50,119 nt of DNA from Bacillota bacterium (GTDB lineage Bacteria; Sysuimicrobiota; Sysuimicrobiia; Sysuimicrobiales; Segetimicrobiaceae), in contig JAJPJL010000075.1 in the NCBI GenBank assembly GCA_021324255.1, positions 1-50,119 on the forward strand, in the 5' to 3' direction. The translations under genes were made by a program, and so were the position numbers. A model generated the notes under the pieces. That model was not told the DNA's origin. It saw nothing but the letters and a program-made list of their open reading frames with translations, and made no database searches. This document shows positions 1-50,119 of this stretch, piece by piece; the first letter of the stretch is position 1, and each line of letters begins with the position of its first letter.

Positions 1-2
1 CC

Positions 3-137
3 GACGGGGACGCCCCGCTGGACGAGGGCCGGCTCGGGGTGTTCCTGATGCAGTGCCTCGTGGACGAGGTGGAAGCGCGCCGGGACGCGGCGGCGGGTAC
101 GGCCGGGCTGCGACTCGTCAAGCGACGCGGAGCGTAA
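3..137 (+). CDS. Anti-sigma factor (RsbW/SpoIIAB-type ATPase), 3' end only
   Basis: The window opens inside this gene; only the last 44 codons, ending in TAA, are present. The visible segment reads EGRLGVFLMQCLVDEVE and then ends GLRLVKRRGA. This matches the last part of the GHKL ATPase fold of RsbW/SpoIIAB anti-sigma kinases, where a Gly-Leu-Gly-Leu-like turn precedes a helix with a conserved Asp-Glu and a final beta strand. These proteins hold a SigB/SigF-type sigma factor inactive and phosphorylate an anti-anti-sigma partner. The sigma gene begins 5 bases downstream, which is the classical arrangement. The N-terminal half and the ATP-binding boxes lie outside the window, so kinase competence cannot be judged. 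Confidence 0.72.
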   Translation, partial: DGDAPLDEGRLGVFLMQCLVDEVEARRDAAAGTAGLRLVKRRGA

Positions 138-142
138 CAGGC

Positions 143-931
143 ATGGTCTCGCGCCGCCCTCCGCGCTCGGTGCCCACCAAGGCCGAGATCCGCGCGCTCT
201 TCGCGCGGTTCCACGCGGGGCGGGATCCCGCCGTTCGCGACGAGCTCGTGCTCGCGCACGAGAACCTGGCGATCTATCTCGCGCGCAAGTTCGCCGACCG
301 CGGCGAGCCCCTCGAGGACGTCATCCAGGTCGCGCAGATCGGGTTGTTGAAGGCGATCGACCGGTATGACGCCACGCGGGGCATCGAGTTCACCACCTAC
401 GCCACGCCGACGATCGTCGGCGAGATCAAACGTCATTTCCGCGACAAACTCTGGGCCGTGCGCGTGCCCCGGCGGCTCCGCGAGCTGAACTACGCGCTCA
501 TGCGGGCCGTCGAGGACCTGTCGCAACGCCTCGGGCGGTCCCCGACCATTCCGGAGATCGCCGACGCCACGGGCATCGCGTTCGAGGACGTCCTCGAAGC
601 GATGGAGGTGGGGCGGGCCTACAGTCTCGCGTCGCTCGACGCGGAGATGCAGGACGGCGACGACGACCACGGGACGTCCCTGTCGGAGTCGGTCGGCGCC
701 GAGGACCCGGTCCTGGAGTCGCTGGAGGATCGGGCGACCCTGGACGCCGCGCTGGCCCGGCTCCCCGACCGCGCCCGGGAGGTCATCCGGCTGCGATTTT
801 ACGAGGATCTCTCCCAGGCTGAGATCGCCCGCCGGCTCGGAATCTCGCAGATGCACGTGTCGCGGGTGTTGCGCGACGCGCTCGCGCGGCTGCGGGTGAT
901 GATCGCGGGACGGCCGGCGGCCCAGGGCTGA
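143..931 (+). CDS. RNA polymerase sigma factor, SigB/SigF/SigG family
   Basis: This 262-residue alternative sigma-70 protein directs RNA polymerase to stress- or development-type promoters. Region 2 is very well preserved (GEPLEDVIQVAQIGLLKAID, then TTYATPTIVGEIKRHFRD and WAVRVPRR). Region 3 follows (LGRSPTIPEIADATG), then an acidic linker. Region 4 carries a helix-turn-helix near the end (LSQAEIARRLGISQMHVSRV). An open frame continues upstream to position 53, but ATG 143 fits better: family proteins start close to region 2, a GGAG lies about 10 bases upstream, and the anti-sigma gene ends just before it. The pair is probably co-transcribed, with activity controlled by the anti-sigma factor. 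Whether it serves sporulation or general stress cannot be told from the sequence. Confidence 0.93.
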   Translation: MVSRRPPRSVPTKAEIRALFARFHAGRDPAVRDELVLAHENLAIYLARKFADRGEPLEDVIQVAQIGLLKAIDRYDATRGIEFTTYATPTIVGEIKRHFRDKLWAVRVPRRLRELNYALMRAVEDLSQRLGRSPTIPEIADATGIAFEDVLEAMEVGRAYSLASLDAEMQDGDDDHGTSLSESVGAEDPVLESLEDRATLDAALARLPDRAREVIRLRFYEDLSQAEIARRLGISQMHVSRVLRDALARLRVMIAGRPAAQG

Positions 932-945
932 CCCCCGCTCGGGCC

Positions 946-2283
946 GTGCCGTCCATAGCCGCCGCCGCCGGCATCGTCGCGCGCCTGCGCCGGGCCGGGT
1001 TCGAGAGCTACCTGGCCGGTGGATGCGTCCGCGACATGCTCCTCGGACGTCCGGCCGCCGATTACGACATCGCGACCGCCGCGACGCCGGACGACGTGGG
1101 CGCCCTGTTTGCCCGGACGGTCCGCGTCGGCGCGGCGTTCGGCGTGGTCCAGGTGCTCGTGGACGGCGACGCCTACGAGGTCGCGACGTTCCGCACCGAG
1201 GGGCCGTACCTGGACGGCCGGCACCCGTCGTTCGTCCGCTACGCGACGGCGCGCGACGACGCGCGGCGGCGCGACTTTACGGTGAACGGGATGTTCTGGG
1301 ACCCGCAGGCCGCGCGCCTGCTCGATTTCGTCGAGGGGCAGGCGGACCTCGCGGCCGGCCGCATCCGGACGATCGGCGATCCGCGGGCGCGCTTCGCGGA
1401 GGACGGCCTCCGCATGATCCGGGCGGTGCGCCAGGCCGCGGAGTTGGGGTTTACCATCGTCCCCGAGACGCTCGCCGCCATCCGCGACATGCGATCGGGT
1501 CTCGGGACGATCAGCCCCGAGCGCGTCCGGGACGAGCTCCTGCGCATCGTGGCGGGGCCCGATCCGGCGGGCGGCCTCGGGCTGCTCCACGCGACCGGGC
1601 TGCTCGAGATCGTGCTGCCGGAGGTCGCGCGCGAAGCGGGCGTGCCGCAGCCGCGGGAGTTTCACCCCGAGGGCGACGTGTTCGAGCACACCCGCCTTGT
1701 CGTGGGGGCGCTGCGGGCGCCGACGCCGGCGCTCGCGATGGCGGCGCTGTTGCACGATGCCGGGAAGCCGCCGACGCTGGTGCGCGCGGGGCGGATCCGC
1801 TTCGACCGGCACGACGAGGTCGGCGCTGATCTGGCCCGCGCGGCGATGGAGCGGCTCAGGTTCCCGCGGCGCGATATCGAGCGCGCCACCCTGCTGGTCC
1901 GGCGGCACATGATCTTCAAGGACGTGCCGCACATGCGCGAAGCCCGGTTCCGGCGGCTCATCGATTTGCCGGAGTTCCCGGAGCTGCTGGAGCTCCATCG
2001 CGCCGACTGCGTGGCCAGCCACGGCGACCTGTCCACGTACGAGTGGGTGCGGCGGCGTCAGGCGGAGCTCGCGGCGACGCCCCCGGCGCCGCCGCGGCTC
2101 GTCACCGGGGACGACCTGCTGGCGCTCGGCGCGGCGCCGGGCCCGCGCCTCGGCGAGATCCTCCGCGCGATCGACGACGCGCGCCTGGAGGGGCGCGTGC
2201 GAACGCGCGACGAGGCCGTCACGCTCGCCCGCCGTCTCATCACCAACGGCGCGGCGCCGCCCCGCGAACGCGAGGACGGATGA
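946..2283 (+). CDS. cca: CCA-adding enzyme / poly(A) polymerase family tRNA nucleotidyltransferase with HD domain
   Basis: Class II nucleotidyltransferase that builds or repairs the CCA end of tRNAs (445 aa, GTG start). The head domain carries LAGGCVRDMLLG followed by DYDIAT, whose two aspartates bind the catalytic metals. Motif RRDFTVNGM follows, and the neck has the EDGLRMIRAVR signature near residues 155-170. A C-terminal HD phosphohydrolase domain (HDAGKP near residue 270, with HEVG and RRHM following) resembles bacterial CCA enzymes that have associated phosphatase activity. The tRNA-Pro at 48 kb already encodes CCA, so repair is at least one role. An A-adding-only variant cannot be excluded without comparing specificity residues. 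Confidence 0.92.
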   Translation: MPSIAAAAGIVARLRRAGFESYLAGGCVRDMLLGRPAADYDIATAATPDDVGALFARTVRVGAAFGVVQVLVDGDAYEVATFRTEGPYLDGRHPSFVRYATARDDARRRDFTVNGMFWDPQAARLLDFVEGQADLAAGRIRTIGDPRARFAEDGLRMIRAVRQAAELGFTIVPETLAAIRDMRSGLGTISPERVRDELLRIVAGPDPAGGLGLLHATGLLEIVLPEVAREAGVPQPREFHPEGDVFEHTRLVVGALRAPTPALAMAALLHDAGKPPTLVRAGRIRFDRHDEVGADLARAAMERLRFPRRDIERATLLVRRHMIFKDVPHMREARFRRLIDLPEFPELLELHRADCVASHGDLSTYEWVRRRQAELAATPPAPPRLVTGDDLLALGAAPGPRLGEILRAIDDARLEGRVRTRDEAVTLARRLITNGAAPPREREDG

Positions 2284-2409
2284 GGCCGGCCGCCGGAGGA
2301 GTTCCTCCGCGCATGGTCGAACCGCGTCGTAACTGAATCGGGCCGCGCCGGGTCGGGGCCCGGATGCGACCCGGTGGCGGGAGGCGGCATTCTGCAGGAA
2401 CCGTCGGGC
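2284..2409 (+). other. parA leader with perfect small palindrome and 7-codon ORF
   Basis: The 126-base gap between cca and parA contains a perfect inverted repeat (CGGAGGA at 2294-2300, TCCTCCG at 2303-2309). This would hide its own Shine-Dalgarno-like GGAGGA. It is followed by a seven-codon reading frame, ATG 2312 to TGA 2333-2335. The arrangement could be a leader peptide with translational control, but the frame is short enough to occur by chance. No clear -35/-10 pair was found. Confidence 0.25.
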
Positions 2410-3225
2410 GTGACGACGCGCGTGATCGCGCTCGTCAATCAAAAGGGCGGGTGCGGCAAAACCACGACATCGGTGAACCTGGCCGCGTGTCTCGCCGTCA
2501 ATAAGCGCCGCGTGCTGTTGATCGATCTCGATCCCCAGGCCAATGCGACCGTCAGCCTGGGAGTCGACCCCGGCAGTCTCTCCCGCACCATCTACCAGGT
2601 GCTCGTGGACGATGTCGGTGACGACGGCATCGGCGTGGACATGGCGAGCGTGATCACGCGGTCGAACGTCGAGCACCTGGACCTCGTGCCGTCGTCGATC
2701 GACCTGGCGGCGGCGGAGCTCGAACTGTCCGCCCGCATCGGACGCGAGAACATGCTGCGGAAGAAGATCGCGCCGGTGGTGGCGCGGTACGATTACGTGT
2801 TGATCGACACGCCGCCGTCGCTGGGGCTGCTCACGCTCAACGCCCTCGTGGCGTGCCACGAGGTCATCATCCCGATCCAGACCCATTACTACGCCCTGCT
2901 GGGGATGCGACAGTTGCTCCGGACGATCAAGGTCGTGCGGGAAGAAGTTGGGCATGCGATCGACATCGCGGGCGTCGTGCCCACGATGTACGACGCGCGG
3001 ACCAGCATCAGCAAGGAAATCCTCCAGGGCATCAAGGACTACTTCGGCGACAAGATGTTCAAGAGCGTGGTGCATCATAACATCAAGCTGGTCGAATCGA
3101 GCATGGTCGGCGTGCCGGTGTTCGCCCACGACCGCACCTCGCGCGGGGCCCAAGAATACATGAGTCTCGCCAAGGAGGTGATGGCGCTTGAGCAAGCACC
3201 GCGAGGCGCTGCGGCGGGGAATTAG
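2410..3225 (+). CDS. ParA/Soj-family ATPase (MinD/ParA superfamily)
   Basis: Deviant Walker A ATPase of about 271 aa used for chromosome segregation or for positioning cellular cargo. The P-loop reads NQKGGCGKTTTSVNLA with the signature lysine. Walker A' is LLIDLDPQANAT and Walker B is VLIDTPPSLGLLTLNALVAC. A basic C-terminal half would bind nucleoid DNA. GTG 2410 is chosen because an AGGAA lies 9 bases upstream and the resulting N-terminus (MTTRVIALVNQKGG) matches Soj proteins; an in-frame GTG at 2374 would add 12 unconserved residues. No parB follows. Instead the gene contains, near its 3' end, a strong ribosome-binding site for the next gene, an unusual Cys-rich protein. Chromosomal Soj and cargo-positioning ParA cannot be separated by sequence alone. 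Confidence 0.93.
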   Translation: MTTRVIALVNQKGGCGKTTTSVNLAACLAVNKRRVLLIDLDPQANATVSLGVDPGSLSRTIYQVLVDDVGDDGIGVDMASVITRSNVEHLDLVPSSIDLAAAELELSARIGRENMLRKKIAPVVARYDYVLIDTPPSLGLLTLNALVACHEVIIPIQTHYYALLGMRQLLRTIKVVREEVGHAIDIAGVVPTMYDARTSISKEILQGIKDYFGDKMFKSVVHHNIKLVESSMVGVPVFAHDRTSRGAQEYMSLAKEVMALEQAPRGAAAGN

Positions 3226-4249
3226 GTCCCTCATCCAGGAGACCTCCCGCGAGCTCGCCGATCTCGAGGGCCGGGAGGCCCCGGACGGCGCGGCTGTCTC
3301 GTCCGGCGAATCGCCCGCGCACCCGGCGCCGGCCGACGGCCCCTCCGGCGCCCCGGAGTGGGGCGGCGCGCCGGATGACGGTTCTCCGGCGGTCGTCATC
3401 CCGCGGGACGCCGGGGCGGCGGAGGACGCGCCCGACAATGGCGCCATCCTCGACGCGGAGGTGCTCGCCGTCGAGGTCCGCGAGCTCGCGCCGCAACGTT
3501 CGCCGGATCCGGCGCACGACGCGCCCGCGGTCCCCTCGACGACCCCGCTCGGCCCCGGCGCGGAACTCCCGGTCCCCATCGATCAGCGCGAGGCGTCCCG
3601 CGGGCTCCAGGATCGGCCCGCGGCGCCGGATCCCCCCGTGGCGGCCAGGGATGCCGGCGGCACCGGCGCGCGTGATGGGGCACCCGGGGCGCCCGCAATC
3701 CGGCCGGCTCCGGAACACGGCCCGCCGGCGCCGGACGCCGCTGCCCCTGCCCCGGGCGCCCGTGGCGCGACGGCGGGGCCCGGAGCGGGGCACCTCGCGG
3801 ACGCACCCGCCGGTCCCGACGGCGCCGCACGGATCGATGCCGCGTCCCCTGCCGCCGAGCCCGTGGCGGACCGCGAGCGCGCCGGGATCGAACGCCGGCG
3901 CGACCCGGCCCCGCCAAAAGTGAGGGCCGCGCGGCGGGCGGCCGATGAGACGCGCGGCGACACCACCCGGCGGGCGCCGTCCAAGAAGGGCGCCGCGCGG
4001 CGGCGCCCACGCCGCCGGAGTCGATCCGCCGCGAGCTCCTGGGCGCTCGACGGCGTCGATCCGCGTCAGGTGCACTCGCGGCGCGGCGTGTGCTCCGCCT
4101 ACTTCGTCGACCAGGAGTGCTGGCGGGTTCCGGACGCGTATTGCAACACGGCGCTGCATGTCTGCGCCATGCGTGAGTGCCCGGTCTACCATCTCCACCG
4201 CGACGTGCTCGAGCGGCGGTTCGCGAGCAAGTACAAGCACCTCTGGTAA
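3188..4249 (+). CDS. Unrecognised ParA-linked protein: ParB-like N-terminal tip, disordered linker, C-terminal Cys/His cluster
   Basis: A 353-residue protein I cannot assign to a family. TTG 3188 is well supported: AAGGAGGTGA (3172-3181), inside parA, lies six bases upstream, and the frame overlaps parA by 38 bases, so translation is probably coupled. The N-terminus MSKHREALRRGIRSLI resembles the LGRGLxALI tip by which ParB contacts and stimulates ParA. Residues about 30-280 are Pro/Ala/Asp/Arg-rich and probably disordered, ending in a very basic stretch. The last 54 residues are unlike the rest: C302, C311, C319, C326, C331, H335 and H337 form C-x8-C-x7-C-x6-C-x4-C-x3-H-x-H, a plausible metal or cofactor site, and the chain ends FASKYKHLW. 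Inference: a ParA partner or cargo adaptor. There is no ParB DNA-binding helix-turn-helix. Confidence 0.8.
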   Translation: MSKHREALRRGIRSLIQETSRELADLEGREAPDGAAVSSGESPAHPAPADGPSGAPEWGGAPDDGSPAVVIPRDAGAAEDAPDNGAILDAEVLAVEVRELAPQRSPDPAHDAPAVPSTTPLGPGAELPVPIDQREASRGLQDRPAAPDPPVAARDAGGTGARDGAPGAPAIRPAPEHGPPAPDAAAPAPGARGATAGPGAGHLADAPAGPDGAARIDAASPAAEPVADRERAGIERRRDPAPPKVRAARRAADETRGDTTRRAPSKKGAARRRPRRRSRSAASSWALDGVDPRQVHSRRGVCSAYFVDQECWRVPDAYCNTALHVCAMRECPVYHLHRDVLERRFASKYKHLW

Positions 4250-4283
4250 GCCGGGGCGCGGCCCCGCGGACGGTCGGCCGCGG

Positions 4284-4946
4284 TCAGTCGGTGAGCGTGA
4301 TCTCCAGCAGCTCGCTGAGGTGGTAGATTGTTCGCCAGGGCGAGACCCCGCGCTCGCGGAGCTCGCTGAGCGGCCGCCGGTACGCGATGAACCGGGCGCC
4401 CGTGGCGGCCGCGGCGGCGCCGTCGATCCACGAATCCCCGATGACGTACGCGCGTTCAACGCCCGGCAGCCGCCGCAGGACCTCGAGCACGCCGTCTCCG
4501 GCCGGCTTGAGGGCCGCCGCGTCGCCCCGGGCCACGAGCGTTTCGGCGCACCCGCCGAGGGCCGCCGCGTCGATGGCCGCCTCCGCCGCGGCGCGGCCGT
4601 TGTTCGTCAACACGGCGATCCGGTAGCCGCGGTCCGCGAGGGCGCGCAGCACGGCCGGGGCGTCGTCGAGCGGAGCGGCGTTCTCGAGCCCGCGCGCCTC
4701 CTGCGCCTCGATGATCCGCCACATCTCCGGCGCGACCGACGTCCCATGCGCCCTGTCGTGCGCGGCGCCGCGCGCAACGAGTTCGGCGATGGCGCGGCGC
4801 ACCAGCACGTCGTCGGGATCGCGCGTCGCCCCCGCCGCGCGCAGCAGCGCGATGAGGCTGCGCCGGATCGCCGCGAAGTCGATGCGGGAACCGATCAGCG
4901 TGTTGTCCATGTCGAAGATGAGCGCGACGCGGCGCGGGAGGACCAC
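4284..4946 (-). CDS. HAD-superfamily hydrolase (phosphoglycolate phosphatase-like)
   Basis: A 220-residue haloacid-dehalogenase-fold phosphatase on the minus strand, convergent with the Cys-rich gene. Motif I is FDMDNTLIGS (nucleophile and acid/base Asp pair). Motif II is the Thr of VLTNNG. Motif III is the Lys of AALKPAGDG, and motif IV is GDSWIDGAAAAATG. The helical insert after motif I (residues about 20-80) is a C1-type cap, as in phosphoglycolate phosphatase and beta-phosphoglucomutase relatives, so the substrate is a small phosphorylated metabolite of unknown identity. GTG 4946 is chosen because it gives VVLPRRVALIFDMDNT and lies seven bases after a good -10 box, which suggests a leaderless transcript. 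A much longer open frame upstream is a GC-rich artefact running antisense to asnS. Confidence 0.85.
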   Translation of the reverse strand: MVLPRRVALIFDMDNTLIGSRIDFAAIRRSLIALLRAAGATRDPDDVLVRRAIAELVARGAAHDRAHGTSVAPEMWRIIEAQEARGLENAAPLDDAPAVLRALADRGYRIAVLTNNGRAAAEAAIDAAALGGCAETLVARGDAAALKPAGDGVLEVLRRLPGVERAYVIGDSWIDGAAAAATGARFIAYRRPLSELRERGVSPWRTIYHLSELLEITLTD

Positions 4947-4953
4947 GTCACGG

Positions 4954-4982
4954 ATTGTACGACGCGCCGCCGTGCGCAGCAA
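4954..4982 (-). promoter_or_regulatory. Leaderless promoter of the HAD gene
   Basis: Read on the minus strand: TTGCTG (4982-4977), a 17-base spacer and TACAAT (4959-4954), then seven bases to the GTG start at 4946. With normal initiation 6-8 bases after the -10 box, transcription would begin at or next to the start codon. No Shine-Dalgarno sequence is present. Confidence 0.6.
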
Positions 4983-5054
4983 CCCGCCGGCCGCGCGGGC
5001 ACGGCGCTCGCGCCGCGCGGAGGAGAAGCCCCGCGGCCCGGCGTAGGCAAGGAC

Positions 5055-5642
5055 ATGCGGGTTCGCCAACCACGACGAGCGCCGGCCGCGCCGGCATCCG
5101 TTCCGCGTCGTGCATCGGTGCGCCCGCCCGGACGCGCGCTCGCGCTGTTGCTTGCGGCCGCGGCGCTCACCACGGGGTGCGCCGGCCCCAAGCCGCCGGC
5201 CCGCCCGGCGTTCCTCCCGGAGGAGCGCGCTCGAGAGGTCACCGCCCGCGGGCTCAGCACGTCGACGGCGTTCGTGACCGTGATGCGCCGCCGTCCGATG
5301 CGTCTCGAATCCCGCGCAGCCAGTCCGATCCTCGACGCGATCTGGCAGGTGCTGGGCGCCGTTCCCGCGGTGACGCCGCAGCCCGGCGGGCCCCGGTTGC
5401 TCGCGAACCTCCGCATGAACGAAGATCTCGTGGATGTGACCATCTGGCATGCGCAGGACCTGGATGTGGCGGGACGGCGCCTCGGCGGCGTGTCCGGGAT
5501 CGTCATCCCGTTCACGGGATCGTGGCGGCACCGCGTGCTGATCATCCGGGAGGGCCGCGTGGACGCGTCGCCCGCGCTCCCCGACAGTCCCGAATTGGCG
5601 ACGATCGAGCGCGCCGTGGACACGGCCGGCAACCATTCCTGA
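5055..5642 (+). CDS. Predicted lipoprotein of unknown function
   Basis: A 195-residue exported protein. A hydrophobic stretch (ALALLLAAAALTTGC) ends in a lipobox Leu-Thr-Thr-Gly-Cys, so signal peptidase II cleavage and lipid attachment to the Cys are predicted. The mature part of about 145 residues contains strand-like segments (LVDVTIWHAQDLDVAG, SGIVIPFTGSWRHRVLIIRE) but no motif I recognise. The start is uncertain: ATG 5055 gives a long basic N-region, whereas in-frame GTG 5118 would give a textbook 15-20-residue signal; neither has a convincing ribosome-binding site. It lies 12 bases before asnS and divergently from the HAD gene. Confidence 0.7.
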   Translation: MRVRQPRRAPAAPASVPRRASVRPPGRALALLLAAAALTTGCAGPKPPARPAFLPEERAREVTARGLSTSTAFVTVMRRRPMRLESRAASPILDAIWQVLGAVPAVTPQPGGPRLLANLRMNEDLVDVTIWHAQDLDVAGRRLGGVSGIVIPFTGSWRHRVLIIREGRVDASPALPDSPELATIERAVDTAGNHS

Positions 5643-5654
5643 GGAGCAGGCGGC

Positions 5655-6941
5655 ATGGTCACGATCGAGCGCATCGGCGAGCACGTCGGCGAGGAAGCGG
5701 AGATCCGCGGCTGGCTCTACAACATGCGCAGCAGCGGAGCCCTCCGCTTTCTCCTGGTGCGGGACGGCACCGGCGTCATGCAGGCCGTGGCGGTCCGCAG
5801 CGACCTCCCCGCCGGCGTGTTCGACGCGGCGGGCGCCCTGACGCAGGAGTCCTCGATCATCGTCGCGGGCCTGGTGCGCGAGGACCGGCGGGCGCCGGGC
5901 GGCTACGAGATGGCGCTGCGGCGCCTGGAGGTCGTGCAGTTGGCCGACCCGTACCCGATCACCCCCAAGGAGCACGGCGTGGAGTTTTTGATGGATCACC
6001 GGCACCTCTGGCTGCGCAGCCAGCGGCAGTGGGCGATCATGCGGGTGCGCGCCGAGGTGGAGCGCGCGCTGTGCCGGTATCTCGACGACCTCGGGTATCT
6101 GCGGATGGACACGCCGATCCTGACGCCCTCCGCGTGTGAGGGTACCACGACATTGTTCGAGACGCCGTATTTCGAGCGGCGCGCCTACCTCGCGCAGAGC
6201 GGCCAGCTCTACAATGAGGCCACGGCGGCCGCGTTTGGACGCGTGTACTGCTTTGGCCCGACGTTTCGCGCCGAGAAGTCCAAGACGCGCCGCCACCTCA
6301 CCGAGTTCTGGATGCTGGAGCCGGAGGCGGCGTACCTCGACCTCGACGGCTACATGGAGCTCGCGGAAGGCTTGGTCGTGGCCGTGGTCCGGCAGGTCCT
6401 CGAACGCCGCCGCCGCGAGCTGGAGATCCTGCAGCGCGATCCGGCCGCGTTGGAGCGGGTGCAGCCGCCGTTCCCGCGCATCACGTACGACGAGGCGGTG
6501 GAGCGGTTGCGCGCGCGCGGGGCGACGATCGCGTGGGGCGACGATTTCGGCGGGGACGAGGAAACCGTGCTGAGCCGCGAGTTCGACCGGCCGGTGTTCG
6601 TCCACCGCTACCCGGCGCGGTGTAAGGCGTTTTACATGCAGCCGGATCCCGCGCGCCCCGAGGTCGTGTTGGGCGCCGACCTGCTGGCCCCCGAAGGCTA
6701 CGGGGAGATCATCGGCGGCGGCCAGCGCATCCACGACCGGGAGCTCATGGAACGGCGCATCGAGGAGACGGGGTTGCCGGCCGCGGAATACCAGTGGTAC
6801 GCGGACCTCCGGCGCTACGGCGCCGTTCCGCACAGCGGGTTCGGCATCGGTATCGAGCGGACCGTCACGTGGATCCTCGGGCTGGAGCACGTGCGAGAGA
6901 CCATCCCGTTCCCTCGCTTGATCAACCGCCTGTACCCCTAA
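5655..6941 (+). CDS. asnS: Asparaginyl-tRNA synthetase
   Basis: Class IIb aminoacyl-tRNA synthetase charging tRNA-Asn with asparagine (428 aa). The N-terminal OB-fold anticodon-binding domain spans about residues 1-100 ([23 protein letters not shown]). The catalytic core contains motif 2 ([25 protein letters not shown]), the AsnRS-type [13 protein letters not shown] loop and motif 3 ([15 protein letters not shown]). [11 protein letters not shown] separates AsnRS from AspRS, which has different residues around the amino-acid pocket. The length is normal for bacterial AsnRS. It follows the lipoprotein by 12 bases with an AGGAG about 10 bases before ATG. The downstream gap of 268 bases carries the promoter of the Nus operon; no rho-independent terminator is visible directly after the stop. 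Confidence 0.95.
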
Positions 6942-7007
6942 GCCGCGCCGCCCTCAACCCGTGCCGCACCATCCGGGCGTGCATCTCGCCCGCCAGGCGC
7001 GTTACGG

Positions 7008-7036
7008 TGCGCCAGGCTGCGCCAGCTGCGCCAGGC
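7008..7036 (+). repeat. Three tandem copies of TGCGCCAG(G)C upstream of rimP promoter
   Basis: TGCGCCAGGC at 7008-7017, TGCGCCAGC at 7018-7026 and TGCGCCAGGC at 7027-7036 sit directly behind one another. They end nine bases before the predicted -35 box. The spacing of about one helical turn and the location suggest a protein-binding array, but simple slippage is possible. Confidence 0.55.
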
Positions 7037-7044
7037 GCGAATTC

Positions 7045-7073
7045 TTGTCTTCGTAACACGCCTGTGTTATACT
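7045..7073 (+). promoter_or_regulatory. Promoter of the rimP-nusA-infB operon
   Basis: TTGTCT (7045-7050), an exact 17-base spacer and TATACT (7068-7073) form a good housekeeping sigma-70 promoter. Transcription would start near 7080, leaving an untranslated leader of about 130 bases before rimP that contains the hairpin at 7130-7152. The AT-richness stands out against the surrounding sequence. Confidence 0.75.
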
Positions 7074-7129
7074 GACGCATGAGTTAAGGGTGTCAGGTAG
7101 CCGGTGCCCCAATCTTGGCGCGTTCGGGG

Positions 7130-7163
7130 GAGTGGGTCGTTGTAACCCACTCTTTCGCTTCTT
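7130..7163 (+). terminator. Attenuator-like hairpin in the rimP-nusA leader
   Basis: A perfect 8-bp stem (GAGTGGGT 7130-7137, ACCCACTC 7145-7152) with a seven-base loop is followed by the pyrimidine tract TTTCGCTTCTT. It lies in the leader, about 50 bases after the predicted start of transcription and before any gene. It is therefore a potential premature terminator rather than an operon end. Comparable hairpins precede rimP/ylxS in other bacteria and are thought to allow feedback by NusA. Confidence 0.6.
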
Positions 7164-7209
7164 CAGGAGGCGCCGAAGGCTGGGGTGCACGTGTGTCAAG
7201 GGGTAACCG

Positions 7210-7704
7210 ATGAGACGCGAGGAGCTGGCCGCGCACGTGGCGGGCATGGCCGTGCCGATCGGGACCCGCATGGGGATCGAGATCGTCGACGTGGAGCTGC
7301 GCGGCGCCGGGCCGCACCGGGTGTTGCAGGTCCTGGTGGACCGCGAGGGCGGGGTCGGCGTGGAGGACTGCGCGCGCCTGAGCGAGGCGCTGAGCCGGGA
7401 ACTGGACCTGTACGATCTGCCGCTGGGGCCGTACACGCTCGAGGTCTCGTCTCCCGGGCTCGACCGGCCGCTCAAAAGGCCGGAAGACTTCGTGCGGTTT
7501 TCCGGGCGGAACGTCGCGGTGACGACGTTCGCGCCGATCGACGGGCAGCGGCGGTTTCGAGGCCGGCTCCTCGGTCTAACGGACGGCCGCGTGACGGTGC
7601 GCCTCGACGATGGGCGGGAGATCCGCGTGGAGCCCGCAGCGATCGCGCAGGCGCGCCTCGTCGTGGCGCTGGAGGACCTGCGGCAAGATTTGAAGCGCTC
7701 GTAG
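7210..7704 (+). CDS. rimP: Ribosome maturation factor RimP
   Basis: A 164-residue factor needed for assembly of the 30S subunit. The N-terminal alpha/beta domain contains GIEIVDVELRG and VLQVLVDREGGVGVEDC, followed by the family signature YTLEVSSPGLDRPLKRPEDF. The last 70 residues form the SH3-like barrel (GRNVAVTT, FRGRLLGLTDGRVTV). ATG 7210 follows an AAGGGG by about five bases. It is the first gene of the transcript from 7045-7073 and is followed by nusA after 84 bases, the standard bacterial order. Confidence 0.95.
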   Translation: MRREELAAHVAGMAVPIGTRMGIEIVDVELRGAGPHRVLQVLVDREGGVGVEDCARLSEALSRELDLYDLPLGPYTLEVSSPGLDRPLKRPEDFVRFSGRNVAVTTFAPIDGQRRFRGRLLGLTDGRVTVRLDDGREIRVEPAAIAQARLVVALEDLRQDLKRS

Positions 7705-7788
7705 GCCGGTTCTGAGCGCCGGGCCCTCGGAGGCGGGCGGCGCGGACTCGCGGGCGGGGATGCGGGGGACGGTGGGGGTGACGCCGGA

Positions 7789-8994
<1,206 letters not shown>

Positions 8995-9009
8995 CGCCGG
9001 TGGGCGCGA

Positions 9010-9426
9010 GTGCCTAGAGTACGGCGCATACCCCAGCGGCAGTGCGTGGCCTGCGGGCGGACCCGCGGCAAGCGCGAGATGATCCGGGTCGTCCGAACGC
9101 CGTCCGGGGACGTGCGGGTGGACGTGACCGGCAAGCTCGCGGGCCGGGGCGCGTACGTCTGTCCGGAACCGAGCTGCATCGACCGCGCCGTGCGGGACGG
9201 GCGGCTCGCCGGAGCGCTGGAGCTCCCGCTACCCGACGGATTGCGGGCGGCGCTCACCGAGGCCGCGTCGCGCGACACCACGCCGCGCGCCCCCGTGGTC
9301 CGGCGGGTGTCGCTGCAGCAGGTGCTGGAGGCCAGAAGGGGCGAAACGGGCGAAGGCGGCGGGCGCCGGTCGGGCCGGACATCGGACCGGGCGTCGTTGG
9401 GGTCTGAAACGGAGGGATCGTCGTGA
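9010..9426 (+). CDS. ylxR: YlxR/RnpM-family RNA-binding protein with extended C-terminus
   Basis: Small nucleic-acid-binding protein of the nusA-infB operon; in Bacillus it binds RNase P RNA and modulates RNase P. The core covers about residues 1-90: RQCVACGRTRGKREMIRVVR, then GRGAYVCPEPSCIDRAVRDGRL, with four cysteines (CxxC and CxxxxC). Family members usually end near here, but this protein runs on for about 45 polar Gly/Arg/Ser-rich residues. The stop overlaps infB by GTGA. The L7Ae-like ylxQ gene often found between ylxR and infB is absent. Confidence 0.9.
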   Translation: MPRVRRIPQRQCVACGRTRGKREMIRVVRTPSGDVRVDVTGKLAGRGAYVCPEPSCIDRAVRDGRLAGALELPLPDGLRAALTEAASRDTTPRAPVVRRVSLQQVLEARRGETGEGGGRRSGRTSDRASLGSETEGSS

Positions 9427-11912
9427 AGGTTCACGAGCTGGCCAGGGAACTCGGGCTGACCAGCAAGGAATTGATCGAGCGGCTCGAGGCCATGAAAGTC
9501 TCGGTCCGCAACCACATGAGCGTGCTCGACGATGAGACGGTCGTGCGGGTCCGCAAAGGCGGCGTGCCGTCCGCCGGCGCGCCGGCTGGTCAGGCTCCGT
9601 CCACGCCGCCGGTGGACGTGCCGCGCGGGCCGGCACGGGCCATCGACGAGGAAAAGATCAAACAGAGCGCCTTTTTGCAGGCCAAGTACGGCGCGGAGAT
9701 TCGCGGCGTCCGGGTGATCCGGGCGCAGCGCGTCGAGACCCCGCCGCCTCCGCCAAAGGCTCCGGAGCTGCCGGACGCCGGCACGAAGCCGGCCGCGAAG
9801 ACGCCGGTGCGGCCCGACGACCGCGCGGCCCCCGCGAAGAAGGCGGACGTGAAAAAGCCCGCGGCGGCGGACGGGCGCGTTCCCGCGAAGGAGCGCCCGG
9901 CGGCGCAGGCGCCGGCCGCTGCGCCGGCGCCTGCCGCGCCGGTCAAGGACAAGCCCACCGTCCGCTTTGCCGACGTTCGCAAGACGCCGCGGTATGTGAC
10001 CGACACGCCGGCGGCGCGGCCGATGCCCGAGGCGCCGCCGCCGGTGCCGGTGGAATCGCCGGTCAAGCCCGCGGAGGCGCCTCGGCCGCAGCCGGCCGTG
10101 ACACCGACGCCGCAGCCGGCCGTGACACCGGCGCCGCAGCCGCAGCCGGTTCGCTACATCGAACTCGGCGGGCCGATCCAGGTCGGCGAGCTGGCGGCGC
10201 GGATGGGGGTCGGCCCCGGGGAGGTGGTCAAGCGGCTGGTCGAGGCCGGGGTGATGGCGGGCGTCAACCACATGATCCCGATCGAGGTCGCGGGAAAGGT
10301 GATGGCGGCGTTCAACTACGCCGTCAAGGCGCCGGAGACCGTGGAGGTGCGGGAGGTCGCGGGCACGCTCGAAGTGCCGGAGGTGCCGCCGCAGGAGAAG
10401 GGCAGCACCGTGCGGCCGCCGGTCGTCACGGTCATGGGCCACGTCGATCACGGCAAGACCAGCCTCCTCGACGCGATCCGCAAGACCTCCGTGGCCGCGC
10501 GCGAGTACGGCGGCATCACCCAGCACATCGGCGCCTACATGGTCGAGGTGAACGGGAAGCCGATCACGTTTCTCGACACGCCCGGCCACGAGGCCTTCAC
10601 CGCGCTGCGCGCGCGAGGCGCGCAGGTGACGGACATCGCGGTGCTCGTGGTCGCGGCGGACGACGGTGTCATGCCGCAGACGGTGGAGGCGATCAACCAC
10701 GCCAAGGCCGCCCGCGTGCCCATCATCGTCGCGATCAACAAGATCGACCTGGCGCAGGCCAACCCGGACCGCGTCAAGCAGGGGCTCGCGGATCTGGGGC
10801 TCGTGCCCGAGGACTGGGGCGGCGACACGATCATGGTCCCCGTGTCGGCGCGCCAGGGCGCCGGCATCGATACCCTGCTGGAGATGATCCTCCTCGTCGC
10901 GGAACTGCGGGACTTCCGCGCGACGCCGGACAAGCCCGCGCGGGGCACCGTGATCGAAGCCCGTCTCGACAAGGGTCGCGGGGCCGTGGCGACCGTGCTG
11001 GTGCAGGACGGCACGCTGCGCGCCGGCGATGCCGTGGTCGTGGGCGAGACGTACGGGCGCATCCGCGCGATGTCGGACGAAGCCGGGGCCCGGCGGACGG
11101 AGGCCGCCCCGAGCACGCCCGTGGAGATCACGGGCCTGAGCGAGGTGCCGGCCGCCGGCGACCTGCTGGAGGTGGTGACGAACGACCGGATCGCCAAGGC
11201 CGTGGCCGAGGAGCGGCGCGAGCGCCGCCGGGCGACGGAGCAGGCGCGGATCCGCCAGCTGAGCGTGGAGGAGATCTCCAAGGAGAGCGGGGCGCCGACG
11301 CAGCGCAAGGAGCTGCGCCTCATCATCAAGGGCGACGTGCAGGGATCCGTGGAGGCGCTGGTCGCGGCGCTGGAACGGCTGACCACCCGCGAGGTGATCA
11401 TCACCATCCTCCACGCGGCGGTGGGCAACGTCACCGAATCCGACGTGATGCTCGCCGCGGCGAGCCAGGCTACGGTCATCGGCTTCAACGTGCGGCCGGA
11501 GCCCGCGGTGCGCCGGCTCGCGGAAACGGAAGCCGCGGACGTCCGCCTGTACCGCGTGATCTACGAGGTGCTCGACGACGTGAAGAAGGTCGCCTCCGGC
11601 CTGATCGCCCCACGGGAGGTCGAAGTGGTCCTCGGCCGCGCGGAAGTGCGGCGCGTGTTCTCGATCAGCCGGGTGGGCGTGATTGCGGGATCGTACGTGA
11701 CGTCGGGGCGCATCGTCCGCGGGGCCCGGGCCCGGGTCATCCGCGACGGCGCGGTCGTGCACGAGGGCGTCATCGGATCGCTCAGGCGGTTCAAGGAGGA
11801 CGTCCGCGAGGTCGCGTCCGACTTCGAGTGCGGCATCGGGCTGGAGCGGTTTGGGGACGTCAAAGAAGGCGACGTCATCGAGGCGTTCGCCATGGAGGCG
11901 AAGCCGGCCTGA
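9423..11912 (+). CDS. infB: Translation initiation factor IF-2
   Basis: GTPase that brings initiator tRNA to the 30S subunit and promotes subunit joining (829 aa). Two IF2-N modules are visible: residues 1-45 ([20 protein letters not shown]) and about 245-295 ([20 protein letters not shown]). They are separated by a Pro/Ala/Lys linker. The G domain has G1 [10 protein letters not shown]2 [11 protein letters not shown]3 DTPGHEAF and G4 NKID. Domains II to IV follow, including the C-terminal fMet-tRNA-binding beta barrel ending EGDVIEAF. The 3' part of the linker contains a short tandem repeat. The length is close to that of Firmicutes IF-2. The GTG start overlaps the ylxR stop. Confidence 0.97.
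10086..10151 (+). repeat. 24-bp tandem repeat in the infB linker
   Basis: A 24-base unit starting CCGCAGCCGGCC occurs at 10086-10109 and 10110-10133, with one difference near its end, followed by a partial third copy. It encodes [16 protein letters not shown] and simply lengthens the flexible linker of IF-2, so copy number probably varies between strains. Confidence 0.8.
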
Positions 11913-11939
11913 TCCTGGTCCCCGAAGGGACTGGCGCGG

Positions 11940-12221
11940 ATGATCGTCGGCGTGCTGCACGTCGAGTGCAGTCTTCCCGGGACGCGGAGCATCAAGGACA
12001 AGCGGCGGATCATCCGGTCGCTGCTCGACCAGCTGCACCACCGGTTTCACGTGGCGGCGGCCGAGGTCGACCATCAGGATTCGTGGCGCCGCGCGGGGCT
12101 CGCAGTCGCCTGCGTCAGCACCGACAGCCGGCACGCGGACGAGATTTTGGCGCACGTCGCCGGCGCCATCGACCGGCACGGCGAGCTGGTGCTCCTGGAG
12201 TACCACGTCGAGATGCGGTGA
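11940..12221 (+). CDS. DUF503/YlxP-family small protein
   Basis: A 93-residue protein of the conserved DUF503 family. The N-terminus MIVGVLHVECSLPGTRSIKDKRR is the family hallmark: a beta strand followed by the SIKDKR loop. The protein alternates strands and helices like a ferredoxin-like fold. Its position between infB and rbfA is the usual one in Firmicutes and related phyla, which ties it to translation or ribosome assembly, but no biochemical function is established. RbfA starts seven bases after its stop. Confidence 0.88.
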   Translation: MIVGVLHVECSLPGTRSIKDKRRIIRSLLDQLHHRFHVAAAEVDHQDSWRRAGLAVACVSTDSRHADEILAHVAGAIDRHGELVLLEYHVEMR

Positions 12222-12228
12222 AAGGTCG

Positions 12229-12591
12229 ATGCCATCGTCGTCCCGGATCGCGCGGTTGCGGGAGCTGTTCAAAGAAGAGACCAGTGCGATCCTGCAGCGG
12301 CAAATGAAGGATCCCCGGATCGGCTTCGTGTCGGTCACGGACGTGGAGCTGAGCGCCGATCTCCGGCATGCCAAGATCTTCGTGAGCGTGCTCGGGGACG
12401 ATGAGGCCAAACACCGCACCATGGCGGGCCTCGCGAGCGCGCAAGGCTTCATCCGGACGGAGCTGGCGCGGCGCATTCGCCTCCGGCACGTGCCCGCCGT
12501 CCTGTTCCGGATGGACGATTCCATTGAGCGCGGCGCCCGCGTCGAACGCCTGCTGCGCCAGGTCGCGCCCAAGGGCCCGGAGACCGCGTGA
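12229..12591 (+). CDS. rbfA: Ribosome-binding factor A
   Basis: KH-type RNA-binding protein of 120 aa needed for maturation of the 5' end of 16S rRNA and for cold adaptation. Signatures are RLRELFKEETSAILQRQMKDPR, VSVTDVELSADLRHAKIFVSV and, near the C-terminus, VPAVLFRMDDSIERGARVERLL. The stop overlaps the next gene (GTGA), so expression is coupled to nrnA, as in many Gram-positive genomes. Confidence 0.94.
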   Translation: MPSSSRIARLRELFKEETSAILQRQMKDPRIGFVSVTDVELSADLRHAKIFVSVLGDDEAKHRTMAGLASAQGFIRTELARRIRLRHVPAVLFRMDDSIERGARVERLLRQVAPKGPETA

Positions 12592-13565
12592 CCACGCCGG
12601 CCGATCGGATCGCGGACGCCCTCGGCCGCTGCCGGCACGTGCTGCTGCTCAACCACGTCTCGCCGGACGGCGATTGTCTCGGGTCGACGTTGGCCCTCGC
12701 CCGCGCGTTGTCGACGCGCGGGCAGCGCGCCACCGTGGGGAGCGCGGACGGGGTGCCCGAGGTGTATCGCTTCCTTCCGGGCGCGGACGGGATCCGGCGG
12801 GAGCTGCCGGACGACGCCGCGTACGACGCCGTGGTCTTCATGGAATGCAGCACGCCGGATCGCGCCGGGGCGCTGGCGGCGAGGGCGGCCGCCGTGCCGC
12901 TGTGGGTCAACATCGATCACCATCTCAACAACGGCGGGTTCGGCCATCTCATCGCCTACGACGCCACGGCCGCGGCGGTGGCGGAGCTCGTCCACCCGAT
13001 TGTCCGGCGGCTTGCGCCGGGGCCCGACCGGCAGACGGCGACGTGCCTGCTCTGCGCCTTGCTGACCGATACCGGGAGCTTTCGCTACCCGGCCGTGACG
13101 CAGCGGACGTTGACGATCGCCGCGGACTTGGTCGGTCAGGGCGCGCATCCGTCCGAGGTGTACGCGCGCGTCTATGAAAACCGCCCGGCGACGACCCTCC
13201 GCCTCCTCGGCCAGGCGCTCGGCCGCCTCAGGCTCTCGCCGGACGGGCGCGTGGCGTGGACGGTCGTGACCCAGGCCATGCTCGGCGAGACGGGCGCCGC
13301 GATGGAAGAATCGGAGGGGATCGTGGGCGCGTTGCGCGCAATCGCCGGGGTCGACGTGGCGATGCTGTTCAAGGAAGATCCCGACGGGATTCGCGTCAGC
13401 CTCCGCGCGCGGGGCGCGGTGAGCGCCAATGCGATCGCAGAGGCGTTCGGCGGCGGCGGCCACGCGGCGGCCGCCGGCTTTACCGGCCGTGGGACGCTCG
13501 ACGAGGTCGTCCGGCAGACACTCGAGGTCGTGGAGCGGGAGCTCCGGACCGCCGCCGCGAGTTAG
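12588..13565 (+). CDS. nrnA: DHH-family oligoribonuclease / pAp phosphatase (NrnA)
   Basis: DHH-DHHA1 phosphoesterase of 325 aa that degrades 2-5-nucleotide RNAs and dephosphorylates 3'-phosphoadenosine 5'-phosphate. The DHH domain carries NHVSPDGDCLGS, FMECSTPDRAG (a Glu-Cys where many relatives have Asp), the name-giving IDHHLNN and LLTDTGSF. The DHHA1 substrate-binding domain ends with FGGGGHAAAAGF. The gene lies between rbfA and truB, the standard location in Firmicutes-like operons. The GTG start overlaps the rbfA stop by four bases. Confidence 0.93.
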   Translation: MTTPADRIADALGRCRHVLLLNHVSPDGDCLGSTLALARALSTRGQRATVGSADGVPEVYRFLPGADGIRRELPDDAAYDAVVFMECSTPDRAGALAARAAAVPLWVNIDHHLNNGGFGHLIAYDATAAAVAELVHPIVRRLAPGPDRQTATCLLCALLTDTGSFRYPAVTQRTLTIAADLVGQGAHPSEVYARVYENRPATTLRLLGQALGRLRLSPDGRVAWTVVTQAMLGETGAAMEESEGIVGALRAIAGVDVAMLFKEDPDGIRVSLRARGAVSANAIAEAFGGGGHAAAAGFTGRGTLDEVVRQTLEVVERELRTAAAS

Positions 13566-13575
13566 GCGTCGCCCG

Positions 13576-14526
13576 ATGGACGGCGTGCTCTGCGTGCTCA
13601 AACCGCCGGGGATGACGTCGCACGACGTGGTCGATGTCGTGCGGCGGCTGAGCGGGCTCCGCCGCGTCGGCCACACCGGCACGCTCGATTCCGGGGCGGC
13701 CGGCGTGCTCGTCTGTTGCCTCGGCCACGCGACCCGCCTCAGCGAGTTCCTCACGGATGCGGACAAGGAGTACCGCGTCGAGTTGCGGCTCGGCATGAGC
13801 ACCGACACCGGAGACGCCTACGGCGTCCCGCAGCCCGCCGCGGATCCCGCCGCCGCGGCGCGGGCGGTGCCGCGGGCGGATCTCGACGCCGCGCTGGCGC
13901 GTTTCGTGGGCGAGATCCCCCAGATCCCGCCGATGGCGTCCGCGGTGCACCATGCGGGCACCCGGCTCTACCGCCTGGCGCGCCGGGGCGAGGTGGTCGA
14001 ACGGGAAGCGCGGCGGGTGTGGATCTACCGCATCGACGTGCTCGACGCGTCCGCGGACGGCCGGACCGTGCTCCTCCACGTGTCCTGCGGCAAGGGGACG
14101 TACATCCGAAAGCTGTGCATCGATATCGGCGAGGCGCTCGGCGTGGGCGGGTATGCCCACTTCATGGTGCGGATGCGCACCGGCCCGTTTGAGCTCGAGG
14201 ACGCCGCGACGCTGGAAGAGCTGCAGAGCCTGGCCGAACGGGGATCGCTCGCGGACGCGGTGCAGCCCATGGACCGCGCGGTGTCGCACCTGCCGGCGGT
14301 CGATTTGCCGGACCGGAGTGTCTCGGACGTGCTCCACGGCCACGCGATCCCGCTGTGGAAGCTCGGCGACGCTCGCGTCTCCGAGGGCAGCCCGGTGCGC
14401 CTCAGGAGCCGGCGCGGCGCGCTGCTCGCGCTCGCGCGGGTGGAAGGCGGCGCGCTCCGTCCGTTCAAGGTGCTCGCGGGCGCCGCCCAGGGAGGCCCGG
14501 TTGCGCATCGCGCGAGGCCTCGCTGA
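13576..14526 (+). CDS. truB: tRNA pseudouridine-55 synthase
   Basis: TruB isomerises U55 of elongator tRNAs to pseudouridine (316 aa). The N-terminus GVLCVLKPPGMTSHDVV and the active-site loop GHTGTLDSGAAGVL are clear; D38 is the catalytic aspartate. RLYRLARRGEVVEREARRVWI is the second family signature, and SCGKGTYIRKLCIDIG the third. A C-terminal PUA-like domain occupies the last 70 residues. ATG 13576 begins exactly at the conserved N-terminus, although the frame is open further upstream. Together with ttuBA and trmI at 32-34 kb the window encodes modifiers of tRNA positions 54, 55 and 58. Confidence 0.95.
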   Translation: MDGVLCVLKPPGMTSHDVVDVVRRLSGLRRVGHTGTLDSGAAGVLVCCLGHATRLSEFLTDADKEYRVELRLGMSTDTGDAYGVPQPAADPAAAARAVPRADLDAALARFVGEIPQIPPMASAVHHAGTRLYRLARRGEVVEREARRVWIYRIDVLDASADGRTVLLHVSCGKGTYIRKLCIDIGEALGVGGYAHFMVRMRTGPFELEDAATLEELQSLAERGSLADAVQPMDRAVSHLPAVDLPDRSVSDVLHGHAIPLWKLGDARVSEGSPVRLRSRRGALLALARVEGGALRPFKVLAGAAQGGPVAHRARPR

Positions 14527-15451
14527 GGTTCCGCCCGACCTCGGAGGCGCGGTGGTGCTCGCGCTCGGCACCTTTGACGGCGTGCACCTCGGGCATCAGC
14601 GGGTGATCGGCGTCGCCGTCGAGCGCGCCCGGGCGATCGACGGCACGGCCGCCGTCGTGACGTTCGAGCCGCACCCGGCGGAGGTGCTCTACCCGGGCGG
14701 CGAGCCGATGTTGCTCACGACGCTCGACGAGCGTCTCGCGCTCCTCGCCCAGGCCGGCGCGGACGCCGCCGTCGTGTTGCCGTTCGACCGGCAGTTGGCC
14801 CGCATGCCGGCGCAGACGTGGCTGGACGAGGTGCTGGCCCGGCGCCTGCGCGCGCGCGAGGTTGTCGTCGGGGCGTCGTACACGTTTGGGCACGGGCGTG
14901 AAGGCACGACCGACCGACTCGCCGCGTGGGGACGCGCGACCGGGGTGGCCGTGCACCTCGTGCCGGCGCTGCGAGTGGACGGCGACCCCGTGAGCAGCAG
15001 CCGCATCCGCGCCGCGGTGCGTCGCGGCGCGGTGGACGCCGCGGCGCGGCTCCTCGGGCGCCGGTACGGCCTGCGCGGCCCGGTGGTCCGGGGCGACGGC
15101 CGCGGGCGGACGATCGGCTTTCCAACGGCCAACCTGTCCCCGCCGGCGCGCAAGGTCCTGCCGGCGCTCGGCGTCTACGCGACCACGGTCGACACCGGGT
15201 CGCGCCGGTACGGCGGCGCCACCAACGTGGGACGGCGGCCGACGTTTGGGCCGGGCGAGGTGACGGTGGAGACGTTTCTGCTCGACTTCGACGGCGATCT
15301 CACGGGGCGCGAGATCGCCGTGGAGTTCGTGGAACGGATCCGTGAGGAGCGCGCGTTTCCGGGGGCGCGCGAGCTGGTCCGGCAGATCGCGGCCGACGTC
15401 GCGCAGGCCCAGCAGTTGCTTGCCCGCGGGGGGCCGAGTATAATACGGTAG
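14501..15451 (+). CDS. ribF: Bifunctional riboflavin kinase / FAD synthetase
   Basis: RibF converts riboflavin to FMN and then FAD (316 aa). The N-terminal adenylyltransferase domain has GTFDGVHLGHQ and later the ISSS-like VSSSRIRAAV. The C-terminal riboflavin kinase domain has GRTIGFPTANL, GVYAT and NVGRRPTF...ETFLLDF. TTG 14501 is chosen because GGAGG (14491-14495) lies five bases upstream and the N-terminus then matches the family. It overlaps truB by 26 bases. The FAD made here would serve the acyl-CoA dehydrogenase and ETF at 27-30 kb. The 3' end of the gene contains a promoter for nusB. The rpsO-pnp pair usually found next in this order is absent. Confidence 0.95.
   Translation: MRIARGLAEVPPDLGGAVVLALGTFDGVHLGHQRVIGVAVERARAIDGTAAVVTFEPHPAEVLYPGGEPMLLTTLDERLALLAQAGADAAVVLPFDRQLARMPAQTWLDEVLARRLRAREVVVGASYTFGHGREGTTDRLAAWGRATGVAVHLVPALRVDGDPVSSSRIRAAVRRGAVDAAARLLGRRYGLRGPVVRGDGRGRTIGFPTANLSPPARKVLPALGVYATTVDTGSRRYGGATNVGRRPTFGPGEVTVETFLLDFDGDLTGREIAVEFVERIREERAFPGARELVRQIAADVAQAQQLLARGGPSIIR
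15416..15444 (+). promoter_or_regulatory. Promoter for nusB inside the ribF 3' end
   Basis: TTGCTT (15416-15421), a 17-base spacer and a perfect TATAAT (15439-15444) lie within the last codons of ribF. Transcription would begin near 15451, at the ribF stop codon, giving nusB a leader of about 115 bases. Confidence 0.78.
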
Positions 15452-15464
15452 TGCTGGAGGGTGA

Positions 15465-15541
15465 CCCGAGGGTATCGGCGGCCGGCGCCATGGAATCCTC
15501 GGGCACGTGTCTGACCACCGTCGCGGGTGGTCAATTTGTTT
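15465..15541 (+). terminator. Leader with two stems, the second terminator-like, before nusB
   Basis: The leader has an outer stem, CCCGAGG (15465-15471) with CCTCGGG (15497-15503), followed by a second stem, GACCACC (15513-15519) with GGTGGTC (15526-15532), directly followed by AATTTGTTT. The second element looks like an intrinsic terminator that would stop transcription before nusB. It may also end read-through from the upstream operon. Because nusB encodes an antitermination factor, autoregulation by attenuation is a reasonable hypothesis. Confidence 0.62.
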
Positions 15542-15566
15542 GGGACGCCCTCCGCGGTTGGTGACC

Positions 15567-15989
15567 ATGCGACGACGGGCACGCGAGGCGGCGCTCGGGG
15601 TCCTGTTTCAGATGGACCTGGGCAAGCTGTCGCTCGAGGACGCGCTGGCGACGGTCCGCGGCCAGGCGTGGCCGGCCGACGATTGGTCGCTCATCGAGTC
15701 GCTGGCCCGCGGCACGCGCGAACGCCAGGCGGAGATCGACGCGCTGATCACGTCGGCCGCGGAACATTGGACGTTGGAACGGATGGCGACGGTCGACCGC
15801 AACATCCTGCGGATGGCCGTCTATGAGATCGAGACGGGCGCGACGCCCGTCGGCGTCGTCATCAACGAAGCGGTCGAGCTGGCGAAGCGCTACAGCACGG
15901 AAGAGTCCGGCCGGTTCGTCAACGGCCTGCTGGGTAAGCTGGTCCGCGCCGGCCTGCCCGGCTCGGTGCACCAGGCGGTCGACGTGTGA
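15567..15989 (+). CDS. nusB: Transcription antitermination factor NusB
   Basis: All-helical protein of 140 aa that binds boxA RNA with NusE/S10 for rRNA antitermination. Family signatures are REAALGVLFQMD at the N-terminus, VDRNILRMAVYEIETG in the middle and VVINEAVELAKRYSTEESGRFVNGLLGKL at the C-terminus. ATG 15567 starts just before the first helix; GTG 15561 is an equally possible start two codons upstream. It has its own promoter (15416-15444) and a structured leader. Confidence 0.95.
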   Translation: MRRRAREAALGVLFQMDLGKLSLEDALATVRGQAWPADDWSLIESLARGTRERQAEIDALITSAAEHWTLERMATVDRNILRMAVYEIETGATPVGVVINEAVELAKRYSTEESGRFVNGLLGKLVRAGLPGSVHQAVDV

Positions 15990-16023
15990 GACCGCGCGGC
16001 CGGCTCGAGCGGGAGCGCCTGCG

Positions 16024-16305
16024 ATGCGGGTCCACGCGTTTGTCACCGGACGGGTCCAGGGCGTCGGATTTCGAGAGTTCACGAGACGCGAGGCGCGGCG
16101 CCTCGGGGTCGGCGGGTACGTGCGCAACCTTCCGGACGGTCGCGTGGAGGTCGTGGCCGACGGGGCCGGGCGGGCGCTCGAGTCCCTCGTCTCGGTGCTG
16201 CGCGCCGGGCCTCCGGGGGCGCGGGTCCGCGGTGTCCACGTGGAGTGGAGCGACGATCACGCCGGTTCCGACCCCTCCGTCACCATGGAATTTTCCATTC
16301 GCTAG
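16024..16305 (+). CDS. acyP: Acylphosphatase
   Basis: Small 93-residue enzyme hydrolysing acyl phosphates such as carbamoyl or acetyl phosphate. The substrate-binding loop GRVQGVGFR with catalytic R17 and the GYVRNLPDGRVEV segment with N35 are intact, and the rest fits the ferredoxin-like fold. ATG 16024 begins right at the first strand. It lies 34 bases after nusB. Confidence 0.93.
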   Translation: MRVHAFVTGRVQGVGFREFTRREARRLGVGGYVRNLPDGRVEVVADGAGRALESLVSVLRAGPPGARVRGVHVEWSDDHAGSDPSVTMEFSIR

Positions 16306-16315
16306 CGGCGCCTCG

Positions 16316-16334
16316 CGGCGGCGCATCGCCGCCG
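16316..16334 (+). other. Very stable GC hairpin between acyP and ispA
   Basis: CGGCGGCG (16316-16323) and CGCCGCCG (16327-16334) form a perfect 8-bp stem with a CAT loop about 10 bases after the acyP stop. There is no T tract, so it is at best a pause or RNA-stability element. The rest of this 111-base gap shows nothing further. Confidence 0.35.
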
Positions 16335-16416
16335 GGGACGCGGCCGGGCCGATCGTGCGACTCCGTGCCGCGGCGCGGCCGCACGCCGGTGCGGGAGGCG
16401 ACGGCCGAGCCCGACG

Positions 16417-17331
16417 ATGAAAGGCACGTCGCAGCGCCCGGCCGACATCGCGGTGTTCCTCGTCGAGCACGGCCGGCTCGTCGAGGACGCGCTCGACCGG
16501 TATCTCCCGTCGGCCGGCACGTCGCCCCAGGCCGTGCACGCGGCCATGCGCCACAGCGTCTTCGCCGGCGGCAAGCGCCTCCGCCCCATCCTGGTGATGG
16601 CGGCCGCGGAGGTCACCGGGTTGGCGCCCGAGGACGTGCTGCCCTCGGCCTGTGCCGTGGAGCTCATCCACACGTACTCCCTGATCCACGACGATTTGCC
16701 CGCGATGGACGACTCGCCGACCCGCCGCGGGCGGCCCACGTGTCACGTCGCGTTCGGCGAGGCGATGGCGGTCCTCGCCGGCGACGCGCTGCACGCGCTC
16801 GCGTTCGAGTTGCTGGCGCGCAACGCGGCGGTGGAGGGGTGCAGTCCGGCGCGCGTCCTCGCCGCGATCGCCGAATTGGGGCGGAGCATCGGCACGGCCG
16901 GGATGGTCGGCGGCCAGGCGCTGGACCTGCTGGCCGCGGGCGCCCCGCCCGATGCAACGGCGGTGCGGCGGATCCACCGGCTCAAGACCGGCTCGCTGAT
17001 CCGCGCCGCGCTGCGGATCGGCGGCATCCTCGGCGATGCGGACCCGATCACGCTCGGTGCGCTCGACCGGTACGGCGAACACATGGGCCTGGCGTTTCAG
17101 ATCGTGGACGACATCCTGGACGTCGTCGGCGAGCCGTCGAAGCTCGGCAAGCGGACGGGGAGCGACGCGACCGTCGCCAAAGCGACGTTCCCCGCCGTCT
17201 TCGGGGTGGAGCAGTCGCGGCGGCTGGCCGAGACCGGCACACGACGGGCCATCGACGCCCTCGCGCCCCTGGGCGCCCGCGGCGACCGGCTGCGGGACCT
17301 CGCGTCGTTGCTCCTCGCGCGAGAGCACTAG
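16417..17331 (+). CDS. ispA: Polyprenyl synthetase (farnesyl/geranylgeranyl diphosphate synthase)
   Basis: Trans-prenyltransferase of 304 aa that elongates allylic diphosphates with IPP. The first Asp-rich motif (DDLPAMDDSPTRRGRP) and the second (FQIVDDILDVVGE) bind the diphosphate-magnesium cluster; GGKRLRP and KTG are also present. The position four and five residues before the first motif is Ser-Leu rather than bulky aromatic, so chain length (C15 or C20) cannot be fixed by eye. It is followed immediately by tlyA and nadK, the Bacillus-like order, but dxs, xseA and xseB are missing from between. IspH at 44 kb supplies its substrates. Confidence 0.92.
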   Translation: MKGTSQRPADIAVFLVEHGRLVEDALDRYLPSAGTSPQAVHAAMRHSVFAGGKRLRPILVMAAAEVTGLAPEDVLPSACAVELIHTYSLIHDDLPAMDDSPTRRGRPTCHVAFGEAMAVLAGDALHALAFELLARNAAVEGCSPARVLAAIAELGRSIGTAGMVGGQALDLLAAGAPPDATAVRRIHRLKTGSLIRAALRIGGILGDADPITLGALDRYGEHMGLAFQIVDDILDVVGEPSKLGKRTGSDATVAKATFPAVFGVEQSRRLAETGTRRAIDALAPLGARGDRLRDLASLLLAREH

Positions 17332-18179
17332 TGGTCCGCGCCGAGACGCCCGACCGGCTCGATCAGTGGCTCGTGACACACGGGCACGCTGCGACCCGCG
17401 AACAGGCGCAGGCGTTGATCATGGCGGGGGCCGTGACGGTGGACGGGCGCCCCGCCGACAAGCCCGGGCGCCGCGTGCGATGGGAGGCGGACGTGGCCGT
17501 GCGCGACACCTCGCCCGCGTACGCGAGCCGCGGCGGGCTCAAGCTGGCCCACGGCCTCGCCGTCTTCGCCGTTCCCGTGCGCGGGCGTGTCGCGGTGGAC
17601 CTCGGGGCGAGCACGGGCGGGTTCACGGACTGCCTGCTCCGGCACGGCGCGGCGCGCGTCTACGCCGTGGACGTGGGCCGCGGCCAGCTGGCCTGGCGGC
17701 TCCGCACCGATCCGCGCGTCACCGTGCTCGAAGGACAGAACGCGCGCTACCTGGAGCCCGACCAGGTCGGGGGCGCGAAGGATCTCGTGACGGCCGACCT
17801 CTCGTTCATCAGCCTGCGCCTGGTTTGGGACACGGTGCGCCGGCTCCTCCGCCCGGATGGGGACGCCGTCGTGCTGGTGAAGCCGCAGTTCGAAGCCGGA
17901 CGGGAGCGGGTCCGCCGCGGCGGCGTGGTGAGAGACCCGGCCGCGCAGGCGGCCGCGCTCCGCGCCGTGCTCGCGGCCGCCCGGGCATCCGGTCTCGCGG
18001 CGACGGCGGCAACCCCGTCGCCGCTCCGGGGACCCGCGGGCAACATCGAATACCTCGTGCGCCTGCGCGTGGGCGTCGCCGAGGCGCCGCCGCTCGACGT
18101 GGCCGCGGTGGTCGCGGAGGCGCAGGCGATGTTCGGCCGCACACTCCCGGCGGCGGCCGTCCGGCCGAGCGCGCGATGA
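17331..18179 (+). CDS. tlyA: TlyA-family rRNA 2'-O-methyltransferase (S4 + FtsJ domains)
   Basis: A 282-residue protein. An N-terminal S4 RNA-binding domain (RLDQWLVTHGHAATREQAQALI...VTVDG) is joined to an FtsJ/RrmJ methyltransferase. The SAM site is VDLGASTGGFTDCLL. VTADLSFISLR and LVKPQFEAGRERV supply the Asp and Lys of the catalytic tetrad. Relatives methylate 2'-hydroxyls of 16S and 23S rRNA and set sensitivity to capreomycin-type antibiotics. The older hemolysin label is not supported by its domains. The GTG start shares one base with the ispA stop and the stop overlaps nadK. Confidence 0.93.
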   Translation: MVRAETPDRLDQWLVTHGHAATREQAQALIMAGAVTVDGRPADKPGRRVRWEADVAVRDTSPAYASRGGLKLAHGLAVFAVPVRGRVAVDLGASTGGFTDCLLRHGAARVYAVDVGRGQLAWRLRTDPRVTVLEGQNARYLEPDQVGGAKDLVTADLSFISLRLVWDTVRRLLRPDGDAVVLVKPQFEAGRERVRRGGVVRDPAAQAAALRAVLAAARASGLAATAATPSPLRGPAGNIEYLVRLRVGVAEAPPLDVAAVVAEAQAMFGRTLPAAAVRPSAR

Positions 18180-19054
18180 CCACGGTCGGCCTGCTCGTCA
18201 ACCCGGAGAAGCTGCGCGCCAACCCCGAGGTGACGCGGCTCGCCCGCGCCGCCGTGGCGATGCTCGAGGAACGGCGCGCCGGCGTGGTGGTGAATCTCGA
18301 GAGCGCCGAGGACCTCGGCTGCCCGGCGCTCGCGGTGCCGGAGCGCGAGCTGGCCGCGCGGGCGGACGTGCTCGTGGTGTTCGGCGGCGACGGGACCATC
18401 CTCGGCGCGGCGCGCCAGGCCGCGCCGCGGGGCATTCCCATCCTGGGCGTGAACCTCGGCGCCTTTGGGTTTCTCGCGGAGGTCAACGACGCGGGCGTCG
18501 AGGAGGCGCTGCACCGCCTGCTGGCGGGCGACTACTACCTGGACGAGCGCATGATGCTGCGCGCCGAGGTCGTCCGGGCCGGGCGCCCCGTGCACGAAGT
18601 GCTGGCGCTCAACGACATCGTCGTGACCAAGAGCGGGTACGCGCGCATGCTGCGCCTGCGAACGTTCGTCAACGACGAACATCTGGCCACGTACCTGGCC
18701 GACGGACTCATCGTGGCCACCCCGACGGGGTCGACCGCCTACTCCCTCTCCGCGGGCGGCCCTATCGTCCACCCGGCGGTGGACGTCATGGTGCTCACCC
18801 CGATCTGCGCGCACACCCTGAACGCGCGCCCGGTCGTCATCTCCGGAGGCGACACCGTCGGCGTGCGGGTGGATCCTGTGGGAGCGCCGCCGCCGCCGGC
18901 GATGCTGACGGTGGACGGGCAGGCGGGCTTGCCGCTCGACGCGGACGACGAGGTCCGAAGCGGCCGGTCGCCGTACCGGACCCGCCTCATCCGTCTCGGC
19001 CGCGAGGGCTTTTACACCGTGCTCCGGACGAAGCTGTGGTGGGGTGAACGATGA
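18176..19054 (+). CDS. nadK: NAD kinase
   Basis: ATP (or polyphosphate)-dependent NAD kinase of 292 aa, the only known route to NADP. The diacylglycerol-kinase-like fold shows [29 protein letters not shown] and the Gly-rich [18 protein letters not shown] 18176 overlaps the tlyA stop (ATGA) and begins at the first strand TTVGLLVNP. The recN gene that often follows is absent and pyrG follows instead. Confidence 0.95.
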
Positions 19055-19094
19055 CGGGACGCCCGCGCCGGCGGGAGGGGAGGGGACGCGGCCG

Positions 19095-20825
19095 ATGACG
19101 CAGCAGGGGACCAAGTACATCTTCGTGACCGGGGGCGTGACATCCGCGCTCGGGAAGGGCATCACCTCGGCGTCGCTCGGACGGCTGCTCAAGAGCCGCG
19201 GCTGGCGGGTGACGCTCCTCAAGTTCGATCCGTACGTCAACGTCGACGCCGGGACGATGAACCCGTTCCAGCACGGCGAGGTGTTCGTCACGGACGACGG
19301 CGCCGAGACGGACATGGACCTGGGGCACTATGAGCGGTACATCGATCAGAACCTGTGCCGCGACAACAACACGACGACCGGTAAGATCTACGGCGCCGTG
19401 ATCGCGCGGGAGCGCCGGGGCGAGTACCTCGGCGGGACGGTGCAGGTCATCCCGCACGTCACGAACGAGATCCGGGACGAGATCACCCGGGTGGCGCGTG
19501 AGGCGGGGGCGGAGATCATCATCGTCGAGGTGGGCGGGACCGTCGGCGACATCGAGAGCCTGCCGTTCCTCGAGGCGATCCGGCAGTTCCGGCGGCAGAT
19601 GGGCGACGCCAACGTGATGTATATTCACGTCTCCCTGATCCCGTACCTGCGCGGCGCGGGCGAGCTCAAGACCAAGCCGACACAGCACAGCGTCAAGGAG
19701 CTGCGCAGCATCGGCATCCATCCCGACGCGATCGTGTGCCGGACCGAGCGGCCGCTCGGCCGCGGGGTGCGCGAGAAGCTGGCGCTGTTCTGCGACGTCG
19801 AGCCGGACGCCGTGATTCAGGCGCTCGACGCGCAGAGCATCTACGAGGTGCCGCTGATCCTGGAGGAGGAAGGCCTCGCCCGGCAGGCCGAACGCCGCCT
19901 GCACCTGCCGGCGCGGCCGCCCGAACTGGCGGAGTGGCGGCACCTCGTGGACCGGTTGCTGCACCCCGAGGCGTCCGTCACCATTGCGCTGGTCGGCAAG
20001 TACATGGGCAACGAGGACTCGTACGTCAGCATCGAGGAAGCGCTGCGTCACGGCGGCATCGCCGCGGGGTGCAGCGTGCGCATCGCGAAGTTCGACTCGG
20101 AAGAGCTCGAGGGGCTGGACGACGCGACGGTGGCGGGCCGGCTGGCGGGATGCCACGGGGTGCTCGTGTGCCCGGGATTCGGCGCGCGCGGCGTCGAGGG
20201 CAAAGTCAAGGCGGTCCGCTACGCGCGCGAGCGGCGGGTGCCGTTTTTCGGCGTGTGCTACGGGATGCAGTGGGCGGTCGTGGAATTTGCGCGGCACGTC
20301 TGCGGCCTCGAGGGCGCGAGCACCACCGAGGTGGATCCTGACACGCCGCACCCCGTCATTGCCCTGCTCCCCGAGCAGCGCGCGGTCACGGAGAAGGGCG
20401 GCACCATGCGCCTCGGGCTCTACCCGTGCCGGCTGGCGCCCGGCTCGCTGGCGCACCGCGCGTACGGCGTCGGTGACGTCGACGAGCGGCACCGCCACCG
20501 TTTCGAGGTCAACAACGACTACCTCGCGGTCCTGACGCGGCACGGCCTCCGGGTCACGGGCCTGTACCCCGAGCGCAACCTCGTCGAGATCGTGGAGCTC
20601 GCCGATCACCCGTGGTTCCTGGGGACGCAGTTCCACGCCGAGTATCGCTCCCGTCCTACGCGCCCGCATCCGCTGTACCGTGATTTCGTGGCCGCGGCGC
20701 TGCGGTACGCGCGCGCGGACGCCTCGCCCGACGGGTCTCGTCCCGCGCTCGCGGCCGACGGGCGCCGGGCCGCGGCGGCCTCCCCGCGCGCCATCGACGA
20801 CGGCGCGTCCGGAGGCGCGTCCTAG
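19095..20825 (+). CDS. pyrG: CTP synthase
   Basis: Glutamine-dependent amination of UTP to CTP (576 aa). The synthetase domain starts with the near-invariant [20 protein letters not shown] and includes [23 protein letters not shown]. The class I glutaminase domain (about residues 290-540) has the nucleophile Cys in FGVCYGMQ and the His-Glu pair in [10 protein letters not shown]. These differ slightly from the usual ICLGMQ and QFHPE. The oxyanion-loop PGGFG reads CPGFG. ATG 19095 is preferred to GTG 19044 because a GGGAGGGG tract lies about nine bases upstream and family members start here. A 35-residue polar tail follows the conserved end. Confidence 0.95.
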
Positions 20826-20930
20826 CCGCCCGGGGACGCAGCCCGCGGGGACCGCAGGACCCCGTCCGCCGCGGCGCGAAGGCTACGGCGAGCCCGCACG
20901 GCACGGCCGCGCGGCGGAGGAGGCTATCGG

Positions 20931-21833
20931 ATGGGCATCGAGGCATACGTCGACGGGCGGTTCGTCCCAAAGGAAGAGGCGTCGGTCTCCGTCTATGACC
21001 ACGGGTTCCTCTACGGGGACGGGGTCTTCGAGGGCATCCGCGCGTACCACGGCCGCATCTTCAAGCTGCGGGAGCACGTGGACCGCTTGTTCGAGTCCGC
21101 GCACACGTTGCGGATCACGATCCCCATGACCCGGGAGGCCATGACCGAGGCGATCGTGGAGACGGTGCGGCGCAGCGGCCTCAAGGACGCGTACATCCGG
21201 CCCGTGGTCTCCCGCGGCCGGGGCGATCTCGGCATCGACCCGCGCAGGTGCCCGCGCCCGAGCGTCGTCATCATCGTGGATACGATTCAGCTCTATCCGG
21301 AGGCGGCGTACCAGAACGGTCTGAAGCTGGTTACCACCTCGACCCGGATGCGGCCGCTGGACGTGCTGAACCCGCGGATCAAGACGTGCAACTACCTCAG
21401 CAACATCATGGCACGCCTGGAGGTCAATCTCGCCGGGGCGGATGAGGGATTGATGCTGACGACCCACGGCTACGTTGCCGAGTGCACGGCCGACAACATC
21501 TTCGTGGTGCGGCACGGCCGCGTGCTCACACCGCCCGCGCACCTGGGCATTCTGCAGGGCATCACGCGGCAGACCGTGCTCGACCTGTGCCAGACGCTCG
21601 GGGTGCACGCCGCGGAGCACATCTTGACGCTCCACGACGTGTACGCGGCGGACGAATGCTTCCTCACGGGCACCGTGGCCGAGCTGGGGCCGGTCGTGGA
21701 GGTCGACGGGCGCACGATCGGGTCCGGGAAGCCCGGCCCGATCACACACCGTATTCTCAAGGCCTTCCGGGACTTGGCCGCGCGGGAGGGCACCCCGGTG
21801 TACGCGGCGTCGGGCGTCCCCGCGGGAGAGTGA
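20931..21833 (+). CDS. ilvE: Branched-chain-amino-acid aminotransferase (PLP fold type IV)
   Basis: A 300-residue class IV aminotransferase that interconverts Leu/Ile/Val and their 2-oxo acids. Markers are VYDHGFLYGDGVFEGIRAY at the N-terminus, the PLP lysine in RIKTCNYLSNI, AECTADNIFVV and LTGTVAELGPV near the C-terminus. The compact length matches archaeal/thermophile-type IlvE; D-amino-acid transaminase relatives are the main alternative. It precedes nudF with a GTGA overlap. Valine transamination would feed isobutyryl-CoA formation, of interest given the mutase and dehydrogenases at 26-32 kb. Confidence 0.9.
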   Translation: MGIEAYVDGRFVPKEEASVSVYDHGFLYGDGVFEGIRAYHGRIFKLREHVDRLFESAHTLRITIPMTREAMTEAIVETVRRSGLKDAYIRPVVSRGRGDLGIDPRRCPRPSVVIIVDTIQLYPEAAYQNGLKLVTTSTRMRPLDVLNPRIKTCNYLSNIMARLEVNLAGADEGLMLTTHGYVAECTADNIFVVRHGRVLTPPAHLGILQGITRQTVLDLCQTLGVHAAEHILTLHDVYAADECFLTGTVAELGPVVEVDGRTIGSGKPGPITHRILKAFRDLAAREGTPVYAASGVPAGE

Positions 21834-22363
21834 CGCCGCGCGTCCGGAGCAGCCGCAGGGTCTTCAACGGGCGGGTCGTCGGGCTGCGGCTCGACGAGAT
21901 CGAGTGGCCGAGCGGGCGCACCGCGACGGCCGAGATCGTCGAGCATCGCGGCGCCGTGGCGATCGTGCCGGTCACGGCGTCCGCTGACGTCCTGCTCGTC
22001 CGGCAGTTCCGGCACGCCGTGGGCCGCGAGCTGCTGGAGATTCCCGCCGGCACCATCGAGCCCGGCGAAGCCCCGGACGCGTGCGCGCGCCGCGAGCTGG
22101 CCGAGGAAGTGGGCCGCGCCGCGGCGACCTGGGACCGTCTCTTGTCGTTCTACCCCTCGCCCGGCGTCCTGACCGAGGAGCTGTTCGTGTACCTCGCCCA
22201 AGACCTGAGCGCGCGCGCAGCGGAACGCGAGGAGGAAGACTTGCGCGTCGAAGCGCGCCCGCTCGCCGACGCGCGGCGGCTCGTCGCGTCCGGCGAGGTC
22301 TGCGATGCGAAGTCGATCATCGGCCTGCTGGCCGCGTGCGAGCGGCTCGGGGTGACGTCCTAG
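21830..22363 (+). CDS. nudF: Nudix hydrolase, ADP-ribose pyrophosphatase type
   Basis: A 177-residue Nudix protein that probably cleaves ADP-ribose to AMP and ribose 5-phosphate. The Nudix box is [20 protein letters not shown] with the REL-EEVG core, preceded by ELLEIPAG and followed by [16 protein letters not shown]. The Pro about 15 residues after the box is typical of ADP-ribose pyrophosphatases. GTG 21830 overlaps the ilvE stop by four bases, with a GGGAG just before it. The next genes (deoB, punA, pdp) handle ribose phosphates and nucleosides, so the operon context fits. Confidence 0.88.
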
Positions 22364-22373
22364 CACGGTCAAC

Positions 22374-23558
22374 GTGCCGCCGTTTGCCCGCGTGGTGGTG
22401 ATCGTACTCGACGGCTGCGGCGTCGGCGCGCTGCCGGACGCGGAACGGTACGGCGACGCCGGATCCAATACGCTCGTCCACACGGCCGCGGCGTGCGGCG
22501 GGCTTGCGCTGCCCGTCCTGGGCCGGCTCGGCCTCGGGCACCTCGGCCCGATCCGGGGCGTGCCGCCGGCCTCCGCGCCCGCCGGCGCGTTCGGCACGAT
22601 GGCGGAGACCGCGGCGGGCAAGGACAGCACGACTGGGCACTGGGAACTGATGGGCCTCGCGCTCGCGCGCCCGTTTCCGACCTATCCACACGGGTTTCCG
22701 CCGGAGGTGATCCGCGCGTTCGAGGCCCGCATCGGGCGGCCCGTGCTGGGCAACCGTCCCGCATCGGGCACGGCCATCATCGCCGAGCTCGGCGCGCGGC
22801 ACCTGCAAACCGGCCATCCCATCGTGTACACGTCGGCCGACAGCGTCTTTCAGATCGCCGCGCACGAGGCGGTCGTGCCCGTGGACACGCTCTACCACTA
22901 CTGCCGGATCGCCCGCGAGGACGTGCTCGTCGGGCCCCACGCGGTGAGCCGCGTGATCGCCCGGCCGTTCGTGGGGCGGCCGGGCGCGTTTACCCGCACG
23001 GACCGGCGGCGGGATTTTTCCCTCCCGCCGCCCGAGCCCACGGTGCTCGACCGCATGCGCGAGGCCGGTCTGCCGGTGATCGGGATCGGCAAGATCGCGG
23101 ACCTGTTTGCCGGGCGCGGCCTGAGCGAGGCGGTGCACACCCACGATGACGCGGACGGGCTCGCCCGCACGCGGCGTGCGATGTCGGCCGCCCGCACCGG
23201 CCTGATCTTTACGAACCTGGTGGACCTCGATGCGGTCTACGGCCACCGGAACGACGTCGCCGGCTACGGGCGACACTTGGAACGGATCGACTCGGGCCTG
23301 GCGCTCCTCGTCGACGCCCTCGGCCCGCGGGATCTACTCGTGATCACGGCGGACCACGGCAACGATCCAACCACCCCGAGCACGGACCACTCGCGCGAAT
23401 ACGTGCCGCTTCTCGTCTGCGGGCCGCGGGTGCGCGGCGGCGTACCCCTCGGGGTGCGGCGGACCTTCGCCGACGTCGGGGCCACCGTGGCGGAATCGCT
23501 CGGCGCGGCCCCGCCCCCGATCGGCACGAGCGTGGTCGGGGAAGTCCTCGCCGGATGA
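22374..23558 (+). CDS. deoB: Phosphopentomutase
   Basis: Alkaline-phosphatase-superfamily enzyme of 394 aa interconverting (deoxy)ribose 1- and 5-phosphates. Metal ligands are visible in [13 protein letters not shown] and in the late ADHGNDPTT and [10 protein letters not shown]. The phosphorylated Thr lies in [10 protein letters not shown], diagnostic for DeoB. The GTG start is 10 bases after nudF. It links the products of the two phosphorylases encoded downstream to central metabolism. Confidence 0.95.
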
Positions 23559-23613
23559 GCCGCGTGCGCCATCCCGTTGGGGGCGGGCGCGGCACGGCCG
23601 CGTCGGTTCCCGC

Positions 23614-24447
23614 GTGAGGCCGCTCGGGGCGCGCATTCAGGAGGCCGCGGCGAGCATTCGCGCCCGGGTGGGGCGCGATGCCGCGGCAGACGTCGGGCTG
23701 ATCCTCGGCAGCGGTCTTGGCGCGATGGCGGACGCCGCGGAGGCGGCGGCGGCGCTGGCGTACCGCGAGATCCCGCACTTTCCGGTACCCGCCGCCGAGG
23801 GCCACCGGGGACGCCTCGTGCTGGGGCGCTTGGAGGGCCGCCGCGTGGCGATGCTGCAGGGACGGGTGCACCTGTACGAAGGGTACACCGCGGAGCAGGT
23901 GGCGTTTGCGGTCCGGGTGCTCCGAGCGCTCGGCGCGCACACGCTCATCGCGACCAACGCGGCGGGCGGACTCGCCCCCGACCTGCGCGCCGGCGACCTC
24001 ATGCTCATCCGGGACCACATCAATGTGATGGGCGCCAATCCGCTGGTCGGGCCGAACGACGCCGGCCTCGGCCCGCGGTTTTTGGACATGGCGTCCGCCT
24101 ACGATGCGGGGCTGCGCGCCGCCGCCATGGAGGCCGCCCGCGAGGAGCGCCTGGCGCTGCGCGAGGGCGTCTACGCGGGGGTGCTCGGCCCGGCGTACGA
24201 GACGCCGGCGGAGGCCGCGATGCTCAGGAGCTGGGGCGCCGACGCCGTCGGGATGTCGACGGTCCCCGAGGTGATCGCGGCGCGCCACGCCGGACTGCGC
24301 GTGCTCGGGATCAGCGTCATCACCAACGCGGTGGCCGCGGGGCCCACGGCGCCGGCCCCGGTGACCCACGACCAGGTCCTCGCCGTCGCGACCGGCGCCG
24401 GACCCCGGCTCCTCCGGCTCCTGTGCCGCATCGTGCGCGTGCTGTAG
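23614..24447 (+). CDS. punA: Purine nucleoside phosphorylase (trimeric type)
   Basis: Phosphorolysis of purine (deoxy)nucleosides to base and pentose 1-phosphate (277 aa). Conserved segments are LILGSGLG, EGHRGRLVLG, GRVHLYEGYT, NAAGGL, GPAYETPAEAAML with the purine-binding Glu, and GADAVGMSTVPEVIAARH. SVITN carries the Asn that contacts the base, typical of the low-molecular-mass PNP family. GTG 23614 follows deoB after 55 bases. Confidence 0.94.
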   Translation: MRPLGARIQEAAASIRARVGRDAAADVGLILGSGLGAMADAAEAAAALAYREIPHFPVPAAEGHRGRLVLGRLEGRRVAMLQGRVHLYEGYTAEQVAFAVRVLRALGAHTLIATNAAGGLAPDLRAGDLMLIRDHINVMGANPLVGPNDAGLGPRFLDMASAYDAGLRAAAMEAAREERLALREGVYAGVLGPAYETPAEAAMLRSWGADAVGMSTVPEVIAARHAGLRVLGISVITNAVAAGPTAPAPVTHDQVLAVATGAGPRLLRLLCRIVRVL

Positions 24448-24546
24448 GCGTCGACGACCTGGCCCCACGCTGTCGCGCCAATCGTTCGCTCACGGTCGAA
24501 ATGAGGAGACGGCGCAGGAGTGCCGGGCTGCCGGGGGAACACTCCC

Positions 24547-25872
24547 GTGAGCATGCCTGGATCCGCGCTGCACCCCTACGACATCATCCGGGCCAAGCGC
24601 GCCGGCGCCGAACTGGCGCCCGACGCGATCGCGGCGTTTCTCCAGGGTTATCTCGACGGGCGCGTCTCCGAGGCACAGATGGCGGCCTTGCTCATGGCGG
24701 TCTGTTTCCGCGGCATGAGCCACCGGGAGACGTCCGCGCTGACCATGGCGATGGTGGCGAGCGGCGACACGCTGGACCTGTCGGGGGTCCAGGGGCCCAC
24801 GGTGGACAAGCACAGCACGGGCGGCGTGGGCGACAAGACGTCGCTCGTGCTGGTGCCGCTCGTCGCGAGCGCGGGCGTGCGCGTGGCCAAGCTCTCGGGC
24901 CGCGCGCTCGGCCACACCGGCGGCACGCTCGACAAACTCGAGGCGATTCCCGGGCTGCGCACGGCGCTCGCGCCGGACGAGCTCGTGGCGCAGGTCAACC
25001 GCGTCGGGTGCGCGATCGCGAGCCAGTCGGCCCGGCTCGTGCCGGCCGATAAGCGGCTGTACGCGCTCCGCGATCAGACGGCGACCGTGGAGAGCGTGCC
25101 GCTCATCGCCTCGAGCGTCATGAGCAAGAAGATCGCGGCCGGCAGCAGTGCCATCGTGCTCGACGTCAAGGTCGGCAGCGGCGCGTTCATGAAGACCCTC
25201 ACGGACGCGCGCGCGCTCGGCCGCACGATGGTGGAAATCGGCCGCGCGGCCGGCCGCCGCACGGTCGCCGTGCTCACGCGCATGGACCAGCCGCTGGGCC
25301 GCGCCATCGGCAACGCGCTCGAGGTCGCGGAGGCCGTGCGCACACTCCGGGGGGAGGGCCCGGAGAACCTTCAGGAGCTGTGCCTGGCCCTGGGCGCGCG
25401 CATGGCCGTCCTGGGCGGCGTCGCGGAAACGCAGGCGGCGGCGCGGACCATGCTCGGCCAGCGCATCGCGTCCGGCGATGCCCTGCGGCGGTTCGCGGAG
25501 ATGGTGGAGGCCCAGGGCGGCGATCCCGCCGTCGTGCAGGATCCCGGGCGGCTCGCACGGGCCCCCATCATCGAGGCGGTGCCGTCGCCGCACGACGGCG
25601 TCGTCGAGGGCGTGGACGCGGAGCTGCTGGGGAACGCGGCGATCGTGCTTGGCGCCGGCCGGACAGGCGCACACGACCGGATCGATCCCGCCGCCGGGCT
25701 GGTCCTCGAGCGCAAGATCGGCAACCCGGTCCGGCGGGGCGAGCCGCTCGCGACCCTCCACACGTCCGACCGGAGCCGCCTGGAGCGCGCCGCCGCGATG
25801 GTGACGGCGGCCTACCGTCTCGGGGCCGGGGAGTTTGCGTCCGGTCCCGTGGTGCTCGAGACGATCGAATAA
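24547..25872 (+). CDS. pdp: Pyrimidine-nucleoside phosphorylase
   Basis: Phosphorolysis of thymidine, uridine and deoxyuridine (about 441 aa). Signatures are YDIIRAKRAG, the phosphate-binding VDKHSTGGVGDKTSL, KLSGRALGHTGGTLDKLEAIPG, SIxSS-type LIASSVMSKKIAAG and VKVGSGAFM. The usual C-terminal alpha/beta domain is present, ending ASGPVVLETIE. The start is uncertain among GTG 24520, GTG 24547 and ATG 24553; 24547 has a GGGGGAA at suitable distance. It closes the nudF-deoB-punA-pdp salvage run. Confidence 0.94.
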   Translation: MSMPGSALHPYDIIRAKRAGAELAPDAIAAFLQGYLDGRVSEAQMAALLMAVCFRGMSHRETSALTMAMVASGDTLDLSGVQGPTVDKHSTGGVGDKTSLVLVPLVASAGVRVAKLSGRALGHTGGTLDKLEAIPGLRTALAPDELVAQVNRVGCAIASQSARLVPADKRLYALRDQTATVESVPLIASSVMSKKIAAGSSAIVLDVKVGSGAFMKTLTDARALGRTMVEIGRAAGRRTVAVLTRMDQPLGRAIGNALEVAEAVRTLRGEGPENLQELCLALGARMAVLGGVAETQAAARTMLGQRIASGDALRRFAEMVEAQGGDPAVVQDPGRLARAPIIEAVPSPHDGVVEGVDAELLGNAAIVLGAGRTGAHDRIDPAAGLVLERKIGNPVRRGEPLATLHTSDRSRLERAAAMVTAAYRLGAGEFASGPVVLETIE

Positions 25873-25962
25873 GGCGCCGCCCGCCCGCGCCCGAGGAATC
25901 GCGCCTCCCAGCTGAGAAACGACCATCCCGGATCACGCGCGGATTGCGGGCAGGAGGCGGGT

Positions 25963-26820
25963 ATGGCCGTGCGCACGGTTGGCGTCGTCGGCTGCGGGTT
26001 GATGGGCTCCGGCATCGCGGAGGTGGCGGCGCGGGCGGGGCTGGCGGTCGTCGTGCGCGAGGTCTCGGACGCGCTGCTCGCCGCGGGGCTCGGCCGGATC
26101 GACCGCTCGATGGCGCGCGCCGTGGAACGCGGACGGCTGAGCCCCGCGGACCGCGATGCGGCCCGCCGGCGGATCCTCGGGACGACCGCGCTCTCGGACC
26201 TCGGCGCGTGCGATATCGTCTGCGAAGCGATCATCGAAAACATGGACGCGAAGAAGGCCCTGTATCGCGACCTGGACGGCGTCTGCCCGCCCGAGACCGT
26301 GTTCGCCAGCAACACGAGCTCGCTCAGCATCACGGAGATGGCAGCCGTCACGCGGCGGCCGGCGCGATTTGTGGGGTTGCACTTTTTCAACCCGGTGCCG
26401 GTGATGAAACCGGTGGAGATGGTGCGGGGCCTCCAGACCGGCGATGAGACGCTCGCGGCGGCCCGGGCATTCGCGGAACAGCTCGGCAAGACCGTCGTCG
26501 CGTGCAAGGATCACCCCGGGTTCATCGTCAACCTCCTCCTGGTGCCCTACCTGCTGGACGCGATCCGCGCCCTCGAAGTCGGCGTGGCGACCAAGGAAGA
26601 CATCGACACCGCGGTGACGCTCGGCCTGAACCATCCGATGGGGCCGTTCACGCTGCTCGACTTCATCGGCATCGACACGACGTACTACATCGCCGAGGCG
26701 ATGTACACGGAGTTCAAGGATCCGCGCTACGCTGCGCCGCCGCTCATGCGGAAGATGGTGCTGGCGGGGCTGCACGGCCGGAAGACGGGCCGCGGTTTCT
26801 ACGAGTACACGGCCACGTGA
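25963..26820 (+). CDS. hbd: 3-hydroxybutyryl-CoA dehydrogenase
   Basis: NAD(P)-dependent oxidation of 3-hydroxyacyl-CoA or reduction of acetoacetyl-CoA (285 aa). The Rossmann motif is GVVGCGLMGSGIAEVAA. The catalytic region has ASNTSSLSITEMA, the active-site His in GLHFFNPVPVMKPVEMV and the Glu-Asn relay (KDHPGFIVN). The C-terminal dimer domain includes LGLNHPMGPFTLLDFIG. A GCAGGAGG lies about six bases before the ATG. The length is that of the stand-alone clostridial type, not the FadB fusion. It opens the acyl-CoA cluster; no crotonase gene is visible in the window. Confidence 0.94.
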   Translation: MAVRTVGVVGCGLMGSGIAEVAARAGLAVVVREVSDALLAAGLGRIDRSMARAVERGRLSPADRDAARRRILGTTALSDLGACDIVCEAIIENMDAKKALYRDLDGVCPPETVFASNTSSLSITEMAAVTRRPARFVGLHFFNPVPVMKPVEMVRGLQTGDETLAAARAFAEQLGKTVVACKDHPGFIVNLLLVPYLLDAIRALEVGVATKEDIDTAVTLGLNHPMGPFTLLDFIGIDTTYYIAEAMYTEFKDPRYAAPPLMRKMVLAGLHGRKTGRGFYEYTAT

Positions 26821-26936
26821 CCGCACCCCATCTCGCGCTCCGCCGCTGGAAACGCCGCCTCCATGAGCTCGACCGCGAGGTGGGCGCGGGCCGGCGGCAC
26901 GGACCGCAGGACCGGTTTGGCGCGCGGCCGAAGTAG
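26817..26936 (+). CDS. Possible 39-residue basic small protein between hbd and acd
   Basis: The GTG at 26817 overlaps the hbd stop as GTGA, the same junction used by many genes here, and opens a 39-codon frame ending at TAG 26936. The next gene starts 17 bases later. The product (APHLALRRWKRRLHELDREV in its first half) is very basic and could form one amphipathic helix. The tight packing on both sides supports translation; the small size and lack of a recognised family argue for caution. Confidence 0.4.
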   Translation: MTAPHLALRRWKRRLHELDREVGAGRRHGPQDRFGARPK

Positions 26937-26953
26937 CGCCGCGAGGTGATGTC

Positions 26954-28099
26954 GTGGAGTTCGACCTCGGCGAGGAGCACCGGCTCGTCCAGTCCTCGGT
27001 ACGCGAGTGGGCGACCTCGCGGCTCCTCCCGATCGCATCCGACCTCGACCGCGACGGACGGTACCCGCCCGAGCTGATCCGGGAGCTCGGCGACCTCGGC
27101 CTCACCGGCGTGTTCGTCCCGGAGGCGTACGCGGGCGGGGGGATGGACACGATTTCCTACGCGATCGTCATCGAGGAGATCGCGCGCGCGGAGGCCGCGC
27201 TGGCGGCGGTATTGTCCGTGCAGAACTCGCTCGATTGCTACCCGATTCTCGCGTTCGGCACCGAGGAGCAACGGCGCCGCTACCTGCCCGACCTGGCGCG
27301 CGGCCGCCGGCTGGGATGCTACTGCCTCACCGAACCCACCGCGGGATCCGACGCGGGGGCGCTGCGCACCACCGCGCGGGACGACGGCGACCGCTGGATT
27401 CTCAACGGCACCAAGATCTTCGTCACCAACGGCGTCGAGGCCGACGTGCTCATCATCTACGCCAGAACCGGCGAGCCGGCGCGCAGCCGCGGCATCAGCG
27501 CCTTCATCGCGGAAAAGGGCGACCCGGGGCTGTCGGTCGGCAAGATCGAGCACAAACTCGGGATCCACGCGAGCAGCACGTGCGAGATCGTCTTGCAGGA
27601 TTGCCGGCTGCCGAAGGACCGGCTGCTCGGTGAGCGGGACCGGGGCTTTCGGATCGCGATGGCGACGCTCGACGGCGGCCGCATCGGGATCGCGGCGCAG
27701 GCCCTCGGGATCGCGCGCGCGGCGTTGGACGACGCGCTCGCGTACGCCAAGGAACGCCGCCAGTTCGACCGGCCGATCGCGGAGTTTCAGGCCACCCAGT
27801 GGAAGCTGGCCGACATGGCGACGCGCATCCAGGCGGGGCGGCTCCTGACGTATCGCGCGGCGTGGGTCCGCGATCAGGGGCGCCGCCACACGCAGGAAGC
27901 CTCGATGGCCAAGCTGTTCGCCTCGGAGACGGCCATGTGGGCGGCGACGCAGGCGGTACAGATTTACGGCGGCTACGGGTATATTCAGGATTACCCGGTG
28001 GAGCGGCACCTCCGGGATGCCAAGATCACGGAGATCTACGAGGGCACGTCGGAGATCCAGCGCCTCGTGATCGCGCGCCAGCTCCTGGGTGAACCCTAG
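26954..28099 (+). CDS. Acyl-CoA dehydrogenase, short-chain type
   Basis: FAD enzyme of 381 aa forming the 2,3-double bond of acyl-CoAs. Signatures are CLTEPTAGSDAGALRTTA, the middle-domain RSRGISAFIAEKGDPGLSVG, RRQFDRPIAEFQ and the flavin-binding QAVQIYGGYGYIQDYPVERHLRDAK. The catalytic base is the Glu of IYEGTSEIQR, the position used by short-chain/butyryl-CoA rather than isovaleryl-CoA dehydrogenases. The GTG start has a GAGGTGAT upstream. With etfBA immediately downstream its electron acceptor is almost certainly this ETF. Butyryl- or isobutyryl-CoA is the most likely substrate; exact chain length is inference. Confidence 0.93.
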   Translation: MEFDLGEEHRLVQSSVREWATSRLLPIASDLDRDGRYPPELIRELGDLGLTGVFVPEAYAGGGMDTISYAIVIEEIARAEAALAAVLSVQNSLDCYPILAFGTEEQRRRYLPDLARGRRLGCYCLTEPTAGSDAGALRTTARDDGDRWILNGTKIFVTNGVEADVLIIYARTGEPARSRGISAFIAEKGDPGLSVGKIEHKLGIHASSTCEIVLQDCRLPKDRLLGERDRGFRIAMATLDGGRIGIAAQALGIARAALDDALAYAKERRQFDRPIAEFQATQWKLADMATRIQAGRLLTYRAAWVRDQGRRHTQEASMAKLFASETAMWAATQAVQIYGGYGYIQDYPVERHLRDAKITEIYEGTSEIQRLVIARQLLGEP

Positions 28100-28216
28100 C
28101 GGCGGGTCCCCCGTGCTCGACCACGGCGGATGGGCCGCCCGGACCCGCCCGGATCCTTGCCGGCGCCCAACGCGGGTGCGCGTTCGGCATGACGCACGGG
28201 GAGGCATAGTGAACCC

Positions 28217-28999
28217 ATGCACGTCGTCGTGTGTGTGAAGCACGTTCCGGACACCGAGGCGCCCATTCGCATCCGCGGCGACGGCCGCGGCGTCGAGGAA
28301 TCGGGGCTCAACTTTGTCATGAACTATTACGACGAGCATGCGGTGGAGGAGGGCCTGCGGATCAAGGAGCGCGCCGGCGGCTCGGTCACGGTCATTACCG
28401 CCGGCCCGGCCCGCGCCGTCGAGGCGCTGCGGGCCGCGCTCGCCATGGGCGCCGACCACGCGATCCATGTGCAGGATCCCGGGCTCGAGGCGCTCGATCA
28501 CCTCGGGATCGCGCGCGTGCTGGCAGCGGCGATCGCGCCGCTGCCGCACGACCTCGTGCTGTGCGGCAAGCTCGCCACGGACGATAACGCCTCGATCGTC
28601 GGCCCGGCGCTTGCCGAGTACCTCGGGCTGCCGCAGGCGACGGCGGTCACCGCGCTCGAGCTCGGCGAGGGGCGCGCCACGGCCCATCGCGAGGTTGAAG
28701 GGGCGGTGGAGGTGCTGGAGGTGACGCTGCCCGCCGTCGTGACCGTGGAGCGCAACATCAACGAGCCGCGGTATCCGTCCCTGCCCGGGATCATGAAGGC
28801 GAAGCGGACGCCCATCACGGCCAAGGCGCTCGCCGACCTTGGGCTCGCGCCGGATGCCGCCGGCGGCCCGCACCGGGTCGAGCTCGTGGGCCTGACCCCC
28901 CCGCCACGGCGCCAGCCCGGGCGCGTCATCCCGGGCGAGCCCGACGCGGCGGTCCGCGAGCTCGTGCGCTTGCTGCGCGAGGAGGCCAAGGTCCTGTGA
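28217..28999 (+). CDS. etfB: Electron transfer flavoprotein beta subunit
   Basis: AMP- or FAD-binding beta subunit of ETF (260 aa). Typical segments are VVVCVKHVPDTE at the N-terminus, NYYDEHAVEEGLRIKE, LAMGADHAIHV, LCGKLATDDNASIVGPALAEYLGL (nucleotide-binding loop) and TVERNINEPRYPSLPGIMKAK, the recognition loop for partner dehydrogenases. The alpha subunit overlaps its stop. The 117-base gap before it contains a GGGGAGG about 13 bases before the ATG and no clear promoter. Confidence 0.95.
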   Translation: MHVVVCVKHVPDTEAPIRIRGDGRGVEESGLNFVMNYYDEHAVEEGLRIKERAGGSVTVITAGPARAVEALRAALAMGADHAIHVQDPGLEALDHLGIARVLAAAIAPLPHDLVLCGKLATDDNASIVGPALAEYLGLPQATAVTALELGEGRATAHREVEGAVEVLEVTLPAVVTVERNINEPRYPSLPGIMKAKRTPITAKALADLGLAPDAAGGPHRVELVGLTPPPRRQPGRVIPGEPDAAVRELVRLLREEAKVL

Positions 29000-30012
29000 C
29001 CGCGGACTCCGCGCCTCGCGACGTCTGGGTGCTGGTGGATCACGCGGACGGCCGGTCCGTGCGGAAGATCACGTACGAGCTGCTCGGTCAGGCGCAGGCC
29101 CTTGCCGGCGCGGCGGGCGGCCGCGTCGTCGCGGCGGCGCTGGGCGCCGGGATCGGCGGTCTCGCCGGGGACCTCGGCGTCCACGGCGCGGATCGGGTGA
29201 TGCTCGCGGATGCGCCGGTGTTGGAACGGTACACCACCGACGCGTACGCGGCCGTGCTGGCGCCGTTGCTCGAGGAAGCCCGGCCTCGGCTGCTCCTCAT
29301 GGGGAGCACCGCCTGGGGGCGGGACCTTGCGCCGAGGATCGCGGCCCGTACCGGCGCCGGCATCGTCACGGACTGCAGCGCCGTGGAGATCGAAGACGGC
29401 CGTATCGTCGCCACCCGTCCCGTCATGACGCGCAAGGCGATCGCCCGCGTGGCGTTCGCCGCGGACGGCCTGCGCATCGCGGTCGTGTTGCCGAACGTGC
29501 TGCCGCCCGCGCCGGCCGTTCCCGGGCGGACCGCGGAGACGGTGGCCGTTCCGGTGACCGTGGATCCCGGCGCGGTGCGCACGCGCGTTGTGGAGATCCG
29601 CCCGCTCGCCCGCGAGACCGTGCCGCTCACCGAGGCGGACATCATCGTCGCCGGCGGCCGCGGCCTCAAGGGGCCGGAACACTTTGCGTTGCTCGACGAA
29701 CTGGCGGGGGCGCTTGGCGCCGCCGTGGGATCGAGCCGGCCGCCGGTCGATTCGGGATGGGTGCCGCACGACTACGAGATCGGCCAGACCGGCAAGACGG
29801 TCAACCCCCAGCTGTACATCGCCTGCGGCATCTCCGGCGCGCCGCAGCATCAAGCGGGGATGTCGGGCGCCCGGTGGATCGTCGCGATCAACCGCGACCC
29901 CCAGGCGCCCATCTTTCAGATCGCCTCCTACGGGCTCGTCGGCGACCTCTTTCAGATCGTGCCGCTGCTCACCGCGGCGGTCCGCCGGCTCAAGGCCGCC
30001 CCTCAGGGTTAG
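28996..30012 (+). CDS. etfA: Electron transfer flavoprotein alpha subunit
   Basis: FAD-binding alpha subunit (338 aa). The C-terminal FAD domain is unmistakable: VAGGRGLKGPEHFALLDELA, GSSRPPVDSGW and GQTGKTVNPQLYIACGISG, then INRDPQAPIFQIASYGLVGD. The N-terminal domain pairs with EtfB. The GTG start overlaps the etfB stop (GTGA), so the subunits are made in balance. The protein has no N-terminal ferredoxin-like extension of the kind seen in some bifurcating ETFs. Confidence 0.95.
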   Translation: MTADSAPRDVWVLVDHADGRSVRKITYELLGQAQALAGAAGGRVVAAALGAGIGGLAGDLGVHGADRVMLADAPVLERYTTDAYAAVLAPLLEEARPRLLLMGSTAWGRDLAPRIAARTGAGIVTDCSAVEIEDGRIVATRPVMTRKAIARVAFAADGLRIAVVLPNVLPPAPAVPGRTAETVAVPVTVDPGAVRTRVVEIRPLARETVPLTEADIIVAGGRGLKGPEHFALLDELAGALGAAVGSSRPPVDSGWVPHDYEIGQTGKTVNPQLYIACGISGAPQHQAGMSGARWIVAINRDPQAPIFQIASYGLVGDLFQIVPLLTAAVRRLKAAPQG

Positions 30013-30073
30013 GCCGGGCCGGCGGTTCGCGGGGCGGCCGCCTGCGTGTTAGTCTGATGGCGAGGGACCGGTG

Positions 30074-31738
30074 ATGGATCAATCGAGGGTCGCGCGGCTC
30101 CGCGCCGCGCGGGAGCGGTGGGAACGCGAGGTGCTCGGCCCGGCGTTGGCGCGCCAGCCTGAGCGCGCGGCGCGGTTCAGCACGGTCTCGGACCTGGAGA
30201 TCGCGCGCCTCTACGGGCCGGAGGATCGCGCCGGACGTGACCCCGGGCTGCCCGGCGAATACCCCTTTACGCGCGGCATCCATCCCACGATGTACCGCGG
30301 CCGCCTGTGGACGATGCGGATGTTCGCGGGGTACGGGACGGCCGAGGACACCAACGCCCGCTTCCACTATTTGCTCGCGCAGGGGCAGACCGGGCTCTCC
30401 GTCGCGTTCGACATGCCGACGCTCATGGGGTACGACTCCGACCACCCCAGGGCGCTCGGCGAGGTCGGGCGGGAGGGCGTCGCGGTCGACACCGTGGAGG
30501 ACATGGACCTGCTGCTGCGGGACGTGCCGCTCGACCGGATCACCACGTCCATGACCATCAACGCCCCGGCCAACGTGCTGCTCGCGATGTACGTCGCCGT
30601 GGCGGCGGCGCGGGGGATCTCGCCGCAGACGATCGGCGGCACGACCCAGACGGACATGCTCAAGGAGTTCATCGCGCAAAAGGAGTGGATCGTCCCGCCG
30701 CGCCCGAGCATGAAGCTCATTCAAGATCTGCTCGTCTACTGCACGCGCGAGGTCCCGCGCTGGAACACCATCAGCATCAGCGGGTATCACATCCGCGAGG
30801 CCGGGGCGACCGCGGTGCAGGAGCTCGCGTTTACGCTCGCCGACGGCATCGCCTACGTTGAGGCGGGCATCGCGGCCGGCTTGGACGTCGACGCGTTCGC
30901 GCCCCGCCTGTCGTTCTTCTTCGACGTGCACAACGACTTCCTCGAGGAGATCGCGAAGTTCCGCGCGGCGCGCCGCATGTGGGCCCGGATCATGCGGGAG
31001 CGTTTCCACGCCCGCAACCCGCGGTCGTGGATGCTCCGCACCCACGCGCAGACCGCGGGGGTGAGTCTCACCGCCCAGCAGCCCATGAACAACATCGTGC
31101 GCACGGCGCTCCAGGCGCTCGCCGCGGTGCTCGGCGGATGCCAGTCCCTGCACACCAATTCCATGGACGAGACGTACGCGCTGCCGACCGAGGATGCCGT
31201 CACGGTGGCGCTCCGCACCCAGCAAATCATCGCCCACGAGACGGGCGTCACGCACACGGTCGACCCGCTCGGCGGCGCGTACGCGGTCGAGGCGCTGACG
31301 GACCGCATCGAGGCCGAGGCCGACGCGTACATCCGGAAGATCGACGATATGGGCGGGATGCTCGCGGCCATCGAGCACGCGTACCCGATGGGGGAGATCG
31401 CGGAAGCAAGCTACCGCTACCAGCAACAACTCGAGCGCGGCGAGAAGATCGTGGTCGGGGTCAACGCGTTTGCCCAGGATGAGCCGTCGCCGATTCCGCT
31501 CCATGCCGTGGATCCCGATGTCGAGCGCCGGCAGCTCGAGCGGGTGCGCCGGGTCCGCGCCGCCCGCGACGCCGCGGCGGCGGCCCGCGCCCGTGACGCG
31601 CTCCGCCGCGTGACGGAGGCCGGCGGCAACACGATGCCCGCCATCGTGGACGCGGTGCGGGCGCGCGTGACCCTCGGCGAGATCTGCGACGTGTTCCGGG
31701 ACGTCTACGGGGAGTACCGCGAGCAGGCAGTCCTCTAG
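30074..31738 (+). CDS. B12-dependent acyl-CoA mutase large subunit, isobutyryl-CoA-mutase-like
   Basis: TIM-barrel subunit (554 aa) of a coenzyme-B12 mutase whose B12-binding domain is encoded separately. The barrel is complete: [38 protein letters not shown] and [11 protein letters not shown] with Tyr-His at 238-239. Numbered from ATG 30074 (GAGGGA six bases upstream), the residue matching Tyr89 of Propionibacterium methylmalonyl-CoA mutase is F84 and that matching Arg207 is Q202; the spacing between these points is identical. Phe and Gln at these sites are reported for isobutyryl-CoA mutase, while Tyr and Arg bind the methylmalonyl carboxylate. Methylmalonyl-CoA is therefore a less likely substrate. 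The position corresponding to the key Asp of 2-hydroxyisobutyryl-CoA mutase is Ala. Confidence 0.92.
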
Positions 31739-31845
31739 CACACATCCGGCGCAGACCGTCGCCGAGCGCCGCCACCGAGGCGCCGGCGCTTCGACCCGGC
31801 CGGTCCCGCACCGGGTCGCCGGCGGAGCACGAGGACGGCCGGATG

Positions 31846-31854
31846 TGGGATAAT
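31846..31854 (+). promoter_or_regulatory. Extended -10 promoter directly before the B12-binding subunit
   Basis: TGG followed by GATAAT (31849-31854) forms an extended -10 element six bases before ATG 31861. No good -35 is seen, as expected for this class. A leaderless mRNA for the small subunit is implied, although it follows the large subunit by 122 bases. A GC-rich inverted repeat (GACCCGG 31793-31799, CCGGGTC 31811-31817) lies in the same gap. Confidence 0.5.
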
Positions 31855-31860
31855 ACCCTC

Positions 31861-32274
31861 ATGGTGGCGCCACACGTCAGGATTCTCGTAGCCAAGCCCG
31901 GCCTCGACGGTCACGACCGCGGGGCAAAGATCGTCGCGCGGGCGCTGCGGGACGCGGGATACGAGGTGATCTACACCGGGCTGCACCAGACCCCGGAGAT
32001 GATCGTGGCGGCGGCGATCCAGGAGGACGTGGACGCGATCGGGCTGAGCATCCTCTCCGGCGCCCACAACGTGCTCCTCCCGAAGATCACGGCGATGCTG
32101 CGCGACCAGGGCGCGGCGGACATCAAGGTCTTCTGCGGCGGCATCATCCCGGACGCCGACATCCCGGGCCTCCGCGAGGCCGGCATCGCCGCGGTCTTCA
32201 CGCCGGGGACGTCGCTGGAGCAGATCGTGGCCTGGGTACGCGAGAACGTCAAACCGAGGGGCGTGACGGCGTGA
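31861..32274 (+). CDS. B12-binding small subunit of acyl-CoA mutase
   Basis: Cobalamin-binding Rossmann domain of 137 aa. The base-off/His-on signature is present: D16-x-H18-x-x-G21 in [12 protein letters not shown], with the Ser-Ile-Leu of GLSILSGAH and the GGIIP loop of [14 protein letters not shown] 31861 is chosen over ATG 31843 because family proteins begin a few residues before the first strand (RILVAKPG) and because the extended -10 box occupies the upstream codons. It pairs with the large subunit to form an IcmA/IcmB-like enzyme. The stop overlaps the sulfur-carrier gene. Confidence 0.93.
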
Positions 32275-32471
32275 AAGTCATGATCCGCCATCAACGGCGC
32301 GAGGTCGAGGTGCGCGGGCGGCGCCGGGTGCGCGAGGTGCTGGTCGAACTCGGCGTCAACCCCGAAACGGTCCTCGTCATCCGCGGCGCGCAGCTCTTGA
32401 CCCACGATGCCCAGGTCGGCGACGAGGACACGATCGAGCTGCGGCCGGTCGTGTCCGGAGGGACCGAGTAA
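32271..32471 (+). CDS. ttuB: Ubiquitin-like sulfur carrier (TtuB/ThiS/MoaD family)
   Basis: Beta-grasp protein of 66 aa. The fold pattern ([50 protein letters not shown]) is typical of TtuB/ThiS carriers, which hold sulfur as a C-terminal thiocarboxylate. Here the Gly-Gly is followed by Thr-Glu, so activation should need prior removal of two residues, or the carrier works differently. It overlaps the B12-binding gene by GTGA and the downstream ttuA start by one base, which assigns it to tRNA thiolation rather than thiamine or molybdopterin synthesis. No adenylating enzyme (TtuC-like) is encoded in the window. Confidence 0.85.
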
Positions 32472-33460
32472 TGCGGTGTCAACGGTGCCGCGGGGACGCC
32501 GCGGTGGAGATCCGCCGCCACCACGCCGCGTTCTGCGGCGACCATTTCATCGAGTTCTTCGACCGTCAGGTGCAGCGGGCGATCGAGGACGAGCGCATGT
32601 TCACGCGGGACGACCGGGTGCTGGTGGCCGTGTCCGGCGGCAAGGACAGCCTCGCGTTGTGGGACGTCCTGCGCCGGCTCGGCTACGCCGCGACCGGGCT
32701 GTACATCAACCTCGGCATCGGCGGCTACTCGGACGAATCCCACCGCAAGACCGTGGCCTACGCCGGCGCCCACGGCGCCGACCTCCTCGTGGCCGACATC
32801 CCCCGGGAGTTCGGGATGAGCGTGGAAGAGCTGGCGCGGGCGACGCGGCGGGTCAGCTGCTCGGCGTGCGGGCTGAGCAAGCGGTACCTCTTCAACCGCG
32901 TGGCGATCGACCACGGCTTCACGGTCGTCGCCACCGGGCACAACCTCGACGACGAGGCGGCGGTGCTCCTCGGCAACCTCCTGCACTGGCAAACGGACTA
33001 TCTCGCGCGCCAGTCGCCGGTCCTGCCCAGCACGCACCCCACGCTGGCCCGCAAGGTCAAACCGCTCTACCGCATCGCCGAGCGGGAGGCGGCGGCCTAC
33101 GCCATCATCCGCGGGATCGATTACATCGTCGACGAGTGCCCGAACAGCGTCGGCGCGAAGAGCCTCCTGTACAAGGAGGCCCTGAACCTGCTGGAGCAGG
33201 CCTCGCCCGGCGCCAAGCAGAGCCTGTACTGGGGCTTTCTCGAGCGCGGCCGCGCGCTGCTCGCGACGCAGGACGCGGTGACGCTTCGCGCCTGCGTGCA
33301 CTGCGGCCAGCCCACCACGGCCGAGGTGTGCGCGTTTTGCCGGATGACCGAGCGGGCCGCGGAACGCATGCGCGTACAGCGCCTGAGAGGGGCCGCCGCG
33401 CCCGCCGTGGCCGCTCCGATCGGTGCGGCCGGCGCGCCGGACTCGGGAGGCGCCGGATAG
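32471..33460 (+). CDS. ttuA: tRNA 2-thiolation enzyme TtuA (PP-loop, Fe-S)
   Basis: Enzyme of 329 aa that introduces sulfur at C2 of ribothymidine 54 in tRNA of thermophiles. The N-terminal zinc site C3-x2-C6...C22-x2-H25, the PP-loop SGGKDS (55-60) and the Fe-S cysteines C130 and C133 have the same numbering as in Thermus thermophilus TtuA. C223 supplies the third cluster ligand. A second CxxC...CxxC zinc site (CVHCG...CAFC) lies near residues 274-290. The Ncs6/CTU1 branch, which thiolates U34, is related; the adjacency to ttuB and trmI favours position 54. A 30-residue Ala/Gly tail is unconserved. Confidence 0.88.
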   Translation: MRCQRCRGDAAVEIRRHHAAFCGDHFIEFFDRQVQRAIEDERMFTRDDRVLVAVSGGKDSLALWDVLRRLGYAATGLYINLGIGGYSDESHRKTVAYAGAHGADLLVADIPREFGMSVEELARATRRVSCSACGLSKRYLFNRVAIDHGFTVVATGHNLDDEAAVLLGNLLHWQTDYLARQSPVLPSTHPTLARKVKPLYRIAEREAAAYAIIRGIDYIVDECPNSVGAKSLLYKEALNLLEQASPGAKQSLYWGFLERGRALLATQDAVTLRACVHCGQPTTAEVCAFCRMTERAAERMRVQRLRGAAAPAVAAPIGAAGAPDSGGAG

Positions 33461-33507
33461 CCGCTCCGCGCTCCGAGCCGCCGGGCGGGTTACGCGCGGG
33501 CGAGCCG

Positions 33508-34359
33508 GTGCTCCTCATCGACCGGCGCGGCCGCCGGTACATGATCACGCTCAGCCCGGGCGGCCAGAGTGACCTGCGCGGCGGGAAGATCGGGCACGAC
33601 GAGCTGCTCGGCCGGGACGCCGGCAGCACGGTGCGGTCGACCCGCGGCGAGCGCTTCCTCGTCGTGCGCCCCACGCTCGCCGAGTTCGTCCTCGAGATGC
33701 CGCGGGGCGCCCAGGTCATCTACCCCAAGGATCTCGGCGCCATTCTCATGCTGGCGGACGTCTTCCCGGGCGCGCGGGTGCTGGAGGCCGGCACGGGGTC
33801 TGGCGCCCTTACCATGACGTTGCTGCGCGCCGTGGGCCCCGAGGGGCGGGTCGTGTCGTACGAGGTGCGGGACGACTTCGCGCGTGTCGCGGAGCGCAAC
33901 ATCCAGCGGTACCTGGGATCCCAGACGGGCCTCGTGCTGCGCCGCCACGACGTGTACGACGGGATCCTCCCGGACGATCGCCCGCTCGATCGCATCGTCC
34001 TGGATCTCCCGGAGCCCTGGCGGGTTGTGCCGTCCGCGGCCGACGCGCTGGTGCCGGGCGGGGTTTTCCTGGCGTACGTCCCGACGATCCTCCAGGGGAT
34101 GCAGGCCGTGGACGCGCTGCGCGCATCCGGGGCGTTCGCGTTGCTCGAGACGCTGGAGGTGCTCATGCGGCCGTGGAACGTCGACGGTCGCAGCGTTCGG
34201 CCGGCGCACCGCATGGTGGCCCACACGGCGTTCCTCATCGTGGGGCGGCGGGTGCAGCAGGGGGCGGCGCCGGCGGCCATCGAGGTTCCCGCCGACGCCG
34301 AGACCCCCGGCGAGCCCCGCGAGGGGATGGACGACCCGGAGGCCTACGCGACCGGCTAG
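33508..34359 (+). CDS. trmI: tRNA (adenine-58-N1)-methyltransferase TrmI
   Basis: Class I SAM methyltransferase making m1A58 (and m1A57 in some lineages) in the T-loop. The short N-terminal beta domain (LLIDRRGRRYMI) precedes TLAEFVLEMPRGAQVIYPKD, the SAM site VLEAGTGSGALTM and the catalytic-region DLPEPWRVV, all as in Thermus TrmI. GTG 33508 is the only in-frame start after the ttuA stop that keeps the beta domain, but two or three conserved residues before it would be lost, so the true start is uncertain. The gene ends four bases inside the convergent thiolase gene. Confidence 0.9.
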   Translation: MLLIDRRGRRYMITLSPGGQSDLRGGKIGHDELLGRDAGSTVRSTRGERFLVVRPTLAEFVLEMPRGAQVIYPKDLGAILMLADVFPGARVLEAGTGSGALTMTLLRAVGPEGRVVSYEVRDDFARVAERNIQRYLGSQTGLVLRRHDVYDGILPDDRPLDRIVLDLPEPWRVVPSAADALVPGGVFLAYVPTILQGMQAVDALRASGAFALLETLEVLMRPWNVDGRSVRPAHRMVAHTAFLIVGRRVQQGAAPAAIEVPADAETPGEPREGMDDPEAYATG

Positions 34360-35534
34360 GCTCGCTCCACCGCCAGGGCGACCGCTTCACCCCCGCCGAG
34401 GCAGACCGCGGCGACGCCCCGCCGCGCGTCGCGCTCCTGCATGGCGTACAGCAGCGTCGTCAGAATGCGCGCCCCGCTCGCGCCGACGGGATGGCCGAGG
34501 GCCACGGCGCCGCCGTGCACGTTGACGCGCTCGAGGTCGAGCCCCAGCTTGCGCGCGACCGCCAGCACCACCACCGCGTACGCCTCGTTGATCTCGTAGA
34601 GGTCCACGCCGTCCCCGGCCCATCCGACCTTGGCCAGGAGCTTCTCGATCGCCGCCGCGGGCGCGATCGTGAACCACTCCGGCGCCGTCGCCGCGACCGC
34701 CTGACCGGCGATGCGGGCCATCGGCCGGGCGTCGAGCCGCCGCGCGGCCGCCTGGGACGCGACCACCACCGCGGCGGCCCCGTCGCTGATCGAGGAGGCG
34801 TTCGCCACGGTCACCGTGCCCCCGTCCTCGAACGCGGGGCGCAGCGTCCGCATCTTGTCCGGCGCGAAGCGGCGCGGTTCCTCGTCCTCCGCCACCCGCG
34901 CCGCCGGGGCGCGCCCGTCCGCGCCCGCGACCGGGACGATCTCGCGGGCGAAGTGCCCGGAGTCCATCGCGGCGATCGACCGCCGGTAGGAGCGCTCCGC
35001 GAACGCGTCTTGGTCCTCGCGGGTGATGCGGTACTCGCGCGCGAGCAGCTCGGCGCAGTTTCCCATGTGCTGGTTTGTGTACACGTCCCAGAGCCCGTCC
35101 CGGATCATGGAGTCGACGAGCTCGCCGTGGCCCAGACGGTATCCCGTGCGTGCGCGCTCCAGCAGGTACGGCGCGGCGCTCATGTTCTCCATGCCCCCCG
35201 CGACGATCACGTCGGCGTCCCCGGCTTGGATGGCCTGCGCGCCGAGCATCACCGCCTTGAGCCCAGACCCGCACATCTTGTTGACGGTGGTCGCGGGGAC
35301 CGTGTTGGGCAGCCCGGCGTAGATGGCCGCCTGCCGGGCCGGCGCCTGGCCCAGGCCGGCGGTGAGGATGATGCCCATGTACACCTCGTCCACGCGATCC
35401 GGAGACACGTGCGCCCGGTGCAGCGCTTCCTTGACGGCGACGCTGCCGAGCCGCGGCGCCGGCACGGGCGAGAGCCCGCCTTGAAACCGTCCGATCGGCG
35501 TGCGCGCGGCGCTCAGGATGACCGGCTGCTCCAT
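34356..35534 (-). CDS. Acetyl-CoA C-acetyltransferase (thiolase)
   Basis: Thiolase of 392 aa on the minus strand that condenses or cleaves acetoacetyl-CoA. The nucleophile Cys is in [13 protein letters not shown]. The His-containing NEAYAVV and [11 protein letters not shown] and the second Cys in AVCLGGGEA complete the active site. GGAGGGAGG lies about nine bases upstream of ATG. With hbd, acyl-CoA dehydrogenase and ETF at 26-30 kb it supplies most of a four-carbon beta-oxidation or butyrate-type pathway; the gene is separated from them by the tRNA modification cassette and runs opposite. Confidence 0.94.
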
Positions 35535-35610
35535 GATGATCGCCTCCCTCCGGGCCTACGTTGGACGGCACTTCGAGTATTCCCTTGGCGGCGCTGTCGG
35601 CGCCGGCGTG

Positions 35611-35640
35611 TTGCGCGCGCTTCGCCCGCCGTGCTATCGT
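35611..35640 (+). promoter_or_regulatory. Predicted lysA promoter
   Basis: TTGCGC (35611-35616), an 18-base spacer and TATCGT (35635-35640) lie in the 163-base divergent gap between the thiolase and lysA genes. The match is moderate. Transcription would start near 35647, at the foot of the leader hairpin. Confidence 0.45.
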
Positions 35641-35646
35641 GGCAGT

Positions 35647-35671
35647 GCCGGCCGGACGCCCTTCGGCCGGC
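35647..35671 (+). other. lysA 5' leader hairpin
   Basis: GCCGGCCG (35647-35654) and CGGCCGGC (35664-35671) form a perfect 8-bp stem with a nine-base loop, 12 bases before the lysA ribosome-binding site GGGGAGG (35684-35690). There is no T tract. The leader is far too short for a lysine riboswitch. The structure may stabilise the 5' end or modulate initiation. Confidence 0.4.
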
Positions 35672-35697
35672 GCAGTCGTGTCGTGGGGAGGTGGCAG

Positions 35698-37026
35698 GTG
35701 GAGACACGCCCCCGGGTGGACGCCGGGCCGGAACTGCTCCTCGGCGAAGCCCGCGCCGGGAAGCTCGTGCTCGGCGGCGTGCCGGCCCAGCGCCTTGCGG
35801 CCGAGTTCGGGACACCCCTGTACGTCCTGGACGAGGATCGCGTGCGGGAGCGGTGCCGCGCCTATATCCGCGCGCTCCACCGGCACTACCCGCACGGCCA
35901 GGTCGTCTACGCGAGCAAGGCGTTTTGCTGCATGGCGATGTGCCGCCTCGCGCACGAGGAAGGCCTGTATCTCGACGTCGTCTCGTCGGGCGAGCTCGCC
36001 ACCGCGTTGCGCGCCGGCGTCCCCCCGGCGCACCTGCTGGTGCACGGGAACAACAAGACGGCGGGCGAGATCCGCGACGCGCTCCGGGCGGGCGTGGGGC
36101 GGATCGTGGTGGACAACTTCTATGATCTCGAGCTGCTGGAGGCGCTCACCCGCGAGACGGGCGGCTCGGCGGATGTCCTCCTGCGGCTGACCCCGGGGAT
36201 CGAACCGCACACCCACGAGGCCATCCGCACGGGCGGCGTGGACAGCAAGTTTGGGTTCGGGATCCTGGGCGGCACGGCGCGCGAAGCCGTCGGGCGGAGC
36301 CGCGAGATTCCCACGCTCCGGCTCCGCGGCATCCACTGCCACATCGGGTCCCAGATCCTCGACCGCGCACCGTTCGTGCAGGCGGCGGAGGCGATGATGG
36401 AGTTTGCCGCATGGATGGCACGCGACCAGGGGATCGCGCTCGAAGACCTCGATCTCGGAGGGGGTGCCGGCGTGCGGTACCTGCCGGACGACCCGGTGCT
36501 CGAGATCGACGAGGTCATCGGCGCGGTGGCGGATGTGGTCCGGCAGCGCGCCCGGGCGGCCGGGTTGCCGCTGCCGCGGTTGCTGATCGAGCCCGGACGG
36601 TCGATCGTCGGCGACGCGGGCGCAACGCTCTACACGGTGGGCTCCATCAAATCGATCCCCGGCATCCGCACCTACGTCGCCGTGGACGGCGGCATGTACG
36701 AAAACCCGCGGCCGGCCCTGTACCAGGCGCGTTACCACAGCGTGCTCGCGGACCGGCTCGACGAGGCCCCCGCCGCCACGGTGACGATCGCCGGACGGTG
36801 CTGCGAGTCCGGCGACGTGTTGATCCGGGATGCCCGGCTGCCCGCCCCGCGCCCCGGCGATCTCCTCGCGGTCTTCAGCACGGGCGCCTACAACTACTCG
36901 ATGGCCGGCAACTACAACCGCTATCCACGCCCGGCGGTCGTCTTCGTCGGCGGCGGGCGGGCGCGTCTGGCGGTCGTCCGGGAGACCGTCGACGACGTCC
37001 TGGCCCGGGACGTGCCGCCTGCCTGA
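35698..37026 (+). CDS. lysA: Diaminopimelate decarboxylase
   Basis: PLP enzyme of 442 aa catalysing the last step of lysine synthesis. The alanine-racemase-fold barrel has the PLP lysine in VVYASKAFC, HGNNKTAGEI, IHCHIGSQI, LDLGGGAGVRY and EPGRSIVGDAG. The C-terminal domain has the substrate Cys in GRCCESGD and the Tyr of GAYNYSMAGNYN, which separates LysA from arginine/ornithine decarboxylases. GTG 35698 is set by the strong GGGGAGGTGG just upstream; the open frame further 5' covers the promoter. The M50 protease follows after 21 bases. Confidence 0.94.
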   Translation: METRPRVDAGPELLLGEARAGKLVLGGVPAQRLAAEFGTPLYVLDEDRVRERCRAYIRALHRHYPHGQVVYASKAFCCMAMCRLAHEEGLYLDVVSSGELATALRAGVPPAHLLVHGNNKTAGEIRDALRAGVGRIVVDNFYDLELLEALTRETGGSADVLLRLTPGIEPHTHEAIRTGGVDSKFGFGILGGTAREAVGRSREIPTLRLRGIHCHIGSQILDRAPFVQAAEAMMEFAAWMARDQGIALEDLDLGGGAGVRYLPDDPVLEIDEVIGAVADVVRQRARAAGLPLPRLLIEPGRSIVGDAGATLYTVGSIKSIPGIRTYVAVDGGMYENPRPALYQARYHSVLADRLDEAPAATVTIAGRCCESGDVLIRDARLPAPRPGDLLAVFSTGAYNYSMAGNYNRYPRPAVVFVGGGRARLAVVRETVDDVLARDVPPA

Positions 37027-37047
37027 CCGATTGCCTGTGGGCGCCCC

Positions 37048-37671
37048 ATGCTGAGCGGCCTCGGCGCCAACCCGCTCGCGCTCGCGCTGATTCTCCTGGC
37101 GGTGATCGTGGCCACCACGTGCCACGAGTTTGCGCACGCGTTCGTGGCGGATCGGCTCGGCGATCCGACCGCCCGTCACCTGGGACGGCTGAGCCTCAAC
37201 CCCCTCGCGCACCTGGATGTCCTGGGGACCCTGTTTTTCGTGCTCTTCGGCTTTGGCTGGGCCAAGCCCGTCCCCGTCAATCCCGCGAACTTCGCAAACC
37301 CCCGTCAGGGGATGCTGCAGGTCGCGCTCGCCGGACCGCTCGCGAACGTCACGGTCGCGTTTCTGCTCGGCGTGATCGGGCGGTTCGTGGCTCCCGCCGA
37401 TTCCCCGCTGCTGCAGGAACCGCTCGCCATGCTCGCCTGGATCAACGTGATCCTGGCCGTCTTCAACCTCATCCCGATCCCGCCGCTCGACGGCTCGCGG
37501 ATCCTCGAGGCGCTCCTCCCGGCTCAGCACGCGTACGGGTACGCGCGGTTCCAGCCGTACGGGGTGGTCGTCCTGCTCGTCCTGCTGTACACGGGCGTGG
37601 TGGGGCGGGTCATGCTGCCTGCCGCCAGGTGGCTCTACGCCGTGAGTACGGGGGGCCTGGCGGGACCCTGA
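37048..37671 (+). CDS. Site-2 protease family membrane metalloprotease (M50B)
   Basis: Integral membrane zinc protease of 207 aa with about five hydrophobic segments. The active site H26-E-F-A-H30 sits in the first helix, and the third zinc ligand is the Asp of FNLIPIPPLDGSRI. ALAGPLANV is the other conserved motif. There is no PDZ domain, so it belongs to the compact YwhC/YdbS-like group found next to lysA, scpA or trpS in Firmicutes, not to the RseP group. Substrate unknown. Confidence 0.9.
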   Translation: MLSGLGANPLALALILLAVIVATTCHEFAHAFVADRLGDPTARHLGRLSLNPLAHLDVLGTLFFVLFGFGWAKPVPVNPANFANPRQGMLQVALAGPLANVTVAFLLGVIGRFVAPADSPLLQEPLAMLAWINVILAVFNLIPIPPLDGSRILEALLPAQHAYGYARFQPYGVVVLLVLLYTGVVGRVMLPAARWLYAVSTGGLAGP

Positions 37672-37806
37672 ACGATGGCGGCCGGCCGCCGGGGCCGCCC
37701 GGCGCCGAGCAGGAACCCGCCGGGGCGTGCCGAATACGGGGCAGGCAGTCGCCGTGGAAACGACGCAGCAGCGCCGCCGCAGCATAGTCGCAGCAGCCAT
37801 CGGGGG

Positions 37807-38535
37807 ATGAGCGTGGCTTACCAGGTGCAGTGCGCCGTATTCGAAGGCCCCCTGGATCTTCTCGTCAGCCTCGCATACCGCGGTCAGGTCGACCTGCAGC
37901 GCGTGCCGCTCCAGGAGATCGCCGAGACGTTCCTCCAGCGCGTCCGCGACGGCCACGATGTGGACGGCGCCTCGGAGGCGCTCGTACAGCTCGCCGTCCT
38001 GACCGACCTCAAAGCCCGTACGCTGGTGCCCAAGGCCCCGCCCGCGGAGACCCCGCCCCCTCCGGAGGAGGCGGGCTCCTCCGGCCTCGGCGAGCGGCTG
38101 GAAGCGCAGCTCGTGGAGTACCTGCAGTTTCGGGAAGCGGCCCAGGCGCTGCGCGCGCTCGAAGAGTTGCAGAGCAAGGTGTTCGCCAGGCCGCCCGACA
38201 CCCGCGACCCCGAGGGCGACGTCCTGCTGGAGGGCGTGACCCTGCGGGATCTGTTCACCGCGTTCGCCGGGGTGTTGGAGCGGGCGGCGGGGGCGCCTGG
38301 GGAGATCGCCGGCGAGCAGTTCACGGTCGGGGACAAGATGAGCGCGATCGTGGCGGCGCTGCGCGCCGCGGGCGGCCGGTTGGCGTTCGGGCGGCTCTTT
38401 CGCGACCACGCCAGCCGGCTCGAGATCATCGTGACGTTTCTCGCGCTGCTCGAGCTGATCAAGCAGCGCCGGATCCGGGCACGGCAGCCGCAGACGTTCG
38501 CCGAGATCGAGATCATGGTCGCGGAGGAATCATGA
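37807..38535 (+). CDS. scpA: Segregation and condensation protein A
   Basis: Kleisin subunit of the bacterial SMC condensin (242 aa). The N-terminal domain (VFEGPLDLLVSLAYRGQVDLQRVPLQEIAETFL) binds the SMC neck and the C-terminal winged helix (FLALLELIKQRRIRARQPQTFAEIEI) binds the SMC head. A flexible Pro-rich linker lies between. ATG 37807 or GTG 37813 both start at the conserved region. The preceding 135 bases hold nothing I can identify. The stop overlaps scpB (ATGA). Confidence 0.93.
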   Translation: MSVAYQVQCAVFEGPLDLLVSLAYRGQVDLQRVPLQEIAETFLQRVRDGHDVDGASEALVQLAVLTDLKARTLVPKAPPAETPPPPEEAGSSGLGERLEAQLVEYLQFREAAQALRALEELQSKVFARPPDTRDPEGDVLLEGVTLRDLFTAFAGVLERAAGAPGEIAGEQFTVGDKMSAIVAALRAAGGRLAFGRLFRDHASRLEIIVTFLALLELIKQRRIRARQPQTFAEIEIMVAEES

Positions 38536-39200
38536 ACGACGCAGACGCGTGGGAGTCCAGGGCCTCGGTGCTGCCCGGAGGTGCACGGCACGGGGTCGAC
38601 CTGGCGGCGTGGAGCGCGCCGGCGCGCCCCGAGCGTGCGAAGCGTGACGCCAGCACCGAAGTGCGCAACGCGATCGAGTGCCTGCTCCTGGCGAGGGGCG
38701 GCCCGGTCGGGGTCGGTGAGCTGCGCAAGGTCCTGGAGGTCGGGGAGGACGAGATCCGCGCGACGCTCGCCGCGCTCCAGGTCGAGTACGGGGGACGGGG
38801 GGTGCAGATCCAGGAGGTCGCCGGCGGATACCAGCTCTGCACGCGGCCCGAGTACGGCGTCTATGTGCAACGCATGCTCCACCTCAGCGAGCTGGAGCCG
38901 CTCAGCCGGGCGACGCTCGAGGTGCTCGCGATCATCGCCTACCGCCAGCCGATCACGCGGGCCGAGGTGGACCAGGTGCGCGGCGTGCAGTCCGCGCACC
39001 ATATCACGAAGCTCCAGGACCGGCGGTTGATTCGCGAGGTCGGCCGGCGCCCCGGCCTGGGCCGGCCGATTCTGTACGGCACCACCGACGGGTTCCTCCG
39101 CTACTTCGGCCTCCGGGATCTCGGGGCGCTGCCGGCGCTCGGGACCCAAGACCCGGCACTCGCCCTTCCGGAGCCGGCGCCGCACGGCACCCGATCGTGA
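38532..39200 (+). CDS. scpB: Segregation and condensation protein B
   Basis: Winged-helix partner of ScpA in the SMC complex (222 aa). The conserved body starts near residue 44 (RNAIECLLLARGGPVGVGELRKVL). It contains YQLCTRPEYGVYVQRML and the signature LSRATLEVLAIIAYRQPITRAEVDQVRGVQS. The first 43 residues and the last 25 are unconserved. ATG 38532 overlaps the scpA stop and the scpB stop overlaps the next gene, so scpA-scpB-dacF is one translationally coupled unit. Confidence 0.94.
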   Translation: MNDADAWESRASVLPGGARHGVDLAAWSAPARPERAKRDASTEVRNAIECLLLARGGPVGVGELRKVLEVGEDEIRATLAALQVEYGGRGVQIQEVAGGYQLCTRPEYGVYVQRMLHLSELEPLSRATLEVLAIIAYRQPITRAEVDQVRGVQSAHHITKLQDRRLIREVGRRPGLGRPILYGTTDGFLRYFGLRDLGALPALGTQDPALALPEPAPHGTRS

Positions 39201-40525
39201 CGCCCATCACGCGGACCGGGGCCGCACTCCGGGGCACGCTGCGGGGGCACACGCGCGCGGTGCGCGGCGGCTGGCTTGCTGGATTGCTCGCCGCGCTGCT
39301 GGTCTGTCCGCTCGGCATCACCGCGGACATGCGGCCGACAACCGCAAGCGCGCGCAGGGGGCCCGTCGTCGCGCGCCCCGGTACGGCCGGCGGGGCGCCG
39401 TCCACCGCGCGCCCGTGGCTGCTGGCGCAGTACCGGCGCGTCGCGCCCGTGGCGGTGCCGGTGCGGGTGACGTCGACGGCGGCGCTGCTCATGGACGCGC
39501 GCACGGGCGACGTGCTCTACAGCCGAAACCCGCATCTTATCTGGCCCCCCGCCAGCACCACCAAGATCCTGACGGCGTTGGTCGCGCTCCAGAGCACCCC
39601 GCTCGACGCCATGATGACCATCAGCCCGGACGTCGCCCGGTTCCGTGTCGGCTCCGTCGTCGGCCTGCCGGCCGGCGCGAGAATCAGCCTGCACGACCTG
39701 CTGTACGCGCTGATGCTCCCGTCCGGCAACGACGTGGCCCTCGCCATCGCCGAGGGGGTGGCCGGCTCCGTGCCGGCCTTTGTGGCCCGCATGAACGAGG
39801 AGGCGCAGCGCCTCGGAGCGCGACAGAGCCACTTCACCTCGCCGCACGGCCTCTACGATCCCGACCATTACACGACGGCGTACGACCTCGCCCTGATCAC
39901 GCGCGCCGCGATGCAGAATCCGACGTTCGACGAAATCGTGCGCACGCGTGCGTGGACGTTTCGCCCGCCGGTCGGCCCGACCCGCCGTCTGTGGAACCAC
40001 AACCGGCTCCTGTCGCGGTACCCGGGCGCCGACGGCGTCAAGACCGGCTACGTCGATATGTCGGGCGAGACCCTGGTCGCGTCCGCCACGCGTGACGGCT
40101 GGCGGCTCATCGCGGTGTTGCTGCACAGCGGCGACATGTGGGGGGATGCGGCCCGCCTCCTTTCGTACGGGTTTGGCCACTACCGCTCGGTCGTGCTGGC
40201 GCGGCCGGGCGAGGAGATGGCGGCGATCGAGGTGCCGGGTGGGGACGGACTCGTGCTCGGCGTCGTCGGTGCCCCGGTCTACGGTGTCGTGAGCGACGGT
40301 GACGAGCGGGCGCCGATTCGGCGCGTCGTCGTCGACGCGCATCTGACCCTGCCGATCCGGCAGGGGGTACGGGTCGGCGAGGTCGACTTCTACGAGGGCG
40401 GCCGCCTCCTCCAGTCGGCGCCCCTCGTCGCGGCTCGCGGCCTCTCCGCCCGCACCGACCTGCAGTACGTCGTGCAATGGATGGGCCGCGTCCTCGCGCG
40501 CGTCGTGGGGGCCGCGGTCTTCTAA
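39197..40525 (+). CDS. dacF: D-alanyl-D-alanine carboxypeptidase (DacF/PBP5-like, S11)
   Basis: Penicillin-binding protein of 442 aa that trims the terminal D-Ala of peptidoglycan stem peptides. A basic N-terminus and a hydrophobic segment at about residues 26-43 form the export signal or anchor. The three active-site motifs are S120-T-T-K123, S176-G-N178 and K282-T-G284. The C-terminal beta-rich domain of PBP5 relatives follows, ending in an amphipathic helix. In Firmicutes DacF-type enzymes adjoin spoIIA or scpAB, as here. The GTG start overlaps the scpB stop. Confidence 0.93.
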   Translation: MTPITRTGAALRGTLRGHTRAVRGGWLAGLLAALLVCPLGITADMRPTTASARRGPVVARPGTAGGAPSTARPWLLAQYRRVAPVAVPVRVTSTAALLMDARTGDVLYSRNPHLIWPPASTTKILTALVALQSTPLDAMMTISPDVARFRVGSVVGLPAGARISLHDLLYALMLPSGNDVALAIAEGVAGSVPAFVARMNEEAQRLGARQSHFTSPHGLYDPDHYTTAYDLALITRAAMQNPTFDEIVRTRAWTFRPPVGPTRRLWNHNRLLSRYPGADGVKTGYVDMSGETLVASATRDGWRLIAVLLHSGDMWGDAARLLSYGFGHYRSVVLARPGEEMAAIEVPGGDGLVLGVVGAPVYGVVSDGDERAPIRRVVVDAHLTLPIRQGVRVGEVDFYEGGRLLQSAPLVAARGLSARTDLQYVVQWMGRVLARVVGAAVF

Positions 40526-40535
40526 CAGAGGCGAC

Positions 40536-40940
40536 GTGGGGCGGAAGCTCTACCGGTCGCGTGAGGACTACTGGATCGCCGGCGTGTGCGGTGGGCTGGG
40601 CCGGTACTACGGTGTCGACAGCAACCCGATCCGGCTCGCGTTTGTCCTGCTCGCGGCATGGAACGGCCTCGGGGTCATGCTGTACCTCGTGACCGTGCTG
40701 ATCGTTCCCGAAGAGCCGCGCCCGGCAGGGATACCGCCGGGCGTCCCTGGGGCGCACGAGGGCGGGGACGACCGGCGCGTGCGGATGCTCGGATGGCTGC
40801 TCGTCCTCGGCGGCGTCTACCTGCTCCTGCGCAACCTGCGGCTGTTTCTGCCGATCATGCAAGACCAGGTGTTTCCGATCGTGCTGATCCTCGGGGGGCT
40901 CGTGCTCCTGCTGCTGCGCTCGGGCTCCAGGCCGGGCTAA
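40536..40940 (+). CDS. PspC-domain membrane protein with LiaF-like transmembrane tail
   Basis: Small membrane protein of 134 aa. The N-terminal PspC domain (LYRSREDYWIAGVCGGLGRYYGVDSNPIRLAFVLLA) is followed by a first hydrophobic hairpin. The second half (MLGWLLVLGGVYLLLRNL, FPIVLILGGLVLLLLR) resembles the LiaI/LiaF-type membrane region. PspC proteins take part in envelope-stress responses; here no pspA or two-component genes adjoin. It lies 10 bases after dacF and ends just before the convergent glycosyltransferase gene. Confidence 0.88.
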   Translation: MGRKLYRSREDYWIAGVCGGLGRYYGVDSNPIRLAFVLLAAWNGLGVMLYLVTVLIVPEEPRPAGIPPGVPGAHEGGDDRRVRMLGWLLVLGGVYLLLRNLRLFLPIMQDQVFPIVLILGGLVLLLLRSGSRPG

Positions 40941-40949
40941 CCGCCCCGC

Positions 40950-42419
40950 CTACCGCGGCACGGCCGGGAGCGGCCGCCCGAGAAACCCCCGGCACCAGAC
41001 GAGGTCCAGCGTGCGGACGACCACCCCGTGGCGCACCACGGGGATCGTGCGCGCGGGCTCGACGGCGCCGCATCCGGCGCCGAGGTCTACTTGGATCGGG
41101 TACCGCCCGTCCTCTACGAACAGCCCGTCCCAGCCGCGCAGCGCCGGCCAGGACGCCCAGATGCCGTACTGGTCCCGGTCGGTGATCGTCGTGGTCGGGA
41201 TCCGGCCGCCGGCGTACAGGTCGAACTGCGCCATCACCTGATAGCGGTCCGTCGTGATGAAGTAAGGGCCGCGCGCGCCGCTCCGCGCCGCGGCGAGGAT
41301 CTCCGGCGCCGCGGCACGCCACCCCGCGTAGTCCACGGTCGGATCGAGCCGCGGCGGCAGCCATGCCGGCCCGATGGCCGGAAGCGCGTAGACGAGCACC
41401 GTGACGGCGGCGGTGGAGGCGACGGCGGCGGCCGCGAGCGGGCGCCACGCGGCGTCACGAACCGGCCGCGGGCGGACCGTCGCCAGGCCGGCCAGCGCGA
41501 TCGTTGCGGTCACATATCCGGGAGCGGCCCAGTGGCCTTTGACCTGGCCGGCGAGACTGGCGCCGAACGTCGCGGCGATGATCGGGATGCCGCCCGCAGC
41601 CAGGAAAAGCGCGGCGTCGTCGCCGCGCATGCCCCGCCATGCCGCGACGATGAGGGCGCCGAGGAGCGCGGGCAGCATCAACGGGCCGAGGTACGCGAGC
41701 TCCAAGGCGAGGAAGATCGGGAGATTGCGGTGCCCCGACCAGCCCGAGCGGGTCGCGTCCGCGGCAAACGAGACCCAGTGGTGGCCGGCGTTCCACCACA
41801 GCACGGGCGCGAATACGCCCAGCGCGAGGGCGGCGGCGCCGTACGGCTCCCAACGGCGCCACCAGTGGCGGTGCGATGGCGCGAGCGCGAGCCACAGGCC
41901 GATCGAGACGGGCAGAAACGCGCCAGTGTACTTGCTCTGCAGCGCGAAGCCGGTCGTGACGCCCGCGGCGGCCCACGCCCCCAGCCCGCCGCGGCGCACC
42001 GCGCGCCAGGTCCACAGCAGCGCGAGCACCCAGCACAGTCCCAGCGGCGCGTCGGGGGCGGCGAGCAGACCGCCGCCGGCGAACACCGGCACGATATTGA
42101 AGAGGATCACCGCCCACGTAGCCGTGTCGTCGCGACCGAGCACCTCCCGCGCGAGCGCGAAGAGCGCGATGGAGGTGGCGAACGACAGGACGGCTGCGAC
42201 GCCGTGCACCGCGATGCCGGGATTAGCCACGAGATGTCTCGCCGCCCAAATCAGGACGGCGATCGCGGGCGGGTGGTCGACGTAGCCGGCGGCCAGGTGA
42301 TGCGACCAATCCCAATAGTACGCTTCGTCGTCCCCGAGCGGGAGGACAGCGGCGATCCCGAGACGGAGGGCGAGCAACGCCACGAGTCCAACGAGCACGG
42401 AGCGGGGGAGCGACCGCAC
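40950..42419 (-). CDS. GT39/ArnT-like membrane glycosyltransferase
   Basis: Polytopic membrane protein of about 489 aa with some ten hydrophobic segments. The first periplasmic loop has the catalytic-type acidic motif DDEAYYWDWSHHL and then DHPPAIA, as in ArnT and protein-O-mannosyltransferase relatives that use lipid-linked sugars. A soluble C-terminal domain (FITTDRYQVMAQFDLYAGG) follows. An ATG at 42479 would add 20 residues, but a -35/-10 pair lies inside that extension and GTG 42419 falls six bases after the -10 box, giving MRSLPRSVLVGLVALLALRL, a normal start for a membrane protein. Sugar and acceptor are unknown. Confidence 0.85.
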   Translation of the reverse strand: MRSLPRSVLVGLVALLALRLGIAAVLPLGDDEAYYWDWSHHLAAGYVDHPPAIAVLIWAARHLVANPGIAVHGVAAVLSFATSIALFALAREVLGRDDTATWAVILFNIVPVFAGGGLLAAPDAPLGLCWVLALLWTWRAVRRGGLGAWAAAGVTTGFALQSKYTGAFLPVSIGLWLALAPSHRHWWRRWEPYGAAALALGVFAPVLWWNAGHHWVSFAADATRSGWSGHRNLPIFLALELAYLGPLMLPALLGALIVAAWRGMRGDDAALFLAAGGIPIIAATFGASLAGQVKGHWAAPGYVTATIALAGLATVRPRPVRDAAWRPLAAAAVASTAAVTVLVYALPAIGPAWLPPRLDPTVDYAGWRAAAPEILAAARSGARGPYFITTDRYQVMAQFDLYAGGRIPTTTITDRDQYGIWASWPALRGWDGLFVEDGRYPIQVDLGAGCGAVEPARTIPVVRHGVVVRTLDLVWCRGFLGRPLPAVPR

Positions 42420-42425
42420 TGCACG

Positions 42426-42455
42426 ATCGTACTCGACCACCGCGGGGACCGTCAA
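42426..42455 (-). promoter_or_regulatory. Leaderless promoter of the glycosyltransferase gene
   Basis: Minus-strand TTGACG (42455-42450), an 18-base spacer and TACGAT (42431-42426), then six bases to GTG 42419. The -35 matches consensus at five of six positions. It implies transcription starting at the start codon. Confidence 0.62.
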
Positions 42456-42550
42456 CGAACGGCGTGGCGCTCCGGCCACGGCGCGGTGTGCCGGCGCGGG
42501 AGCGGCGCAAGCGTAGGAGCGCCAGGTCCTCGTCCCGAATCCGACTGTCC

Positions 42551-43237
42551 GTGGCGACGCGTTCGGAGATCGCGGTCGCGATCGACGGCCCGATGGGATC
42601 CGGCAAGAGCACGGTGGCGAGAGAGGTCGCGCGGCGGCTCGGCTTTCGTTACGTCGACACGGGCGCCATGTACCGGGCGGTCGCCGTGGCGGCCCTCCGG
42701 CGTGACGTGGCGATGGACGATCCCGACGCGCTGGCGGCCGTAGCGCGCGCCCTGCGCCTCGAGGTCACAGCCGATCCGGACGGCGGCATGCGCGTCGCCG
42801 TCGACGGCGAGGACGTGACCGGCGAGCTGCGCACGGTGTCCGTGAACCGCGTCGTCGGCAAGGTGGCCGGTGCCCCGGGGGTCCGCGCGGTCCTCGGCGG
42901 AATCCAGCGGGCGCTCGGCGCCAGCGGCGGCGTGGTCATGGAAGGGCGCGACATCGGCTCCGTCATCCTGCCGCAAGCCGAGGTCAAGATCTTTCTCACG
43001 GCGTCGCGCGACGCCCGCGCGCGGCGGCGGCAGGCGGAGCTCGCGGCCGCCGGCGAGCACGTGTCGCTCGACGACGTTCGCCGGATCGAGGACGAGGACG
43101 ACCGCGCGGCGACCACGCGCCCGGTCGGCCCGCTGCGCATCGCGCCGGACGCGGAGGTGATCGACAGCACGGAGCGCACGGTCGACGAGGTCGTGGACCG
43201 CATCCTGGCGTCGGTCGCGCGCGCGCGTGGTCTATAG
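42551..43237 (+). CDS. cmk: Cytidylate kinase
   Basis: Phosphorylates CMP and dCMP (228 aa). The P-loop is IAIDGP-like VAIDGPMGSGKSTVA. FRYVDTGAMYRAV binds the acceptor nucleotide. VVMEGRDIGSVILPQAEVKIFLTAS and the lid RRRQAEL follow, and RIEDEDDRAATTRPVGPL is the C-terminal signature. GTG 42551 gives the family length; a further open frame back to 42464 would overlap the promoter region of the divergent gene. The next gene, plsC, overlaps its end by 11 bases. Confidence 0.94.
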   Translation: MATRSEIAVAIDGPMGSGKSTVAREVARRLGFRYVDTGAMYRAVAVAALRRDVAMDDPDALAAVARALRLEVTADPDGGMRVAVDGEDVTGELRTVSVNRVVGKVAGAPGVRAVLGGIQRALGASGGVVMEGRDIGSVILPQAEVKIFLTASRDARARRRQAELAAAGEHVSLDDVRRIEDEDDRAATTRPVGPLRIAPDAEVIDSTERTVDEVVDRILASVARARGL

Positions 43238-43850
43238 GCTCTCCAAGCTCATTGTGCTCGCGGTGCTGCGCTGGGGATTTGGATTTCGCGTGGACGGCCG
43301 CGACCGCGAACCGCGCTCGGGTCCCGTGATCGTCGTCAGCAACCACCGGAGCGACCTCGATCCGATCGTCGTCGGCGCCGCGCTGCGGCGCCGCGTGACC
43401 TTTATGGCCAAGCACGAGCTGTTCCGGGTGCCGGGGCTGCGGTGGTGGATCACCGCCTGCGGCGCGTTTCCGGTGCGCCGGGGCGCGGCCGACCGCCAGG
43501 CGCTCCGCACGGCGCTCCGCATCCTCGCGGCCGGCGGCGTGCTCGTGATGTTTCCCGAGGGAACGCGGGGCACCGGGACGGAGCTCCGTCCGGCCGAGCC
43601 CGGCGCCGCGTCGCTCGCGTTTCGCACCGGCGCGGCGCTGCTGCCCGTCGCCGTGACAGGCACCGACGTGGTGTTGCCCCGGGGCTCGCACCGGCCGCGC
43701 CGCAGCACGATCCGCGTGCGCATCGGCGAGCCGGTCCACGCGGTGCCGCCGGCCGGCGGGAACGGCGCCAAACCGGGCCGCGACGACATCGAGGCGCTCG
43801 GACGGCGGTACATGGCGGAGATCGCGCGGCTCCTCGCCCCGCCGCCGTAG
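43227..43850 (+). CDS. plsC: 1-acyl-sn-glycerol-3-phosphate acyltransferase
   Basis: Membrane-associated acyltransferase of 207 aa forming phosphatidic acid. The catalytic H40-x4-D45 is in SNHRSDLDPI. GAFPVRR and FPEGTRGTG bind the acyl acceptor phosphate, and LLPVAVTGTD is block IV. A hydrophobic N-terminal helix anchors the enzyme. Neighbours cmk and, further on, plsY fit: PlsY makes the lysophosphatidate that PlsC acylates. Confidence 0.93.
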   Translation: MVYRLSKLIVLAVLRWGFGFRVDGRDREPRSGPVIVVSNHRSDLDPIVVGAALRRRVTFMAKHELFRVPGLRWWITACGAFPVRRGAADRQALRTALRILAAGGVLVMFPEGTRGTGTELRPAEPGAASLAFRTGAALLPVAVTGTDVVLPRGSHRPRRSTIRVRIGEPVHAVPPAGGNGAKPGRDDIEALGRRYMAEIARLLAPPP

Positions 43851-43894
43851 GGGCCGCGTGGATTCACCGCAGCCGCGCGCTCCGCGGGCTCGGC

Positions 43895-43923
43895 TCGACA
43901 ACGGGCGCCTGCCCGCCTATGAT
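43895..43923 (+). promoter_or_regulatory. Strong promoter of the ispH-der-plsY-panE run
   Basis: TCGACA (43895-43900), an exact 17-base spacer and TATGAT (43918-43923); each box matches consensus at five of six positions. Transcription would begin near 43930. The ispH ribosome-binding site GAGGATGAGGG (43955-43965) lies seven bases before the ATG at 43973. Confidence 0.75.
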
Positions 43924-43972
43924 TGGGGAGGAATAGTCACGGCCGCGCACGGCCGAGGATGAGGGTTGTCCG

Positions 43973-44830
43973 ATGAAGATCGTCATGGCGAAGCACATGG
44001 GGTTTTGCGGCGGCGTCCGCCGCGCGGTGGATATGGCCGAGCAGGCGGCGCGGTCCGGCGGCCCCGTGCATACGCTCGGACCGCTCATTCACAACCCCCA
44101 GGTCGTCGAACGGCTGCAGCAAACCGGGGTCAACGTGGCGGCGCAGCCCACCGAGCTCGACGCGGGCACGTTCGTGGTGTCGGCGTACGGCGTGGAACAC
44201 GCGGTGCTCGACGAGGTTCGCGCGCGGGGCATGGCGGTGGTGGACGCGACCTGCCCGGTGGTGCTCCGGGCGCACGCCATGGCCGAGAAGCTGGCGTCGG
44301 AAGGATACCAGATCATCTGTCTCGGCGACCACGGGCACCCGGAGATGATCACGCTCAAGGAAATGCTCGGTGATCGCGTGACGATCGTCCACACGCGCGA
44401 AGAGGCGGCCAAGGTCAAGGTGGCCCAAAGGCTCGGCGTGGTCACGCAGACCACGCAGTCGATGGAAAACCTGCGGCTCATCGTCGGCGACCTCGCGCTG
44501 CGCGTCAAGGAGCTCAAGGTCCTCAACACCCTGTGCCCCGCGATCACGGTGCGCCAGGACGAGACGAACGCCATCGTCGAGCAGGTCGACGCGCTCCTCG
44601 TCATCGGCGGCCTCGGCAGCTCCAACACCACCCGGCTGGCGGAGATCGGGCGCGCTCGCGGCCTGCCGACGTACCACGTGGAGACCGCCGGCGAGATCGC
44701 GCCGGAGTGGTTTCATGGCGTCGAGACGCTTGGGGTCGTCTCCGGCGCCAGCACGCCGGAGTGGATTATCCAGGACGTGATGCACCGGCTCGACGCCATC
44801 GGAAACGCCGGATCGCCACACGCGCATTGA
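43973..44830 (+). CDS. ispH: 4-hydroxy-3-methylbut-2-enyl diphosphate reductase
   Basis: Fe-S enzyme of 285 aa for the last step of the MEP isoprenoid pathway, making IPP and DMAPP. The cluster cysteines are C12, C94 and C188. H40 (PLIHN), H122 and E124 (GHPEM), the TQTTQS threonines and the SSN of GSSNTTRL form the substrate pocket. At the position of E. coli His74 (normally HGV) the protein has Y72 (SAYGVE), an unusual change. Otherwise length and motifs are standard. It supplies the prenyl synthase at 16 kb; dxs and the other pathway genes are not in the window. Confidence 0.93.
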   Translation: MKIVMAKHMGFCGGVRRAVDMAEQAARSGGPVHTLGPLIHNPQVVERLQQTGVNVAAQPTELDAGTFVVSAYGVEHAVLDEVRARGMAVVDATCPVVLRAHAMAEKLASEGYQIICLGDHGHPEMITLKEMLGDRVTIVHTREEAAKVKVAQRLGVVTQTTQSMENLRLIVGDLALRVKELKVLNTLCPAITVRQDETNAIVEQVDALLVIGGLGSSNTTRLAEIGRARGLPTYHVETAGEIAPEWFHGVETLGVVSGASTPEWIIQDVMHRLDAIGNAGSPHAH

Positions 44831-44849
44831 CACGCCGGGCGCGCGGCTC

Positions 44850-46271
44850 GTGGCCGCCGCTCCGGCTGCGGTGATGGCGGCCGCCGCCGCGCCGACGGTG
44901 GCGATCGTCGGCCGGCCGAACGCGGGGAAGTCCGCGCTGTTCAATCGCCTGCTGGCACGCCGGCGGGCGATCGTGGAGGACACCCCGGGCGTCACCCGCG
45001 ATCGCGTCGAGGCGCCGTGCGAATGGGCGGGCCGCCTCTTTACGCTCGTCGATACGGGCGGGCTCGTATCCCGCGCCGGCGAGCCGATCGCCGTGGAAGT
45101 GCGCCGTCAGACCGAGCGTGCCATCGCGGGTGCGGATCTGATCCTGTTCCTCGTCGATGCGGCCGCGGGGCCCACGCCGGAGGACGAGCAGATCGCGCAG
45201 CGGCTCCGTGAGAGCGGCCGCCCGGTGCTCGTCGTGGCGAACAAGGTGGACCTCCCGCAGGCGGACCTCGGCGCGTACGAGTTCCACGCGCTCGGCTTCG
45301 GAGATCCGATGCCCGTCTCGGCGACGGCCGGGCTGGGGATCGGCGACCTCCTGGACGAGGTCTGCGCGCGCCTCCCGGGGCCGGACGCGGCGGCCGCGCC
45401 GGCTGCCGCGGGGAGTGTCCGCGCGGAGGCGGCGGAGGACCGCGCGCGTCCCGTCCGCGTCGCGCTCCTCGGCCGGCCGAACGTCGGCAAGTCGTCCCTC
45501 ATGAACGCGGTTCTCGGCGAGGAGCGGGTCATCGTGACCGCCGAGCCGGGGACCACGCGCGATGCCGTCGATACCGCCCTGACCTATGCCGGACGCTCCG
45601 CGGTCCTGATCGATACCGCTGGGCTCAGGCGGCAAAGCCGCGTATCGGAGCGGGTGGAGTACTACAGCACGCGCCGGTCCTACGAGGCGCTGGCGCGCGC
45701 CGACGTCGCGGTCCTCGTCGTCGATGCAGCCGCCGGCATCACGGATCAGGACCAGCGCATCGCCCGCCGCGCCTACGAGGCGGGCCGGGCCGTCGTCCTG
45801 GCCGTCAACAAGTGGGACCGGCTTCAGGGGTACACGCCTGCGGACGTGGAGCGCGTGGCGCAGCAGCGCCTCAGATTTCTCGGCGGCGTGGCGGTGTGCC
45901 CGACGGTCGCGACCCGCGGCGAGGGGGTCGCGACGCTCATGGACGCGGTGTTCGAGGCAGCCCGGGCGCGCAGCACGCGCATCGCGACCGGCCCGCTCAA
46001 CAAGCTGATCCAGGGCGCGGTCGAGACGACGCCGCCGGCCGCCGACAAGGCCGGCCGGCGGCTTCACGTGTATTACGCGACGCAACCGGAGACGGAGCCG
46101 CCGCACGTGGTCGTGTTTGTGAACGATCCGTCCTTGTGGACCGAGGAGTACCGGCGCTATCTCGAACGCCGGCTCCGCGCCGCGTTCCCGCTGCGCGGCA
46201 CACCCATCCGGTGGTCGGTCCGGGGCAGGAGAGCCGCGCCGGCCGCGCGAAGCGTCGAGCCACACGAATGA
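44850..46271 (+). CDS. der: Ribosome-associated GTPase Der (EngA)
   Basis: Double Era-like GTPase of 473 aa needed for 50S assembly. The first G domain has GRPNAGKSALFN, DTGG and NKVDLP; the second has GRPNVGKSSLMN, DTAGLRRQ and NKWDR. A C-terminal KH-like domain (YYATQPETEPPHVVVFVNDP) follows. GTG 44850 adds an Ala-rich N-terminus; ATG 44874 is an alternative that starts nearer the first strand. The linker between the G domains is Ala-rich and somewhat long. The stop overlaps plsY. Confidence 0.95.
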   Translation: MAAAPAAVMAAAAAPTVAIVGRPNAGKSALFNRLLARRRAIVEDTPGVTRDRVEAPCEWAGRLFTLVDTGGLVSRAGEPIAVEVRRQTERAIAGADLILFLVDAAAGPTPEDEQIAQRLRESGRPVLVVANKVDLPQADLGAYEFHALGFGDPMPVSATAGLGIGDLLDEVCARLPGPDAAAAPAAAGSVRAEAAEDRARPVRVALLGRPNVGKSSLMNAVLGEERVIVTAEPGTTRDAVDTALTYAGRSAVLIDTAGLRRQSRVSERVEYYSTRRSYEALARADVAVLVVDAAAGITDQDQRIARRAYEAGRAVVLAVNKWDRLQGYTPADVERVAQQRLRFLGGVAVCPTVATRGEGVATLMDAVFEAARARSTRIATGPLNKLIQGAVETTPPAADKAGRRLHVYYATQPETEPPHVVVFVNDPSLWTEEYRRYLERRLRAAFPLRGTPIRWSVRGRRAAPAARSVEPHE

Positions 46272-46873
46272 GCGGCGTGGCGTTCGGCGCTCTGGCGATC
46301 AGTTACGTGATCGGATCGGTGCCGACCGGGCTGGTGCTGGTGCGGCTGCTCAAGGGCGAGGATATTCGGCAGTACGGGAGCGGCAACATCGGCACGGTGA
46401 ACGTCTTTCGCGTCGCCGGCACCCCCATCGCGATCCTGGTGCTCGCCGTGGACGTGCTCAAGGGCCTCGTGCCGGTGCTCCTCGCGGTCCGGTGGGGGAC
46501 GGGACCGTGGGTGTCTATGGTGTGCGGTCTCGCCGCGATCGCCGGGCACAACTGGTCCGTGTTTCTGGGCTTCCGCGGCGGCAAGGGCATCGCCACGTCC
46601 TTCGGCGTGCTCCTCGCGCTCTCGCCGGTGGCCGCGTTCGCCGCCGCCGCGGTCTGGATCGTGGTGGTGGCGGCGACACGATACGCGTCGCTGGGATCGA
46701 TCCTCGGGGTCGGCGCCGTGCCGTTCGTCCTGTGGCGCCTCGGTCAGCCGCCCGCCTACGTGGTGTTCGGCGTCGTCGCGGCGATATTTGCGATCTATCG
46801 GCACCGGGCCAACATCCGCCGGCTGGTGGCCGGCACCGAGTTGCGCATCAACGACCGCCGCGCGAAATCCTAG
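46268..46873 (+). CDS. plsY: Acyl-phosphate:glycerol-3-phosphate acyltransferase
   Basis: Polytopic membrane enzyme of 201 aa acylating glycerol 3-phosphate. The three conserved loops are visible: GSVPTGLVLVRLLKGEDIR followed by GSGNIGTVNVFRVAG, then GHNWSVFLGFRGGKGIATSFG, then the C-terminal IYRHRANIRRL. About five to six transmembrane helices are predicted. ATG 46268 overlaps the der stop (ATGA). The gpsA gene that usually follows der-plsY is replaced by a ketopantoate reductase gene two bases downstream. Confidence 0.94.
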   Translation: MSGVAFGALAISYVIGSVPTGLVLVRLLKGEDIRQYGSGNIGTVNVFRVAGTPIAILVLAVDVLKGLVPVLLAVRWGTGPWVSMVCGLAAIAGHNWSVFLGFRGGKGIATSFGVLLALSPVAAFAAAAVWIVVVAATRYASLGSILGVGAVPFVLWRLGQPPAYVVFGVVAAIFAIYRHRANIRRLVAGTELRINDRRAKS

Positions 46874-46874
46874 C

Positions 46875-47927
46875 ATGGAGATGCACGTGCTCTGCTACGG
46901 GGCCGGCGCCGTCGGCTCGCTGGTCGGCGGGGTGCTGTCCCGCAGCGGCGCGGCCCAGGTGACCCTCCTGGGACGGCGGGCGCACGTGGCCGCGGTGCGC
47001 ACGTGGGGCCTCCACGTGGAAACCCCGGACGGCGTTGCGACGTGCAAGCGGCTCGACTCGATCACGACGCTCGACGACCTCGGCGCGCCGCCGGATCTCG
47101 TCGTTCTCACGGTCAAGGCCTACCAGACCGGCGAGGCCATCGAGGAACTGGCGCCGCTGTTGCGGCGCGGCGCGCGCGTGGTGACGCTCCAAAACGGCAT
47201 CGGCGCCGAGGAGGCCATCGCCGAAGCGGCCGGCGCGGATCGCGTGATCGCCGGCACCCTCACGCTCAGCGTGAGCCTGCTGCGGCCGGGCGCGGTCCGG
47301 CAGCATACGGCCGACGGCGGCGTGGCGCTGGCGCCCGTGGACGGCGACGCCTCGGTAGCCGATATTGCGGAGGCCCTGCGGCGCGCCGGATTGCGAGTGG
47401 ACGTGCTCGGGGACTACCGGGCGATGAAATGGAGCAAGCTCCTCCTCAACATGCTCGGGAACGCGACGTCCGCGATCCTGGATCTGCCGCCGTCCGAGAT
47501 CGTGAGGAACCCGCGCTTGTGGGGCATCGAACGCGACGCGTTCCGTGAGGCGGTGCGCGTCATGCAGGCGCTCGATCGGGCGCCGGTCGCGTTACCGGGG
47601 TACCCCGTGCCGGCGCTCGTCAAGGCGATGCGGGCCCCGGCATGGATCGCGCGGCGCACCGTCGGGCCGCGGCTTGGCGCGGGCCGCGGCGGCAAGATGC
47701 CGTCGCTCCACGAGGACCTGGAGCGCGGCCGCGAACGGAGCGAGGTCGAAGTCCTCAACGGCGCCGTCGCGCGGGAGGGCAGGGCGCTCGGGGTGCCCAC
47801 GCCGGTCAACGCGGTCCTCGCGGACGTGCTCACCGCCATCGCCGCGGGGCGCCGGCCGCGTGACGAGTTCCGCCGCAACCCCAACGCCCTGCTCGCGGCG
47901 TGCCGCGCTGCGCCCGTGCCGACGTAG
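46875..47927 (+). CDS. panE: 2-dehydropantoate 2-reductase (ketopantoate reductase)
   Basis: NADPH-dependent reductase of 350 aa in the pantothenate/CoA pathway. The Rossmann loop is YGAGAVGSLVGG and the 2'-phosphate site LLGRR. Substrate residues are in LTVKAYQT, TLQNGIGAEE, KWSKLLLNMLGNATSA and the late SLHEDLERGRERSEVEVLNG. The length slightly exceeds that of E. coli PanE. Its position directly after der-plsY is where gpsA is normally found, but the motifs are those of PanE/ApbA, not of glycerol-3-phosphate dehydrogenase. Confidence 0.9.
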   Translation: MEMHVLCYGAGAVGSLVGGVLSRSGAAQVTLLGRRAHVAAVRTWGLHVETPDGVATCKRLDSITTLDDLGAPPDLVVLTVKAYQTGEAIEELAPLLRRGARVVTLQNGIGAEEAIAEAAGADRVIAGTLTLSVSLLRPGAVRQHTADGGVALAPVDGDASVADIAEALRRAGLRVDVLGDYRAMKWSKLLLNMLGNATSAILDLPPSEIVRNPRLWGIERDAFREAVRVMQALDRAPVALPGYPVPALVKAMRAPAWIARRTVGPRLGAGRGGKMPSLHEDLERGRERSEVEVLNGAVAREGRALGVPTPVNAVLADVLTAIAAGRRPRDEFRRNPNALLAACRAAPVPT

Positions 47928-48000
47928 CGGAGAGGATCGCGCCCACGCCGTCGTCATGAACTGTCATCGACTGGCCCGCCTGGCGAGGCCGCCGGGCGCT

Positions 48001-48009
48001 TGTTATAAT
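48001..48009 (+). promoter_or_regulatory. Extended -10 promoter of tRNA-Pro
   Basis: TGT followed by a perfect TATAAT (48004-48009) lies 11 bases before the mature 5' end of the tRNA. The -35 region is weak, compensated by the TGn extension. Confidence 0.65.
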
Positions 48010-48020
48010 CAGACCTGCGT

Positions 48021-48097
48021 CGGGCCGTAGCGCAGCTTGGTAGCGCACCTGAATGGGGTTCAGGTGGTCGCCGGTTCAAATCCGGCCGGCCCGACCA
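48021..48097 (+). tRNA. tRNA-Pro (anticodon GGG)
   Basis: A 77-base tRNA that folds perfectly. The acceptor stem is CGGGCCG/CGGCCCG and the D arm GCGC/GCGC. The anticodon arm is CCTGA/TCAGG with loop ATGGGGT, so the anticodon is GGG with G37. The T arm is GCCGG-TTCAAAT-CCGGC and the discriminator is A. The terminal CCA is encoded. It reads CCC and CCU. T54 and A58, the targets of the TtuA and TrmI enzymes encoded in the window, are both present in the T-loop. The accessory stretch begins directly after it. Confidence 0.97.
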
Positions 48098-48319
48098 AGT
48101 AAAATCAACGATTCCGGACTCAGGAAGGAGATTCAAGGGCTCCCCAACGACTACGTTCTCGGCGTAAGCGAGACTGCACTTCGTGTACGACACGCCCCAT
48201 CATGATGGACTACGTCCGCCAGACTTCGGGGTGACGAGCGTCAACTTCGACTTCGCGGAACTGCTCGCGCGGGCGGAGGAGCCGGCATGAACAGGTTGGG
48301 CCTGACTCGGGGCCTTGCA

Positions 48320-48356
48320 ATTCATGACGTGAATGGATGTCATTCACGATGTGAAT
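48320..48356. repeat. Two 15-bp palindromes, ATTCAyGAyGTGAAT, 22 bp apart
   Basis: ATTCATGACGTGAAT (48320-48334) and ATTCACGATGTGAAT (48342-48356) are near-identical inverted-repeat sites. Their centres are 22 bp apart, two helical turns, which is typical of a dimeric repressor binding cooperatively. They flank the ATG of the truncated ATPase frame. Confidence 0.7.
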
Positions 48357-48473
48357 GGGAAACCCTTGCCCCGCCACTTGCAACAGATGCTGGCAGAACG
48401 GCTGCGTGTAATGCCCGCTGTCGTCGTTGACGTTCTGAACGCGCGCTCACCGTGTAAGAAACCTCGGCTTTGA
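48333..48473 (+). pseudogene. Truncated N-terminus of an AAA/DUF4143-type ATPase (probable)
   Basis: The 46-codon frame contains KPLPRHLQQMLAERLRVMPAVVV. This resembles the segment just before the P-loop in DUF4143 (AAA_14) ATPases, where a TGARQxGKST loop should follow. Instead the reading continues into unrelated sequence (DVLNARSPCKKPRL) and stops. This points to a deletion or recombination breakpoint near 48430. The family assignment rests on a short segment and should be treated as provisional. Confidence 0.4.
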
Positions 48474-48666
48474 CACAAGGGTGCCACAAACCGCAGCGGC
48501 GCGATCTTGGGCCGCTGCGACCGCGTGCGCGTACCGACAAATCAAATATCCCGGATCTTCGTGCCCGGCCCGATCGGCGGCCATCCGCGCGTTCACGTGG
48601 TTCGCCTCCAACGCCTCGATCGGGCCTGCCCGCCCCACGATGCGGAAGTGTTCCTTTCCGCTAAAT

Positions 48667-48855
48667 TTAGAGCAGCTTACTGAATTCTTCGGGCGAGATC
48701 CGCGCGGCCTTGAGGATCGCGGCGGCAGTGCCTACGCGCAGATCGCCGGCGTAGACGGGAACGGTGACAGCGCGGCCATCAGGATGGCGAAGACGGGCGT
48801 GGCTTCCTTTGGTCCGTGCGATCGAGAAGCCGGCGCGCCCTAATGCGGCGAGCAT
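48667..48855 (-). CDS. hicA: HicA-family toxin (mRNA interferase), start codon probably degraded
   Basis: dsRBD-like RNase of toxin-antitoxin systems. The core AALGRAGFSIARTKGSHARLRHPDGR contains the active-site His in KGSH. TVPVYAGDLRVGTAAAILKAA completes the fold, and about eight residues follow. From ATG 48855 only 62 aa are made, lacking the usual first strand region. Homologous sequence (PRITARE) continues upstream to an ATT codon at 48879-48877, exactly where the initiator ATG is expected. Either ATT serves as a rare start or the toxin is being lost. It lies 26-50 bases after hicB in the same operon. Confidence 0.82.
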   Translation of the reverse strand: MLAALGRAGFSIARTKGSHARLRHPDGRAVTVPVYAGDLRVGTAAAILKAARISPEEFSKLL

Positions 48856-48905
48856 CTCGCGGGCGGTAATCCGCGGAATGCCGCCCGGACCGGTGCGAGA
48901 ACCGG

Positions 48906-49151
48906 CTATGACGCGAGGGAAACTGAAACTTGTGCCACGCGGACGCCGGGGGCATCATCAGGAATCGGCTCCCCGCGTGCGATAAGATCCTCGAGCGTCA
49001 GGCTGATTGCGTCCCGGGCGTTCGCCAGGGCTTCCTCGAGAGTGGCCCCCTCGGTGACGCAGCCTGGAAGGGCGGGGACAAGAACCGTGAAGCCCCCCAC
49101 ATCCGGGTCGGGCTCGAGGACGATCGTGTAGGTCTTCACGATGGAGGCCAC
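48906..49151 (-). CDS. hicB: HicB-family antitoxin
   Basis: Antitoxin of about 81 aa with the partial RNase H-like HicB fold. Signatures are YTIVLEPDPDVGGFTVLVPALPGCVTEGATLEEALANARDAI and then LEDLIARGEPIP. There is no C-terminal helix-turn-helix or ribbon-helix-helix domain, so DNA binding, if any, must come from elsewhere. GTG 49151 lies six bases after a TACGCT box, suggesting a leaderless transcript. A longer open frame to 49247 adds unrelated residues. The gene precedes hicA, the common order for this subtype. Confidence 0.88.
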   Translation of the reverse strand: MASIVKTYTIVLEPDPDVGGFTVLVPALPGCVTEGATLEEALANARDAISLTLEDLIARGEPIPDDAPGVRVAQVSVSLAS

Positions 49152-49157
49152 GCGCTT

Positions 49158-49187
49158 AGCGTACCATGCACGGCAGAAAGCGGGCAA
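49158..49187 (-). promoter_or_regulatory. Leaderless promoter of hicBA
   Basis: Minus-strand TTGCCC (49187-49182), an 18-base spacer and TACGCT (49163-49158), then six bases to GTG 49151. The layout is the same as for the HAD and glycosyltransferase promoters. Confidence 0.5.
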
Positions 49188-49537
49188 GCAGTAGGGGAGC
49201 CCGTGTGTGGTTTTGAGGTTGACGGCGCCGGAGGCGTTGACGGCCAAGGAGACGGCTGCTGCGGTTACGCAATAAGCCCTTTGGTGCCCTCTGCCGTGTA
49301 GTTGGCCCTAATGAGATATTTCGGCGTGGCCATGCACCCCCTTTGGATTAGGTGCACGCGAACGGAGGGCCGGTCCATAGCTTACCCCCCGGGCCGCGCC
49401 GGAACGCTTTTGGAACGCTTTTGAAACGCTCCGCAGGATACACATGGGCTGACAGCAATGGGCCCACGCCAGCCCGGACCGCCCAACTGCCGGCGTGCTG
49501 GAGCTGGCGCAGCCGGAGGCGTCTGGGGGGGTGGATC
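49188..49537. other. Non-coding gap between hicBA and the cupredoxin gene
   Basis: No gene is seen in these 350 bases. They contain two copies of GTTGACGGC (49218-49226 and 49236-49244), an inverted repeat TGCACC/GGTGCA (49333-49338 and 49351-49356) and the 11-bp tandem repeat at 49401-49433. No convincing promoter for the cupredoxin gene was found. Confidence 0.6.
49401..49433 (+). repeat. Three 11-bp direct repeats GGAACGCTTTT
   Basis: GGAACGCTTTT at 49401-49411, the same at 49412-49422 and a degenerate GAAACGCTCCG at 49423-49433. The period is about one helical turn, so a regulator could bind all copies on one face of the DNA, roughly 105 bases upstream of the cupredoxin gene. Confidence 0.65.
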
Positions 49538-50119
49538 ATGCGTTTCTTTCTTGTGCTCTCGTTGATCGTCGGTGCGCTGCTGCTCGTCCCAGCGCCGCCC
49601 CGGGCGGGCGCGGCAAAGACCTGGGTCGTGCAAGTTGGGGCCTCGGCGGCGAACCAGGCGGACCAGGCGCTGCTGTTTCTCCCGGGGACGATCACCATCG
49701 ACGAAGGCGACACCGTCCAGTGGAAACTGGCCGCCTCCGACCACACGATCTACTTCCCGGCCGGGCAGAAGCCCCCGGACCTCATCATTCCGGGCGCCGT
49801 CAAGGGCCAGTTGCTGTGGAATCCCGGCGTGATGTTCGCGTCGCCGCAGAAGACCTATGACGGCGCCGGACCGGTCAGCGGCGGCGCCCTCCTCCACGAT
49901 CCAGGCGCACCGAAGGTCTACACGCTGACCTTCACAAAGGCCGGGACTTACAAGTACCTCTGCATGTTTCACCCGGGCATGGAGGGCACCGTCGTCGTGC
50001 AGCCGGCGGGGACCCCGTACCCGACGACGCAGGCGCAGTACGATCAGGCGGCCGCCGCCGAGGCGAAGGCCGCGCTCGCCAAGGCCGCGGCGCTCCGGGC
50101 TTCAAACAAACCCGTTGTC
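49538..50119 (+). CDS. Exported cupredoxin (plastocyanin-like type 1 copper protein), 3' end cut by window
   Basis: 194 codons are present without a stop. Residues 1-25 form a Sec signal (FFLVLSLIVGALLLVPAPPRAGA). The mature domain has the four type 1 copper ligands: H69 in SDHTIYF, then C142, H145 and M148 in YLCMFHPGM. TITIDEGDTVQWKL and GTYKYLC are the usual strands around them. After residue 155 an Ala/Lys-rich helix begins (QYDQAAAAEAKAALAKAAAL), so the protein is larger than a simple plastocyanin. This resembles large secreted cupredoxins that carry an extra C-terminal domain. A GGGGGTGGATC precedes the ATG. Role: electron transfer or copper handling outside the membrane. Confidence 0.9.
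   Translation, partial: MRFFLVLSLIVGALLLVPAPPRAGAAKTWVVQVGASAANQADQALLFLPGTITIDEGDTVQWKLAASDHTIYFPAGQKPPDLIIPGAVKGQLLWNPGVMFASPQKTYDGAGPVSGGALLHDPGAPKVYTLTFTKAGTYKYLCMFHPGMEGTVVVQPAGTPYPTTQAQYDQAAAAEAKAALAKAAALRASNKPVV

Follow-up and report, generated by a model that had tools for sequence, protein, structure and literature searches.

The window, a stretch of 50,119 nucleotides from a genome of the Sysuimicrobiota, contains a complete gene for a ParA ATPase (parA-x, product ParA-x) that overlaps a gene for a 353-residue partner protein, here called X (Table 1). The coordinates and the sequence confirmed this arrangement as originally predicted, with the Shine-Dalgarno sequence of X lying inside parA and 38 bases shared by the 3' end of parA and the 5' end of X. 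The Shine-Dalgarno sequence occupies the same position in most relatives; as the same bases encode the conserved 'AKEV' segment of ParA, it does not by itself provide independent evidence. Different families share the gene order cca-parA-X-asnS-rimP-nusA, apart from insertions and a small number of rearrangements, indicating a vertically inherited core locus.

Table 1. Features of the parA-X locus, with positions in the window.
Feature	Position	Strand	Basis
parA-x (ParA ATPase, 271 aa)	2410..3225	+	Pfam AAA_31 E=5.8e-60
Gene X (putative adaptor protein, 353 aa, TTG start)	3188..4249	+	ORF; 41 orthologues
Shine-Dalgarno AAGGAGGT of X, within parA, 8 bases 5' of TTG	3172..3179	+	Sequence
ParB-like, putatively ParA-activating tip LRRGIRSLI (X residues 8-16)	3209..3235	+	Motif logic from PMC12462528
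Low-complexity Ala/Pro/Arg linker of X	3272..4042	+	Predicted disordered
Five-Cys 'CW' module of X (C302, C311-W312, C319, C326, C331)	4091..4180	+	Alignment, profile comparison
C-terminal helix of X, last residue nearly invariant Trp (PVYHLHRDVLERRFASKYKHLW)	4181..4246	+	Alignment, predicted model
CCA-adding enzyme-type nucleotidyltransferase, upstream neighbour	946..2283	+	Syntenic in most relatives; name read from sequence
Asparaginyl-tRNA synthetase-type gene, downstream neighbour	5655..6941	+	Synteny; name read from sequence
rimP, then nusA, beyond asnS	7210-7704; 7789-8994		Synteny; names read from sequence

Distribution of the pair and properties of ParA-x

The X gene was sought with its C-terminal domain, used as a sequence or as a profile, in 43 genomes of the window's order (Sysuimicrobiota/CSP1-3) and in about 340 genomes of other lineages. 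X was found directly 3' of parA and on the same strand in 41 of the 43 order genomes; in a further one (G004) a ParA and the start of X are present before the contig ends, and the last (G034, 72% complete) gave neither parA-x nor X. A second match in G033, on another contig with masked bases that carries the same parA-X pair, was interpreted as a strain duplicate and not as a paralogue. The two genes overlap in nearly all of the 41 orthologous loci, and the overlap is maintained across seven families. Among the relatives that bear names are Armatimonadetes bacterium CSP1-3 and Terrabacteria ANGP1, and the phylum has been proposed as Sysuimicrobiota, with one class and one order (PMC11604079). 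Among the roughly 340 genomes outside the order a single remote but real pair of relatives was detected (G188 and G325), and weak matches in G061, G106, G187 and G384 were inspected and discarded as chance. Viral contigs scanned with the full protein and with its domain contained no relatives, and comparison of X with Pfam, NCBIfam, PHROGs and PDB sequences gave matches at noise level only.

ParA-x contains intact deviant Walker A (KGGCGKTTT), Walker A' (DLDPQAN) and Walker B (IDTPPS) motifs, which together with the AAA_31 match identify it as a ParA-type ATPase. The pocket that receives the partner peptide was compared by aligning ParA-x to PDB chain 8ray_B, which was taken as the ParA of M. 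xanthus because every position named in PMC12462528 matches under one numbering offset. Six of the ten residues that form the M. xanthus peptide pocket and Arg13 site are identical in ParA-x (Y81, D110, E117, L150, L152, L155), hydrophobic swaps to Leu or Val are present at M. xanthus V116, L187 and L192, and the replacement of E82 by Q63 is the sole change in kind. In the same sequence alignment the DNA-binding R238 of M. xanthus corresponds to K226, so that a basic residue is kept.

The proposal that parA-X is a distinct pair was upheld by the canonical soj-parB found elsewhere in the window's genome, where a normal Soj and ParB adjoin each other. Within that genome the ParB family TIGR00180 matched this separate ParB and no other protein, ParB was found in 40 of the 43 genomes of the order, and each of seven order genomes checked singly contained exactly two close ParA genes. 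A maximum-likelihood tree placed the ParA-x proteins within the broad Soj-like radiation as one clade (100/100), apart from the Soj clade of the phylum (97/93). The ParA-x clade joined three ParAs of other lineages at 100/99, none of which is adjoined by ParB, whereas nearly all other close ParAs checked have ParB next downstream. A literature search on ParA in the Sysuimicrobiota returned nothing relevant.

The closest relatives of ParA-x thus encode a non-ParB partner directly downstream. In L199, L230 and L231 (L227:4869-6312, minus strand) ParA is followed by a TPR protein of about 207 residues that lacks ParB features, an arrangement shared by three genomes from a single small phylum. This protein begins DNVLGKGIEAIF, a clear ParB-type tip with the core LGKGIEAIF, and the two genes represent a second ParA-adaptor pair that is apparently undescribed. 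In L200/L228 and L202/L229 ParA overlaps a fused PilM/PilN-like gene, named from its sequence; in L229 (858-5531) the pair lies within a type IV pilus operon, with a pilO-like gene and a secretin, likewise named from sequence, downstream, making it a candidate for ParA-driven pilus positioning. These partners have TPR or PilM/N bodies and, unlike X, no Cys module. As the closest relatives have such partners while nearly all other close ParAs checked have ParB, it seems that in this clade ParB has been exchanged for other partner bodies; X and the TPR protein plainly retain the tip.

Tip, linker and C-terminal head of X

The original prediction described X as a protein with a ParB-like N-terminal tip, no ParB box or helix-turn-helix, about 250 disordered residues and a novel C-terminal Cys/His domain. 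The tip, EALRRGIRSLI, is present at residues 6-16, inside a predicted N-terminal helix of about residues 2-29. The ParA-binding peptide of M. xanthus ParB depends on L11, L15, L18 and I19 and on the central R13 (PMC12462528), and all five determinants occur at exact spacing in X as L8, R10, I12, L15 and I16. The motif L-x-[RK]-x-[ILV]-x2-[LFIV]-[LI] was conserved among the homologues, as the prediction demanded, being found in 39 of the 41 orthologues; in the other two a His replaces the central Arg, and the tip glycine is gone in two orthologues, indicating that the tip tolerates change. The tip of the window's X was scored for its likeness to 31 ParB tips from its own phylum; it exceeded 99.8% of shuffles, and of about 880 N-termini from proteins other than ParB and X it failed to beat only one. 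The ParB of the same genome starts MRRGLGRGLGSLI, and relative to the ParB tip X has R rather than G at position 2 and R rather than G/A at position 6. At the level of sequence, X possesses the short, charged N-terminal ParA-interaction peptide by which positioning partners are recognized.

The linker of the window's X is a low-complexity region of about 257 residues rich in Ala, Pro, Arg and Gly, close to the disordered length first estimated. Orthologous linkers range from 42 to 279 residues, as would be expected of a tether. Within the linker a short motif, RP[ILV]L[RK]LVR (VRY[IL][QR]P in one family), is conserved in 20 of the 41 orthologues, for example L022 and L018, and is not present in the window's family; it is possibly a second binding motif.

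The Cys/His domain was found with exactly the predicted spacing, C-x8-C-x7-C-x6-C-x4-C followed by H335 and H337. The five cysteines are invariant across the X orthologues, the Trp after Cys2 is likewise conserved, and a Trp is the terminal residue in 40 of 41. The histidines are variable, with H335 replaced by A, D, N, F or R and H337 by N or Y, so that the proposed metal site is better described as a five-Cys site.

The supposed novelty of the domain was also not borne out. A profile search with the X domain matched the remote relatives in G188 and G325, two short Cys-rich proteins adjoining HD-GYP proteins, and the relatives of these two proteins form a 7-Cys unit that is either stand-alone, beside HD-GYP/GAF proteins (L116, 3123-3314; L117, 51-263), or C-terminal on an HD-GYP protein (L149) or on MerR/HspR-like regulators (L151, L154, L156). 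Comparison of the X domain with the 7-Cys CW module (alignment A4) using hhalign gave a probability of 93% and a score of 38, against scores of at most 18.5 for 300 decoys made by shuffling columns; in one half of the decoys the Cys columns were left in place. In 35 of the 43 order genomes the A4 profile, built without X, had the X locus as its sole match, with E values of 5e-6 to 4e-3. Cys 3-7 and the CW motif of the module are present in X, as is its C-x-[VI]-Y terminus; the first two Cys are missing, the end reads C-x4-C instead of C-x2-C, and an extra Trp-ended helix is added. These alignments identify the head of X as a truncated and divergent form of the 7-Cys CW module, and the loss of two of seven Cys together with the added helix suggests that its role has changed. 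Homologues of the C-terminal domain without a neighbouring parA, which the original prediction had set against itself, do therefore occur at remote distance, the MerR/HD-GYP-type homologues not being ParA partners; the orthologues of X always adjoin parA.

The 7-Cys CW module is widespread, and no Pfam or NCBIfam model scores above threshold on it. No description of it was found in papers or curated families, and literature searches on the two-CW domain and on the module in MerR/HD-GYP contexts gave nothing relevant. The NCBIfam two_CW_domain (NF045718, 35-bit cut-off) is similar in style but a more distant look-alike that stays under threshold, and was matched neither by X nor in the 43 order genomes. 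Single-chain AlphaFold models were mediocre (pLDDT 63 and 74) and showed the head of X as small and all-helical with moderate confidence; fold searches with both models gave no PDB match.

Possible function of the ParA-x/X pair

The pairing and overlap of the genes, the conservation throughout the phylum, the ParB-like tip, the conserved catalytic and pocket residues of ParA, the regulator-type head and the separate soj-parB make it rather likely that ParA-x and X form a ParA/MinD-type positioning pair in which X is a new adaptor, the ATPase-activating partner. The neighbours of X count against this, being housekeeping genes that give no hint of a cargo. By analogy with other ParA/MinD systems X would be expected to link nucleoid-bound ParA-x to a cargo; that X binds ParA-x directly and activates its ATPase, that ParA-x associates with the nucleoid, that the head binds a metal and that a cargo is moved are inferences. 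In such a mechanism ATP-bound dimers of ParA-x would cover the nucleoid, and the N-terminal tip of X would dock at the edge of the ParA dimer and set off ATP hydrolysis, freeing ParA. Cargo borne by X would then climb the gradients of ParA and become spaced or inherited. The linker may serve as a flexible tether, and the five-Cys CW module with its terminal-Trp helix as a cargo-binding or oligomerising head. This head probably holds a metal ion or Fe-S cluster, through which positioning could respond to redox or metal state. Conceivably, although this is doubtful, the pair comprises a phylum-defining ParA motor with a metal or Fe-S adaptor head borrowed from redox or second-messenger regulators, coupling the position or inheritance of a core cellular structure to redox or metal state, and is one of several lineages of a ParA clade in which the partner bodies (Cys module, TPR, PilM/N) are exchanged behind a ParA-activating N-terminus.

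The cargo of X should be a phylum-wide structure other than a carboxysome, flagellum or chemoreceptor array. The BMC shell family PF00936 was found in one of the 43 order genomes and is lacking from that of the window, which rules out a microcompartment as the general cargo; carboxysome positioning by an McdAB system, considered on account of the terminal Trp, was rejected for the same reason. The sole BMC shell gene is L226 (G022:C10:58020-58235). Flagella and chemotaxis genes have been reported in only two of five families (PMC11604079), whereas X is phylum-wide, so that these cargos too are unlikely. Kinship of the ParAs makes a pilus or secretion platform a possible cargo. ParA-x groups with the L200/L202 ParAs that overlap pilM/N (inner node 94/73, outer node 100/99), so the adaptor may serve a type IV pilus, a related secretion platform or another machine of the envelope; with the inner node weakly supported and the conserved neighbours of X being housekeeping genes, this sub-case appears quite improbable.

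The main rival to the adaptor reading is that X is a sensor, whose Cys head perceives redox or metal state and whose tip is the output that tunes its ParA, and thereby chromosome segregation or division. The positions of the Cys-module relatives on signalling proteins, C-terminal to MerR/HspR-like and HD-GYP proteins or beside HD-GYP/GAF proteins, would fit this role, as would the likelihood that members of the phylum are facultative anaerobes (PMC11604079). The head of X, however, lacks the first Cys pair and carries the added Trp-ended helix, and biochemistry of the module was not found described anywhere, so that a sensor is regarded as unlikely. The place of the ParA clade in the Soj-like radiation and an Arg-rich stretch that precedes the Cys module in the window's X could instead point to a second DNA partition system, with X a centromere-binding protein that moves a chromosome region or a fixed mobile element. 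Most orthologues lack the Arg-rich stretch, neither a ParB box nor a helix-turn-helix is present in X, which also matches nothing in Pfam, NCBIfam or PHROGs, the syntenic core is chromosomal and not mobile, and the order genomes with a separate parB leave such a system a very slim probability. It is barely credible that the resemblance of the tip to ParB stems from an amphipathic helix arisen by chance, with X functionally unlinked to ParA and the two genes merely co-transcribed. The motif is indeed short (nine residues) and 0.2% of shuffles reach its score, but its position and spacing are kept in the orthologues, as are the gene overlap across the seven families and the ParA pocket.

Comparison with other ParA/MinD systems

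The partners of ParA/MinD ATPases are extremely diverse, and many ParAs are 'orphan', with a partner that is not known (PMC10241942). Here the sequences identify the partner of a ParA across an entire phylum and yield a prediction of how tip and pocket meet. The head type of X was not found described for ParA/MinD systems, so that X would represent a new adaptor in a known kind of machine, and the pair points to a further cell structure conserved across the Sysuimicrobiota. The same logic provides a search recipe for positioning systems: a ParA, followed by a protein with L-x-R-x-[ILV]-x2-[LFIV]-[IL] at residues 5-20.

When ParA-x/X was compared with ParABS (Soj-Spo0J), the ParA fold, the Walker motifs and the ParB-like tip with its pocket were common to both. 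X differs in lacking the ParB box, CTPase domain and helix-turn-helix; family searches found no ParB-family match in X, in agreement with the original prediction, and the true soj-parB lies elsewhere in the same genome. McdAB consists of a ParA-type ATPase and a small adaptor with a basic N-terminus, a disordered region and an invariant C-terminal Trp (PMC11321042), features that recur in ParA-x/X, where the Trp is nearly invariant; there is no sequence match between the adaptors, and X contains a Cys module. A short charged N-terminal activating peptide is common to the diverse partners of PomXYZ, ParC/PpfA and other ParA/MinD cargo systems (PMC7993993, PMC10241942) and resembles that of X, although the bodies of these partners are unrelated to X.
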